Below are positions 1-40,896 of a stretch of DNA of 40,896 bases, one piece after another. The notes under the pieces were generated by a model that saw nothing but the letters and a program-made list of their open reading frames with translations, was not told the origin of the DNA and did not search any database. Location: NCBI GenBank assembly GCA_013335175.1, contig JAAXWC010000012.1, forward strand, positions 1 to 40,896, in the 5' to 3' direction. This DNA comes from Candidatus Roizmanbacteria bacterium. GTDB lineage: Bacteria > Patescibacteriota > Microgenomatia > UBA1406 > GWC2-37-13. Both the position numbers and the translations under genes were made by a program. Position 1 is the stretch's first letter. Each line of letters begins with the position of its first letter.

Positions 1-129
1 TATTTCACCAAAAAATAGTACCAAAATTGATCAAAATTTGCTTTTAAAAGTAGATTTTCGTATGTTTAGATTGTAATGAAGGTCTAAAGCCCGTATCAAA
101 AGTCATATTCTTAATACCAGCGCCAAATT

Positions 130-975
130 TTGCATCCCCATGCTGAGATACCTGTTGCTTCTCCTCTTTCTAAGCAAGATATTAACCTGATCTTGCGAGA
201 TAATGCTCGCCTCCACCATATTGTTGCTGAGACTCATAGCAAGATCCTGTGGATCGAGGAACCAGGGAAAGTAGGGATTTCCTTTCAGGAACCGGGAGCT
301 TCTTACCCATGGTTCCATTATGCCCTTCGCGATCGCTCAAAAGATGGTAATAAAGAGGGATACAACCCGCAGATTGATGGCATTGAAAATGAGGGTGCCG
401 TAGAAGAATCTACCTACTGGCTCGATCCTCGGGAATCTATTTATCATCATTACCCTTCAGAAATCGCCTCATTTATTCATAATCCTTTTGAAGCACTCCC
501 CTTTGAAAATCCGACCAAAAAAGCACTTGAAGACTGGATTATGCTGTGGAACGAAATAGTACAATTAAAGGATCCTCCCCACCCGGGACAGTATGCACTG
601 CAAAAAATACCTGGATTACGACGGAATATCTTAGAAAATTCTCTTCGAGTATTGCGTGAAAAAAACTGGCAACAGCTACACGCAATTCCCACATGGTATC
701 ACACACAAAAACTTTATAATTATTTAGGGTATGAGTATATACATATGGCTGATAAAGCACGGGTTGAAATGATGCAAGAAAAGCTTTCTCATGTCCCCGA
801 ACCGTACGATAGTTGGATTGTAATGCTTCAGTTTTGGGCTGAATTGGCTGAACAAAATGGAGTGCACCCAGAGAACTATGTTCCAAATGCCTATATTTTA
901 CGTGATCAGTCGAATCAAATTATTACTTATCCATTATCACCAGAAAAAAACTTATGGATGACGCTACCAATTTAA
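130..975 (+). CDS. Hypothetical protein, unknown function
   Basis: An open frame of 281 codons that I do not recognise. It must begin after the in-frame TAA at 112-114, and the only usual initiation codon near it is TTG at 130; the next in-frame ATG is far inside, so TTG is a forced choice. The product has no signal peptide or clear membrane segment and is rich in Trp, Tyr, His and Pro. The last 22 nt overlap the start of the M20 amidohydrolase at 954, which suggests one transcript and translational coupling. An upstream frameshift cannot be excluded, because the N-terminus begins abruptly. No function is proposed. Confidence 0.7.
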   Translation: MHPHAEIPVASPLSKQDINLILRDNARLHHIVAETHSKILWIEEPGKVGISFQEPGASYPWFHYALRDRSKDGNKEGYNPQIDGIENEGAVEESTYWLDPRESIYHHYPSEIASFIHNPFEALPFENPTKKALEDWIMLWNEIVQLKDPPHPGQYALQKIPGLRRNILENSLRVLREKNWQQLHAIPTWYHTQKLYNYLGYEYIHMADKARVEMMQEKLSHVPEPYDSWIVMLQFWAELAEQNGVHPENYVPNAYILRDQSNQIITYPLSPEKNLWMTLPI

Positions 976-1991
976 TACAATTTAAAAACCATTTTGATTC
1001 CCACCCAGAACTCGCCTGGGAGGAATTCAAAACACAGGAGTATATTATTTCTCAGTTAGGGACCGACTATGTGTGGAGAGATAAAACCGCTTTGATTTAC
1101 AAACAAGGAGCTGGACCCGCCGTATACTTTCGTACAGAGTTAGACGCACTCAATACGATACACGGGCCCAAACATGTGTGTGGACATGCAGGCCATATGG
1201 CTGCATTAATGGGTGCATATTTGTATTTTAAAGAAAATCCTCCGGTTGCCCACACGATATATTTCGTATTTCAACCTTCAGAAGAAGCCTTTCCAAGCGG
1301 AGCAAAATACCTCGAAGAACATGTCCCCGAACTCTCGCAATGCCTACTCGGAATAGCATTTCATACCTATCCATCGGCCCAAATTGGAGAGATTATGGAT
1401 GTTCATATGGCCGCAGGAGACTATTTTGAAATTACTATTCAAGGAAAAAGTACCCATATAAAAAATAAGAATGATACTACTACCAAAGATGCATTGATTT
1501 CTGCGAGCCGAATCATCCGCGCCCTCAATGAAAAGAAATATAAAAAATTTATTGTTAATGGAGGAACCCTTTCCGGCGGAGAAACGCCAAACAGTATCGC
1601 AGGTCAGGCTATTATAAAGGGTGATATTCGGTCATTAGAAGAGATAGACCGAGATCGCGCGTATAAGTGGCTCATGCATATAGTAGAGGCCGAGAAAACC
1701 CGCTCAAAGCTTGAAATTTCCGTTTTTTACAGCAGATACTATCCTGTGTTAAAAAATGATAAAAAGTTTTTGCGTCGATTTCAAACACTGCTCCCTATTT
1801 CAAAAAAAATAACAAGTTTCGCTACAGAAGATTTTTCACTGTATCCAGGAAAAAAGTTATTTCTCTTTGTGGGAACCGGGGAAGATACCGATTTGCATGA
1901 AATAAATTTTGAAGTTTCACAAAAACTGGTAAATAGATTGGTTGAGTACTGGATTATCGTCGGAACGAATCTAAAAAAACTGCTAAAATAG
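954..1991 (+). CDS. M20-family metallo-amidohydrolase
   Basis: 345 aa protein of the M20 peptidase/amidohydrolase type (N-acyl amino acid or IAA-conjugate hydrolases), which cleave an amide bond with two metal ions. Visible landmarks: HPELAWEE at 17-24, RTELDAL at 60-66 (usual RxDxDAL), C76-G-H78-A-G-H81, FQPSEE at 106-111 and FHTYP with H137. The C-terminal LHEINFE segment can supply the last metal histidine. These match the expected Cys, His, Glu, His, His ligands, so the enzyme is probably active. The usual CGHDGH carries Ala in place of Asp. The substrate cannot be told from sequence. The start ATG overlaps the preceding gene, and the O-antigen-ligase-like gene follows 4 nt after the stop. 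Confidence 0.85.
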   Translation: MDDATNLIQFKNHFDSHPELAWEEFKTQEYIISQLGTDYVWRDKTALIYKQGAGPAVYFRTELDALNTIHGPKHVCGHAGHMAALMGAYLYFKENPPVAHTIYFVFQPSEEAFPSGAKYLEEHVPELSQCLLGIAFHTYPSAQIGEIMDVHMAAGDYFEITIQGKSTHIKNKNDTTTKDALISASRIIRALNEKKYKKFIVNGGTLSGGETPNSIAGQAIIKGDIRSLEEIDRDRAYKWLMHIVEAEKTRSKLEISVFYSRYYPVLKNDKKFLRRFQTLLPISKKITSFATEDFSLYPGKKLFLFVGTGEDTDLHEINFEVSQKLVNRLVEYWIIVGTNLKKLLK

Positions 1992-1995
1992 CTCT

Positions 1996-3201
1996 ATGCC
2001 CGCATTCATTTCGTTCCTTCTTCTCCTTCTGTTTCTCCCCACTCAACTGGGAAAACACTTTTTTCTCCCTTTTTCCTTTATTTCCGGTGTACGCGTAGAT
2101 TATCTCGCTCCTGCAATCTATCTTACGGATATTTTTGCACTCGCAACCATTATCTTTAATATAAAACTACTCAAATCACTGATAACACCAAAAACCATTT
2201 TGATCTTCGCCCTATTTGCAATCCCCACCTTGTTTGCCTTTTCCCCACTTTTGGCAGGATACAAATTATTAAAAATTGCAGAAATAATTCTTGTTTTTTG
2301 GATCGCCTATAAATCAAAACTCGCTCCTCATTTTGTGTTGGGTGCAATCTTTGCTGGTTCAGTTTTTGAAGCGGTTTTAGCGTGTCTTCAGTTCGTATAC
2401 AAAGGCTCTTTGCAAGGAATCTTTTACTGGTTTGGTGAACGGTACCTTACACTCTCTACTCCTGATATTGCCAAAGCATCTTTCAACAGCATAGAAATTC
2501 TTCGACCCTACGCTACCTTTTCTCACCCGAATTCTATGGCGGGATTTTATCTTCTCATCTATATTTTCATTCTTATTTATAAACCTTTTCTTAAATTTCC
2601 GATTTTACGCGCTGCTACACTCTTTTTCTGTTCTGTTTTGATTGTCCTATCCTGTTCAAAAACGGCAATTCTTTGCTATATATTTTTTACGATTATCTAC
2701 GTTATAAAAACAAAACTGTATGAACACTGCACTTTTTGCTTTATCTCAAGAATTTTAACAATTTCGATTTTGGGAGGAATATTTTTGTTTGCTCAGGGCG
2801 ATCCTACCAGTTTAGCAAAGCGACTCTATTTAATACAAAATGCCGGAACTCTGATCGTTAGCCACCCATTTTTCGGAGTCGGCCCCGGGAACTATTTGGT
2901 AGCGCAATCGGTGTTCTCTATGCCCTATTTATTTTTCTTTTCCCAGCCTGTACATAATATTTATTTACTATATTTTGCTGAAATGGGAGTATTGGTCGGA
3001 GGGATTGCTCTGTTCCTGATTTTTAAAAATAATAGAGCCCGGCTAAAAAGTTTTGAACTAGCAATGATTTTGGGTGTAATCGGAGTTACGGGTATGGTAG
3101 ACCACTACTGGCTCACTCTGCAACAGAATATGCTGCTCGCACCGATTGTTTTCGGAGTAGTGCTTCAAAGATACGGAGCGTTGAAAAGAGACAAGGAGTA
3201 A
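1996..3201 (+). CDS. O-antigen ligase-like membrane protein (Wzy_C)
   Basis: 401 aa polytopic membrane protein with about ten hydrophobic segments. The large periplasmic loop region holds the family-style stretch RPYATFSHPNSMAGFY, and a later GVGPGNY and QPVHNIYLLYFAEMG, the signature region of the Wzy_C/O-antigen ligase superfamily. Members polymerise or transfer undecaprenyl-linked glycans to surface acceptors. In a CPR cell this would serve a surface polysaccharide or glycoprotein. The start ATG at 1996 has TAAAAT at 1984-1989, leaving 6 nt, so a separate leaderless transcript is possible although the gene lies only 4 nt after its neighbour. The acceptor and polymer are unknown. Confidence 0.82.
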   Translation: MPAFISFLLLLLFLPTQLGKHFFLPFSFISGVRVDYLAPAIYLTDIFALATIIFNIKLLKSLITPKTILIFALFAIPTLFAFSPLLAGYKLLKIAEIILVFWIAYKSKLAPHFVLGAIFAGSVFEAVLACLQFVYKGSLQGIFYWFGERYLTLSTPDIAKASFNSIEILRPYATFSHPNSMAGFYLLIYIFILIYKPFLKFPILRAATLFFCSVLIVLSCSKTAILCYIFFTIIYVIKTKLYEHCTFCFISRILTISILGGIFLFAQGDPTSLAKRLYLIQNAGTLIVSHPFFGVGPGNYLVAQSVFSMPYLFFFSQPVHNIYLLYFAEMGVLVGGIALFLIFKNNRARLKSFELAMILGVIGVTGMVDHYWLTLQQNMLLAPIVFGVVLQRYGALKRDKE

Positions 3202-3217
3202 ATTATAATAAGTACCA

Positions 3218-3317
3218 ACGTCATCCCCTCGAACGAGGGGATCCATTTTTTAGGTACTGAATTAAGTTCAGGATGTCACAAAAACAAACAACGATTCCGG
3301 TCAAGCCGGAATGACGT
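3218..3317. repeat. Palindromic REP/MITE-like element
   Basis: A 100-nt block bounded by ACGTCAT on the left and ATGACGT on the right. Just inside each end is a perfect hairpin: CCCCTC/GAGGGG at 3225-3240 and ATTCCGG/CCGGAAT around 3293-3312. The form resembles the dispersed repeats built on GTCATTCCCGCGAAAGCGGG-type ends that are common in bacteria. It lies just before the first tRNA-Gln fragment. Only one copy is seen in this window. Confidence 0.6.
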
Positions 3318-3340
3318 AAGTGAAACTAATAGCTAACTTT

Positions 3341-3358
3341 TGCCCGGTCGTCTAACGG
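3341..3358 (+). repeat. tRNA-Gln 5' fragment, copy 1
   Basis: The 18 nt TGCCCGGTCGTCTAACGG are identical to the first 18 nt of the intact tRNA-Gln at 4025. After that the sequence does not fold as tRNA. Two perfect hairpins follow: 3359-3376 (6-bp stem) and 3377-3394 (7-bp stem). It marks the left edge of unit 1. Confidence 0.9.
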
Positions 3359-3394
3359 CGGTGTCATCCAACACCGTCCTGTCGAATGACAGGA
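3359..3394 (+). other. Two leader hairpins of unit 1
   Basis: CGGTGT/ACACCG around a 6-nt loop, then TCCTGTC/GACAGGA around GAAT. They sit between the tRNA fragment and the promoter of the first GIY-YIG gene. The same order (hairpin, hairpin, GACAGGA-like or AGACAGGAG sequence, -10 box) recurs in unit 2, although the stem sequences differ. Confidence 0.7.
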
Positions 3395-3429
3395 TAGGAG
3401 AGTAAAACTGTGTTATCATAGACCTGCAA

Positions 3430-3708
3430 ATGTTTTATTATGTTTACATTCTATTGTTACAGAATGGAAAATTTTACACGGGCAGTTCACACGATTTAAT
3501 ACAGCGAATTGCAAGCCATAGCGCAGGTAAAGTTATCTCAACAAAACCTTACCGACCTATAAAACTTGTTCATTACGAAGCATATTTAGAAAAAGCCGAT
3601 GCGTTACGAAGAGAAAAATATCTAAAAACAACAGAAGGTAAGTATTTTTTGAGACAGCAAATTAAGGTGCTTTTTGAAAAAATAAAAAATAAATGCCCGG
3701 TCGTCTAA
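3430..3708 (+). CDS. GIY-YIG nuclease, unit 1
   Basis: 92 aa protein that is one GIY-YIG domain of the UPF0213/YhbQ-like kind. VYI (5-7) and YTG (16-18) form the GIY and YIG strands. R26 and H30 lie on the following helix, and E50 in VHYEA is the likely metal-binding Glu, so a DNA-cleaving active site looks intact. TATCAT lies at 3414-3419. The last codons, giving C-P-V-V-stop, are the first 15 nt of a copied tRNA-Gln 5' end, so the stop codon is the TAA of the D-arm. The second GIY-YIG protein is homologous but clearly diverged. A homing or mobile-element role is inferred from the tRNA arrangement, not shown. Confidence 0.88.
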   Translation: MFYYVYILLLQNGKFYTGSSHDLIQRIASHSAGKVISTKPYRPIKLVHYEAYLEKADALRREKYLKTTEGKYFLRQQIKVLFEKIKNKCPVV

Positions 3709-3711
3709 CGG
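3694..3711 (+). repeat. tRNA-Gln 5' fragment, copy 2
   Basis: Second exact copy of the first 18 nt of tRNA-Gln; identity continues for three more bases (to 3714). The first GIY-YIG frame ends inside it. It is followed by a GTCGCC/GGCGAC hairpin (3714-3730) and a CCGCC/GGCGG hairpin (3731-3745), not by an anticodon arm, so it cannot be a working tRNA. Confidence 0.9.
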
Positions 3712-3713
3712 TA

Positions 3714-3745
3714 GTCGCCTCATCGGCGACCCGCCGACGAGGCGG
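3714..3745 (+). other. Two leader hairpins of unit 2
   Basis: Adjacent stem-loops: GTCGCC/GGCGAC with a 5-nt loop, then CCGCC/GGCGG with loop GACGA. AGACAGGAG and the -10 box TATAAT (3755-3760) follow, 6 nt before the ATG of the second nuclease. The layout matches unit 1. Confidence 0.7.
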
Positions 3746-3766
3746 AGACAGGAGTATAATAGACAC

Positions 3767-4039
3767 ATGTTTTATACTTATGTGCTCTATAGCCTCAAGA
3801 GTAAGAGGTTATATATAGGTTCAACAGCGGACTTAAAACAACGTTTTGACGAGCATAATAAAGGCATAGGAGGAAGTTATACAAGTAAAAATATACCATT
3901 TAAACTTGTTCACTATGAAGCATTTTTAAGTAAAAAGGATGCAATTAAGCAAGAACGATTTTATAAAACTGGATACGGAAGAGAAGTATTGAAAGAAAAA
4001 ATAAAGGAAAGTTTAGATATCATTTGCCCGGTCGTCTAA
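3767..4039 (+). CDS. GIY-YIG nuclease, unit 2
   Basis: 90 aa single-domain GIY-YIG protein: TYVLYSL at 4-10, YIG at 16-18, R26, H30 and E51 in VHYEA. It shares the KLVHYEA core and overall plan with the unit 1 protein but differs at many positions, so this is not a recent duplication. TATAAT at 3755-3760 is 6 nt before the ATG, fitting a leaderless message. The frame runs 15 nt into the intact tRNA-Gln and ends at the TAA of its D-arm, giving the same C-P-V-V tail as unit 1. RNase P cutting at the tRNA 5' end would remove the stop codon from the nuclease message. Confidence 0.88.
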   Translation: MFYTYVLYSLKSKRLYIGSTADLKQRFDEHNKGIGGSYTSKNIPFKLVHYEAFLSKKDAIKQERFYKTGYGREVLKEKIKESLDIICPVV

Positions 4040-4098
4040 CGGTAGGACAGCAGACTCTGAATCTGCTTATTGGGGTTCGAATCCCTACTGGGCAGCCA
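4025..4098 (+). tRNA. tRNA-Gln (anticodon CTG)
   Basis: Full cloverleaf: acceptor TGCCCGG (4025-4031) with CTGGGCA (4088-4094), D-stem GTCT/GGAC, anticodon stem GCAGA/TCTGC with loop CTCTGAA and anticodon CTG at 4057-4059, T-arm TGGGG-TTCGAAT-CCCTA, discriminator G and encoded CCA. The weak U1-A72 pair and G73 fit bacterial tRNA-Gln. Its 5' 18 nt are duplicated at 3341 and 3694, and its first 15 nt are also the end of the second GIY-YIG gene. Expression must come from promoters at or before the nuclease genes, or from the tRNA's old promoter upstream of 3341. Confidence 0.95.
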
Positions 4099-4150
4099 TT
4101 TGACTCGCTTCGCTCGCTCATGGCTATAGCCCCTTTGCTATACTATCTTC

Positions 4151-4840
4151 ATGTTACAAGCAGTGATTTTTGACATGAATGGGGTGATTATTGACGACGA
4201 ACGATTCCAAAAACAAGCATGGAGACGTTATTTAGAAGCACACAACATCAAAATATCCGAAGATGAATTTAAGTACTATATCAATGGTCGGACGGAAAAA
4301 GATGGACTTAAATATATTTACAAAGACACCCTATCTCCTGAGGAGCAAGAAAAAATACTTGATGAACGAATTGGATATGTGATTGAGATAGTTTCCGAAA
4401 GATTACAGTTAACGGAAGGACTGGCAGAACTACTGAATGAACTGTATGACAATAACATAGCAACAGCTATCGCTACAGGAAGCAGACAGCGCTACTTCAA
4501 CTTTATTATGGATGGACTTCAGATTAGAAAGTATTTTAATACATTTGTTACTGCGAACGATATAAACAAAGGAAAACCTGATCCAGAAATATATTTGAAA
4601 TCTGCTGAAAAATTAAAAGTAATGCCAACAGAGTGTTTAGTGTTTGAAGACGCAATCTCAGGTATTCAGGCAGCTAAGAAAGCAGGAATGAAGGTAATCG
4701 GAGTCGCTACGACCCATCAGAAAGAGGAATTAGCAATTGCAGATTACACCATTTCTACCTTTCAAGAAATAAATCTAGAAAAACTGAGACGCATTGTGAA
4801 CACGGTAAAATTAACTTCACTTCAAGATATTCAGGCATGA
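4151..4840 (+). CDS. HAD-superfamily hydrolase with DxN motif
   Basis: 229 aa HAD phosphatase of the beta-phosphoglucomutase-like subfamily: motif I FDMNGVIIDDE near the N-terminus, helical cap, TGS motif II near residue 117, KPDPEIYL with the motif III lysine, and FEDAISGIQAAKKAG as motif IV. The nucleophilic Asp is present, but the second Asp of DxD, the usual acid/base, is Asn. The enzyme may therefore be slow, or may use another group. Substrate unknown. TATACT at 4139-4144 lies 6 nt before the ATG. The next gene starts with the same MLQAVIFD and is a paralogue. Confidence 0.88.
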   Translation: MLQAVIFDMNGVIIDDERFQKQAWRRYLEAHNIKISEDEFKYYINGRTEKDGLKYIYKDTLSPEEQEKILDERIGYVIEIVSERLQLTEGLAELLNELYDNNIATAIATGSRQRYFNFIMDGLQIRKYFNTFVTANDINKGKPDPEIYLKSAEKLKVMPTECLVFEDAISGIQAAKKAGMKVIGVATTHQKEELAIADYTISTFQEINLEKLRRIVNTVKLTSLQDIQA

Positions 4841-4861
4841 ACCCAATGCTATAATTCTTGC

Positions 4862-5509
4862 ATGTTACAAGCAGTGATTTTTGATTTTGATGGAGTGATT
4901 GTATTGAGCGAACAACCGCGATTTCAGGTAATTCAGAAAAGTGCAAAGATACACGGCGTAATCATTGAAGATCAAGCTATTAAACAGCTTTTGGGAAGAA
5001 ATACCCGCAACTTCCTGACCGATGTCCTTTCTCCTACACAAATGTCAGTTAGGGAAGCGATCATTGCTGATTATGAAAAGGAATACAAAGGCAACATAAC
5101 GAAGTACGTTCAGCCTATTGGCGCCAGTATCGAGTTTATCAAAAACTATCAGGGACAGATCCCCTTTGCTCTTGCGTCGATGAGTTCACGACTTGTTGTT
5201 GAGAGATTACTTCAGCATTTTGATATCAGTACCAAGTTCGTTTCCATAATTTGCAAAGAGGACGTGATGAACCATAAACCCGATCCCGAGATCTATCTCA
5301 AATCTGCACAGAGACTGAGTATTGCTCCTTCTAACTGCATTGTTATCGAGGACACGGTTGTTGGTATTCAGGCGGCACTAAACGCTGGTATGCAATGCTT
5401 TGTGCTTATAAATGGGTTCAATCATCAAGAAGAATTTACCGGCATTCCCGTTTCTGGATTTATACAAACCGAGAAGGATTTTGAGAATTTAATAAAGTTT
5501 GCTGTATAA
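4862..5509 (+). CDS. HAD-superfamily phosphatase (beta-PGM-like)
   Basis: 215 aa paralogue of the preceding gene. It has the complete DxD motif in FDFDGVIVLSE, cap domain, MSS motif II, KPDPEIYLKSA with the conserved Lys, and IEDTVVGIQAALNAG as motif IV. It should hydrolyse or mutate a small phosphorylated metabolite, not identifiable here. TATAAT at 4850-4855 is 6 nt before the ATG, so it likely has its own leaderless promoter 10 nt after its paralogue ends. Side by side, the pair offers a natural comparison of DxD against DxN. Confidence 0.88.
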   Translation: MLQAVIFDFDGVIVLSEQPRFQVIQKSAKIHGVIIEDQAIKQLLGRNTRNFLTDVLSPTQMSVREAIIADYEKEYKGNITKYVQPIGASIEFIKNYQGQIPFALASMSSRLVVERLLQHFDISTKFVSIICKEDVMNHKPDPEIYLKSAQRLSIAPSNCIVIEDTVVGIQAALNAGMQCFVLINGFNHQEEFTGIPVSGFIQTEKDFENLIKFAV

Positions 5510-5517
5510 TCGACATT

Positions 5518-6048
5518 ATGAATATTGTTATCTCTGCGCATTTTGACCTCGCACGGCCAGTAATGTCGATTAAACTAGACAATCAACAGTTATCGGGATT
5601 GGTAGATAACTTCGCTGGTGTATTCGCAGCCTATCAGATTTCCCGTAAAACTGGCACACCTGTCTACTTTACCAATTTTGAAGAACTCGAATACGATGGA
5701 GCAATTGATGTCGCAACATCTCTTGATAAAGAAAATACCATAGTTATTGTGCTTGATACTATCTTAGAAAAAGATGCTCAAGGAAAAGCAGCCACCATTA
5801 CCAATGCCTATGGTATTGAAACTGAAAAATTAAAAGAAAAATTTGCTGATAATATCCACTTCATCGATGGATTTTTCGAAGAAAAAGAAGATGAAACCTG
5901 GATCTACGGACATCAGTTTGGATTCAAAACGTTTTATATCGGCATCCCTATCCCCAACGATTATCACACTACAGATAATCATGTATCTCTCGAAGCAATA
6001 GATACCATAGTTCATCTGCTTGAGAATCTCATAAACGAATTAAAATAA
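5518..6048 (+). CDS. Compact M28-like zinc peptidase
   Basis: 176 aa protein that keeps the metal-site order of co-catalytic exopeptidases (M28/M42 clan) in very little sequence: H8-x-D10 (AHFD), D30 in LVDNFAG, E55-E56 in FEELE, D80 in VLDT and H150 in DYHTTDN. About half the usual length of these enzymes, so insertion domains or an oligomerisation arm are missing. Probably a cytosolic aminopeptidase or a related amidase; no signal peptide is seen. TATAAT at 5505-5510 contains the stop codon of the previous gene and ends 7 nt before the ATG. A bidirectional terminator follows the stop. Confidence 0.72.
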   Translation: MNIVISAHFDLARPVMSIKLDNQQLSGLVDNFAGVFAAYQISRKTGTPVYFTNFEELEYDGAIDVATSLDKENTIVIVLDTILEKDAQGKAATITNAYGIETEKLKEKFADNIHFIDGFFEEKEDETWIYGHQFGFKTFYIGIPIPNDYHTTDNHVSLEAIDTIVHLLENLINELK

Positions 6049-6067
6049 GCTATTTTTATATACAAAA

Positions 6068-6096
6068 AACCTCTGCTTGTACTTTGCAGAGGTTTT
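6068..6096. terminator. Bidirectional intrinsic terminator
   Basis: AACCTCTGC (6068-6076), a 9-nt loop, GCAGAGGTT (6086-6094) and T's; an A-run lies on the left side. It lies between the convergent M28-like gene and hsp20 and can serve both. Confidence 0.85.
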
Positions 6097-6118
6097 GAGG
6101 TGTACAGCAAATAGGATT

Positions 6119-6538
6119 TTATCCTGTTTTTACTGCAATCTTTTTCGGCTTTGCTTCCTGAGCAATGGGGGCCGTTACGGTAAGGACACCATTCCTTATT
6201 GTTGCCTCAATGTTTTTTTCATCAACCGGTCGGGGAAGATATGTCTGATAATCAAAAGATGAAACTCGCTGCATCCGATGTACTACCCTATTTTTCTTCT
6301 TCTCCTCTTCCTTTTCCTCAGATTTTCCCTGAATATGAAGTACTCCGTCCTCATAGGTAATTTCTAAATCATTCTCGGAGATACCCGGGACAGATGCCTC
6401 AACAATTACATTCCCCTCTTCTTCATAGACGTTTAAGCCCTCTGTCATTGTAAGCTCAGGCCACTCTTCTTCGTTCAGTAAAGGACGAAAAAACTGTCGT
6501 TGAAGCTGGTTAAATGGATCTAATCGTATAATTGCCAT
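6119..6538 (-). CDS. Hsp20-family small heat shock protein
   Basis: 139 aa with an alpha-crystallin domain. ENDLEITYEDGVLHIQGKSE marks the core strands, and the C-terminal GVLTVTAPI strand and its Ile-containing tail fit the family. It forms ATP-independent holdase oligomers that keep unfolding proteins soluble. The frame is open further up to a GTG at 6550, but that GTG lies within the GGAGGTG Shine-Dalgarno sequence; the ATG at 6538, 9 nt after GGAGGTG, is the better start. Two CIRCE-like operators overlap the promoter, so HrcA repression at normal temperature is likely. One of only three genes here with a strong ribosome binding site. Confidence 0.93.
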   Translation of the reverse strand: MAIIRLDPFNQLQRQFFRPLLNEEEWPELTMTEGLNVYEEEGNVIVEASVPGISENDLEITYEDGVLHIQGKSEEKEEEKKKNRVVHRMQRVSSFDYQTYLPRPVDEKNIEATIRNGVLTVTAPIAQEAKPKKIAVKTG

Positions 6539-6560
6539 TTGTATTTTCACCTCCTTTCTG

Positions 6561-6624
6561 TTAGCAAACTAATAGAATGAGTGCTATATTTAGCAGTCTA
6601 ACACGATCACTGCTAGGTTGTCAA
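6561..6624 (-). promoter_or_regulatory. hsp20 promoter with two CIRCE-like operators
   Basis: On the minus strand, TTGACA (6619-6624), 18 bp and TAGACT (6595-6600) make a promoter. Two 9-9-9 elements match CIRCE (TTAGCACTC-N9-GAGTGCTAA). The first, 6561-6587, reads TTAGCAAAC-N9-GAGTGCTAT on the plus strand. The second, 6590-6616, reads TTAGCAGTC-N9-CACTGCTAG. The second covers the -10 and spacer; the first covers the start of the transcript. HrcA itself is not in the window. Confidence 0.8.
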
Positions 6625-6663
6625 GAGGAATTTAAAGTGAAAGTGGTATAAAATAGGAGAACT

Positions 6664-7329
6664 ATGGCAGAGGTAAAAATTGATCCATCGTGGAAGGCAG
6701 TACTTGAACCAGAGTTTCAAAAACCATACTGGGAATCATTAACTTCATTCGTACGATCTGAATACGTTGCGACGTCCGTCTATCCTCCGGCAAAACAAAT
6801 ATTTCGCGCGTTCGATCTCTGCCCGATTGATAAGATAAAGGTTGTTATTATCGGACAAGACCCGTATCATGGGACCGGGCAAGCAAATGGGTTATCTTTT
6901 GCAGTGAACGAAAAAGTATCACTCCCTCCATCTCTTAAAAACATCTACAAAGAAATTCAAAGCGATCTCGGCATTACACCACTATCATCGGGCGATCTTA
7001 CCCGATGGGCACAGCAAGGGGTCCTACTCCTCAACAGCGTTCTGACCGTACGAGCGGGAGTGCCTACCTCACATAAAGGGAAAGGATGGGAAGAGTTCAC
7101 CGATGCGGTGATAAAAACGCTCAGTCAAAACCGTAAACATATTGTGTATTTGCTTTGGGGAAAATATGCGCAAACCAAAGGAGAGATTATTGACCCTGAA
7201 CAAAATTTAATTCTCAAATCAGGTCATCCCTCACCCTACTCGGCAAATCTCTTCTTTGGACATCATCATTTTAGCCGATGCAATGAATATCTGGTAAAGA
7301 ATGGGTTAGAGCCTATTGATTGGCGTTAG
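6664..7329 (+). CDS. ung: Uracil-DNA glycosylase, family 1
   Basis: 221 aa, the normal length for Ung. The enzyme removes uracil from DNA as the first step of base excision repair. Seen: GQDPYHG with catalytic D66 and the water-activating motif, the uracil-binding LSFAV segment, LLLNSVLTVRAG, LLWGKYAQ, and the DNA-intercalation loop HPSPYSAN with its conserved His. All family-1 motifs are complete. AGGAG stands 4 nt before the ATG, together with an A/T-rich TATAAAAT box, so the start is well placed. It is divergent from hsp20. Confidence 0.97.
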   Translation: MAEVKIDPSWKAVLEPEFQKPYWESLTSFVRSEYVATSVYPPAKQIFRAFDLCPIDKIKVVIIGQDPYHGTGQANGLSFAVNEKVSLPPSLKNIYKEIQSDLGITPLSSGDLTRWAQQGVLLLNSVLTVRAGVPTSHKGKGWEEFTDAVIKTLSQNRKHIVYLLWGKYAQTKGEIIDPEQNLILKSGHPSPYSANLFFGHHHFSRCNEYLVKNGLEPIDWR

Positions 7330-7346
7330 TGTTTGTAAAATAATCT

Positions 7347-7577
7347 ATGAAATTAGGGGTATATCAACATTACAAAACCAAAAATTACTACCGCGTTCTT
7401 GGCGTTGCCAAACACACTGAAACGCTTGAAAAGCTTGTTGTGTACGAATCTTTATATGATAATCCAGGAAACAAACTCTGGGTTCGACCACTTGACATGT
7501 TTCTCGAAGAACTGGAAATTGATGGTAAAAAAATTCCACGCTTTCAATATATTGAAAATTACATTCCAATCAAATGA
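7347..7577 (+). CDS. DUF1653 family protein
   Basis: 76 aa protein matching the DUF1653 pattern: an N-terminal GVYQHYKTKNYYRVLGVAKH, then LEKLVVYESLYD, and LWVRPLDMFLEEL. It is a small all-beta fold found in many bacteria, function unknown. TAAAAT at 7336-7341 is 5 nt before the ATG. The stop overlaps the start of the IPK-IDI fusion by 4 nt (ATGA), so the two are probably coupled in translation. That coupling is the only hint of a shared task. Confidence 0.88.
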   Translation: MKLGVYQHYKTKNYYRVLGVAKHTETLEKLVVYESLYDNPGNKLWVRPLDMFLEELEIDGKKIPRFQYIENYIPIK

Positions 7578-8899
7578 AACCCATAACCCTCCTCAAACTC
7601 GGCGGATCGCTCATTACAGATAAAAGTACACCGTATACTGCTCGTATTGCAGCAATCGCTGCGGTAGCAAAAGAAATTTCCACGTATAAAGAACCGCTTG
7701 TTATCTCTCATGGACAGGGAAGCTTTGCCCATACCAGCGCAAAAAAATATGGAGGGAAGAAAGGATATGAAAGTACCTGGGGAATTGCTAAAGTATGCCA
7801 GGATGTGACCGAACTCAACGCTATGGTAATGAAAGAGTTGGTTGAAGCGGGTGTACCCGCAGTATCTCTCCGCCCCCTGAGTACGATTTCATCCTCCGAA
7901 GGGGAACTTTCCTCTCATTCTTTTCAGACGGTTGAGACAGCATTACTTCAACATCTTATTCCTGTAGTGTGTGGCGATGTTATTTTTGATTCTGCGTGGA
8001 AAACAACTATTTTTTCTGGAGAAAAAGTTATATCTCTCCTTACCGATTATCTTATTAAAAAGGGATATTCTATTAAAAAAGTTATTCAACTGGGAACAGT
8101 AGATGGATTTTATGATCTACAAAAAAAGGTTATTCCTCTTATTACTCCCCAGAGTTGGACCTCTATGAAAGCAAATATTTTTGATGCACAACAAACAGAT
8201 GTTACTGGTGGAATGAAACACAAGATCGAAGAGGCAATTTCGCTTGCTCGAATGGGAATTTCAACGGATATTATAAATGGAAATCATCCGAATTTAATAA
8301 ACTGTTCTCTCTCCAATAAGCCCTGTATCGGAACCCACATTGCACCGGATATTCCGGATTATGACACAATCACTTTGGTAAATGAAAACAATGAAGTTAC
8401 AGGCACCGCTCCAAAACTTGCTTCCCACCATAGCAAGACGGCATTACATCGCGGATTTTCTCTATTTCTATTTAATGAAAAAAATCAATTACTCCTTCAA
8501 CAGCGAAGTAGCTTGAAAAAAACATGGCCATTGGTTTGGTCAAACAGCGTGTGCGGACATCCAATGATCAATGAAAAACCAGAAGATGCTGCTGCCCGTC
8601 GACTCAAGTTTGAACTCGGAATTGAGCATGCGTCTATCCTAATGGCTCTTCCCGATTATCGGTATCGAGCGGAAAAAAATAATATTGTGGAAAATGAGTT
8701 TTGTCCGATTATGATCGGAAAAACAACCGTAAAAACTCTTCAAGTAAATCCCAGTGAAGTAGAAGCTACCAAATGGATCATCTGGGAGGATTGGCTCAAG
8801 GAAGTAAAAACACATCCCGGAAATTACTCCCCCTGGTGTGTAGAAGAAACTCTCTTACTGGAGAATACTAGTGTTCTGAAATCCCTTCTACACAAGTAG
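7574..8899 (+). CDS. Isopentenyl phosphate kinase fused to IPP isomerase (type I)
   Basis: 441 aa with two enzymes in one chain. Residues 1-257 are an amino-acid-kinase-fold isopentenyl phosphate kinase: KLGGSLITDKS (8-18), HGQGSFAH (46-53) with the IPK-type catalytic His at 53, GTVDGFYD (174-181) and DVTGGMKHK (209-217). Residues about 260-441 are a type I isopentenyl diphosphate isomerase with Nudix fold: H285 and H292 in HHSKTALHRG, catalytic C327 and H329 in VCGHP, E373 and E375 in ENE. The product would phosphorylate isopentenyl phosphate to IPP and convert IPP to DMAPP. All catalytic residues are visible in both halves. It follows DUF1653 with an ATGA overlap. Confidence 0.92.
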   Translation: MKPITLLKLGGSLITDKSTPYTARIAAIAAVAKEISTYKEPLVISHGQGSFAHTSAKKYGGKKGYESTWGIAKVCQDVTELNAMVMKELVEAGVPAVSLRPLSTISSSEGELSSHSFQTVETALLQHLIPVVCGDVIFDSAWKTTIFSGEKVISLLTDYLIKKGYSIKKVIQLGTVDGFYDLQKKVIPLITPQSWTSMKANIFDAQQTDVTGGMKHKIEEAISLARMGISTDIINGNHPNLINCSLSNKPCIGTHIAPDIPDYDTITLVNENNEVTGTAPKLASHHSKTALHRGFSLFLFNEKNQLLLQQRSSLKKTWPLVWSNSVCGHPMINEKPEDAAARRLKFELGIEHASILMALPDYRYRAEKNNIVENEFCPIMIGKTTVKTLQVNPSEVEATKWIIWEDWLKEVKTHPGNYSPWCVEETLLLENTSVLKSLLHK

Positions 8900-8993
8900 T
8901 TTTTTAATTCGGATACCAACTTCGCTCGGTCATAACCGTTTACTTACCTGGCTCTATTACTTTTATTATTCTCAAGATTTAGACTCGGGATCT

Positions 8994-9086
8994 ATGAAAA
9001 AAGATTTATTTCAAGTACGATTTTATCTGTGGCAGTCAGTAGTGTTGAGCATACTTTTTGCACTCATCACCAACTTACTCCCATAA
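8994..9086 (+). CDS. Possible 30-aa membrane miniprotein
   Basis: A short frame starting MKKDLFQVRF, then one hydrophobic helix ending NLLP. TAGACT ends 8 nt before the ATG, the same spacing seen for leaderless genes here. There is no homology evidence, so this may be chance. It fills most of the 188-nt gap between IPK-IDI and the receiver gene, and its stop abuts the stop of that convergent gene. Confidence 0.3.
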   Translation: MKKDLFQVRFYLWQSVVLSILFALITNLLP

Positions 9087-9087
9087 A

Positions 9088-9444
9088 CTACTGGATGTAT
9101 TTTTCGACAACGGAGACAAGATCATATATGTCGAACGGCTTTTCAATGAAGTCTATTGCCCCTTTTTGGAGAACCCGTTCCCGTATCGTATGATTTGCAG
9201 ACATTACAATTATTGGAATCGTACACAACTGTTTCTTTCCTTTTATCTGTGAAATGAGCTCCTCTCCATTGGTACCGGCCATACGATAGTCCATTAAAAT
9301 CAAATTCGGTTTATGAAGTTTGAGGAGAAACAGTGCTTCTTCAGCATTTTTTGCAGGAAAAACCTCATATCCTTTTTCTTCTAAGATAATCTGCACAACT
9401 TCCAAAATACCGGGATAATCATCAATCACTACTATTTGCTTCAT
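9088..9444 (-). CDS. Stand-alone response regulator receiver domain
   Basis: 118 aa CheY-like receiver with no output domain. Acidic pair D8-D9, phosphoacceptor D52 in LMDYRMAGTNG, S82 in IVMSAN and K102 in EKPF are all in place. It would take phosphate from a histidine kinase and act by protein contact; neither kinase nor target is in the window. TACAAT stands 11 nt before the ATG on the minus strand. Adjacent genes give no clear partner. Confidence 0.95.
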   Translation of the reverse strand: MKQIVVIDDYPGILEVVQIILEEKGYEVFPAKNAEEALFLLKLHKPNLILMDYRMAGTNGEELISQIKGKKQLCTIPIIVMSANHTIRERVLQKGAIDFIEKPFDIYDLVSVVEKYIQ

Positions 9445-9499
9445 AGTCTACTTTTATTGTACTACGATAGGAATTATATGATAAAGTTATGAAATAATT

Positions 9500-10489
9500 A
9501 TGAAATCTCGTTATCTATTTATAGATTATCTCCGTGGAGTTTCAATCTTCGCAATGATTTTTATTCACAGTGTAGACACCTATTTTCTTGCGCAGGACAG
9601 CATCCGTTTTCTTTGGAATCTAAGCGAATTTGCTGTTGTTACCTTTATTTTTTGTTCTGCTTACCTTACTTTTTCCAAGCAACCAGAAGTCGGCACCTTC
9701 CTAAAAGGATTGCAAAAGAGAGTAAGCAGACTTTATTACCCTTATATCGTCTTTGCAGTGATATATTTGATACTGCTTTCACTGTTCCGGTATGATCGTA
9801 TTACACCGGATATGTTGTGGAAGACCTTTTCTCTTTCGGGAGGGATAGATATTGGATGGCTTGTGCTTCTTTTCTTGCAGCTTTCGATTATATTTCCACT
9901 TTTAAATATATGGCAGCACACGCATCGCTCCCTATTTATAGGATATGGAATACTCTCTTTTGCAAGCACAGTACTCTTCCTTTGGTATCCCTTTCCCTTT
10001 GATTTTCGCCTCATTATGTGGCTTCCCTGGTCTACTATTGGGTTCATAGCGCTCCTATCTCTTCGCATTCGTAGCTCTCTATGGCTACCTGGGATAGGTT
10101 TTCTTCTTTTGTATGGAGTTATGTATGGCATTTTTCAATTTACCCATCATTCTGTGGTTCAGGTAACGAATAAATATCCACCCAATCTCTTTCATCTCAG
10201 TTATGGAATAGCAGTAACTCTCATGCTTCTCGAAATTGTTCGTTTGCAATTTTCTGTTCCCACTTGGATAAAGCGCCTCACACTTTTTTTGAGCAAGTAT
10301 TCATACGAAATCTTTTTTCTTCACTATTTGATTATTCATACCAGCACAATGATTTTTGATGTTTCAAGGCTTCCCTGGTGGGTCTTTTTTGGAGGAGTTT
10401 TGATCGGTACTATCGCACTACAGTATGTACTTACCAGAGTGCAATCCATTCAAAAATCGGTATTTGGGATCGAGACTGATTATTCTTAG
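9500..10489 (+). CDS. Acyltransferase family 3 membrane protein
   Basis: 329 aa with about ten membrane helices. The N-terminus reads FIDYLRGVSIFAMIFIHSVD, holding the Arg and His typical of acyltransferase-3 (OafA/NodX-like) proteins, followed by FCSAYLTF, a variant of the SGFL motif. These enzymes put O-acetyl or other acyl groups on surface glycans. Together with the O-antigen-ligase-like protein, this suggests a modified envelope polysaccharide. The stop overlaps that of the convergent SpoIID gene by 4 nt. Confidence 0.85.
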   Translation: MKSRYLFIDYLRGVSIFAMIFIHSVDTYFLAQDSIRFLWNLSEFAVVTFIFCSAYLTFSKQPEVGTFLKGLQKRVSRLYYPYIVFAVIYLILLSLFRYDRITPDMLWKTFSLSGGIDIGWLVLLFLQLSIIFPLLNIWQHTHRSLFIGYGILSFASTVLFLWYPFPFDFRLIMWLPWSTIGFIALLSLRIRSSLWLPGIGFLLLYGVMYGIFQFTHHSVVQVTNKYPPNLFHLSYGIAVTLMLLEIVRLQFSVPTWIKRLTLFLSKYSYEIFFLHYLIIHTSTMIFDVSRLPWWVFFGGVLIGTIALQYVLTRVQSIQKSVFGIETDYS

Positions 10490-12225
10490 CGTTTTTCTAC
10501 ATTAAAAAGGGGGCCAACAATCTGAATATTAGCAGGTGCTCGAAGATTAAAAACGTCTTTCCAGTCCTTTGCACTAAATGATTGTGATCCGGCATCTCCA
10601 CTGATTGTAATATTGTTCGTACGACCCGCTCCTTTATCCCAATCGATAGAAACTCCGGAAACAGAATTAAATGGCGATTTTCCTCTATTTCGCAGTTCAT
10701 CTTTCACTTTGTTTGCATCCCAGGTATCAGCACATTTTGACTGATCTGTCTGACAGAGATGAGAAGTAGTTCCCGAGTCTGCCTTTGCAAGCATCAGGGT
10801 ATTTGCAATGTCTGCAACTTCTTCCGATTTCAACCATGCTGTGTTGCTATACTGCGACCGAGAACCCCAATCACAGTAAAACCAGGGCGAACTTTTATCG
10901 TACGCTTTATCCATAAGATCTTGAAAACTATTTATATCGCTGCTTGTATCACGCATATTTTTTGTCCAAGAGGTACTGCTCCAACCTACATCGCCCGAAG
11001 AAAATTCATATCCACCGTGAGTCGACGCAAACCAAGCTTTTAACGGGTGTCCTTCCGTAATCATCACCCACCCTCGCGTAGCATCTACTGCTTGTTTCCA
11101 TCGATCGCTGTTTTCTTCCTGTTTCACAACCTGACAGGTTTGTGATGGACAAATAGAGCTTCCCCCGTTGTTTGTTACTGCTAACGCATAGGAACGGGCC
11201 GCCACTGCTTGCGCTTTGAGGGCTTCCATTGGCCAGTCTGTTGGCATTTCATAAACATGTTTCACATAGTTTTCAATCTCCCAATCCTGGTTACTAAATG
11301 ATTGTCCATATTCATTTGAACCATCAACTTTTATGTGAATTCCGGTGTCATAATCTTTTTTTAGTTCGAAATTTGCATAGTATGCTTTTAAAATATCTTC
11401 TGTATTCTGACCGGCTTCTGCCCGTCCTTTTGCTCCGTATTGATTCATACCCACTCTATGCGGTGCACCAAACGTAAAAAAAGCAAACCGAGGAGAAAAT
11501 CCAGGATCAATCGGACGGTCGTCAGAGCATCCTCGGGAACCTCCTGATCCGGCTGATTTTGGTAAATTTAAACTTGCTTGTTTCTGTGCGATAATTTCTT
11601 GTTGGCGAGCACTTAACGCAACAATTTTTGATTGAAGTTCGCTTTCATACTTTTTCGATTTCGAAATTTCACCTGCTAAGAACTGAGATTGTGTATCTAC
11701 CTCTTTTTTTAGACCGTCAAGACGGGATTTTTCACTTTCCAAAGATTTCTTTTTATCATCGAGTTCTTTTATGTAACTGGCTATTTTAAGAATGCTTTTC
11801 TTATCTTCATCAATTAATGATTTATGGTAAAAAAAATTATGAAGCGAATCCGAAAGATTTTCTGCAACAAGAACGTCTAATAGGGTAAGAGGAGATTTAC
11901 CGATGTTTTTGTAATAAGAAATAACACGTTGATCAAGCAGTGTTTTTTGGTAGGACAACGCAACCTCGCCATCCTTTACTTCTTTTTCTTTTTTTACAAT
12001 TTCTGTGTCTAAATAGGAAACGCGTACTTTTATTCCATTGAGTTTTTGCGTAAGACCGCTTAGTGCTGCTTCATTGTTTTGTGTTGCTTTCGAAGAAGAA
12101 TCGAGAAGCTGTTTGTACTCATTCAGTTCTTTTGCGATATCATCAAGTGTATCCGCCCTTACAAAAAATAGCGGAGATAAAAATACAACAACGAAAAGAA
12201 ACAAAAGAGCTATTCTTTTTGTCAT
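10486..12225 (-). CDS. SpoIID/LytB-domain protein with N-terminal coiled coil
   Basis: 579 aa secreted protein. Residues 1-25 are a signal peptide ending near FVRADT. About 25-225 is a long coiled coil, like those of EnvC/PcsB-type wall-hydrolase activators. From about 245 comes the SpoIID/LytB domain: HRVGMNQYGAKGRAEAG, then WPMEALKAQAVAARSYALA with the conserved Glu, then AWFASTHGG. SpoIID members are lytic transglycosylases that cut glycan strands lacking stem peptides. Several Cys after 360 could form disulfides. TATAAT (12232-12237) is 6 nt before the ATG on this strand. Likely role: wall remodelling at division. Confidence 0.9.
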   Translation of the reverse strand: MTKRIALLFLFVVVFLSPLFFVRADTLDDIAKELNEYKQLLDSSSKATQNNEAALSGLTQKLNGIKVRVSYLDTEIVKKEKEVKDGEVALSYQKTLLDQRVISYYKNIGKSPLTLLDVLVAENLSDSLHNFFYHKSLIDEDKKSILKIASYIKELDDKKKSLESEKSRLDGLKKEVDTQSQFLAGEISKSKKYESELQSKIVALSARQQEIIAQKQASLNLPKSAGSGGSRGCSDDRPIDPGFSPRFAFFTFGAPHRVGMNQYGAKGRAEAGQNTEDILKAYYANFELKKDYDTGIHIKVDGSNEYGQSFSNQDWEIENYVKHVYEMPTDWPMEALKAQAVAARSYALAVTNNGGSSICPSQTCQVVKQEENSDRWKQAVDATRGWVMITEGHPLKAWFASTHGGYEFSSGDVGWSSTSWTKNMRDTSSDINSFQDLMDKAYDKSSPWFYCDWGSRSQYSNTAWLKSEEVADIANTLMLAKADSGTTSHLCQTDQSKCADTWDANKVKDELRNRGKSPFNSVSGVSIDWDKGAGRTNNITISGDAGSQSFSAKDWKDVFNLRAPANIQIVGPLFNVEKR

Positions 12226-12273
12226 AGTATCATTATAGTGGGATTTTTCTCTAATTTTGTTATACTAAAATCT

Positions 12274-12834
12274 ATGAAGGGATTTTTTCTTACATTATTT
12301 CTCCTTTTTGCTCTTATTTTTACTCCTACAACCATCCACGCTGAGGAACAGGTCTCCTGTGACATGTGTGGATACTGCCCTTCTTCAGGGACAACTACTC
12401 AACCCTCGAATTGGAAAGATTGTTGTAAATGTATCTATGAGCCAAAATATCCAGGAATTTGCGACAGTCCAGACCAAACACTCAAGGTAAATCCTGACAC
12501 AAATGCTCCTTATTCACCTGCCGAGGGCAAATATTATACGATGATTGGTTGTCTATCTTCGGATGTGGGGAGTTTTACTCAGACAGGGGCAGCGGGTTCT
12601 ATAGCTCAAACACTCCTCAATATTGTGTTCTCTCTCGCAGGGGGCGTTGCATTCCTTTATCTTATCTATGGAGCATTTTTGGTTCTTACCTCTCAAGCAG
12701 ATCCAGAACGGTTGAATCAGGGAAAACGGATTATTATGGGGTCTATTGTTGGACTTATTTTTGTATTCTCAACGGTATTCTTAGTGAATTTACTCGCTTC
12801 TGGAATCCTGAAGCTCCCTGGTTTTGGAGGATAG
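12274..12834 (+). CDS. Pilin-like small membrane protein (VirB2/TrbC-like plan)
   Basis: 186 aa. The signal peptide (1-22, ending IHAEE) is followed by a Cys-rich stretch (CDMCGYCP, DCCKC, GICDS) and then two membrane helices (about 110-135 and 150-178) separated by a short polar loop. That plan fits the VirB2/TrbC-type pilins encoded in CPR genomes. The longer frame begins at 12238, but TATACT at 12261-12266 ends 7 nt before the ATG at 12274, which also gives a proper signal peptide. Distant from the VirB4 module at 35-38 kb; a shared machine is a guess. Confidence 0.65.
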   Translation: MKGFFLTLFLLFALIFTPTTIHAEEQVSCDMCGYCPSSGTTTQPSNWKDCCKCIYEPKYPGICDSPDQTLKVNPDTNAPYSPAEGKYYTMIGCLSSDVGSFTQTGAAGSIAQTLLNIVFSLAGGVAFLYLIYGAFLVLTSQADPERLNQGKRIIMGSIVGLIFVFSTVFLVNLLASGILKLPGFGG

Positions 12835-12838
12835 AATG

Positions 12839-13174
12839 TTAGGCTTTCTTTCGTAAATAAATCCCCGCTGCTAAGAGCGAAAGGGTAAGAGGAACAAACA
12901 TTTCTGGTCCTGTCTGAGGAATATTTGAAATCCCAGTAGAACTTGTTGTACTCACTGTAGAAGCAGCTTGCTGATTTTGATAAAACCCAAGAGTTGGTGT
13001 AACGGTGGGAGAAATAGTTGCCCGTGCTGAAAGAGTTGGAGTTGGTGAAGTTGTTGCTTTTCCACGGAATGGGATGAGTTGTCCCGCGCTAAACCGCCCG
13101 GTAAGCAACGCTACCACGATAATAATTACTATTAACCCTAAAATGAGTGAGAATATCTTATTCATACCTTCCAT
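12839..13174 (-). CDS. Surface protein with IPQTG C-terminal sorting-like signal
   Basis: 111 aa. An N-terminal hydrophobic helix (about 5-24) is followed by a Pro/Ser/Thr-rich linker of low complexity. The end is IPQTGPE, a hydrophobic helix and RKKA, the plan of an LPXTG-type sorting signal with Ile in the first place. No globular domain exists, so this may be a spacer or stalk. TATAAT (13181-13186) lies 6 nt before the ATG, which supports the first Met (MEGM). No sortase is seen in the window. The stop is 4 nt beyond that of the convergent pilin-like gene. Confidence 0.7.
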   Translation of the reverse strand: MEGMNKIFSLILGLIVIIIVVALLTGRFSAGQLIPFRGKATTSPTPTLSARATISPTVTPTLGFYQNQQAASTVSTTSSTGISNIPQTGPEMFVPLTLSLLAAGIYLRKKA

Positions 13175-13224
13175 GGCGTCATTATACCAGTTATTTGTAA
13201 GAAAACAATAAGAATATCTTAAGG

Positions 13225-13908
13225 TTATCCTCTCGCATAGGAAAAGCCAAACACCTTTTTTGCTCCCGCCCGTTTCAGAACCAGAGCGGCTTCATTCATC
13301 GTTGCCCCGGTCGTTATAACATCGTCAACCAAAATAATGGTTTTTCCTATTACAAGCGAATTTTCCTTTAAAATATATGAGTTTTTTATGTTTCCCCTCC
13401 GAAGCGCACGATTGTGAATGCTTGCTTGTGGCATAGCTGCTTTATTCCGCTCTAAAAAATTTACAAAAGAATATCCAAAAAGATGGGAAAACCACCGTGC
13501 GAAAACAATAGATTGATTAAACCCTCGTGCTTTTTGTCGCTGTGAGTGAAGTGGTATTGCTTGTATATCGGCGTCTCGTACAATACGCCTAAAATGGTAA
13601 AACTTTTCTATTTCTGCTGGTTTCACAACCTGAAGCATTTCTCTTTGAGCACTTGTTACCAATCTATATTTAATTCCTTTTAAAAGAGCAGGTAGCACCC
13701 CTTCATAATGAAAAATACTCAATACGCCATCTAAAGCTGTCTTTCCCTGACAAGCAGGATGGGTAAACCCATACAAACTAGCCTTTCCACAAACCACACA
13801 TCTATCCGGGTTATACTCTCGCATTTTACTCTCGCATCGCAGACAGATATAACTTCCTAGTTTTCCACAAGACAGACAGGATGATGGATAAAACAGCTCT
13901 GAAAACAT
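13225..13908 (-). CDS. comF: ComF-family phosphoribosyltransferase-like protein
   Basis: 227 aa, the usual ComF length. The N-terminal zinc ribbon has C11-x2-C14, C22-x2-C25 and a second CVVC pair. The C-terminal PRTase fold has the PRPP loop IILVDDVITTGAT and the preceding ARGFNQS segment typical of ComF/GntX. Family members take part in DNA uptake, possibly on the cytosolic side of the transformation channel. TACAAT (13916-13921) is 7 nt before the ATG. It is divergent from dnaA across the origin-like region. Confidence 0.92.
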   Translation of the reverse strand: MFSELFYPSSCLSCGKLGSYICLRCESKMREYNPDRCVVCGKASLYGFTHPACQGKTALDGVLSIFHYEGVLPALLKGIKYRLVTSAQREMLQVVKPAEIEKFYHFRRIVRDADIQAIPLHSQRQKARGFNQSIVFARWFSHLFGYSFVNFLERNKAAMPQASIHNRALRRGNIKNSYILKENSLVIGKTIILVDDVITTGATMNEAALVLKRAGAKKVFGFSYARG

Positions 13909-13988
13909 AAAAAATATTGTACCCCTTTACTATTGGAAAAAAATGTGTGAAAATGAGCCTTATGTTTTTTGTGAAGATGTTTATTAAT

Positions 13989-14007
13989 TGTGGATAAGTT
14001 ATCCACA
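13989..14007. promoter_or_regulatory. Paired inverted DnaA boxes
   Basis: TGTGGATAA (13989-13997) and TTATCCACA (13999-14007) are two perfect consensus DnaA boxes facing each other with one base between. They lie in AT-rich DNA just before dnaA. A TTTTCCACA variant is at about 13861-13869. They suit dnaA autoregulation or part of oriC. Confidence 0.88.
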
Positions 14008-14028
14008 TTTCTACCACAATACTAAATT

Positions 14029-15360
14029 ATGGCGTCATTACACTCTATTTGGGAAGATTTTTTGTCCGATATCGAAACAAATAAAAAAGAAAGTACTGTG
14101 GTTCTCTCGCTGTTAAAGCATATGAAACCGCTCACCATGGAGGATTCAATCCTCTCGCTTTTGTGTGAGAATCAGGGAGTTCGTATTTATCTAGAAAAAA
14201 AGAAACTCCATATGGAGCAAATGATGAGTTCTTTTATCGGGAAAAAAATTACCATTGAGTTTGTTGTTGAAGAACGAAAAAAACGTGAAGCAGCCCCCCT
14301 TCTTGAGTTTGAACCGTCTACAGAGGATCTCCTTTCAAAGGCAGGACTTCACCCAAAATATAATTTCGATAATTTTGCGGTTTCTTCCTCAAATCAGGTT
14401 GCCTATGCGGCCGCTCAATCTGTCGCACAAACTCCCGGACACTCCTACAACCCACTGTTCCTGTATGGTGGGGTTGGAGTAGGAAAAACTCATCTCGCCC
14501 AGTCTGTCGCTCGAACTGTTTTAGAACGTAACCACGATAAAAAAGTGTTTTTTTGTCCGGGGGATCAGTTTACAAATGAGCTTATTGAGTCTATTCGAGA
14601 AAAAAGTACGCCTAAATTTCGACGAAAATATCGAGGACTCGACCTGCTTATAGTAGATGATATTCAGTTTATTGCAGGCAAGCAAACTGTACAGGAAGAA
14701 TTCTTTCACACCTTTAACTCTGTAGTCTCTGCACACGGTCAGATTATCCTTACCTCTGATAGGCCCCCTTCTGAGATAAAAAACCTCGAGGATCGGCTTA
14801 GATCGCGTTTTTCGGGTGGTTTAATCGTCGACATGCAGGAACCAGACTTTGAACTACGAACCGCTATCCTCCTTATAAAGGCAAAGGAAAAAAATATAGA
14901 GATCGACATCGAGGCAGCAAAGATACTTGCGGAGCATGTCTCAGACTCACGAGCCCTTGAAGGTGCCCTTATTTCTCTGTATGCAAAAACGTTGGGGACT
15001 TCTGAGCGCATAGATTTAGAAACCGTCGAGCTTTTCTTTCATGAACGAGTAGAACGGACCGTAACAAGAACCTCTTCGGGTGACATTATTAAGGCAGTAT
15101 GTAATTTTTATAATCTAAAACAATCTCATTTGAAGAGTGCTACAAGAACAGAAGAGATTGCTCGCCCTCGACAAATAGCTATGTTTTTAATGCGTCGCGA
15201 ACTGAAACTAAAGTTTGAAGAAATTGCAAGTATACTGAAACGAAAAGACCATACGACCATTATGCACGGTGTGGAAAAGATAAATGGTCTTATTATGAAA
15301 GATGGTAATTTGCGAGCGGAAGTTGATGCAATAGTCCAGTCCTTTACCCAGTCCACATAG
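14029..15360 (+). CDS. dnaA: Chromosomal replication initiator DnaA
   Basis: 443 aa. Short domain I (1-85), brief linker, AAA+ domain from about 105 with Walker A GGVGVGKT (147-154) and Walker B LLIVDDIQF, sensor/arginine region RLRSRFSGG, then the DNA-binding domain IV with the DnaA signature ARPRQIAMFLMRRELKLKF and KRKDHTTIMHGVEKI. It binds DnaA boxes and opens the origin. Two perfect boxes stand 22 nt upstream. dnaN follows after 118 nt, the classic order. Confidence 0.98.
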   Translation: MASLHSIWEDFLSDIETNKKESTVVLSLLKHMKPLTMEDSILSLLCENQGVRIYLEKKKLHMEQMMSSFIGKKITIEFVVEERKKREAAPLLEFEPSTEDLLSKAGLHPKYNFDNFAVSSSNQVAYAAAQSVAQTPGHSYNPLFLYGGVGVGKTHLAQSVARTVLERNHDKKVFFCPGDQFTNELIESIREKSTPKFRRKYRGLDLLIVDDIQFIAGKQTVQEEFFHTFNSVVSAHGQIILTSDRPPSEIKNLEDRLRSRFSGGLIVDMQEPDFELRTAILLIKAKEKNIEIDIEAAKILAEHVSDSRALEGALISLYAKTLGTSERIDLETVELFFHERVERTVTRTSSGDIIKAVCNFYNLKQSHLKSATRTEEIARPRQIAMFLMRRELKLKFEEIASILKRKDHTTIMHGVEKINGLIMKDGNLRAEVDAIVQSFTQST

Positions 15361-15404
15361 CTTCCACACGCTATCAACACGGTTTTTTTTCAGTTCTCTT
15401 TGTC

Positions 15405-15433
15405 TTGAAAATCCGCGTTTCATTTTATACACT
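15405..15433 (+). promoter_or_regulatory. Candidate dnaN promoter
   Basis: TTGAAA (15405-15410), 17 bp, TACACT (15428-15433). It leaves a leader of about 40 nt. A second -10-like TACTATAAAT lies nearer the ATG. Confidence 0.5.
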
Positions 15434-15478
15434 TATACCCACGTACTACTAATACTATAAATTTAAAAAAAGCTACAC

Positions 15479-16576
15479 ATGACAATTCAAGTACCAAAAG
15501 ATCTGTTATTAGAAAAGCTAACCAATGCTTCTCGTTTTGTATCTAATAAACTTTCATCCGCAACAGCTCTTCAGGGTATTCTCGTAAAAATCGTTGATGG
15601 TAAAATGCATTTCTATTCCACCAATCTTAGTACCTATTTTCATACAACTCTTACTCTCGAAGAAAAAGGAACACATGAATTCATTATTGAACCAAGAAAG
15701 ATCATCGAATTTATCCAGTTTCTATCTTCGGGACTCATAAGTATAGATATAAAAGAGAATCAGATTGCTATATCTCAGGGAAAAACAAAGGGAAACTTTC
15801 CTTTAATACAAGCTCAAGATTTTCCCATTCCCCCCCAGTTTAAACAAGAGCAGATGAAACTTGAAGGAAGTTTTTTTCAAAAAAATCTTCCCTTAGTCCT
15901 TTTTTCTGCTTCTCACGATGAAATCAGGCCAGCTCTTACAGGAGTAAACTTTGTTTCCTCAGATGAAGAACTTCTCATGGTTTCAACAGATGGTTTTCGG
16001 CTTTCGTTAATCAAAGAAAAAAATAAGCACGCCGTCCCCTCCATGATTGTTCCCGCAGAGTTTTTAAGCGAGGTCTCCCGTTTGGCAAAGGATGCAAAAG
16101 AAGTCGGTTTTATTTTCTCTTCAGAGGAAAAAATGGTCTTCTTTTCCGTTGGGGAAGACGAGTTTTATTCGCGTATTATTGAAGGTGATTTTCCGCCTTT
16201 TGAACGGGTAATACCCTCTGAAGTAAAAACGACAATTAAAATGGAAAAGGACGAATTCTTACGAAATATTCGCCTCATTTCGATCTTTGCACGAGACTTC
16301 TCAAACGTTGTGGTCTGTGAATTCAAAAAAGAAGGTCTCTATATGCGCCCAAAGAAAGACAGCAATGAAGAGAACACAACCTTTCAGGATATTGAGTTCG
16401 AGGGAGAAGATCAACGAGTTGCGTTTAACTATAAATTCGTTCAGGACCTGCTAAATCATATCGACTCAAAAACAATCATTGTGGAGATTCTTCGTTCAGA
16501 TGCTCCTATTGTTTTTAAGGAAGAAAACAACAAATCGTTTCTTCACATCATCATGCCGGTGAGAATTCAGGAGTAA
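15479..16576 (+). CDS. dnaN: DNA polymerase III beta clamp
   Basis: 365 aa with the three repeated clamp domains. Position next to dnaA, length, RPALTGVNF (a DnaN-type start of domain 2), LLMVSTDGFRLSLIKE, and the C-terminal HIIMPVRIQE (family end IMPMRL) identify it. The ring tethers the polymerase and other repair factors to DNA. The protein is somewhat diverged but has no gap in a domain. Confidence 0.96.
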   Translation: MTIQVPKDLLLEKLTNASRFVSNKLSSATALQGILVKIVDGKMHFYSTNLSTYFHTTLTLEEKGTHEFIIEPRKIIEFIQFLSSGLISIDIKENQIAISQGKTKGNFPLIQAQDFPIPPQFKQEQMKLEGSFFQKNLPLVLFSASHDEIRPALTGVNFVSSDEELLMVSTDGFRLSLIKEKNKHAVPSMIVPAEFLSEVSRLAKDAKEVGFIFSSEEKMVFFSVGEDEFYSRIIEGDFPPFERVIPSEVKTTIKMEKDEFLRNIRLISIFARDFSNVVVCEFKKEGLYMRPKKDSNEENTTFQDIEFEGEDQRVAFNYKFVQDLLNHIDSKTIIVEILRSDAPIVFKEENNKSFLHIIMPVRIQE

Positions 16577-16609
16577 GCAGACTTATTAATTTAAAAAAAT
16601 TTATTGTCC

Positions 16610-17023
16610 ATGGAATTCAAAATATATACTGATGGAGGATCTCTTAATAATCCGGGCGAGGCTGCCTCCGCTTTTTTAATCTTTGAGGACAATGTTTTAA
16701 TCTATGAAGAAGGACGGAGAATTGGGATAGCTTCAAATAATATCGCTGAGTACTCTGCGCTTGTTTTTGCACTGGAAAAAGTAAAAAAACTGCTCTCCGA
16801 AGGGAAAAAACCAAATTTCATACGTGTATTCTCCGACTCTTCACTCATGGTAAATCAGGTAAATGGACTGTTTAAAGTGAAAGATCCGAATATTGGAAGA
16901 AAAGTGTTTGAGGTCCACGCTTTAGAACAGGAAATTAATATCCCTATCTCTTACACCCATGTGTTACGTAACTATAATGCTCTTGCGGACGCATTGGTAA
17001 AAAAAGCCTTAAAAGGAGTTTAA
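16610..17023 (+). CDS. RNase HI-like protein
   Basis: 137 aa from the ATG at 16610 (an earlier TTG at 16604 adds two residues). The four RNase H carboxylates are visible: D8 in YTDGGS, E47 in NIAEYSAL, D76 in FSDSSL and D127 in ALAD, with H117-V-L-R-N-Y-N as the active-site loop. The compact form lacking the basic protrusion resembles the RnhA-like proteins of Gram-positive bacteria. It should cut RNA in RNA-DNA hybrids, such as primers and R-loops, which fits its place beside dnaA-dnaN. Confidence 0.9.
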   Translation: MEFKIYTDGGSLNNPGEAASAFLIFEDNVLIYEEGRRIGIASNNIAEYSALVFALEKVKKLLSEGKKPNFIRVFSDSSLMVNQVNGLFKVKDPNIGRKVFEVHALEQEINIPISYTHVLRNYNALADALVKKALKGV

Positions 17024-17050
17024 AAACGAAAAAGAATTAATTCTATAAGC

Positions 17051-17911
17051 TTATAGTTGGCCCAATTTTTCTTTCCGTTCTGCTTCTTCTCGTACAAGAT
17101 TTAAGAATCGTTCAGTAGAAGAGAGACGACGGTGACCAACTACTTTTGCGATATACTCAAGAGATGCTCCATTCAGAAGTTGATGCGCGATAAAGGTATT
17201 TCTTAGATCGTTTACCGTTGCATTTTCAATACCTACTTCCCGGAAGCATCGATCGATAATTTGTCTAATATTTCGGATAAGAAGGGGTTTTCCGGTTCGG
17301 GTAACAAATAAATGAGTATCTTTTACAGGCTCTCTTATTTTTAAATAATCATCGATTCCCTTTTTTGCTGCCTTATTTAAAGGAACCTGTCGCTCTAAAT
17401 TCTTTCCATATGGACTTATGTGAAGTTCATTTGTTTGGACATCCTCCAAATGTAATTCTGCTAATTCTCCAATTTTTATTCCTGTTTGAAGAAGTATCTC
17501 TATTAAAGCGTAGGTTCTATCATCGTCTTTTGCGAGATCTCGGAGTGCACGATACTCAAGTTTACTTAAAATTCGAGGAGGAGTTTGAACATATTTAGGG
17601 TGAGCGATATCTAAAGATGGGTTTTGATCGATAATCCCCTCACTTTTCAAATATCGAAAAAATGTCCGAATAGAATTTAATTTTCGGGAAGCTGACTTTT
17701 TTGTATAATTATCGGTTAATAATTTACGAATAAATCCATCAATATCATCTTTTTTAACCTCTCGAATATCAGTTTTTTCCTGCGTTGTAAGATATCCGAC
17801 AAACTGTTCGAGGTCTTTTTTATACGCAATAATCGTAAATTGTGATTTACTTTGAGCTCCAAGATGTTTTATAAAATCCTCGACTAACGAGGGTAAAAGA
17901 CGCGGTTCCAT
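17051..17911 (-). CDS. Tyrosine-recombinase homologue lacking catalytic residues
   Basis: 286 aa with the full XerC/D layout: N-terminal SAM-like core-binding domain (1-105) and a C-terminal catalytic fold (110-286). The active site is changed. The first Arg (usual TGLRVSEL) is K146 in TGIKIGEL. The HxxR His is N234 in NDLRN, with R237 kept. The nucleophilic Tyr is F269 in STERFLNL. Beta-hairpin K170 and H260 in VVGHRR remain. No other Tyr is at the expected place, so DNA cleavage is not expected; DNA binding may persist. TATTAT (17919-17924) is 7 nt before the ATG. No frameshift or stop disturbs the frame, so it looks maintained. Confidence 0.9.
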   Translation of the reverse strand: MEPRLLPSLVEDFIKHLGAQSKSQFTIIAYKKDLEQFVGYLTTQEKTDIREVKKDDIDGFIRKLLTDNYTKKSASRKLNSIRTFFRYLKSEGIIDQNPSLDIAHPKYVQTPPRILSKLEYRALRDLAKDDDRTYALIEILLQTGIKIGELAELHLEDVQTNELHISPYGKNLERQVPLNKAAKKGIDDYLKIREPVKDTHLFVTRTGKPLLIRNIRQIIDRCFREVGIENATVNDLRNTFIAHQLLNGASLEYIAKVVGHRRLSSTERFLNLVREEAERKEKLGQL

Positions 17912-18031
17912 AAGTCCTATAATATATCATAAAGGTCTTAAATAAGCAATCGCAGAAGTTTGAAAAGTACTTATGCTTGATTCAATTATAAAATAAAGCT
18001 ACAATAGACCTATTATTATTTGTATATTCGT

Positions 18032-18358
18032 ATGTCGACAGTGTCTCATATTTCAAAAGATAATTTTCAGGAAGAAGTTATAGCTCACAAAGGATTAGTG
18101 CTCGTAGATTTTTATGCAGAATGGTGTGGTCCCTGCAAATTAACCGCTCCTATTCTCAATGAACTTGCTCAAGAACTTTCTGATGTAAAAATTGTGAAGG
18201 TTGATGTTGACCAAAATCAAGATTTAGCATCAGACTACTCTATTTTTTCTATTCCAACATTTCTTATTTTTAAAGACGGAGCGGTAGTTACTCAGTTTGT
18301 TGGTGCAATGGGGAAAGAAGGATTTTTAGAGCATATACAAACGGCAAAGTCAGCATAA
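18032..18358 (+). CDS. trxA: Thioredoxin
   Basis: 108 aa from the ATG at 18032. An upstream TTG at 18020 would add four residues that the family does not have. VDFYAEWCGPCKLTAPIL (25-42) holds the redox WCGPC, with the buried Asp of VDFY; SIPTFLIFKDG has the cis-Pro loop. It reduces cytosolic disulfides. A likely client nearby is the class II ribonucleotide reductase, whose C-terminal Cys need re-reduction. Confidence 0.96.
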   Translation: MSTVSHISKDNFQEEVIAHKGLVLVDFYAEWCGPCKLTAPILNELAQELSDVKIVKVDVDQNQDLASDYSIFSIPTFLIFKDGAVVTQFVGAMGKEGFLEHIQTAKSA

Positions 18359-18362
18359 AACA

Positions 18363-18761
18363 TCAGCGGATTAATACCCGTTTTGCATGTCCATGAATAA
18401 CTTTGATTGTGTAATGCGACCTTTTTAGCATAAGTAACGCAAACGTTGCAAGCCATCTCCACGCAGATGAAACGGGTTTGTGAAGCCCTTTTACAATCTC
18501 TTCATCTGATAACGGGATATTGAGTGGATCGGGCGGTGTGGCTGCACTTGGATGAATTTCAACCCCGGCTTTTTTTACTTCTACAGGGATTTCGGGAACT
18601 TCCTTTTTTACTTCGACATAATTATTTACTGGCGGGACAGAATACTCAACAGCGGGTGTCTGTTCTGTAGTTGAAATTGGTCCTGCCTCAGGAAAAGACG
18701 TGGATTGCTGTTGTGATTGAGAAATGAGGTCGTCAATAGGAGTATAGTTTGGTTCAGGCAT
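18363..18761 (-). CDS. Hypothetical protein with Pro/Glu-rich N-terminus
   Basis: 132 aa from the ATG at 18761. Longer frames start upstream, but TATAAT (18769-18774) ends 7 nt before this codon. Residues 1-80 are low-complexity, rich in Pro, Glu, Val and Thr. The last 50, beginning PLSDEEIVKGLHKPVSS, look folded, with a weakly hydrophobic WRWLATFALLML stretch and a basic end. No function is recognised. It follows the riboswitch-linked gene by 27 nt but has its own promoter. Confidence 0.65.
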   Translation of the reverse strand: MPEPNYTPIDDLISQSQQQSTSFPEAGPISTTEQTPAVEYSVPPVNNYVEVKKEVPEIPVEVKKAGVEIHPSAATPPDPLNIPLSDEEIVKGLHKPVSSAWRWLATFALLMLKRSHYTIKVIHGHAKRVLIR

Positions 18762-18788
18762 AGTATTCATTATAAACACAAATAATCG

Positions 18789-20120
18789 CTATTTACAGGT
18801 GGCTTTTAATCCACACCCCGGGCATTGTTTTGTTCCTGCTCCCACTATAATAATATGTGAACATTTCGGGCAATGAAAATGTGATTTATGACATTCACCA
18901 CACTTACAAGGGCTATCATTTGGATCAACAGGTTCTATCGCATATCCAGCATTTTGAAGAGCAGTTTTTCCTAAACCAATAATACGTGATGGCTCTTGTT
19001 GTTCTAATGGATTATAGTCAAACATATCAGAAAAACCAGTATTTCCCCCACAACTGGTAAAAAAATTTGTAATTTTCTCTTCATACCAATCTAAATGTTG
19101 CATCATCCCTGCATATGAAAAGTTATAAACAGTGGAGGCAAACTCCTGAAGTTGCTGCAAATCTTGTTTTATATGGAGAATATCCTTGCCTAGAATCAGA
19201 TTCTTGAGAGTATTCTCCCACGTACGCCATTCTTTCAAAATACGTTCGCTCCTCTCATTCGGATTCATGAGAAGGGTATAGACGTTGTGTAAAATGGGGC
19301 GTGCCACCTTTAAGTATTCTTCCATAAGTTCATCGGTGGTTTGATAGGGATCATCTTCAAGTGGGCGGATTTTTCGTTCCTCTGGTGTTGCTTCATACAA
19401 TCCTCGAATGAGCTGGTCGATTTGCTTAGTTTCTCTTTTATTTCGGATATCGGTAATAGGATACCGTTCGGTATCAAGTGGCGTTACAAAACCTAAAAGA
19501 TTCCCTTGAGGCGGATTTTTGCCAGTAAGCAGAGTAAAAAGCTCTTCTTGAGCTTGTGGATCGAGATAATGTATAAATGCTTTCAGTTCTGAACGCGGAG
19601 TTCCATCAATAGAAACTACCTGATGCACACGGAGAAAACTATAGTTACTAAATCCTTTTTCTCGCAATTCTTCAATATTATTCATTTGTTCGAATACGGC
19701 GGGGCTAAACTCAACAAAGATCTTTTGCATTTGGCCGGTTTGAAGAATGTTTTGAATTTCTTTTTGGAGTTGATGTGTTACAGAAAGATCGTATTTAGCT
19801 CGGTCTCGATACCACGCTGGAAATGTTGGATTGTCAATTACTTTCTGGGAAGAATCCTCAGCGAGTTCATCGTTGAAAAATGTGAGCTTTACGGTACCAT
19901 CTTCACGATTTTGTATTCCTTGGTGGTACGTTGAGCTGGATACTTTTCCAAACATCTCACTCGCTCCAGACTCAGCTTGTTTGTAGAAGAACTCACGATA
20001 GGCTTCTTGCTCTCTGAGAGCTCGCTTCCATTCAAGGTTTAAATCGAAGGAAAGTGGCGTTTTTTGTTGTTCATCTTGTGTTTCGGGATACGAAACACAC
20101 TCACACATAGGTGGTACCAT
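18789..20120 (-). CDS. Unknown zinc-ribbon protein downstream of cobalamin riboswitch
   Basis: 443 aa with no signal peptide or membrane helix; I do not recognise the main body. Residues 1-400 are mostly polar and helical, with acidic stretches and many Gln. The last 40 hold eight Cys (405, 407, 410, 417, 420, 433, 436, 442), including CPKC and CPGC pairs, and several His, a double zinc-ribbon-like tail. The start codon lies 27 nt after the P1 stem of a cobalamin riboswitch on the same strand, so the gene is probably controlled by B12. A second ATG at 20108 is possible. Neighbours are the adenosyltransferase and nrdJ. It may serve corrinoid capture, B12 sparing or RNR function; none is shown. 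Confidence 0.8.
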   Translation of the reverse strand: MVPPMCECVSYPETQDEQQKTPLSFDLNLEWKRALREQEAYREFFYKQAESGASEMFGKVSSSTYHQGIQNREDGTVKLTFFNDELAEDSSQKVIDNPTFPAWYRDRAKYDLSVTHQLQKEIQNILQTGQMQKIFVEFSPAVFEQMNNIEELREKGFSNYSFLRVHQVVSIDGTPRSELKAFIHYLDPQAQEELFTLLTGKNPPQGNLLGFVTPLDTERYPITDIRNKRETKQIDQLIRGLYEATPEERKIRPLEDDPYQTTDELMEEYLKVARPILHNVYTLLMNPNERSERILKEWRTWENTLKNLILGKDILHIKQDLQQLQEFASTVYNFSYAGMMQHLDWYEEKITNFFTSCGGNTGFSDMFDYNPLEQQEPSRIIGLGKTALQNAGYAIEPVDPNDSPCKCGECHKSHFHCPKCSHIIIVGAGTKQCPGCGLKATCK

Positions 20121-20147
20121 AGAGTGTTCTGCACGGAAAAATAGCGT

Positions 20148-20292
20148 CTTGGTCGGTCTTCGGACTTACCTAACACAAGTGTTAGGCTTACCGCTGCGGC
20201 ACAGTCGCCGATTTGCACGGCGTTCCCAATAATCTCTCAACATGAAAGGTACCTTCCCACCCCCTGGAGAGGAGGCAGTGGTACAAACCAAG
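20148..20292 (-). promoter_or_regulatory. Cobalamin riboswitch with rearranged peripheral hairpin
   Basis: Read on the minus strand, CUUGGU (20287-20292) pairs with ACCAAG (20148-20153) as P1. The core has GGGAAC, a GCCG-UGCAAAU-CGGC hairpin, GACUGUGCCGCAGCGGUAA and the B12 box AAGUCCGAAGACCGACC (20151-20167), matching the conserved cobalamin aptamer. The ACUG/UGGGAA hairpin (20248-20284), normally placed between GGUAA and the B12 box, lies here near the 5' end. In its usual place is a plain CCUAACAC/GUGUUAGG hairpin. The start codon of the next gene is 27 nt downstream, without a clear terminator, so translational control is more likely than attenuation. Confidence 0.9.
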
Positions 20293-20306
20293 AATAAATA
20301 ATACTA

Positions 20307-20837
20307 TTACTTTATAACGATCTCTTCTTTTTCTTCATAGGTTCTTGCGAGTATAAAAAAAAGATCAGATAATCGGTTTAAATACTGCATAATACCTGCT
20401 GCTTTATCTTCAGTAGCCACTTTTTTCGTATGAAATAGCGATACCACTTTTCGCTCACTTTTTCGTGTCAAAGTACGAATTACATGAAAAAGAGAAGAAA
20501 TTTCACCTCCTTGCGGAAGGATAAAATGAGTCAGTTCCGGGAGATTGAACTCTGCTGTATCAATGAACTGTTCAAATTGTTTCACCTGAACGGCCAAACT
20601 TTCTATAGGTTTATTGTAGCCTGCCAAAACACTCATTATTTCATACAAAGAAGACTGAATATTGGTTAATAATCGAATATCTTCTTTCTTCGTCAATTTG
20701 GCAATGGCAAGACCAATAAAACTAGAAAGTTCATCAAGAGAACCGTATGCTTCTACCTGAATATCGTCTTTTTCTATGGAAACTCCTCCAAATAGTGAGG
20801 TAGTTCCCGTATCCCCTTTTTTTGTGTAAATACTCAT
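20307..20837 (-). CDS. PduO-type ATP:cob(I)alamin adenosyltransferase
   Basis: 176 aa from the ATG at 20837. The frame continues upstream, but the extension would lie in a hairpin between genes. Motifs: TKKGDTGTTSLFGG (ATP loop), VEAYGSLDELSSFIG, and RTLTRKSERKVVSL, all typical of the PduO/CobA2 family. The trimeric enzyme moves the adenosyl group of ATP onto cob(I)alamin and makes the coenzyme that NrdJ needs. It lies 66 nt after nrdJ on the same strand, so the two are probably expressed together. No corrin-ring synthesis genes are seen, which fits salvage. Confidence 0.95.
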   Translation of the reverse strand: MSIYTKKGDTGTTSLFGGVSIEKDDIQVEAYGSLDELSSFIGLAIAKLTKKEDIRLLTNIQSSLYEIMSVLAGYNKPIESLAVQVKQFEQFIDTAEFNLPELTHFILPQGGEISSLFHVIRTLTRKSERKVVSLFHTKKVATEDKAAGIMQYLNRLSDLFFILARTYEEKEEIVIK

Positions 20838-20849
20838 AAGTAACAAATT

Positions 20850-20888
20850 GGCAGCCAACGATTTCGCGAGTAAAAATCGTTGACTGCC
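20850..20888 (-). other. Long hairpin between nrdJ and the adenosyltransferase
   Basis: A 15-bp inverted repeat (minus strand GGCAGTCAACGATTT / AAATCGTTGGCTGCC, one G-U pair) with a 9-nt loop. It ends 12 nt before the adenosyltransferase ATG and has no run of U. It could stabilise the nrdJ message end, attenuate readthrough, or control translation. Confidence 0.75.
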
Positions 20889-20902
20889 CACTATTATTCA
20901 AC

Positions 20903-23263
20903 TTAACATTCAGAATACCCGCATCCATAACACTTTTTACATCCCTCTTCATGAGCAAGGAGTGCCTCTCCACATTTTGAGCAGATATCAAACAGCGCTC
21001 GTTTTTCTACAGGCTCTTCCTGAAGAAGACTCGGCTGCATCATCTCACTCACAAGTTCAGGATCTTCCTTTGTGTGTCCGTTGGTAGATGCTTGTTTTTG
21101 GGCATTGAGTTCAAAGTGCATTTTCAACACTTTTGCGACGGCGTCAGGAAGACTTTTAATACGGTCTTTCCCAAATCCCATAGGTCGTGCGCCCCCTATT
21201 CCTTCCAACTGACTCATAATTTCCTTTATTCGTACTTCTGGTTTCAGGTGTGATGCAAATCGCAACGAGAGCGAGATCATTCGTCCTAAGCCTTCTGCTA
21301 CGGCATATACATCGGTTCCAGCTTTACCTACGTTAATAAATACTTCCAAAGGATCGTTATTTCCGTTGGTATTAATAGTAATAAATGCAGTTCCAACTGG
21401 TGTTTGAATTTTATAGGTCGAACCATGTACCACCATCGGTCTTGGTTTTACGTTTTGTACAGGTGTAGAAATTTCTTTTGCCGTTTCTTCTGGTTTCTTT
21501 TCTTCAATACGGGAAAGTACTCCCATTCGAGAACCATCTCGCATATACGTAATACCTTTTAATCCAAGTTTGTAGGCCATGGTATACAAATCCCGAACAT
21601 CTTCAACTGTGTGGGTATTTGGTGCGTTTACCGTTTTAGAGATAGAGGCGTCTACATATTTTTGAATAACGGCCTGTACTTTTATATGATCTTCAGGAGA
21701 AAGTTCGTTTGCTCCTACAAACCATTCCGGCTTTTGTACTTTTTCTTCCGCATGCTTTTCCACCCATTCTTCATATAAATGATGACGGATAACGTGTTCT
21801 CCAATACGATCTCGACGTACAAATTCAAATTCGTACACCGGTTCAATTCCGGAAGTGGTATTTGCCATCAACGAGGTTGATCCTGTAGGAGCCTGCATCA
21901 AAAGGAGCGAGTTTCGTATCCCATTTTTTTTAATATTTGCCCGAACATCAATTGGGAGCTGTTGGATAAAGAGGCCTTTTGAATAGAGATCTGCATCAAA
22001 TTTTTTAAATGCACCCTTTTCTCGTGAAGCTTCAATAGATGCTCGATAGGCTTCATCTCGAATAATTTTATACACTTTTTCAATAAATACGAGTGATTCT
22101 TCTGATCCGTAGCGCAAATGAAGTTTGATAAGTGCGTCTCCAAGGCCCATGGTGCCCAATCCGAGTCTTCGTTCTCCTTCAAGTTGCGATTTACGAATCT
22201 CTTCAAATACATAGGGATCCATATCAATAACATTATCCTGAAGACGAACCGCAGTTCGCACTGTTTTTTTGAGTGCTTCAAAATCAAACTCTCCCTTTTC
22301 ATCGATATCAGACGATTTCACGAGAGCAGAAAGATTAATAGATCCTAAGTTACAGACTCCCCAATCGGGAAGTCCTTCTTCTCCACAGGGATTGGTGCAG
22401 TTAATCCGATTCCAGTACCAGTTATTGTAGAGCTTGTTGTATCGTTCCATGAATACAAGTCCAGGTTCTGCCGATTGCCAGGCTGCCTTTGCAATAAGAT
22501 CCCACAAAGCACGCGCTTTCACAATTTTATGAACATTTACCTTTTTCCCCATTTCTTTCCATTTCACCAAATCTCCAGTCCATTTTTCGTCATATTCTGG
22601 ATCGTCAACATCTGGGAAAACGAGAGGCCAATCAACATCTTGCTCAACGGCTTCCATAAAAGAATCCGATACACAAACAGAGAGATTAGCGCCTTGTATG
22701 CGAGTTAAGTCTTGTTTTACTGTAATAAATTCTTCAATATCTGGATGCCAGTCCCACATCATAAGCATAAGGGCTCCTCGACGAGATCCTCCTTGCTGAA
22801 TAATGTCTCGGGTAGCTACAGAAAAAAGTTCTGCCCAATTAATAGGACCGGAAGAAAAGCCATTTACTTTACGAACTCGAGCACCTCGTGGGCGAAGAGA
22901 AGAGATGTTAAATCCAACTCCTCCACCTCTCGACATAATTTCAACCATCTGTTTTAACGTTTCAAGAATTCCTCCTCGAGAGTCTTTTGGTGAAGGGATA
23001 ACAAAGCAGTTGTAATAACTTACCTCAAACCCTGTCCCGGCACCTGCAAGAATACGTCCACCTGGAACATATTTAAAGTCTTTCATAGCTTCATAAAACT
23101 CTTTTTCCCATTTTTGCTGATCCGATTTTTTCTCCTGAAGAGCTACTGCTTTCGCTACTCGTTTCCACATTTCTTCTGGCGTTTTTTCCAGAGCTACCCC
23201 TTCTTTGTTTTTCAGAGAGTATCGATCGAGAAAGACCTTTTCGGAAATACCTTTAAGTTTCAT
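20903..23263 (-). CDS. nrdJ: Adenosylcobalamin-dependent ribonucleotide reductase (class II)
   Basis: 786 aa class II RNR, reducing ribonucleotides to deoxyribonucleotides by a thiyl radical made from adenosylcobalamin; no NrdB subunit or oxygen is needed. Seen: PGGRILAGAG near residue 67, YNCFVIPSP with the first redox Cys, SRGGGVGFNIS, the loop NCTNPCGEEGLPDWGVCNLGSINL with the NPCGE active-site motif, and APTGSTS. The C-terminal tail has CSKCGEALLAHEEGC and CYGCGYSEC, a zinc-ribbon-like redox tail. No intein is present. nrdR lies 48 nt upstream, the adenosyltransferase follows. Confidence 0.97.
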   Translation of the reverse strand: MKLKGISEKVFLDRYSLKNKEGVALEKTPEEMWKRVAKAVALQEKKSDQQKWEKEFYEAMKDFKYVPGGRILAGAGTGFEVSYYNCFVIPSPKDSRGGILETLKQMVEIMSRGGGVGFNISSLRPRGARVRKVNGFSSGPINWAELFSVATRDIIQQGGSRRGALMLMMWDWHPDIEEFITVKQDLTRIQGANLSVCVSDSFMEAVEQDVDWPLVFPDVDDPEYDEKWTGDLVKWKEMGKKVNVHKIVKARALWDLIAKAAWQSAEPGLVFMERYNKLYNNWYWNRINCTNPCGEEGLPDWGVCNLGSINLSALVKSSDIDEKGEFDFEALKKTVRTAVRLQDNVIDMDPYVFEEIRKSQLEGERRLGLGTMGLGDALIKLHLRYGSEESLVFIEKVYKIIRDEAYRASIEASREKGAFKKFDADLYSKGLFIQQLPIDVRANIKKNGIRNSLLLMQAPTGSTSLMANTTSGIEPVYEFEFVRRDRIGEHVIRHHLYEEWVEKHAEEKVQKPEWFVGANELSPEDHIKVQAVIQKYVDASISKTVNAPNTHTVEDVRDLYTMAYKLGLKGITYMRDGSRMGVLSRIEEKKPEETAKEISTPVQNVKPRPMVVHGSTYKIQTPVGTAFITINTNGNNDPLEVFINVGKAGTDVYAVAEGLGRMISLSLRFASHLKPEVRIKEIMSQLEGIGGARPMGFGKDRIKSLPDAVAKVLKMHFELNAQKQASTNGHTKEDPELVSEMMQPSLLQEEPVEKRALFDICSKCGEALLAHEEGCKKCYGCGYSEC

Positions 23264-23311
23264 ATAGTGTTTTTATAATGCTGCCTTTTGGACAGAACTA
23301 GTAATAATAAA

Positions 23312-23761
23312 TTATTTTTGCAATTTTTTAACTTCTTTCCCGAAGTCCTCTACGTCAACAAAACGACGGAACACCGATGCAAAGCGAATATATGCTACTT
23401 TATCCAATTCTTTTAAACGGTTTGCCACCATGTCGCCAATAGTATTACTTTCAATCTCCCCCTTATCGCTCCCACTTGCCTGTATCTCAATCTCAGAGAC
23501 AATCAATTCAATCTGCGTTGGTGAAACCGTTGTTTTCTCGACGGCGTGCAAAATGCCATTTCGTAATTTTTCCCGACTAAATCGCTCCCGTCGCTTATCT
23601 CGTTTCGTCACAAAAAGCGGTAGTTCCTCAGTCCGTTCGTACGTGGTAAATCTCTTTTGGCATTGAGGACACTGTCTTCTTCTTCGAATGGCGGTGCCAT
23701 CTTCAGTTATGCGCGTCTCAATAACCTCTGTGTCAGTATGTTTACAAAAATAACAATGCAT
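23312..23761 (-). CDS. nrdR: Transcriptional repressor NrdR
   Basis: 149 aa, standard length. The zinc ribbon uses C3, C6, C31 and C34 (MHCYFC, CPQC), followed by RFTTYER and an ATP-cone domain with VTKRDKRRERFSREKL. NrdR senses ATP/dATP and represses RNR genes. It precedes nrdJ in the same direction, so it likely controls that gene and perhaps itself: a perfect inverted repeat overlaps its start codon. Confidence 0.97.
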   Translation of the reverse strand: MHCYFCKHTDTEVIETRITEDGTAIRRRRQCPQCQKRFTTYERTEELPLFVTKRDKRRERFSREKLRNGILHAVEKTTVSPTQIELIVSEIEIQASGSDKGEIESNTIGDMVANRLKELDKVAYIRFASVFRRFVDVEDFGKEVKKLQK

Positions 23762-23786
23762 ATATTGTGTCCTGTATCAATATATG
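23759..23786. promoter_or_regulatory. Inverted repeat over the nrdR start, possible NrdR site
   Basis: CATATATTG (23759-23767), 10 nt, CAATATATG (23778-23786): perfect 9-bp arms. On the nrdR strand the proximal arm reads ACACAATATAT, equal to the left half of the NrdR box ACACWATATATWGTGT, but no full 16-bp box is present. Confidence 0.4.
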
Positions 23787-23874
23787 CCACTAATGGTAGT
23801 AAATCAACCATAAAATGAATATAAAAATGTATCAAACACAACACAAATTGCTATAGGTATATAATGAGTTATTA

Positions 23875-23904
23875 TTGACAGATCCATCCTCTTACGCCTA
23901 CAAT
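23875..23904 (+). promoter_or_regulatory. Sigma-70-type promoter of a leaderless gene
   Basis: TTGACA (23875-23880), 18 bp, TACAAT (23899-23904), then 6 nt to the ATG at 23911. The TTG that opens the longer reading frame is part of the -35 box, so it is not a start codon. Confidence 0.8.
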
Positions 23905-23910
23905 GGAAGT

Positions 23911-24525
23911 ATGGATTCTCAGAACACAAATCCCCCCAAAAGTAATCAAAACGTTGCTGAACTACAAACACTTCTTTCGTGGAGGGCCCCGCTTCGCGCT
24001 TATAAAAAGAGGGGTAAAAATGTACTCCGTTTTTATGTTGCCCTATCAATTCTCCTTTCTCTTATAATTTTGTTCTTCGGTGATAAAATCCTCTTAATTC
24101 CCTTGTGGGCGGTTATGTTTCTCTTTTATGTCCTTACCATTACTCCGCCTGCTGAGGTTGAAAATAAATTCACCGTGTTCGGAGTCGAAACAGCAGGAAT
24201 ATCTCTTCGTTGGGAGTCGTTAGGATCTTTTTATTTTACGAAACGGTTTGGGTTTGATATCCTTACCATCATCGGACAATCCCCCTACTACTTTCGGTGT
24301 TATCTTGTTATCCCAAACGAAGAAATTAAAAAAGGAGTTATGTCTCTTCTTTCAGAACGACTTCTCTATGTAGAACACCCAGAAAAAACATTTGTAGATA
24401 AAATGGTCGACTGGTTTACCTATCTCATTCCCGATGACGAAGAGAAAGAAACGGAAAAAAAAGAAGTTACTGCTCAAGAATCTTCTGCACCATACGCCCA
24501 AACACAGGCGCCAGCATCTCTTTGA
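23911..24525 (+). CDS. Hypothetical membrane protein with two helices
   Basis: 204 aa. Two adjacent hydrophobic helices, about 38-58 and 63-80, form a hairpin. A soluble beta-rich part follows (GVETAGISLRWESLGSFYF) and a charged, Glu/Lys- and Gln-rich tail. Not recognised. The ATG at 23911 is set by the promoter (-10 box 6 nt before it). Its last 59 nt overlap the end of the convergent PIN-domain gene, an unusually long 3' overlap for this window. Confidence 0.7.
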   Translation: MDSQNTNPPKSNQNVAELQTLLSWRAPLRAYKKRGKNVLRFYVALSILLSLIILFFGDKILLIPLWAVMFLFYVLTITPPAEVENKFTVFGVETAGISLRWESLGSFYFTKRFGFDILTIIGQSPYYFRCYLVIPNEEIKKGVMSLLSERLLYVEHPEKTFVDKMVDWFTYLIPDDEEKETEKKEVTAQESSAPYAQTQAPASL

Positions 24526-25090
24526 CTCCCAGTATTCTTCCCCATTTAATAACACCCTCATCAGTAGAAACGAGATAAGCATTTAACTGTTTAGCAAGCA
24601 TGATACTATCTAAATCAGCAACACTGTCTAAAAATCCAAAACGAGTTGCCTGGCGATATCGTTCTCGAAAGTGGCGAATTACCGGGCCAATCTTAATCTC
24701 AAAGTCCTTTTTAGAAAGTTCTGACTGACTCAAAAATACTTGAGCTCCTTTTTGAATCTCTTCTTCGGCAATCGTTAATCCTCGATAGCTTCTTCCCCGT
24801 GTTTCTTCAACAAACTGATAAAAAGCAGAGGCCGGAATCTCGGTGTGAATGTCTGGAGATTGAATAACGAGCTCTTGTTGAAATTCCTGAATGAATTTTT
24901 GATTTTTATTTTCAAAAAAACTGAGAAACTCTTCCATTATTCGCGGCGGCATATACATTCGGCTCCCCTGTTTTCGCAGGATGGCAGCGGTTTTTGTAAT
25001 AGTTCGTACCACTGTTTCCGTATCTCTTCCCAAATCTAAACCAGCTTCCATATTGAAGAAAAGATTGGTGTCCAAAATATAGTGATCCAT
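24467..25090 (-). CDS. PIN-domain ribonuclease, RNA-ligase-partner (UPF0278) type
   Basis: 207 aa from the ATG at 25090. The frame is open further up, but TATCAT (25097-25102) ends 6 nt before this codon and YILDTNLFF is the normal PIN start. First acidic residue D7 in LDTN, then a central region with PPRIMEEFLSFF, and the C-terminal acidic cluster in DSVADLDSIMLAK and STDEGVIKWG. This pattern resembles the archaeal and bacterial proteins annotated as RNA ligase partner (UPF0278), otherwise simply a PIN nuclease. No RNA ligase gene is in the window. It is divergent from the AI-2E-like gene. Confidence 0.78.
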   Translation of the reverse strand: MDHYILDTNLFFNMEAGLDLGRDTETVVRTITKTAAILRKQGSRMYMPPRIMEEFLSFFENKNQKFIQEFQQELVIQSPDIHTEIPASAFYQFVEETRGRSYRGLTIAEEEIQKGAQVFLSQSELSKKDFEIKIGPVIRHFRERYRQATRFGFLDSVADLDSIMLAKQLNAYLVSTDEGVIKWGRILGVKEMLAPVFGRMVQKILEQ

Positions 25091-25125
25091 AGTGAAATGA
25101 TAGCAGATCATATATAATACATATA
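25091..25125. promoter_or_regulatory. Divergent leaderless promoter pair
   Basis: In 35 nt: TATCAT on the minus strand (25097-25102), 6 nt from the PIN gene ATG, and TATAAT on the plus strand (25113-25118), 7 nt from the next ATG. The two promoters face away from each other and their upstream parts overlap, so polymerase may compete. Confidence 0.7.
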
Positions 25126-26127
25126 ATGAAAAAGATTGAGATTGCACCGCGGACCATTATTTTTACAACCTTTTTCCTTATAGGTTTATACTTACTTTGG
25201 ATTTTACACGATTTATTGTTCTCGCTTTTTATTGGTTTCATCCTCATGAGTGCCCTACGCCCCATGGTTTCCTTTTTACATAAACGGCGTGTCCCGCGTG
25301 CGGCATCTGTTCTTTTGGTGTATTTATCCTTTGTTATTCTCCTCGGATATCTGTTTTATATTATCTTGCCACCCATCATTATTGAAACTACCAACCTGCT
25401 TCGTAGTCTTCCAGGGATTATGCAAAAACTCAATCCCACCCTCAGTTCCTATATTAAATTTGATCAGCTTACTCAATTCACGCAATATATCCCCACAGCA
25501 ACGAACGAGGCGTTAAAATTTATAAGCAGTATTTTTTCAAACGCTCTTTTTGTCGTTACCACATTCTTTTTTGGCTTTTACTTCCTATTAGATGAAACGA
25601 TCATAAAACGAGTCATTTCGTCGTTATTAGATGAAGAAAAAGGACAGATTGTGGCCTCGATTCTCGATAAGTCAGAACGACGTATGTCGTCTTGGTTCTG
25701 GGGAGAAATTACTCTGATGACGGCGGTAGGAGCGCTTACCTTTATCGGGTTGAGTCTTATCGGGAATAAATATGTACTCCCATTAGCAGTGCTCGCAGGA
25801 ATGCTAGAGGTGGTCCCCAACATTGGCCCCACACTCTCTGCAATCCCAGCAGTGCTTATTGGCTTTTCACAGTCACCTGTACTTGGTATTTCGACTATTG
25901 CTCTGTACTTTATTGTGCAACAACTAGAAAATAACCTCATCGTACCCATCATTATGAAACGGGCCGTTGGGATAAGTCCTATCATCACACTTATTTCCCT
26001 GATTATCGGTGGAAGAATTGGCGGCGTTTTTGGTATATTGCTGGCAATCCCGTTATATCTATTTTTGGAAACGATTTACCTAGAATTACGCAATACAAAA
26101 GCCTTTGCGGAGAAAAAGCCGGAATAA
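25126..26127 (+). CDS. AI-2E-type membrane transporter family protein
   Basis: 333 aa, seven to eight membrane helices in the PF01594 order: N-terminal pair (about 8-50), LPPIIIETTNLLRSLPGIM linker, an amphipathic middle domain, and the C-terminal signature EVVPNIGPTLSAIPAVLIG with later GGRIGGVFGILLAIPL. The family is named after autoinducer-2 export in E. coli, but many members carry other substrates or Na+/H+, so the substrate is open. TATAAT is 7 nt before the ATG. Confidence 0.92.
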   Translation: MKKIEIAPRTIIFTTFFLIGLYLLWILHDLLFSLFIGFILMSALRPMVSFLHKRRVPRAASVLLVYLSFVILLGYLFYIILPPIIIETTNLLRSLPGIMQKLNPTLSSYIKFDQLTQFTQYIPTATNEALKFISSIFSNALFVVTTFFFGFYFLLDETIIKRVISSLLDEEKGQIVASILDKSERRMSSWFWGEITLMTAVGALTFIGLSLIGNKYVLPLAVLAGMLEVVPNIGPTLSAIPAVLIGFSQSPVLGISTIALYFIVQQLENNLIVPIIMKRAVGISPIITLISLIIGGRIGGVFGILLAIPLYLFLETIYLELRNTKAFAEKKPE

Positions 26128-26223
26128 TGCGGGAAAAACAAACTAATACAGTCGGGAATACTACGTTAAATATGCGGGAAATATAGACGTCTCAAACAAC
26201 ATCCTCACGCTATAATATACTCT

Positions 26224-27549
26224 ATGAACATTGCAATTCTCGGTGGTGGTTTTACGGGGCTAACCGCTGCATACCAACTTTCAAAAAAAGGGCACACCGT
26301 TACCATTATTGAAAAAGAAACAGGTCTTGGGGGATTGGCAGAAGGTTTTTACGATCCTGCCTGGAAGTGGCCGCTCGAGCGAGCATATCATCATTTATTT
26401 GCAAACGACGATGATATCTTATCTTTTGCTCGAAAGATTGGTTTTAAGGATATTATTATAAAATCTCCAGAAACGGCCTCTCTGTATAAAGCTAATAATC
26501 AGTCGAAGAGCGTAAAAACTATTTACCGCAATTTTCCCGTAGATACTCCGCAAGATTTTCTCAAATTTCCCCTCCTTACTTTCCCTTCAAAAATTCGTGC
26601 CGGCATTACCGTCGTTTTTTTAAAGCTAACCCCACACCTAAAATGGTTTGATACCGTTCCATCAGCGGAATTCCTTAAAAAAAGCATGGGAGAGGAAGCA
26701 TGGAATGTGTTGTTTCAACAGTTATTTCGGAAAAAGTTCGGTAAATATGCGGAGAAAATAGTTACTTCTTTTATATGGGCTCGGCTCAAAAAACGTTCAA
26801 AACAATTAGTATATTTTAAAGGAGGATTTCAAGCATTTATTGATCATATAGAAGACACATTAGAAGATCGGGGAGTGACCATACTTAAGGGGAATGCGGT
26901 AGTCTCCGTGGCTAAAAGTGGCTCTGTGTTTACGGTGAGCCTCAAAAATAAAGAAAAATATACCTTTGATGCGGTTATTTCTACATTACCTTCACCAGTC
27001 TCGATAAAGGTTGCGGAAAAACTTTTTCCTGTTGCCTATAAAAAAAGAATGGGTTCTATTAGCTATTTGAACGCAGTCAATTTTATTATCGCATCTAAGG
27101 AGCCTTTGTTTGATACAACATACTGGTCGAGTGTGTGTGTGAACGAGTTTCCGATGATGGTGTTTGTTCAACACACAAATTTTATAGATCCACGTCACTA
27201 TGGTGGGCAGCACCTTTTATATATTGCAAATTATGTTGAGCAAAATCATCCACTCATGAAGATGAATAAAGAAGAAACCTTACAGCATTTTCTTCCGTAT
27301 CTTGAAAAAATCCGACCGGGTTTTTCTAAAAAAATAATTAATTTATATCATTTCAAGGCTCCTTATGCACAGCCGATCTATGATAAGGAATTTGTACAAA
27401 AAAAGCCCCATTTTGTAACTCCGATCAAACATTTATATATTGCTAATCTGGATATGACCTATCCGTATGATAGGGGAACCAATTATGCCGTAAAACTCGG
27501 TATGCGCGTAGCTAACACCTGTCATACGGCTTTTCGTAAAGAAATGTAA
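26224..27549 (+). CDS. FAD-dependent oxidoreductase (amine oxidase/desaturase-like)
   Basis: 441 aa with an N-terminal Rossmann FAD site, ILGGGFTGLTAAYQLSKKG, followed by EKETGLGGLAEGF, the second glycine motif. C-terminal DMTYPYDRGTNYAVKLGMRVA closes the FAD domain. The pattern is that of NAD(P)/FAD oxidoreductases of the protoporphyrinogen oxidase, phytoene desaturase and UDP-galactopyranose mutase clan. The substrate cannot be read; neighbours (UbiA, aminotransferase) would allow a prenyl or sugar role. TATAAT (26211-26216) is 7 nt before the ATG. Confidence 0.85.
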   Translation: MNIAILGGGFTGLTAAYQLSKKGHTVTIIEKETGLGGLAEGFYDPAWKWPLERAYHHLFANDDDILSFARKIGFKDIIIKSPETASLYKANNQSKSVKTIYRNFPVDTPQDFLKFPLLTFPSKIRAGITVVFLKLTPHLKWFDTVPSAEFLKKSMGEEAWNVLFQQLFRKKFGKYAEKIVTSFIWARLKKRSKQLVYFKGGFQAFIDHIEDTLEDRGVTILKGNAVVSVAKSGSVFTVSLKNKEKYTFDAVISTLPSPVSIKVAEKLFPVAYKKRMGSISYLNAVNFIIASKEPLFDTTYWSSVCVNEFPMMVFVQHTNFIDPRHYGGQHLLYIANYVEQNHPLMKMNKEETLQHFLPYLEKIRPGFSKKIINLYHFKAPYAQPIYDKEFVQKKPHFVTPIKHLYIANLDMTYPYDRGTNYAVKLGMRVANTCHTAFRKEM

Positions 27550-27575
27550 GGTTTTTTGCGGTATAATAGGACAAA

Positions 27576-28562
27576 ATGAGACATCAACAGAATATTGATT
27601 TGCAAGGCACAATCATCCAGGAACCGCTCCCTGATTTTGTGTATAGAGATATTGAACAGTACCTCAAAAAATCAAACGACTATCATTCTCAACCTCCTGA
27701 ACTGATCGAGTGGCTCATCAACAAACATGGATACACGGCGGAACACTACTTTCTGACTGCGGGAGAAGATGAAGCAATTTTGCTCCTTGCACAGTTGTAT
27801 GGCAAACAGACGGTTGTTTTTACTCCCACATATAGCATGTATTCTTGTGTTACCCAGTTTGGTGGCGCATTGGGCTTAGAACCGTCGTTGGAAGATGGTG
27901 TCTTTACCATTGTTCCAAAGCCCTATCCCAACGCAACTCTTATTTTCCTCTCAAACCCAAATAATCCTGTAGGATCTACTTCTCGGGAATCCATAATTGA
28001 GCTCATCGAAAATAATCCTCAGGCAATGGTCGTTATAGACGAAGCTTTTGGAGAATTTTTGGGAGAAACAGTTGCTGACTTGATCAAAGAGTATGCCAAC
28101 TTGGTGGTTCTCCATAGCTTTTCGAAGAGTTACGGGATGGCTGGAATTCGGATTGGCTATGCTATGGCACAACCACAAATAATTACCTGTCTTTCAGAAA
28201 AATCCCAGTATGCGAATATTTCTTACCTTTCGGTGGGAGCTGCTATTTCAGCTCTAAAACATGAACAGTATTTTGCCCGTATTCGAGGAGATATCGTAAA
28301 ACGACAATTAGAGTTTGCTTCATTACTTCGCCGTCAGGGCTTCACCGTAATTTCTTCTTTTATGAACACTGTGCTTATAAAATTTGATACGATACCTGAG
28401 AAAGAACGATTTACGAATTTCCTTTTAGAGCATTCTATTGCGATACAAAAAGGAGAAGATGGTAGTCTTCTCGGATTAGATCCGTTGTTTGTTCGTATAT
28501 CAATTGGGTCGAAGGAGCAAATGGAAAATGTGGAGTCAATTATCCCTCAATTTATCTTATAG
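27576..28562 (+). CDS. HisC-like PLP aminotransferase (class I/II)
   Basis: 328 aa fold-type I aminotransferase, a little shorter than HisC (about 350). SNPNNPVGS is the substrate-carboxylate and PLP motif, VIDEAFGEF the Asp that holds the pyridine N, SFSKSYGMAGIRIGY the PLP lysine (K in FSKSY), and FVRISIGSKEQM the Arg that binds carboxylate. Close to histidinol-phosphate and threonine-phosphate decarboxylase-type enzymes. No other his genes are seen, so another substrate is possible. TATAAT (27562-27567) ends 8 nt before the ATG. Confidence 0.88.
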   Translation: MRHQQNIDLQGTIIQEPLPDFVYRDIEQYLKKSNDYHSQPPELIEWLINKHGYTAEHYFLTAGEDEAILLLAQLYGKQTVVFTPTYSMYSCVTQFGGALGLEPSLEDGVFTIVPKPYPNATLIFLSNPNNPVGSTSRESIIELIENNPQAMVVIDEAFGEFLGETVADLIKEYANLVVLHSFSKSYGMAGIRIGYAMAQPQIITCLSEKSQYANISYLSVGAAISALKHEQYFARIRGDIVKRQLEFASLLRRQGFTVISSFMNTVLIKFDTIPEKERFTNFLLEHSIAIQKGEDGSLLGLDPLFVRISIGSKEQMENVESIIPQFIL

Positions 28563-28704
28563 TATAACTATTGCGATCGATTTATTTTTTTGAACAATAA
28601 TAGAATAAAACTCCTAAGGGAAAGCATAAACGATCTTCTTTCATTTCAAAGTATTTGCAGCATCTCATACGGTCATAGAAAAATAGAGTATAATGCAATC
28701 TGTA

Positions 28705-29613
28705 ATGACACGGAAAAAAATATTGGTCTATCTTCGCGCCATGAGGGTAAATCAATGGGTAAAAAATCTCGTTGTGTTCACTGCGGTTATTTTTTCTGGA
28801 AAGTTATTCGAGGTGCCCATTTTGCTCTCATCGATTTATGCTTTTTTCGTTTTTTGTTTGTTGTCTTCTACGTCGTATGTTTTAAATGACATCATCGATA
28901 AACCATACGATCAAATTCATGCGCAAAAACGAAGAAGACCCATTGCCTCAGGTGAAATAACAATAGCGGAGGCGCTTTTTTTGGTATTTATTCTCACCTT
29001 TATTTCACTCATGGTTTCGCTTCTTTTTTCAGTAGAATTTTTTCTCTTGGCATTTATCTTTATTTTGCTCCATTTTTTTTACTCCCTCTATTTAAAACGC
29101 TATCCACTTTTTGATTTATTTGCAATTTCTTTTTCATTTATGATTCGGGCTTTTGCCGGGGAAGTGGTATCAAAATATCATATTCCTATCTGGCTCCTTC
29201 TTACGATATTCTTCATATCTTTGTTTATGGCAAGTGTCAAACGCCAGGCAGAATTGGTTGTACAGGGGAGTGCTGCACGTATCTCTTTAGCCTCATATAG
29301 AGAGCATTTACTCAATTTTTTGACAACAACATTTGCAACGGCAACCATTATTGCCTATTCATTCTATACCTATTTTGAAAAGCCGCCTCAACTAGCAGAT
29401 GTATTCGGCTCATTGTTTCCCACTTTTGAAGCTCGGAAGTGGATGATGGCAACCATTCCTCTCGTTGTTTTCGGATTAGCCCGGTATGCTCAGTTGTTGT
29501 TCGATAAAGAACAAGGGGAACGTCCTGAACAGATTATTACCACAGATATTCCTCTCATTATTACGGTGTTTCTTTGGGGTGCATTAGTGATAGGGCTCAT
29601 TTATCTGTTTTAG
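28705..29613 (+). CDS. UbiA prenyltransferase, decaprenyl-phosphate phosphoribosyltransferase type
   Basis: 302 aa from the ATG at 28705. An earlier ATG at 28693 lies inside the -10 hexamer TATAAT (28689-28694), so it can hardly be used. About eight membrane helices. VNQWVKNLVVF at the start, first Asp motif NDIIDKPYDQIHAQKRRRPIASG region, and a second polar motif SVKRQAEL. This is the pattern of Rv3806c-like enzymes that join phosphoribose to polyprenyl phosphate, the first step to polyprenyl-phosphoarabinose or ribose donors. In mycobacteria it feeds cell-wall arabinan; here the glycan is unknown. It gives a use for the prenyl units made through IPK-IDI. Confidence 0.88.
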   Translation: MTRKKILVYLRAMRVNQWVKNLVVFTAVIFSGKLFEVPILLSSIYAFFVFCLLSSTSYVLNDIIDKPYDQIHAQKRRRPIASGEITIAEALFLVFILTFISLMVSLLFSVEFFLLAFIFILLHFFYSLYLKRYPLFDLFAISFSFMIRAFAGEVVSKYHIPIWLLLTIFFISLFMASVKRQAELVVQGSAARISLASYREHLLNFLTTTFATATIIAYSFYTYFEKPPQLADVFGSLFPTFEARKWMMATIPLVVFGLARYAQLLFDKEQGERPEQIITTDIPLIITVFLWGALVIGLIYLF

Positions 29614-29734
29614 AGCTCTGTAACGTGTCGGTAATAAATTACTACAGGATATTTTTGTAGCATATATTCACTTGTTTTTGTCACAAATTTCCTTCATAAT
29701 GTTCCCACTATAAATTCTTAAAATCCTTATACCT

Positions 29735-30784
29735 ATGGCACAAGCAACAGTGAACCCGAAACAACAGGCAGTTTCATTAGCAATTGAACAGATTCAAAAA
29801 CAGTTTGGAAGAGGTTCCATTATGCGTTTAGGGGATGCCCCCGCGGTTGCGGTAGAGGTCACATCAACGGGGATTCTACCGTTGGATATTGCTCTGGGAG
29901 TAGGAGGGGTTCCCAAAGGAAGACTTATCGAAGTTTTTGGTCCCGAGTCTTCAGGGAAAACGACGCTCTGTCTTTCTCTTCTTGCTGAATTACAAAAAAA
30001 TGGAGGTACAGCTGCATTCATTGATGCAGAACACGCGCTCGATCCCGATTGGGCTCAAAAATTAGGTGTTAAACTCGACGATCTCCTCGTTTCGCAGCCA
30101 GATAATGGAGAACAGGCCCTTGAAATTACGGAAGCGCTCATTCGTTCTGGGGGAGTGGACCTTTTAATTGTCGATTCCATCGCGGCATTGGTTCCTCGAG
30201 CAGAAATTGAAGGCGAAATGGGAGACGCGCAAATCGGACTTCAGGCACGTCTTATGTCTCAGGCACTTCGAAAACTTACCGGCGTAGTTTCTAAATCAAA
30301 AACAACGGTGGTGTTTACTAACCAGTTGCGATTAAAAGTAGGGATTATGTTTGGTAATCCGGAAACCACACCAGGAGGATTGGCAATGAAGTTTTATGCT
30401 TCCATGCGTATGGATGTCCGTAAAATCGAAACTCTGAAAAAAAACAACGAAGTATATGGAACTCGAGTGCGGGTAAAAGTAGTAAAAAATAAAATTGCTC
30501 CTCCATTCAAGGAAGCAGAATTTACTATTAATGCTGCGGGAATAGATAGAGATGAAGCCATTATTGATGTTGCTATCGCCAATAATATTCTTTCAAAAAG
30601 TGGTGCCTTTATTCGGTATGGAGAAAAAATGCTTGGGCAAGGGAAAGAAGCAGTGAAAGAAACATTGGCGCAAGACGCTCAGTTGAAGGCGAAAATTACA
30701 AAAGAAGTAATGGACAAGGTGTTGAATAAAAAAAATGAACCGGTAGTTAAGGAAAAGCCAGAGCCAGTAGCAGAAGAAAAGTAA
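29735..30784 (+). CDS. recA: Recombinase RecA
   Basis: 349 aa. Walker [11 protein letters not shown], the EAL-DP segment [14 protein letters not shown], Walker [11 protein letters not shown], loop L1 and L2 region with [23 protein letters not shown], and a Lys/Glu-rich tail ([15 protein letters not shown]). It forms the filament for homologous repair. The leader of about 120 nt has TTGTTT and CATAAT (17 bp apart, ending near 29700). I see no LexA-type SOS box. recX follows. Confidence 0.98.
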
Positions 30785-30817
30785 TCTTGACTGTTAAGAA
30801 TTCAGCAACACAAACGC

Positions 30818-31291
30818 ATGTCAGAACTTGTAACCGCGCTCAACCGTGCCTATTTTTATCTCCAGTTTAGAGCTCGTACTCGTTGGGAGATGGAACAGTA
30901 TCTCACCAAAAAAGCTATTCACTATGGCTGGAAAAAGGAAACAGTAGACGAGGCTCTCGATTCACTCAGAGAAGAAGGTCTTGTTAATGATGTTTCATTT
31001 ATAGAACTTTACGTGGAGGATCGTAATAGAAATAAGCCTAAAACAGAGTTTGTTCTTCAGCAAGAACTCATGCGAAAAGGCGTAGACAAAGAACTTATTC
31101 ATTCTTATTTCTCCGAACACCCACAAGATCAGGAACCCTTAGCAGTACAAGCATTACAGTCAAAAATTCGTCAATGGCAACATCTACCCGCTGAGGAGCG
31201 TTTTCAAAAAGCAACCGCCTTTTTAGGTCGGCGAGGTTTTTCTTACACGACTATTAAAAAAGCTGTTGCGCAGCTGAAAGAAACAAAGTAA
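30818..31291 (+). CDS. recX: Regulatory protein RecX
   Basis: 157 aa with three-helix repeats: RARTRWEMEQYLTKKAI, VDEALDSLREEGLVNDVSFIELYVEDR and KTEFVLQQELMRKGVDKELI, then FLGRRGFSYTTIKKAV. RecX binds the RecA filament and limits its growth. It lies 33 nt after recA on the same strand, the usual operon order, with no Shine-Dalgarno sequence. Confidence 0.92.
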   Translation: MSELVTALNRAYFYLQFRARTRWEMEQYLTKKAIHYGWKKETVDEALDSLREEGLVNDVSFIELYVEDRNRNKPKTEFVLQQELMRKGVDKELIHSYFSEHPQDQEPLAVQALQSKIRQWQHLPAEERFQKATAFLGRRGFSYTTIKKAVAQLKETK

Positions 31292-31415
31292 AATGGTAGC
31301 AGTTAAAATTTGCTTGAAGCAGGTTTATTAGAATATTGTCCAATTGATTAATTTTATGTTATCTCAATACTCATAAAATACGAAAAAAACCTCTTTAGGC
31401 GTACTATATAAAGGT

Positions 31416-32873
31416 ATGCTCCCTAAATTATTTCAAAATCTATTCCCCAACAAAAAAAGAAAGGAAGAAGAATTAACCCGGGTTAAACAGGAAGCCAAAG
31501 AAATTATCCTGAAAGCCAACGAAGATGCCCTTCGGTTAAAACAAGAGGCAGAACAAGATGCTCGAAAAGCAGTCTCCGAAGCTTTAAATGCAGAAAAAAG
31601 ACTGTCTACAAAAGAACAGCAACTGTACGAAAAAGAGACTGCTGTAACAAAAGAAAAAGCTGCACTTGAACGAGAAAAACAGCAACTGGAAACATTAAAA
31701 AAAGACCTGGAAGAAAAAAGAGATGCTACTCTTCAAAAACTTGAAAAAGTAGCTCAACTTACCAAAGACCAGGCACGAAATCTTCTTTTACAAGGTTGGG
31801 AGGACAAACTACGCGCTGATATCGCCAAACGAATTAAACAATCAGAAGAAGAAATTAAAACAACTGTTGATGAACGTGCCAAAGCAATTTTAGTAGATTC
31901 TATGCGCTATGGTGCTACTGACTATGTCGCCGAGTACACGCTCTCCGTTATCAATCTCCCCAGTGACGACTATAAAGGGCGTATCATCGGGAAGGATGGA
32001 AGAAATATTCGTTCATTTGAACTTGCAACAGGTGTAGATGTTGATCTAGAAGAAGAAGGTGTTATCCGTCTTTCTTCATTTGATTCTGTTCGTCGTGAAA
32101 TTGCCCGTTTATCATTGGAACGCCTGATCAAAGATGGCCGTATTCAGCCTCCTCGAATTGAGGAAATTGTAAATAAGACCAAAGAAGAGGTAGATAAAAT
32201 GATCTACAAGGCAGGAGAAGAGTTGTGTCATAAAGTGGGGGTATTTAATATGCCGACAGACCTGGTTCGGTTACTCGGACGATTTAAATATCGATATTCC
32301 TATGGCCAAAATATGATACTCCACACATTGGAAGAGACGAGAATTGGAATCGCTCTTGCCAATGAACTGAAAGTAGACGTAAATGCTGTAAAACTTGGTT
32401 GTTTGTTGCATGACATTGGTAAAGTAATTAACGATAAAGAAGGTTCTCATATCGATTTAGGTGTAGAACTTCTTAAAAAATATCGTTTGCCACAAAAAGT
32501 AGTAGATTGTGTCGCTTCTCACCACGAAGATGTTCCCTTCACCTCTACAGAAGCCGTGATTGTGTACATCGCCGATGCTGTTTCTGGAGGAAGACCGGGA
32601 GCACGACATGAAGATTTGGAAGAATATTTAAAGAGAATTAAGACAATCGAGGAAATCGCGAAATCTAAAAAAGGCGTCCGAGAAGCGTATGCATTGCAGG
32701 CGGGGAGAGAGTTACGTGTTATTGTGAAGCCAGACGAGATTTCAGACGATGAAGCTGTTGTTATTGCAGCAAAAATTAAAGAAGATCTTGAACAAAAGTT
32801 TGATGTGTTCCCAGGGCAAATAAAAATTACTATTATTCGAGAGTATAGAGCAGAGTCAGTGGCAAGGATATGA
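31416..32873 (+). CDS. rny: Ribonuclease Y without N-terminal membrane anchor
   Basis: 485 aa (family about 520). Long charged coiled coil (15-150), KH domain with GRIIGKDGRNIRSFE (about 190-205), HD domain with CLLHDIGKV and SHHED, and C-terminal KITIIREYRAESVAR. RNase Y starts mRNA decay by endonucleolytic cuts. The usual first membrane helix is absent: the protein begins MLPKLFQNLFPNKKRK, at most a short amphipathic helix. TACTAT (31402-31407) is 8 nt before the ATG, and an upstream in-frame stop at 31374 with no hydrophobic codons between excludes a missed anchor. Confidence 0.95.
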   Translation: MLPKLFQNLFPNKKRKEEELTRVKQEAKEIILKANEDALRLKQEAEQDARKAVSEALNAEKRLSTKEQQLYEKETAVTKEKAALEREKQQLETLKKDLEEKRDATLQKLEKVAQLTKDQARNLLLQGWEDKLRADIAKRIKQSEEEIKTTVDERAKAILVDSMRYGATDYVAEYTLSVINLPSDDYKGRIIGKDGRNIRSFELATGVDVDLEEEGVIRLSSFDSVRREIARLSLERLIKDGRIQPPRIEEIVNKTKEEVDKMIYKAGEELCHKVGVFNMPTDLVRLLGRFKYRYSYGQNMILHTLEETRIGIALANELKVDVNAVKLGCLLHDIGKVINDKEGSHIDLGVELLKKYRLPQKVVDCVASHHEDVPFTSTEAVIVYIADAVSGGRPGARHEDLEEYLKRIKTIEEIAKSKKGVREAYALQAGRELRVIVKPDEISDDEAVVIAAKIKEDLEQKFDVFPGQIKITIIREYRAESVARI

Positions 32874-32937
32874 TTCGTCCTTTACTAGAGCCTTAAAATT
32901 GATATATATTGTTACAATAAGATAGTTTAAATATAGA

Positions 32938-32966
32938 TTGACAATAGGCCTAAAACTGGATATTCT
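32938..32966 (+). promoter_or_regulatory. Candidate HU promoter
   Basis: TTGACA (32938-32943), 17 bp, TATTCT (32961-32966). It gives a leader of about 45 nt ending with AAGGAGGTG before the ATG. Confidence 0.65.
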
Positions 32967-33017
32967 GATACTATCATTTTATTATCAGTTCCATGTGTGT
33001 AAGGAGGTGAATTAATC

Positions 33018-33290
33018 ATGACAAAAGCTGATTTAATAGCTCAGGTAGCAAAGAAAGCAGGACTCACCTCCAAAGCTGCAAAAGACGCTGTTGGTGCAGT
33101 TTTCGGTTCTGTTACAGACGCTTTAAAACGGAACGAAAAAGTCGTCGTTACAGGATTTGGAACCTTTATTGTTCGTAAACGAGCAACTCGAAAAGGAAGA
33201 AATCCTCAGACCGGTGCAGAGATTCAAATCCCAGCAACCAGAACTCCTGGTTTCACTGCGGGCAAAAGTTTGAAACGCATCATTAAATAA
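33018..33290 (+). CDS. HU-family DNA-binding protein
   Basis: 90 aa, standard HU. MTKADLIAQVAKKAG at the start, the beta-arm region FGTFIVRKRATRKGRNPQTGAEIQIPA with the arm-tip Pro in RNPQTG, and the final FTAGKSLKRIIK. It bends and compacts DNA. A strong AAGGAGGTG Shine-Dalgarno lies 9 nt before the ATG, in contrast with most genes here, which fits high expression. A terminator follows. Confidence 0.97.
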   Translation: MTKADLIAQVAKKAGLTSKAAKDAVGAVFGSVTDALKRNEKVVVTGFGTFIVRKRATRKGRNPQTGAEIQIPATRTPGFTAGKSLKRIIK

Positions 33291-33303
33291 TGATTTGGTA
33301 TAT

Positions 33304-33352
33304 ATCCCGCTGTTTTTATCACATTTATGTATAGAGACAGCGGGATTGTTTT
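33304..33352 (+). terminator. Intrinsic terminator after HU
   Basis: ATCCCGCTGT (33304-33313) pairs with ACAGCGGGAT (33337-33346), a perfect 10-bp stem, followed by TGTTTTTT. Confidence 0.92.
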
Positions 33353-33380
33353 TTATAAAACTTTTTGGTATCATTACAAA

Positions 33381-33920
33381 ATGAATCTCAGGGTTCTTCT
33401 CTTGTTTTTACTCATTATTGGTCCATTCTTTTTGGGGCTCAACATACCTCTCTCTTACTCTCAACAACCTACGCCTTTTGGGCAAAAAATTGTTTATGAG
33501 CTTCCCTATCCAGGACTTACTCCAGACAGTCCGTTTTATTGGATGAAATCGGTCCGAGATATGTGTACCGATTTTTTTACCCGGGATTTATTAAAAAAAT
33601 CTGAACTTTATCTTCATCTTTCCGATAAACGAATCGCTATGGCTATAACGCTTGCAAAACAAGGAAAAAATAAATTAGCAATCTCCACGGTAAAGGAAGC
33701 AGAGGAGCTCGCAGCGAAAATTCCCAATCTCTTTGTTGAATCAAAAAAACAAGGAGCAAATCCTTCGGGGGAGCTTATCTCTCGCGTGAAACTGAGCGCT
33801 GAAAAACATAAGGAGCTTATAGAAGAGTTAAAACGCACCCTTCCTCAAGGGGAGGCGGAACTGTTGCAAAGTGCTCTCGATCTGAATCAAAAAACGGAAT
33901 CAGATCTAAAACGTTTTTAA
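33381..33920 (+). CDS. Secreted DUF5667-like protein
   Basis: 179 aa from the ATG at 33381; TATCAT (33369-33374) ends 6 nt before it, and this start gives a clear signal peptide (MNLRVLLLFLLIIG to about residue 26). The longer frame from 33327 would begin inside the HU terminator region. After the signal comes YELPYPGLTPDSPFYWMKSVRD, the motif of DUF5667 proteins widespread in Patescibacteria, then helical repeats rich in Lys, Glu and Leu. Function unknown; an extracytoplasmic helical protein is expected. Confidence 0.75.
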   Translation: MNLRVLLLFLLIIGPFFLGLNIPLSYSQQPTPFGQKIVYELPYPGLTPDSPFYWMKSVRDMCTDFFTRDLLKKSELYLHLSDKRIAMAITLAKQGKNKLAISTVKEAEELAAKIPNLFVESKKQGANPSGELISRVKLSAEKHKELIEELKRTLPQGEAELLQSALDLNQKTESDLKRF

Positions 33921-33930
33921 AAAAGACAGG

Positions 33931-33959
33931 TTGTATTTTTCTACTTGTTTTGGTATATT
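33931..33959 (+). promoter_or_regulatory. Candidate promoter of the S1 gene
   Basis: TTGTAT (33931-33936), 17 bp, TATATT (33954-33959). The leader contains AAAGGAGG, a strong ribosome binding site. Confidence 0.6.
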
Positions 33960-33996
33960 ATGGAATCCATAAAAAATAAAGGAGGATTTATAACTC

Positions 33997-35082
33997 ATGC
34001 CAAAAAAAACAAAAACCCAAACTCAACCCGAATCCATTAACATAATGGAGTCATTACTGCAAACAGGAGGGCCAGCCCTTCTTAAAAAAGGAAACGAACT
34101 AGATGCGAAGATCATCTCACTTTCACGAAAAGCAGTCCTTTTTGATGTCGGTGCAAAAGCCTATGCAGTACTCGGGGATAAAGAAGTGAAGGAAATCTCT
34201 ACATATCTTCCGTATTTGAATGTAGGCGACCCTGTTCATGTTCGGGTCATTTCTGAAGAATCAAAAGAAGGCTTTCCCGTTGTTTCCATGTCTAAATTCT
34301 TTGAAAAAGGGAAATGGGAGATTGTAAAAGATAAAAAGGAAAAAGAAGAAGAAATTGAGGTCGTTTGTGGCGAATACGGTAAAGGCGGCGTTTTTATAGA
34401 CTTCATGGGTATCCGCGGAGTAATTCCAAAAATTCAACTTACAGAAGACTTCTTAGATGAACCTTCGAAACTTGATGGCCAAAAGATTAAGGTAAAAGTA
34501 TTAGAGGTAGACCAAACAAAGAACCGTTTGGTTGTTTCCCAGAAAGCGTCTGCTTTGAAAATTTCACAAAAAGAACTTCATGAGCGTTTTGAAGCGATAA
34601 AAGACAATGAAGAATATGAAGCAAAGGTACTTGGTGTATCTGAATTTGGTATTTTCTGTGAGGTAAACGGAGTGGAAGGACTTATTCATATTTCAGAAAT
34701 TTCATGGGAAAAAGTAACGGATGCAACTTCTTATGTACGTCAGGGGGAGACGATTAAAGTATTGGTCGTTGAGAAAAATGAAGGCGATTTGAAACTAAAT
34801 CTTTCCTTGAAACGTTTAATGAAAGATCCATGGGATGAAATCGAAGAAAAATATCCAAAGGACAAAGAAATTCAAGGAGAAATAATTCGTAAAGAACGCT
34901 ATGGGTACTTTGTACGATTAGAACCAGGAGTAGAGGGACTTATTCATGTGAGTAAACTCAGTGGAGAAGAAACTCTCGAAATTGGTGATAAAGTAAAGGT
35001 ATTCGTAGAACGAATTAGTAAAAAAGATCGTAAAATGAGTTTGTTATTGCCTCAGACGGAAAAGCCAATTTTGTACCGTTAA
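33997..35082 (+). CDS. rpsA: S1 RNA-binding domain protein (ribosomal S1-like)
   Basis: 361 aa with four S1 OB-fold repeats, about 32-105, 118-188, 207-275 and 292-355. Repeats three and four are clearest: GIFCEVNGVEGLIHISEISW and GYFVRLEPGVEGLIHVSKLS. The first two are diverged (AVLFDVGAKAYAVLG, GVFIDFMGIRGVIPKIQL). It should bind mRNA and help the 30S subunit; this four-repeat form is common outside the Proteobacteria. It has AAAGGAGG before the ATG. With so many leaderless messages, how much S1 contributes to initiation here is open. Confidence 0.92.
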   Translation: MPKKTKTQTQPESINIMESLLQTGGPALLKKGNELDAKIISLSRKAVLFDVGAKAYAVLGDKEVKEISTYLPYLNVGDPVHVRVISEESKEGFPVVSMSKFFEKGKWEIVKDKKEKEEEIEVVCGEYGKGGVFIDFMGIRGVIPKIQLTEDFLDEPSKLDGQKIKVKVLEVDQTKNRLVVSQKASALKISQKELHERFEAIKDNEEYEAKVLGVSEFGIFCEVNGVEGLIHISEISWEKVTDATSYVRQGETIKVLVVEKNEGDLKLNLSLKRLMKDPWDEIEEKYPKDKEIQGEIIRKERYGYFVRLEPGVEGLIHVSKLSGEETLEIGDKVKVFVERISKKDRKMSLLLPQTEKPILYR

Positions 35083-35133
35083 GACTCAAATTCTCTCTTT
35101 TCTGGAAGCCACTTTTCGTGTACTATGTAATCT

Positions 35134-36018
35134 ATGGAGCAGCATCAGATTCCTCGTCAGATTACTACTTTTGAGTTCAAACTAATTGGGTTCATGACCC
35201 TTAAGCAGTTTTTGTACCTCATTATTTTTTTCCCAGCAGCTTATATTGTTTTTAGCCTTTTTCCCATACCGTTACTCAATGTACTGTTGGCGATAGTCGT
35301 GGCGGGGAGTGGAATAGCAATTGCTTTTCTCCCTATTCAAGACAGACCCATAGATGTCTGGCTCAAAAACTTATATAAACGCCTCACTTCACCGACACAG
35401 TATACGTATCATAAGAATAATCAACCGTTATATTTTCTACAAGGGCTCTATTTTCTTACTGATCCTCACAAAATCATGGCTCAGGTTGAAACAAAGGAAA
35501 AATTGCACGCGTATCTTGCTCAAACTACAAAAGCTCATCCAGCATCAAAACAAAAACAACAAATTCACGGGCTGTTGCAAAAACCAGCAGATCAACTTCA
35601 TCAGATTCCATCTTTACAACCAGTAGTACCTGCCCCCGTATCTCCACCCACATTACCTACTCAACCAGAGATCACGAATGCAACTCCGCTTCCCCCGGAA
35701 GTTCAGCCGGTACAAACGGTCCTAGCTGCCCCTCCAACAACGCCTACAAAACCGTTTTTCGTGGGAGTAGTAAAGAATAATAGAAATATTCCGCTTCCCG
35801 GAATTCTCATTTATATTAAAGATGGGCAAAATAAATCGCTTCGTTTACTAAAGAGTAATCCCCATGGATTGTTTGCGACCTTTAATCCTCTTCCAGCAGG
35901 AGAATATACCATTGAAATAAAAGATCCAAAGGGTGGGTATTTTTTTGATACAATGAAAACAAGGATCGAAAATGAAAACCCACGTCCTTTAGAATTAGTC
36001 TCAAAAGAGATGCTATAA
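35134..36018 (+). CDS. PrgI-family membrane protein with C-terminal beta-sandwich domain
   Basis: 294 aa. Residues 1-75 are PrgI-like: IPRQITTFEFKLIGFMTLKQF, then two membrane helices, and QDRPIDVWLKNLYKRL, the pattern of VirB3-like T4SS inner-membrane parts. A Pro/Gln/Thr-rich linker (about 140-205) leads to a C-terminal carboxypeptidase-regulatory/transthyretin-like fold (FVGVVKNNRNIPLPGILIYIKD, FNPLPAGEYTIEIKDP). TACTAT (35121-35126) is 7 nt before the ATG. It starts the block that goes on with two VirB4-related genes. The extra beta domain is not part of plain PrgI proteins. Confidence 0.82.
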   Translation: MEQHQIPRQITTFEFKLIGFMTLKQFLYLIIFFPAAYIVFSLFPIPLLNVLLAIVVAGSGIAIAFLPIQDRPIDVWLKNLYKRLTSPTQYTYHKNNQPLYFLQGLYFLTDPHKIMAQVETKEKLHAYLAQTTKAHPASKQKQQIHGLLQKPADQLHQIPSLQPVVPAPVSPPTLPTQPEITNATPLPPEVQPVQTVLAAPPTTPTKPFFVGVVKNNRNIPLPGILIYIKDGQNKSLRLLKSNPHGLFATFNPLPAGEYTIEIKDPKGGYFFDTMKTRIENENPRPLELVSKEML

Positions 36019-36027
36019 CTTTGTCCT

Positions 36028-36684
36028 ATGCCTATTCAAAAACCAACTTCACCAATCAAAGCCTCAACTCAATCTTTTATTGAGGTAGAGGATATACGAG
36101 ACGACATTTTGCTTTTGAAAGATTTTGCAGCTGCGAGCGTAATTGAGGTGGGGGCAGTTAATTTCTGGCTTCTTTCGCAAGAAGAACAGGTTTCTATGAT
36201 TTATTCCTATTCTAGTTTACTGAACTCACTTTCATTTCCGGTTCAGATTCTGATTTTGTCTCGCAAGATGGATGTATCTTCTTATTTGGAATATTTAAAT
36301 GGAAAGATTGCCTTGCAACGGGTACAACTCATTAAAAACAGGCTTGTTAGTTATCAGGAGTTCATCAAAAATATTGTAAAAAAGAATACGGTGTTAGAAA
36401 AACGCTTTTTCTTTGTTGTTCCCTTTACCCCATTGGAACTTGGAATTTCAGGTGTGAATACGGGATCATTAAATAAAGAATATGTTATTAATCGTGCAAA
36501 AGTTTCTTTGTACCCCAAACGGGACCATCTGCTTCGATTATTATCAAAAGTTGGTCTTCGTGCGACGGTATTACAAAAACAAGAATTAACCGAGTTGTTT
36601 TACAATTTATACAATCCTTCCGCAACGGGAAGACAATTGGCGCCTGTTGAAAGTTATACCGATGTCGTGGTAACAAGTGGATAA
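36028..36684 (+). CDS. VirB4/TraC N-terminal-like protein
   Basis: 218 aa with no signal peptide or membrane helix. It starts FIEVEDIRDDILLLKD, followed by the alternating pattern VGAVNFWLLSQEEQ, SLSFPVQILILSRKMD and FFFVVPFTPLELG, which resembles the N-terminal (TraC/CagE-like) domain of VirB4 ATPases in CPR gene clusters. It has no ATP site. TATAAC (36014-36019), overlapping the previous stop codon, ends 8 nt before the ATG. The stop lies 1 nt before the VirB4 gene. Assignment rests on context and weak pattern, so it is less firm. Confidence 0.65.
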   Translation: MPIQKPTSPIKASTQSFIEVEDIRDDILLLKDFAAASVIEVGAVNFWLLSQEEQVSMIYSYSSLLNSLSFPVQILILSRKMDVSSYLEYLNGKIALQRVQLIKNRLVSYQEFIKNIVKKNTVLEKRFFFVVPFTPLELGISGVNTGSLNKEYVINRAKVSLYPKRDHLLRLLSKVGLRATVLQKQELTELFYNLYNPSATGRQLAPVESYTDVVVTSG

Positions 36685-36685
36685 T

Positions 36686-38434
36686 ATGGGTCTTTTTAGT
36701 GGTTCAAAAAAAAATACGGGTACTATTCCTGCTTCAGTCCATAATGTCGCGGATGTTATGGCAAAGGGGAGTGTGGGTATAAAAGACATTATTGCGCCTT
36801 CGTATATTGAAGTAGATTTCTCAAACATTAAAGTAGACGATAAATACTATCGTACGTTGTATGTGGTGGGGTATCCCCGATATGTAGCTGCCAACTGGCT
36901 CTATTCTCTTATTACGTTTGATCGGCCTCTCTATATTTCCATGTATATTTACCCGACAGAGGCAAAGACAGTCCTTGAGGAACTGAAGCGAAAAATTGCA
37001 GAAATGGAAGCCACCATTGAAAATGATATTAAGGCTGGTAAGGTAGTCGACCCGTCGATTCAGGTTGCGTTAGATGACGCGATGTCATTGCAAGCAGAGT
37101 TGGCAAAAGGAGCAGAACGGTTTTTTCAGTTTGGGTTGTATATTACCATTCCCGCAGATACCTTGGAAGAGTTGAATCATACGGCAAAGGAAATTGACTC
37201 CGTGCTCTCTTCGCTGCTTATCATTTCCAAACAGGCAATTCTCGAGGCAGAAGAAGGCTTTAAATCAACGCTGCCGATGTTTTATGACAAGCTTGCGGTA
37301 TGGCGGAATATGGATACCACTTCCCTTGCCATGACCTTTCCGTTTTCCACTGCTTCCCTTACCCGAAACGAAGGAATCATGTACGGAATGAACCAACACG
37401 ACGGAAGTCTCATCATTTTTGATCGCTTTACGTTGGAAAATGCAAACTCCGTTATTTTAGGAAAATCAGGAGGAGGAAAAAGTTTCTTTGTGAAACTAGA
37501 AGCGCTCCGGTTGCTCATGATGGATGTTGAAGTAATTATTGTAGATCCGGAAAACGAATATCAAAAACTTACCAGTACCGTGGGTGGAGAGTTTGTAATT
37601 TTTTCTTCTCAGTCCCAGTATAAAATCAATCCTTTTGAACTCACCGATGAAAATCCAGAACCAGATGAACTCTCCAATAAGATTCTCAATCTCCATTCGC
37701 TCATGCGGGTTATCATGGGCGATCTTACTCCCGCGCAAGATGCTCTTTTGGATCGCGCATTGGTGCTTACCTATCGCGAAAAAGGAATTACACAAGATCC
37801 AAACACCTTTAAACTTCAACCACCGCTGTTGGAGGATTTGTACAAAATTCTATTGGGAATGGAATCTTTAGAAGGGAGAGAATTAGCAGACCGATTGGAA
37901 AAATTTGTTCGTGGTTCTGCTGCTGGCATCTTTAACCAGCAATCTAACTTTGATATTAAAAACCCGTTTACCGTGTTTGGTATTCGAGACTTGGAAGAAA
38001 ATTTGCGCCCCATTGCAATGTACATTGTCCTAGATTACATTTGGAATCGTGTTCGTAAGGACATAAAAAAACGGGTACTGGTTGTAGATGAAGCGTGGTA
38101 TTTAATCAAAAATAAAGATTCAGGAGCATATCTCCATAATTTTGCTAAACGTGCACGAAAGTATAAACTCGGTCTTACGACCATTACACAGGATGTAGAA
38201 GATTTCTTAGCAACAGATGAAGGGAAGGCAATTATTACCAACTCTAGTTTGCAAATTATTTTGAAACAATCGACTGCTGCCGTGGAAAAAATTACTGAAA
38301 CTTTTTATCTCACGGGCGGAGAAAAACACTTTCTTCTTTCTGCTGGAGTAGGAGAAGGACTTTTCTTTGCTGGACAGTCTCATGTCGGATTTCGCTGCGT
38401 TGCTTCAGAAGAGGAAAAAACAGTGATTGAGTAA
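36686..38434 (+). CDS. VirB4/TraC-family secretion ATPase
   Basis: 582 aa from the ATG at 36686; a GTG at 36677 would overlap the previous gene. N-terminal CagE/TraC domain with TLYVVGYPRYVAANWL, Walker A LGKSGGGKSFF about 260-270, VIIVDPENEYQ, GDLTPAQDALLDRAL, Walker B KRVLVVDEAWYL and the following TITQDVEDFL sensor. It powers type IV secretion or pilus machines at the inner membrane. The PrgI protein and the small N-terminal-like protein just upstream support a T4SS-like assembly, widespread in CPR and of uncertain cargo. Confidence 0.93.
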   Translation: MGLFSGSKKNTGTIPASVHNVADVMAKGSVGIKDIIAPSYIEVDFSNIKVDDKYYRTLYVVGYPRYVAANWLYSLITFDRPLYISMYIYPTEAKTVLEELKRKIAEMEATIENDIKAGKVVDPSIQVALDDAMSLQAELAKGAERFFQFGLYITIPADTLEELNHTAKEIDSVLSSLLIISKQAILEAEEGFKSTLPMFYDKLAVWRNMDTTSLAMTFPFSTASLTRNEGIMYGMNQHDGSLIIFDRFTLENANSVILGKSGGGKSFFVKLEALRLLMMDVEVIIVDPENEYQKLTSTVGGEFVIFSSQSQYKINPFELTDENPEPDELSNKILNLHSLMRVIMGDLTPAQDALLDRALVLTYREKGITQDPNTFKLQPPLLEDLYKILLGMESLEGRELADRLEKFVRGSAAGIFNQQSNFDIKNPFTVFGIRDLEENLRPIAMYIVLDYIWNRVRKDIKKRVLVVDEAWYLIKNKDSGAYLHNFAKRARKYKLGLTTITQDVEDFLATDEGKAIITNSSLQIILKQSTAAVEKITETFYLTGGEKHFLLSAGVGEGLFFAGQSHVGFRCVASEEEKTVIE

Positions 38435-38451
38435 AGCTCCTCAATTCTCGG

Positions 38452-38479
38452 TTGACATTTTTGGTTAGCCATTTACTAT
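38452..38479 (+). promoter_or_regulatory. Promoter of the PBP2 gene
   Basis: TTGACA (38452-38457), 16 bp, TACTAT (38474-38479), 8 nt to the ATG at 38488. The TTG of the longer frame is again part of the -35 box. Confidence 0.75.
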
Positions 38480-38487
38480 TATTTGGT

Positions 38488-40146
38488 ATGCGTAGACTTC
38501 CTTATATTGAAAAAGGTGATGAAGGTAATATGGAATTTGGCCTTCGTTCGCAGAATAAAAGTTTTCTCTTTATTATTCTATTTATTGGAGGAATCGGAGT
38601 ATTTCTTCTGCTTCTTTTTTTACGTCTTTTTCAATTAACGATTGTAAAGGGTGCCTATTATCGTAAATTAGCTGAAGAAAATAGGACTCGGGAAATTGTT
38701 ATTGAGGCAAAGAGAGGTACGTTATTGGACAGAAAAGGGATTGTATTAGTTCAAAATTTGTCTGCCGTTTCTTCTGATACTGAAAATAGAGAGAAGAGCA
38801 TACGAAGTTATACAGATGGAGAGGCTTTTGCTCATCTTGTCGGATATCGACAGTTGGCAGATAAGGTCGATTTCGATCGTGATCCCTGTTTAACCAAATT
38901 AAAATCCGGCGACAAAACGGGTAAAAAAGGAGCAGAGCAATTATTTGAATGTCAACTTCGTGGGAAACCAGGGAAGAAATTAGTAGAGATAGATGCAAGA
39001 GGAAGGTATCTGAATACCCTGAGTGTTGTCCCTCCCACAGAAGGACAAGCGCTCAAACTTGCAGTAGATTCAGTTCTTCAGAAAAAAGCGTACGAGTTAA
39101 TCAAGGGAAAACGAGCAGCAGTTGTGGCCTTAAAACCAAACACCGGAGAGGTGCTCATACTTGCAGCATCTCCTTCTTTCAATCCGCAATCGTTTGAAGA
39201 TGGCGCATCTGCAGATATTACCCGTTCATTTACCGACGAGACAAAACCAATGTTTAATAGAGCTTCAGAAGGAGGCTATCCACCGGGGTCTACCTTTAAA
39301 TTGGTGGTTGCTACGGGAGCAATGGAAACAAAGAAAATAGATGAATCCACGATTATAGAAGATACGGGGAGTATTAAAGCAGGCCCGATTTCATTCGGAA
39401 ACTGGTACTACTTACAGTATGGCAAGACGGAAGGGCCCGTAGATTTAGTAATGGCAATTCGAAGATCAAATGATATCTATTTTTATGAAGTGGGTGAAAA
39501 ACTTGGCCCAGAAGCAATAAAGGAGTGGGCTGAAAAATTTGGATACGAACGACAAACGGGGATTGGTATTTCAGAAATTGCGGGGTCGATTCCTTCTCCC
39601 TACTGGAAAGAAGATGTCTTAAAGGAAAAATGGTATTTAGGCGATACCTACAATCTTTCTATTGGTCAGGGGTATGTTGTATCTACTCCATTGCAGGTTG
39701 CGCAGGCAACAGCAGTTTTCGCACAAAATGGAAACTTGTGTCGTCCGCTTATGCTTCGTGCTGGATCGACTGCTGATCCTGATATTGTGCAGTATGCTAC
39801 GCCCGACTGTCATTCACTCCATATCTCTCAAAAGACATTGGATGTTATCCGGGAAGGCATGAAAGAGGCCTGTTCTACGGGGGGAACGGGCTGGCCACTA
39901 TTTGATTTCACGGTAGGTTCGAAAGAAAAAGGGGATGAGCGAAAGATACAAACAGCTTGCAAAACAGGAACTGCAGAATCGCAATCAGCCTCGGGTGTTC
40001 CTCATGCATGGTTTGCGGCTTTTGCCCCATTTGAAAATCCGGAAATAGTCTTAACAGTACTCGTGGAGGAAGCGGGACAAGGCTCTGATATCGGCGGCCC
40101 CATTGCCAAAGAAATCTTCAAAACGTATTTTGAGAGAAATGAGTAA
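38488..40146 (+). CDS. mrdA: Penicillin-binding protein 2 (class B transpeptidase)
   Basis: 552 aa from the ATG at 38488, chosen by the promoter spacing; another ATG at 38530 is possible. One N-terminal membrane helix (about 26-48), then the pedestal domain with EAKRGTLLDRKG, and the transpeptidase domain: S268-T-F-K271 in PPGSTFKL, S327-N-D in RRSNDIYFYE (the PBP2-type SxD), and K492-T-G in ACKTGTAES. It cross-links peptidoglycan during elongation. The final segment FENPEIVLTVLVEE is family-typical. Together with the SpoIID protein it shows that the cell has a wall. Confidence 0.95.
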   Translation: MRRLPYIEKGDEGNMEFGLRSQNKSFLFIILFIGGIGVFLLLLFLRLFQLTIVKGAYYRKLAEENRTREIVIEAKRGTLLDRKGIVLVQNLSAVSSDTENREKSIRSYTDGEAFAHLVGYRQLADKVDFDRDPCLTKLKSGDKTGKKGAEQLFECQLRGKPGKKLVEIDARGRYLNTLSVVPPTEGQALKLAVDSVLQKKAYELIKGKRAAVVALKPNTGEVLILAASPSFNPQSFEDGASADITRSFTDETKPMFNRASEGGYPPGSTFKLVVATGAMETKKIDESTIIEDTGSIKAGPISFGNWYYLQYGKTEGPVDLVMAIRRSNDIYFYEVGEKLGPEAIKEWAEKFGYERQTGIGISEIAGSIPSPYWKEDVLKEKWYLGDTYNLSIGQGYVVSTPLQVAQATAVFAQNGNLCRPLMLRAGSTADPDIVQYATPDCHSLHISQKTLDVIREGMKEACSTGGTGWPLFDFTVGSKEKGDERKIQTACKTGTAESQSASGVPHAWFAAFAPFENPEIVLTVLVEEAGQGSDIGGPIAKEIFKTYFERNE

Positions 40147-40210
40147 CCAGTATGTGGTAAAATATAGTGAGGCAATCAACAACTAATTTCGTTGATTCTC
40201 ATGATCTAAA

Positions 40211-40789
40211 TTGTTACACCGCATACTTAAGTCCGTAAAAGAAAAGTTCGTTTCCCATTCAGTAAGTCAATGTAATATACGTTCACTAAAAGAAGCAGAT
40301 TTAGTATCTATACGACAAATTCTCTATTTTTGGTTCGTAGATTTTCAATTATCTATTCACAATAAAAGTTATCTTTCGTTAGTTCAAGAATATTTTAAAG
40401 TTATCAAACAAAGTTTGCAGAATGACGAATGCCATTATTTCGTAGCAACTCACAAAAATACAGTAGTCGGAATTTTTGGATACACGAGTAAAATGACCTC
40501 AGAAGTCAAAGAATTGTATGTACAATTGAAATCAAAACCTCTTGACAGTGTAGTCCAAGCACGACTTTTGTTTGTCCATCATAAATATCTTCGAAGAGGG
40601 ATTGGGGAGTTACTTTTTTACTATGTCCTACGAGAAGCACATACTAATAAAAATAAAGAGTTATTATTCACCAGCACGCGGAAATGGGATCAGACAAGTT
40701 GGGGATTTTACGATCATCTTGGGCTTAAACATATCTACGAAAATGAGGAAGGTAGAGTATATTATGTAAATTTAGAGAATTTTTTTTAA
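40211..40789 (+). CDS. GNAT-family N-acetyltransferase
   Basis: 192 aa. The GNAT core is visible: YFVATHKNTVVGIFGYTS (strands 2-4), KELYVQ, ARLLFVHHKYLRRGIGELLFYYVLREA with the acetyl-CoA loop R-R-G-I-G, and GFYDHLGLKHIYENEEGRVYYV. It transfers acetyl from CoA to an unknown amine. The start is unsure: TTG at 40211 is the first codon after an in-frame stop, and the next ATG is well inside. TAAAAT near 40159 is too far for the usual leaderless spacing. Confidence 0.83.
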   Translation: MLHRILKSVKEKFVSHSVSQCNIRSLKEADLVSIRQILYFWFVDFQLSIHNKSYLSLVQEYFKVIKQSLQNDECHYFVATHKNTVVGIFGYTSKMTSEVKELYVQLKSKPLDSVVQARLLFVHHKYLRRGIGELLFYYVLREAHTNKNKELLFTSTRKWDQTSWGFYDHLGLKHIYENEEGRVYYVNLENFF

Positions 40790-40801
40790 AGATGATCCGT
40801 G

Positions 40802-40883
40802 TTGCGTGATAAAGGAATGTTACCGAACGAAAAAAAAGTCTGAGAGGGTTTGATATATTGCGTGATATAGTAGTGTTACCGAA
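40802..40883 (+). repeat. Two 26-nt direct repeats with 56-nt period
   Basis: Copies at 40802-40827 and 40858-40883 both start TTGCGTGATA and end GTTACCGAA, with 23 of 26 positions equal. The sequence between them is unrelated and A/G-rich. The window ends 13 nt after the second copy, so more copies may follow. Could be protein-binding sites or the edge of an array. Confidence 0.6.
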
Positions 40884-40896
40884 AATCATTAAAAAT

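Follow-up and report, generated by a model that had tools for sequence, protein, structure and literature searches.

Small GIY-YIG nuclease units in the tRNA genes of Candidatus Roizmanbacteria and other CPR bacteria as probable minimal homing elements supplying a rescue tRNA

A locus in the genome of a Candidatus Roizmanbacteria bacterium (assembly GCA_013335175.1) raises the question of why the beginning of a single tRNA gene should stand there three times, interspersed with genes for very small nucleases. The window, by which we mean the whole analysed stretch of 40,896 nucleotides (contig JAAXWC010000012.1, forward strand), carries the 18-nt 5' end of tRNA-Gln, TGCCCGGTCGTCTAACGG, in exact copies at 3341-3358, 3694-3711 and 4025-4042, which alternate with two GIY-YIG genes. 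The copies are spaced by 353 and 331 nt, the identity of the copy at 3694 with that at 4025 extends to 3714 (21 nt), and only the last copy continues as a full tRNA-Gln(CTG). The three 18-nt copies, their spacing, the two interspersed genes and the single full tRNA had been stated in a preliminary description made from the letters of the window, and were confirmed on the sequence. The exact 18-mer occurs three times in the whole 1.45-Mb genome, always at this locus, and its reversed control does not occur at all, which rules out chance. Both ORFs run into the next tRNA copy and take their TAA stop from its nt 13-15. GC-rich hairpins, which the preliminary description had omitted, separate each partial copy from its ORF (CGGTGTcatccaACACCG and TCCTGTCgaatGACAGGA in unit 1, TCGCCTCATCGGCGACCCGCCGACGAGGCGG in unit 2) and are followed by sequence resembling the remainder of the tRNA 5' half. 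The features of the locus are as follows.

3341..3358, + strand: tRNA-Gln 5' remnant of unit 1 (nt 1-18), with exact 18-nt identity to 4025-4042
3359..3394, + strand: double hairpin of unit 1 (CGGTGTcatccaACACCG, TCCTGTCgaatGACAGGA) in the D loop of the remnant, read from the sequence
3395..3429, + strand: what appears to be the decayed remainder of the tRNA-Gln 5' half (TAGGAGAGTAAAACTG.. against TAGGACAGCAGACTCTG..), together with the region where ORF1 starts, from an alignment whose by-eye likeness is weak alone
3430..3708, + strand: GIY-YIG nuclease gene 1, 92 aa, PF01541 match with E=1.2e-13, in the tRNA-Ser-element clade (99/98, AU test)
3694..3714, + strand: tRNA-Gln 5' remnant of unit 2 (nt 1-21), with exact identity to 4025-4045
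3715..3745, + strand: palindrome of unit 2 (TCGCCTCATCGGCGACCCGCCGACGAGGCGG), almost identical to one that the tRNA-Gln element in genome G044 has at this point of the D loop
3746..3766, + strand: apparent decayed continuation of the tRNA 5' half (AGACAGGAGTATAATAGAC against GGACAGCAGACTCTGAATC), from the sequence, by eye
3767..4039, + strand: GIY-YIG nuclease gene 2, 90 aa, PF01541 match with E=1.1e-16, in the tRNA-Gln-element clade (98/83 with G044), protein model with pLDDT 87
4025..4098, + strand: functional tRNA-Gln(CTG), found by ARAGORN and scoring 58.3 bits with Rfam RF00005

The remnant at 3341..3358 presumably occupies the original position of the tRNA 5' end, behind the presumed tRNA promoter; this placement is based on congeners in which, at other loci, the promoter flank directly precedes an intact tRNA. 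The 331-353-nt units of the window hold only the GIY-YIG ORF and no site-specific recombinase gene, and the 5' end of the tRNA is rebuilt by the element. Tyrosine-integrase elements also use tRNA genes as integration sites and restore one end of the gene with element sequence; the units described here differ from them in having no recombinase, in measuring about 350 nt and in rebuilding the 5' end.

The same architecture is found at two further tRNA genes of this genome, which had likewise escaped the preliminary description. Four of the 11 GIY-YIG genes of the genome are of the window type, at tRNA-Gln (two), tRNA-Lys(TTT) and tRNA-Pro(GGG), and the genes of all these units are A1-type. An exact tRNA 5' copy precedes the ORF at tRNA-Lys (21 nt) and at tRNA-Pro (51 nt), and at both the TAG stop of the ORF is U8-A9-G10 of the tRNA. 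The left copy at tRNA-Pro (locus L005, G000:C32:7315-7389) still scores 38.4 bits as a tRNA, its acceptor stem being kept and its T arm replaced by CCCCGAGGACTCGGGG; remnants such as this one may be counted as tRNA genes by annotation pipelines. The remaining GIY-YIG genes of the genome (genes of about 100 aa, a uvrC-like gene and a contig-end fragment) show no tRNA linkage. Loci L008-L011 hold genes for ~101-116 aa, among them three near-copies, flanked by short palindromic repeats of the CCGGAATGACG or GTCATCC types and not by tRNAs.

A profile of the four proteins of this genome found matches in 135 of 144 related genomes. Among 122 distinct related genes from 144 CPR genomes, 69 had the start of a same-strand tRNA at most 120 nt past the stop codon, with most isotypes represented, a rate which is biased, since the 122 genes were ranked by likeness to tRNA-linked seeds, and which does not hold for all GIY-YIG genes; the chance expectation for such linkage is about 0.2% (from 48 tRNAs in 1.45 Mb). 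An exact tRNA 5' copy lay upstream of 47 of the 122 genes. The stop codon overlapped or lay inside the tRNA in 32 of the 69 linked genes (12 at nt 8-10 and 11 at nt 13-15), so that the search of other tRNA genes proposed in the preliminary description did recover the same nucleases there, with ORF tail and stop often supplied by tRNA sequence. Linkage was seen in 52 of 67 CPR or unnamed MAGs, as against one of 13 named non-CPR relatives, and the hosts in the named collection include Roizman-, Gottesman-, Magasanik-, Moran- and Doudnabacteria and others. Carriage by phages or plasmids was considered and rejected, as only one IMG/VR viral contig and one weak phage match were found, and no plasmid matches. 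Three further layouts were observed. A contig end (L059, G004:C2:1-4646) consists of 13 identical 357-nt units of GIY-YIG gene and tRNA-Ser 5' end, which is probably an assembly artefact, a loop over a real tandem, and was left out of the analysis. Two tRNA-Phe loci (L054 in G006 and L064 in G020) have a mirror layout: the GIY-YIG ORF directly follows the working tRNA, and downstream of the ORF comes a tRNA 3' remnant that contains a hairpin of the CCGAATCGG type. A separate GIY-YIG clade (L083, L095, L110, L113 and L117) lies ~80-90 nt downstream of an intact tRNA-Ser, with a conserved AACGTAAGAAATT..-type hairpin before the gene and no tRNA remnants.

Whether units have moved into these genes was addressed by searching one genus, sampled as one genome per species, with reconstructed empty sites as query. 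The tRNA-Asp gene is filled in G020 and uninterrupted in G046 and G058, which have the same promoter flank; tRNA-Met is filled in G041 and uninterrupted in G063 and G071. At filled loci the promoter is still found ahead of the left remnant, with the working tRNA further downstream. The tRNA-Gln(CTG) gene with the 5' end seen in the window carries two units in this genome and a single one in G138, and is free of units in ten others, so that all three states which the preliminary description had proposed to look for exist. At the tRNA-Ser(CGA) locus between recF and a cupin gene the tRNA is intact in G048, and units are present in G002 (with a split tRNA), G055 and G015; on the left the tRNA adjoins recF in G048, G055 and G015, and on the right it adjoins the cupin gene in G048 and G002. 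Element-free target alleles, as known for homing elements, are thus present among relatives. The preliminary description had allowed for two other outcomes, namely that close relatives would all share the same two units and that such genes would have no association with tRNA fragments elsewhere; instead, empty sites occur in congeners (Asp, Met) and GIY-YIG genes of the window type are tRNA-associated at other loci. Upstream of the apparently empty tRNA-Gln(TTG) of G085 (L016) there is a decayed sequence resembling a GIY-YIG C-terminus (KTGFGRN..), which suggests the loss of a unit.

These sites also bear on a passive origin, in which tRNA genes would have been duplicated in tandem around a drifting nuclease gene with no targeted mobility. 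The units are arranged head to tail, direct tRNA repeats are able to recombine, and phages offer a precedent in the amplification of tRNA-segB via microhomology (PMC13096335). Against this, empty sites keep the promoter directly ahead of the tRNA, the same build recurs at many isotypes and in many families with clade-specific palindromes, and the two window units do not form a sister pair. A carefully built tree of 45 proteins joins unit 2 to the tRNA-Gln elements from G044 and G138 and places unit 1 in a clade of tRNA-Ser elements (99/98), and a constraint joining the two window units in one clade was rejected (p-AU 0.0008). We therefore regard passive duplication as very improbable. The position of the two units in different clades indicates that this tRNA-Gln was invaded by two lineages, one of which had probably switched over from tRNA-Ser; of the two histories offered in the preliminary description, a site hit twice and an old duplication, the first agrees with the trees and the second does not.

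The nuclease tree follows tRNA isotype and not host. On a tree of 115 proteins, tRNA isotype required 36 changes against a mean of 51.8 after shuffling (none of 200 shuffles was as low), and host family 49 changes against 50.5 shuffled. Fidelity to the isotype is imperfect, as the minimum would have been 16 changes. The Val clade of nucleases spans three host families, and the pattern as a whole is one of host-independent spread with target fidelity. Where dS could be measured, dN/dS was 0.08-0.21, which is purifying selection and indicates that the nuclease proteins are functional. Such strong selection on the protein, together with a conserved leader structure and the likely co-transcription of nuclease and tRNA, would also be expected of an operon of tRNA and nuclease kept by selection because it benefits the host, whether in regulation, in tRNA quality control or as a toxin with a tRNA antidote. 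We consider such a benefit improbable, given that the units are patchy among congeners, occupy many isotypes and follow isotype instead of host in the tree, that two unrelated units sit on one tRNA, and that broken tRNA remnants lie alongside.

The leader, that is the sequence between the left tRNA copy and the ORF, has a GC content of 0.56 as against 0.32 in the ORF, and hairpins (z<-2) form in 66% of leaders as against 10% of promoter flanks. The tRNA copy continues on the far side of the palindrome in 30 of 73 loci, mostly at or near the next nucleotide, which makes the palindrome an insertion inside an arm of a longer 5' remnant. After a D-arm palindrome this remnant often extends to about nt 24-60, and the ORF junction is thus deeper, often near the anticodon arm. 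For this reason the reading of the 18-nt copy as the mark of a cut in the D loop, given in the preliminary description, could not be retained, and a plain target duplication of 18-21 nt through a D-loop cut was rejected as too simple. All five family-A leaders start after TAGCTC at nt 13, despite belonging to tRNAs for Asp, His, Lys and Val, and many family B and C leaders start after GG or GGTA in the D loop. Across elements at different isotypes, leader similarity tracks nuclease similarity (Mantel rho 0.42; 0 of 500 permutations). The family-A leader, compared over four isotypes, has 25 pairs of which 121 of 125 cells are canonical and 8 pairs show compensatory changes, and the tRNA-Ser elements L050 and L070 have an identical leader despite a dS of 0.73. 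The co-variation with the nuclease and the compensatory changes mark the palindrome as a selected, heritable part of the element. REP-like palindromes scattered at random were also considered and rejected, as most copies of the TTGCGGGCAGG core checked in eight genomes lay in tRNA remnants and few elsewhere. When folding was used to ask whether the palindrome keeps the remnant from capturing the 3' half of the working tRNA, capture was predicted at all loci, with or without the palindrome, the energy model favouring large multiloops.

A palindrome inherited in this way could itself be the moving part, with the GIY-YIG protein, on this view a transposase-like or structure-specific nuclease, inserting its cognate palindrome into the arms of tRNAs; gene-bearing units would then be autonomous, and remnants with only a palindrome would be non-autonomous and REP- or MITE-like. 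Palindrome types do descend together with the nuclease clade and are maintained through compensatory changes, the junctions are fixed within families (always TAGCTC for A, GG or GGTA for many of B and C), the same palindromes occur in the GIY-less remnants L169, L173, L263 and L265, and the nearest folds are the branch-cutting Slx1 and UPF0213. We nevertheless think this unlikely, because the palindromes are found mostly in remnants beside a working tRNA, so that insertion alone would kill the tRNA, because the tRNA duplication requires an additional event, and because few palindromes lie elsewhere. Palindromes are present, yet no Y1 HUH transposase of the IS200/IS605 or REP-RAYT kind accompanies them, the GIY-YIG gene being the sole ORF.

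The remnants also reveal what some units bring with them. A clear 3' remnant lies downstream of the working tRNA in 15 of 107 loci, that of tRNA-Lys in our own genome included, which means that the split resident encloses an entire tRNA of its own isotype at no fewer than 15 loci. Such arrangements are seen at the own tRNA-Lys, at tRNA-Gln of G044, tRNA-Ser of G002, tRNA-Thr of G125 and others. The unit at tRNA-Ser of G002 lies between the outer acceptor strands, GGAGAGG and CCTCTCC, and its inner tRNA-Ser is identical at 85 of 85 positions to the tRNA-Ser of another genus. In the tRNA-Gln locus of G044 the left remnant has the acceptor TCCGAGA of its congener G007, and the working tRNA has TGCCCGA. 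At tRNA-Ser of G002 and tRNA-Thr of G125 the outer remnants pair with each other and not with the inner tRNA. The proposal that small units based on tRNA genes leave behind a complete tRNA with a rebuilt 5' end, made in the preliminary description, is supported and applies at the window, where 5' remnants only were seen; as a general limit it fails, in that some units appear to carry a complete tRNA as cargo. Nesting is also seen at a locus of G125 that has no nuclease gene (L263, G125:C4, around 21264). There an outer tRNA-Thr, with the palindrome in its D loop, has in place of its anticodon arm a complete tRNA-Thr on an AT-rich TTTAAAATTT/AAATTTTAAA stem, and the predicted fold is that of two nested cloverleaves. 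Palindrome-bearing remnants with no GIY-YIG gene were also observed at tRNA-Met of G070 (L169) and at tRNA-Thr of G102 (L173/L267) and of G330 (L265), in each case followed by a working tRNA for the same amino acid but of different sequence; L265 has repeated tRNA 5' pieces with hairpins as well.

The model of the unit 2 protein is a single GIY-YIG domain. UPF0213 and Slx1, which among solved structures are closest in both sequence and fold, were the nearest Foldseek matches, followed by the catalytic domain of I-TevI. Y16, G18, R26, H30, E51 and E63 are invariant in 30 sequences, and Y3 and Y5 are above 90%; the conserved residues (Tyr, YxG, Arg, Glu) are those which we take to be the counterparts of the I-TevI catalytic residues, and domain and residues together place the proteins in the GIY-YIG superfamily. 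Slx1 acts together with Slx4 on branched DNA, and we know of no description of UPF0213/Slx1 nucleases as tRNA-linked mobile genes. Classical homing enzymes have a DNA-recognition domain, whereas these proteins of 78-92 aa are the catalytic domain only, with no separate recognition domain; the choice of isotype may therefore rest on the catalytic domain itself, on DNA structure or on recombination homology. The anticodon arm is the usual site of tRNA introns, GIY-YIG is a common family of intron-encoded nucleases, and the ORF junction lies near the anticodon arm in several loci, all of which recalls a degenerate self-splicing or archaeal-type tRNA intron with its nuclease. With a complete tRNA downstream, however, splicing is unnecessary, and the space in a unit suffices for a hairpin and an ORF only. 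As a scan of 20 loci (55 kb) found no group I or II intron and no ribozyme core, an intron origin is extremely improbable.

The unit is probably a minimal selfish homing element of tRNA genes that supplies a rescue tRNA, with cleavage as a postulated step; sequence comparisons argue strongly for insertion and for target fidelity. It would consist of a lineage-specific palindrome that ends up in an arm, usually the D arm, of the resident tRNA, a gene of about 80-92 codons for a catalytic-domain-only GIY-YIG nuclease, and tRNA sequence at the right end, as a minimum the 5' part and in some loci an entire tRNA of matching isotype. In homing of this kind, a tRNA gene lacking the element would be cut by the nuclease and would receive the unit when repaired from a copy that has it. 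Recombination would be confined to the tRNA gene and would break the resident tRNA, so that a 5' remnant stays beside the former promoter and, in some cases, a 3' remnant lies further downstream; a right crossover in the inner tRNA would leave the 5' remnant only, one in the outer tRNA a 3' remnant too. Survival of the cell would depend on the working tRNA that the element restores or brings in, an arrangement reminiscent of a naturally occurring cleave-and-rescue drive. Expression of the nuclease is probably driven by the tRNA promoter, its frame often ending on a stop supplied by the tRNA (U8-A9-G10 or nt 13-15), and the palindrome may serve in immunity of the remnant, in recognition or in expression. 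We also put forward, as a possibility that we hold only tentatively, that these units form a new class of mobile element in which a catalytic-only GIY-YIG nuclease and its cognate palindrome break tRNA arms and carry a complete replacement tRNA, giving tRNAs nested in tRNAs; this would be a natural cleave-and-rescue drive at nearly every isotype across CPR, with the palindrome-only forms as non-autonomous derivatives.

Two known systems are closest in logic to these units. SegB of phages T4 and T6 is a free-standing GIY-YIG homing endonuclease in tRNA arrays, a larger phage protein for which the accessible part of the report describes no tRNA 5' remnants, cognate palindrome or split resident tRNA (PMC13096335); unlike SegB, the CPR units are chromosomal, are linked to isotype and often have the end of their ORF within the tRNA. 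The mobile ORFs of fungal mitochondria carry a foreign gene end (Allomyces atp6; Glomus atp6, atp9, cox2 and nad3) and similarly combine an endonuclease element in an essential gene with a supplied replacement part and a native part left as remnant (PMC3630166). They concern the 3' end of mitochondrial protein genes (PMC3630166), whereas the CPR units concern bacterial tRNA genes, mostly leave a 5' remnant, and have in addition a palindrome in a tRNA arm and sometimes a complete replacement tRNA. Within CPR, the insertions in rRNA genes are mostly group-I-intron-like with LAGLIDADG homing endonucleases, GIY-YIG being sparse there and judged to be outside homing, and tRNA goes unmentioned in the text; they share with our units the bacterial group and the target-specific spread into an RNA gene (PMC11270868). 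Synthetic Cleave and Rescue drives join a nuclease against an essential gene to a working copy on the same element, but these are engineered, CRISPR-based and made for sexual populations, so that the likeness is one of logic only (PMC7951863). Homing logic is thus already known, and it is the palindrome and the nested tRNA that may set the CPR units further apart. A search of openly accessible literature found no account of tRNA-linked GIY-YIG units in CPR, and their presence at nearly every tRNA type is apparently undescribed so far.

CPR bacteria are a very large group with few cultured members, and in their reduced genomes tRNA genes, which are essential, are mostly single-copy. It is these genes that a selfish unit of ~350 nt appears to break and replace repeatedly. 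If this is true, it would explain the abundance of small GIY-YIG genes in CPR genomes and would represent a natural cut-and-rescue strategy at RNA genes. The units would also be a source of very small nucleases that target diverse tRNA genes, and on them one could study how an enzyme with no DNA-recognition domain locates one tRNA isotype; tRNA genes themselves would be exchangeable between lineages as cargo.

What the first reader, a model, noticed from the sequence alone, without database searches (positions are those of the whole stretch)
18789..20292. Unknown zinc-ribbon protein under B12 control
Riboswitches of this class usually control B12 transport, synthesis or B12-independent enzyme copies. 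Here the controlled gene is a soluble 443-aa protein with eight Cys in its last 40 residues and no known family that I recognise. Its neighbours are nrdJ and the adenosyltransferase. It may be a new player in corrinoid salvage or in saving RNR function when B12 is scarce.
Basis: partly seen in the sequence, partly recalled or inferred. Interest (0 to 1): 0.74.

Follow-up and report, generated by a model that had tools for sequence, protein, structure and literature searches.

The report
Vitamin-B12-scarcity gene of tiny bacteria
A B12-sensing RNA switch sits directly in front of a gene for an unknown, fast-changing protein, and relatives of that gene in the same group of very small bacteria mostly carry the same kind of switch, so it probably helps these cells obtain or use vitamin B12, although how it works is unknown.

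Summary
A cobalamin riboswitch (RF00174, 54.9 bits) ends 13 nt before a gene for a 443-aa soluble protein with eight Cys in its last 40 residues, behind nrdR-nrdJ-pduO. No Pfam, NCBIfam, PHROGs or PDB family covers the body. In the window's order (Roizmanbacteria kin), 59 of 63 other readable riboswitches precede one very divergent protein family and 2 a sister cluster; exceptions are metE and DUF4430. In the window's genome a second, sub-threshold riboswitch precedes a DUF4430-DUF6580 pair, a plausible B12-uptake module. The gene thus belongs to a B12-scarcity regulon of bacteria relying on B12-dependent NrdJ. The protein is cytosolic by sequence, near saturated in divergence (23% identity where NrdJ has 72%), and ends in a zinc ribbon whose type is exchanged between bodies. 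Best guess: a protein for acquiring or handling cobalamin upstream of PduO and NrdJ (0.45). The mechanism is inferred; a B12-sparing role or an outward-acting effector is not excluded. The window's protein is a divergent member: its body alone links securely to one other genome only.

The parts
20134..20271 (-). Cobalamin riboswitch aptamer (RF00174)
   Evidence: 54.9 bits, full model 1-189; also AdoCbl-II 34.4 bits sub-threshold at 20146-20243
18789..20120 (-). 443-aa soluble protein, divergent member of the riboswitch-linked family
19560..19937 (-). Best-predicted part of the body (residues 62-187: strands, helices, R107 and S139-P140 motif); weak PAS-like resemblance only
   Evidence: pLDDT mostly 70-89; best Z 5.3; R107 invariant; S139, P140 in 90% or more of 59
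18792..18908 (-). C-terminal zinc ribbon (residues 405-443; 8 Cys)
   Evidence: ribbon columns C417 and C420 invariant, C433, C436, C442 in 90% or more of 59 rows
20307..20837 (-). pduO-type cob(I)alamin adenosyltransferase (ORF listed from GTG 20891; likely start ATG 20837)
20903..23263 (-). nrdJ, class II (adenosylcobalamin-dependent) ribonucleotide reductase
23312..23761 (-). nrdR
18363..18779 (-). ORF2, 138-aa conserved protein of unknown function; follows the family gene here but elsewhere follows pduO or DUF6580 without it

Best explanation
The gene belongs to a B12-scarcity regulon. Cobalamin, as in other riboswitches of this class, should shut it off (established knowledge of the class; not measured here), so the protein is made when B12 is short. 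The protein stays in the cytoplasm and, I infer, serves acquisition or intracellular handling of cobalamin: receiving, holding or reducing corrinoid delivered by the DUF4430-DUF6580 uptake pair and passing it to the PduO adenosyltransferase and NrdJ. The conserved SPxG-type domain would bind cargo or partner; the conserved single Cys (small-C-[GPS]) and the terminal metal-thiolate ribbon would supply thiols or a docking knob. Shown: riboswitch, family, regulon, cytosolic make-up, conserved motifs. Inferred: low-B12 expression, cargo, chemistry, partners.
For: Of 63 other riboswitches of the order with readable downstream sequence, 59 precede a gene of the main family and 2 a sister cluster; with ribbons cut off the main body family still links at E<1e-3. 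Over 83 genomes family and riboswitch go together: both 62, family only 5, riboswitch only 6, neither 10; Fisher p 6.6e-6, though the profile was built from riboswitch loci. A less biased entry by ribbon: of 10 family ORFs, 6 have a cobalamin-riboswitch match upstream and 2 follow pduO directly. The window's genome has a second riboswitch match (32.0 bits, under the cut-off of 36.5) 29 nt ahead of DUF4430-DUF6580; G334 and G377 carry riboswitch-DUF4430-DUF6580-riboswitch-family in a row. All 26 DUF4430 matches in 25 of 83 genomes lie within 3 kb of nrdJ or a cobalamin riboswitch (compared by eye). In G061, G067 and G072, which lack the family, the riboswitch precedes DUF4430. NrdJ in 75 of 83 genomes, NrdD in 1 of 83: B12 is the bottleneck.
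Against: No fold or sequence match to any B12-binding protein, reductase or chaperone. G004 and G034 (98-99% complete) have NrdJ but neither family nor riboswitch, so the protein is dispensable for B12 use. Very fast divergence is unusual for a housekeeping cofactor chaperone. In several genomes the DUF4430-DUF6580 pair sits in the nrdJ-pduO string without a detected riboswitch of its own, so it is not always co-controlled. No cobalamin binding has been tested.
Confidence: 0.45

Rival explanations
1. B12-sparing or RNR-protecting factor: under B12 shortage the protein binds NrdJ, NrdR or the replication machinery and slows dNTP use or keeps NrdJ reducible. Its ribbon ends in a Cys-rich tail much like the C-terminal tail of NrdJ.
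For: nrdR-nrdJ-pduO adjacency in many loci. Family profiles pick up NrdJ C-terminal tails in G057 (4.9e-5) and G177 (8.1e-4). 55 of 91 complete members have a Cys in the last 3 residues, as the window's NrdJ does. NrdJ is nearly the only RNR found.
Against: Zinc fingers of DnaJ are picked up too, so the tail likeness may be generic. Co-control with DUF4430-DUF6580 points to uptake. In some genomes the gene lies away from nrdJ.
Confidence: 0.27
2. Outward-acting or host-directed protein: B12 shortage tells an epibiont to draw on its host, and the fast-evolving body with exchangeable C-terminal ribbons is an effector-like protein under diversifying pressure.
For: Body identity near saturation where NrdJ keeps 72%; ribbon types exchanged between bodies of 50-60% identity; long proteins (about 550-830 aa) of other make-up behind the riboswitch in some genomes.
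Against: No signal-peptide-like or membrane segment in 90 of 91 complete members by hydropathy; cysteine-rich zinc ribbons suit the cytoplasm; no secretion genes seen beside it.
Confidence: 0.13
3. Ordinary orphan gene that the riboswitch happens to precede; the real target is the downstream ORF2 or nothing.
For: ORF2 follows in 33 of 65 loci.
Against: Where the family gene is solitary (G016, G017, G076, G077 and others), ORF2 stays with pduO or DUF6580 and the riboswitch stays with the family gene. 59 of 63 riboswitches precede the family.
Confidence: 0.05

Closest known systems
Cobalamin riboswitch regulons (RF00174, RF01482, RF01689)
   Same: Same aptamer classes in front of probable B12-uptake genes (DUF4430-DUF6580 here) and metE in one contig
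   Different: The main target here is a protein family absent from Pfam, NCBIfam, PHROGs and PDB sequence searches
DUF4430 proteins (domain also at the C-terminus of vertebrate transcobalamins, PMC4350170, one passage read)
   Same: Share the regulon and often the locus
   Different: DUF4430 proteins here are short with a hydrophobic N-terminus; the family protein has no DUF4430 match and no membrane segment
Class II RNR NrdJ C-terminal zinc ribbon
   Same: Cys-rich ribbon at the very C-terminus, often ending in Cys
   Different: No RNR barrel, 250-509 aa; the likeness is short and also shared with DnaJ fingers
PAS/GAF-like sensor folds
   Same: Order of strands and helices in the best-predicted domain; VIA Z up to 5.8
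   Different: Z far below the level that means kinship; Foldseek finds nothing at E<0.001

Membership tests
Cobalamin riboswitch RF00174 | Covariance-model score over gathering cut-off | tested here: met
   54.9 against 31.5 bits, full length
Cobalamin riboswitch RF00174 | Ligand-dependent switching of this leader | not testable with these tools
   needs in-line probing or a reporter
Cobalamin riboswitch RF00174 | L5-L13 kissing loop over the start region (feature recalled, not from a call) | tested here: inconclusive
   the window can pair GUGCCG with UGGUAC at the start codon, but over 56 leaders pairing was not longer than in shuffles (4.39 against 4.74)
The riboswitch-linked body family (c0-c4) | Body homology without the ribbon | tested here: inconclusive
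   window body links to L048 at 7e-11 only; profile comparison of window+L048 with c1 and c4 gives E 0.025 and 0.0064; profile A4, built without the window, finds it at 1.2e-9 over positions 218-369, ribbon included
The riboswitch-linked body family (c0-c4) | Cobalamin riboswitch directly upstream and the same locus order | tested here: met
Zinc ribbon proteins | Two CxxC-type pairs at ribbon spacing | tested here: met
   C417/C420 and C433/C436 conserved; no Pfam ribbon over its cut-off in the window protein; zinc itself not tested
Ribonucleotide reductase | RNR large-subunit or NRDD domain | tested here: not met
   no RNR match to the protein in Pfam or NCBIfam
Cobalamin uptake proteins (DUF4430, membrane S-component type) | DUF4430 domain or membrane segments | tested here: not met
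PAS domain | PAS fold match standing clear of background | tested here: inconclusive
   Z 5.3 (rmsd 3.1, 83 aligned) and 5.8 (rmsd 4.2, 96 aligned)

The most novel reading that the evidence does not exclude
A new kind of cobalamin-handling protein, used throughout a class of ultrasmall, probably host-dependent bacteria, in which the body drifts almost without limit and the metal-binding tail is an exchangeable cassette: any zinc ribbon will do so long as a thiolate end is there. It would be the intracellular arm of a B12 acquisition system (DUF4430, DUF6580, this protein, PduO, NrdJ) not described before.
Probability: 0.3. Interest if true: 0.82.

Novelty: new variant of a known kind. Interest (0 to 1): 0.66.

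Why it matters
These bacteria depend on B12 for DNA precursors (NrdJ in 75 of 83 genomes, NrdD in 1 of 83) and presumably take it from others. A gene under a B12 switch, kept through much of the class, marks how they cope with shortage and gives a direct handle (riboswitch, uptake pair, binding test) on cofactor dependence in the candidate phyla radiation. Ten library searches turned up no paper that treats cobalamin riboswitches in these bacteria (the library lacks most subscription journals and preprints).

Tried and rejected
Family libraries on all members: only zinc-ribbon and scattered weak matches. PDB profile searches: zinc ribbons; a mite allergen (cysteine protease) at 0.0066 was not seen with A3 and was dropped. 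Fold searches: no clear relative; only weak PAS-like rows. Phages and viral contigs: no relative of the window protein. Idea that the ribbon is a genome-wide tag: rejected, the window's ribbon has one weak other match (E 0.15) in its own genome, and one common ribbon type searched in 187 class genomes lies in family ORFs bar one weak match (L185). Idea of a conserved L5-L13 pairing over the start codon: not supported. Family in the wider phylum: 25 of 379 genomes at E<=1e-3; matches outside the class are short and ribbon-sided, two of those opened were DnaJ (L207, L209) and one unclear (L214), so there is no case here for the family outside the class. Long proteins (about 550-830 aa) behind riboswitches (8 of 59 class loci) look similar by eye in one stretch, but profile comparison did not support kinship (best E 0.0022); left open.

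Counts dropped or chosen: the window's own riboswitch was left out; G052 (L099), found by protein and not by the RF00174 search, was put in by hand with a riboswitch placed by eye and is excluded from the 63; L076 ends at its contig end. For the class I fetched 60 regions (61 riboswitches) of the matches outside the order, mostly the best-scoring, not all; 59 were readable. Start codons were moved by script to lie after the riboswitch. Six open or off-family loci were left out of A2 (58 of 64 loci plus the window). A4 holds 66 of the 70 members of c0, c1 and c3 (L079, L080, L082, L160 left out) and none of c2, c4 or the singletons.

Full report
What is there. On the minus strand the window reads nrdR (23761-23312), nrdJ (23263-20903), pduO (ORF from 20891, likely start 20837, to 20307), a cobalamin riboswitch (20271-20134), a 443-aa gene (20120-18789) and a 138-aa gene, ORF2 (18779-18363); a thioredoxin gene faces them. 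The riboswitch scores 54.9 bits against a cut-off of 31.5. The gap from riboswitch to start codon is 13 nt, so no promoter fits between them. The protein has 8 of its 11 Cys in the last 40 residues and no hydrophobic stretch. No family library names it.

Relatives. A protein search of 57 related genomes found 3 besides the window's. Two have an RF00174 riboswitch directly upstream; the third has a B12-box-like stretch and a terminator-like hairpin before its start codon (read by eye), which Rfam did not report even at E up to 1. G046 has the same order nrdJ-pduO-riboswitch-gene-ORF2-thioredoxin. One homologue, L092, lies in a contig named Candidatus Roizmanbacteria and another relative in a Candidatus Microgenomates contig, which places the window's family; the window's own record is not named.

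The regulon, taken from the riboswitch side. RF00174 matches 64 of 83 genomes of the order, one match each except two in G078. I read the first gene after each of the 64 riboswitches outside the window. One (L076) ends with its contig. Of the other 63, 59 precede a gene of one single-linkage family, 2 a small sister cluster, 1 metE (the best riboswitch of all, on a 4-kb contig that may be a contaminant) and 1 a DUF4430 protein. With ribbons cut off, the bodies still link at E<1e-3 (102 sequences including the class set; L048, the window's nearest kin, stands alone there) and at 1e-5 in groups of 76 and 19. In the class, 176 of 372 genomes have a match. Of 59 readable riboswitches fetched outside the order, 44 precede the same linked set, 4 a DUF4430-type protein, 8 long proteins of unknown kind, and 3 nothing I can interpret.

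Taken from the protein side. Profile A2 matches 68 of 83 genomes, one of them (G008) by ribbon only, so 67. Riboswitches of either class (RF00174 or RF01689, E<=1e-3) occur in 68 of 83. Both 62, family only 5, riboswitch only 6, neither 10 (Fisher p 6.6e-6). The five family-only cases: G022 and G037 at contig ends, G036 and G038 with very weak AdoCbl-II matches at the right place (22.4 and 22.9 bits), G064 with none. A2 was built from riboswitch loci, so this leans towards the link. A less biased entry is the ribbon search of 187 class genomes. Of 10 family ORFs found, 6 have a cobalamin-riboswitch match upstream, several under the family cut-off, 2 follow pduO directly and 2 (L178, L179) show neither in the DNA held.

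B12 use. NrdJ is found in 75 of 83 genomes and NrdD in 1 of 83; class I RNR was not searched for by itself. Family-positive genomes without an NrdJ match are incomplete (73-85%: G009, G013, G021, G024, G060, G064) or have the locus cut by a contig end (G037). Against necessity, G004 and G034 have NrdJ but no family gene and no riboswitch.

Uptake module in the same regulon. DUF4430 occurs in 25 of 83 genomes, each of 26 matches within 3 kb of nrdJ or a cobalamin riboswitch (coordinates compared by eye). DUF4430 also forms the C-terminal part of vertebrate transcobalamins (PMC4350170, one passage read). It is often followed by a DUF6580 membrane protein. In the window's own genome the pair lies on contig C46 with an AdoCbl-II match of 32.0 bits (cut-off 36.5) 29 nt upstream. 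In G334 and G377 both the pair and the family gene have riboswitches of their own, in a row. In G061, G067 and G072 the riboswitch precedes DUF4430 and the family is missing. That DUF4430-DUF6580 takes up B12 is my inference from these neighbourhoods; no paper on DUF6580 was found.

The protein. In 32 members of the largest clade the conserved points are PVS..Y, ER.G, YSPPG, Y..GQLY, a single Cys in GSCGG, and the ribbon with a further Cys at its end. Over 91 complete members of c0-c4, all have at least 4 Cys in the last 70 residues, 86 have a small-C-[GPS] site ahead of the end, 55 have a Cys in the last 3 residues, and 90 have no membrane-like stretch. The AlphaFold2 model of L092 is good (pLDDT 86.7); the window's is poor outside residues 40-200 (57.9). 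Neither has a clear structural relative; PAS-like folds head the lists at Z 5.3 and 5.8, which is background level.

Speed and cassette exchange. Over the same 25 genome pairs (9 genomes) NrdJ keeps 71.5% identity and the family protein 23.4%; over 80 pairs of 24 genomes pduO 44%, ORF2 36%, thioredoxin 56%, family 24.6%, against 22.7% when the sequence is shuffled and realigned (medians). Bodies with 50-60% identity can carry unrelated ribbons (L074/L092: 57% and 6 of 22; L060/L069: 52% and 6 of 32), while the same ribbon types recur on distant bodies (the sorting into types is my reading).

The window's protein is a divergent member. Its body links to L048 at 7e-11; profile comparison of that pair with the main clades is weak (E 0.0064 and 0.025). 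Profile A4, made without it, finds it at 1.2e-9 over the C-terminal half, ribbon included. Position, riboswitch, ribbon type and the R/SP motif support membership. I treat it as likely, not proven.

How it most likely works. Riboswitch and regulon membership are shown by sequence. Repression by cobalamin follows from the riboswitch class (general knowledge). A role in acquiring or handling cobalamin inside the cell is my best inference (0.45), from co-control with the uptake pair, neighbourhood with pduO and nrdJ, and cytosolic make-up. A B12-sparing partner of NrdJ (0.27) and an outward-acting protein (0.13) remain. The free exchange of ribbons suggests that the chemistry of a metal-thiolate end is needed rather than a given sequence; that too is inference.

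Novelty. Regulons of this riboswitch are well known; this protein family, as the main target in a class of the candidate phyla radiation, was not found in print in ten searches of the held library. Of the papers listed I read passages only, of PMC10409787, PMC4350170 and PMC11665869; none treats this.

Noticed in passing
window 20850-20888 (-): A 16-bp terminator-like hairpin lies between the nrdJ stop and the likely pduO start, so pduO and what follows may be read separately from nrdJ.
   Followed up: no
G003, G031, G058, G061, G079 (places): NrdJ is split by long in-frame insertions at about model position 281 (and 153 in G003) in open frames of 1141-1594 aa, which looks like inteins.
   Followed up: no
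G014:C5:17138-20246: A further AdoCbl-II riboswitch match (41.9 bits) lies ahead of NrdJ fragments with stops, perhaps a decayed second nrdJ under B12 control.
   Followed up: no
window 18363-18779 (-) and 33 of 65 loci: ORF2, about 140 aa with a conserved C-terminal part (RWLA...LK.IHG...RV), has no Pfam match and sits behind pduO, DUF6580 or the family gene, facing thioredoxin.
   Followed up: partly
L035 (G078:C12): The strongest cobalamin riboswitch (98.7 bits) precedes metE on a 4-kb contig, perhaps a contaminant.
   Followed up: no
L230 2988-3174 (-): A group I intron match (67.8 bits) lies just behind the family gene of G377.
   Followed up: no
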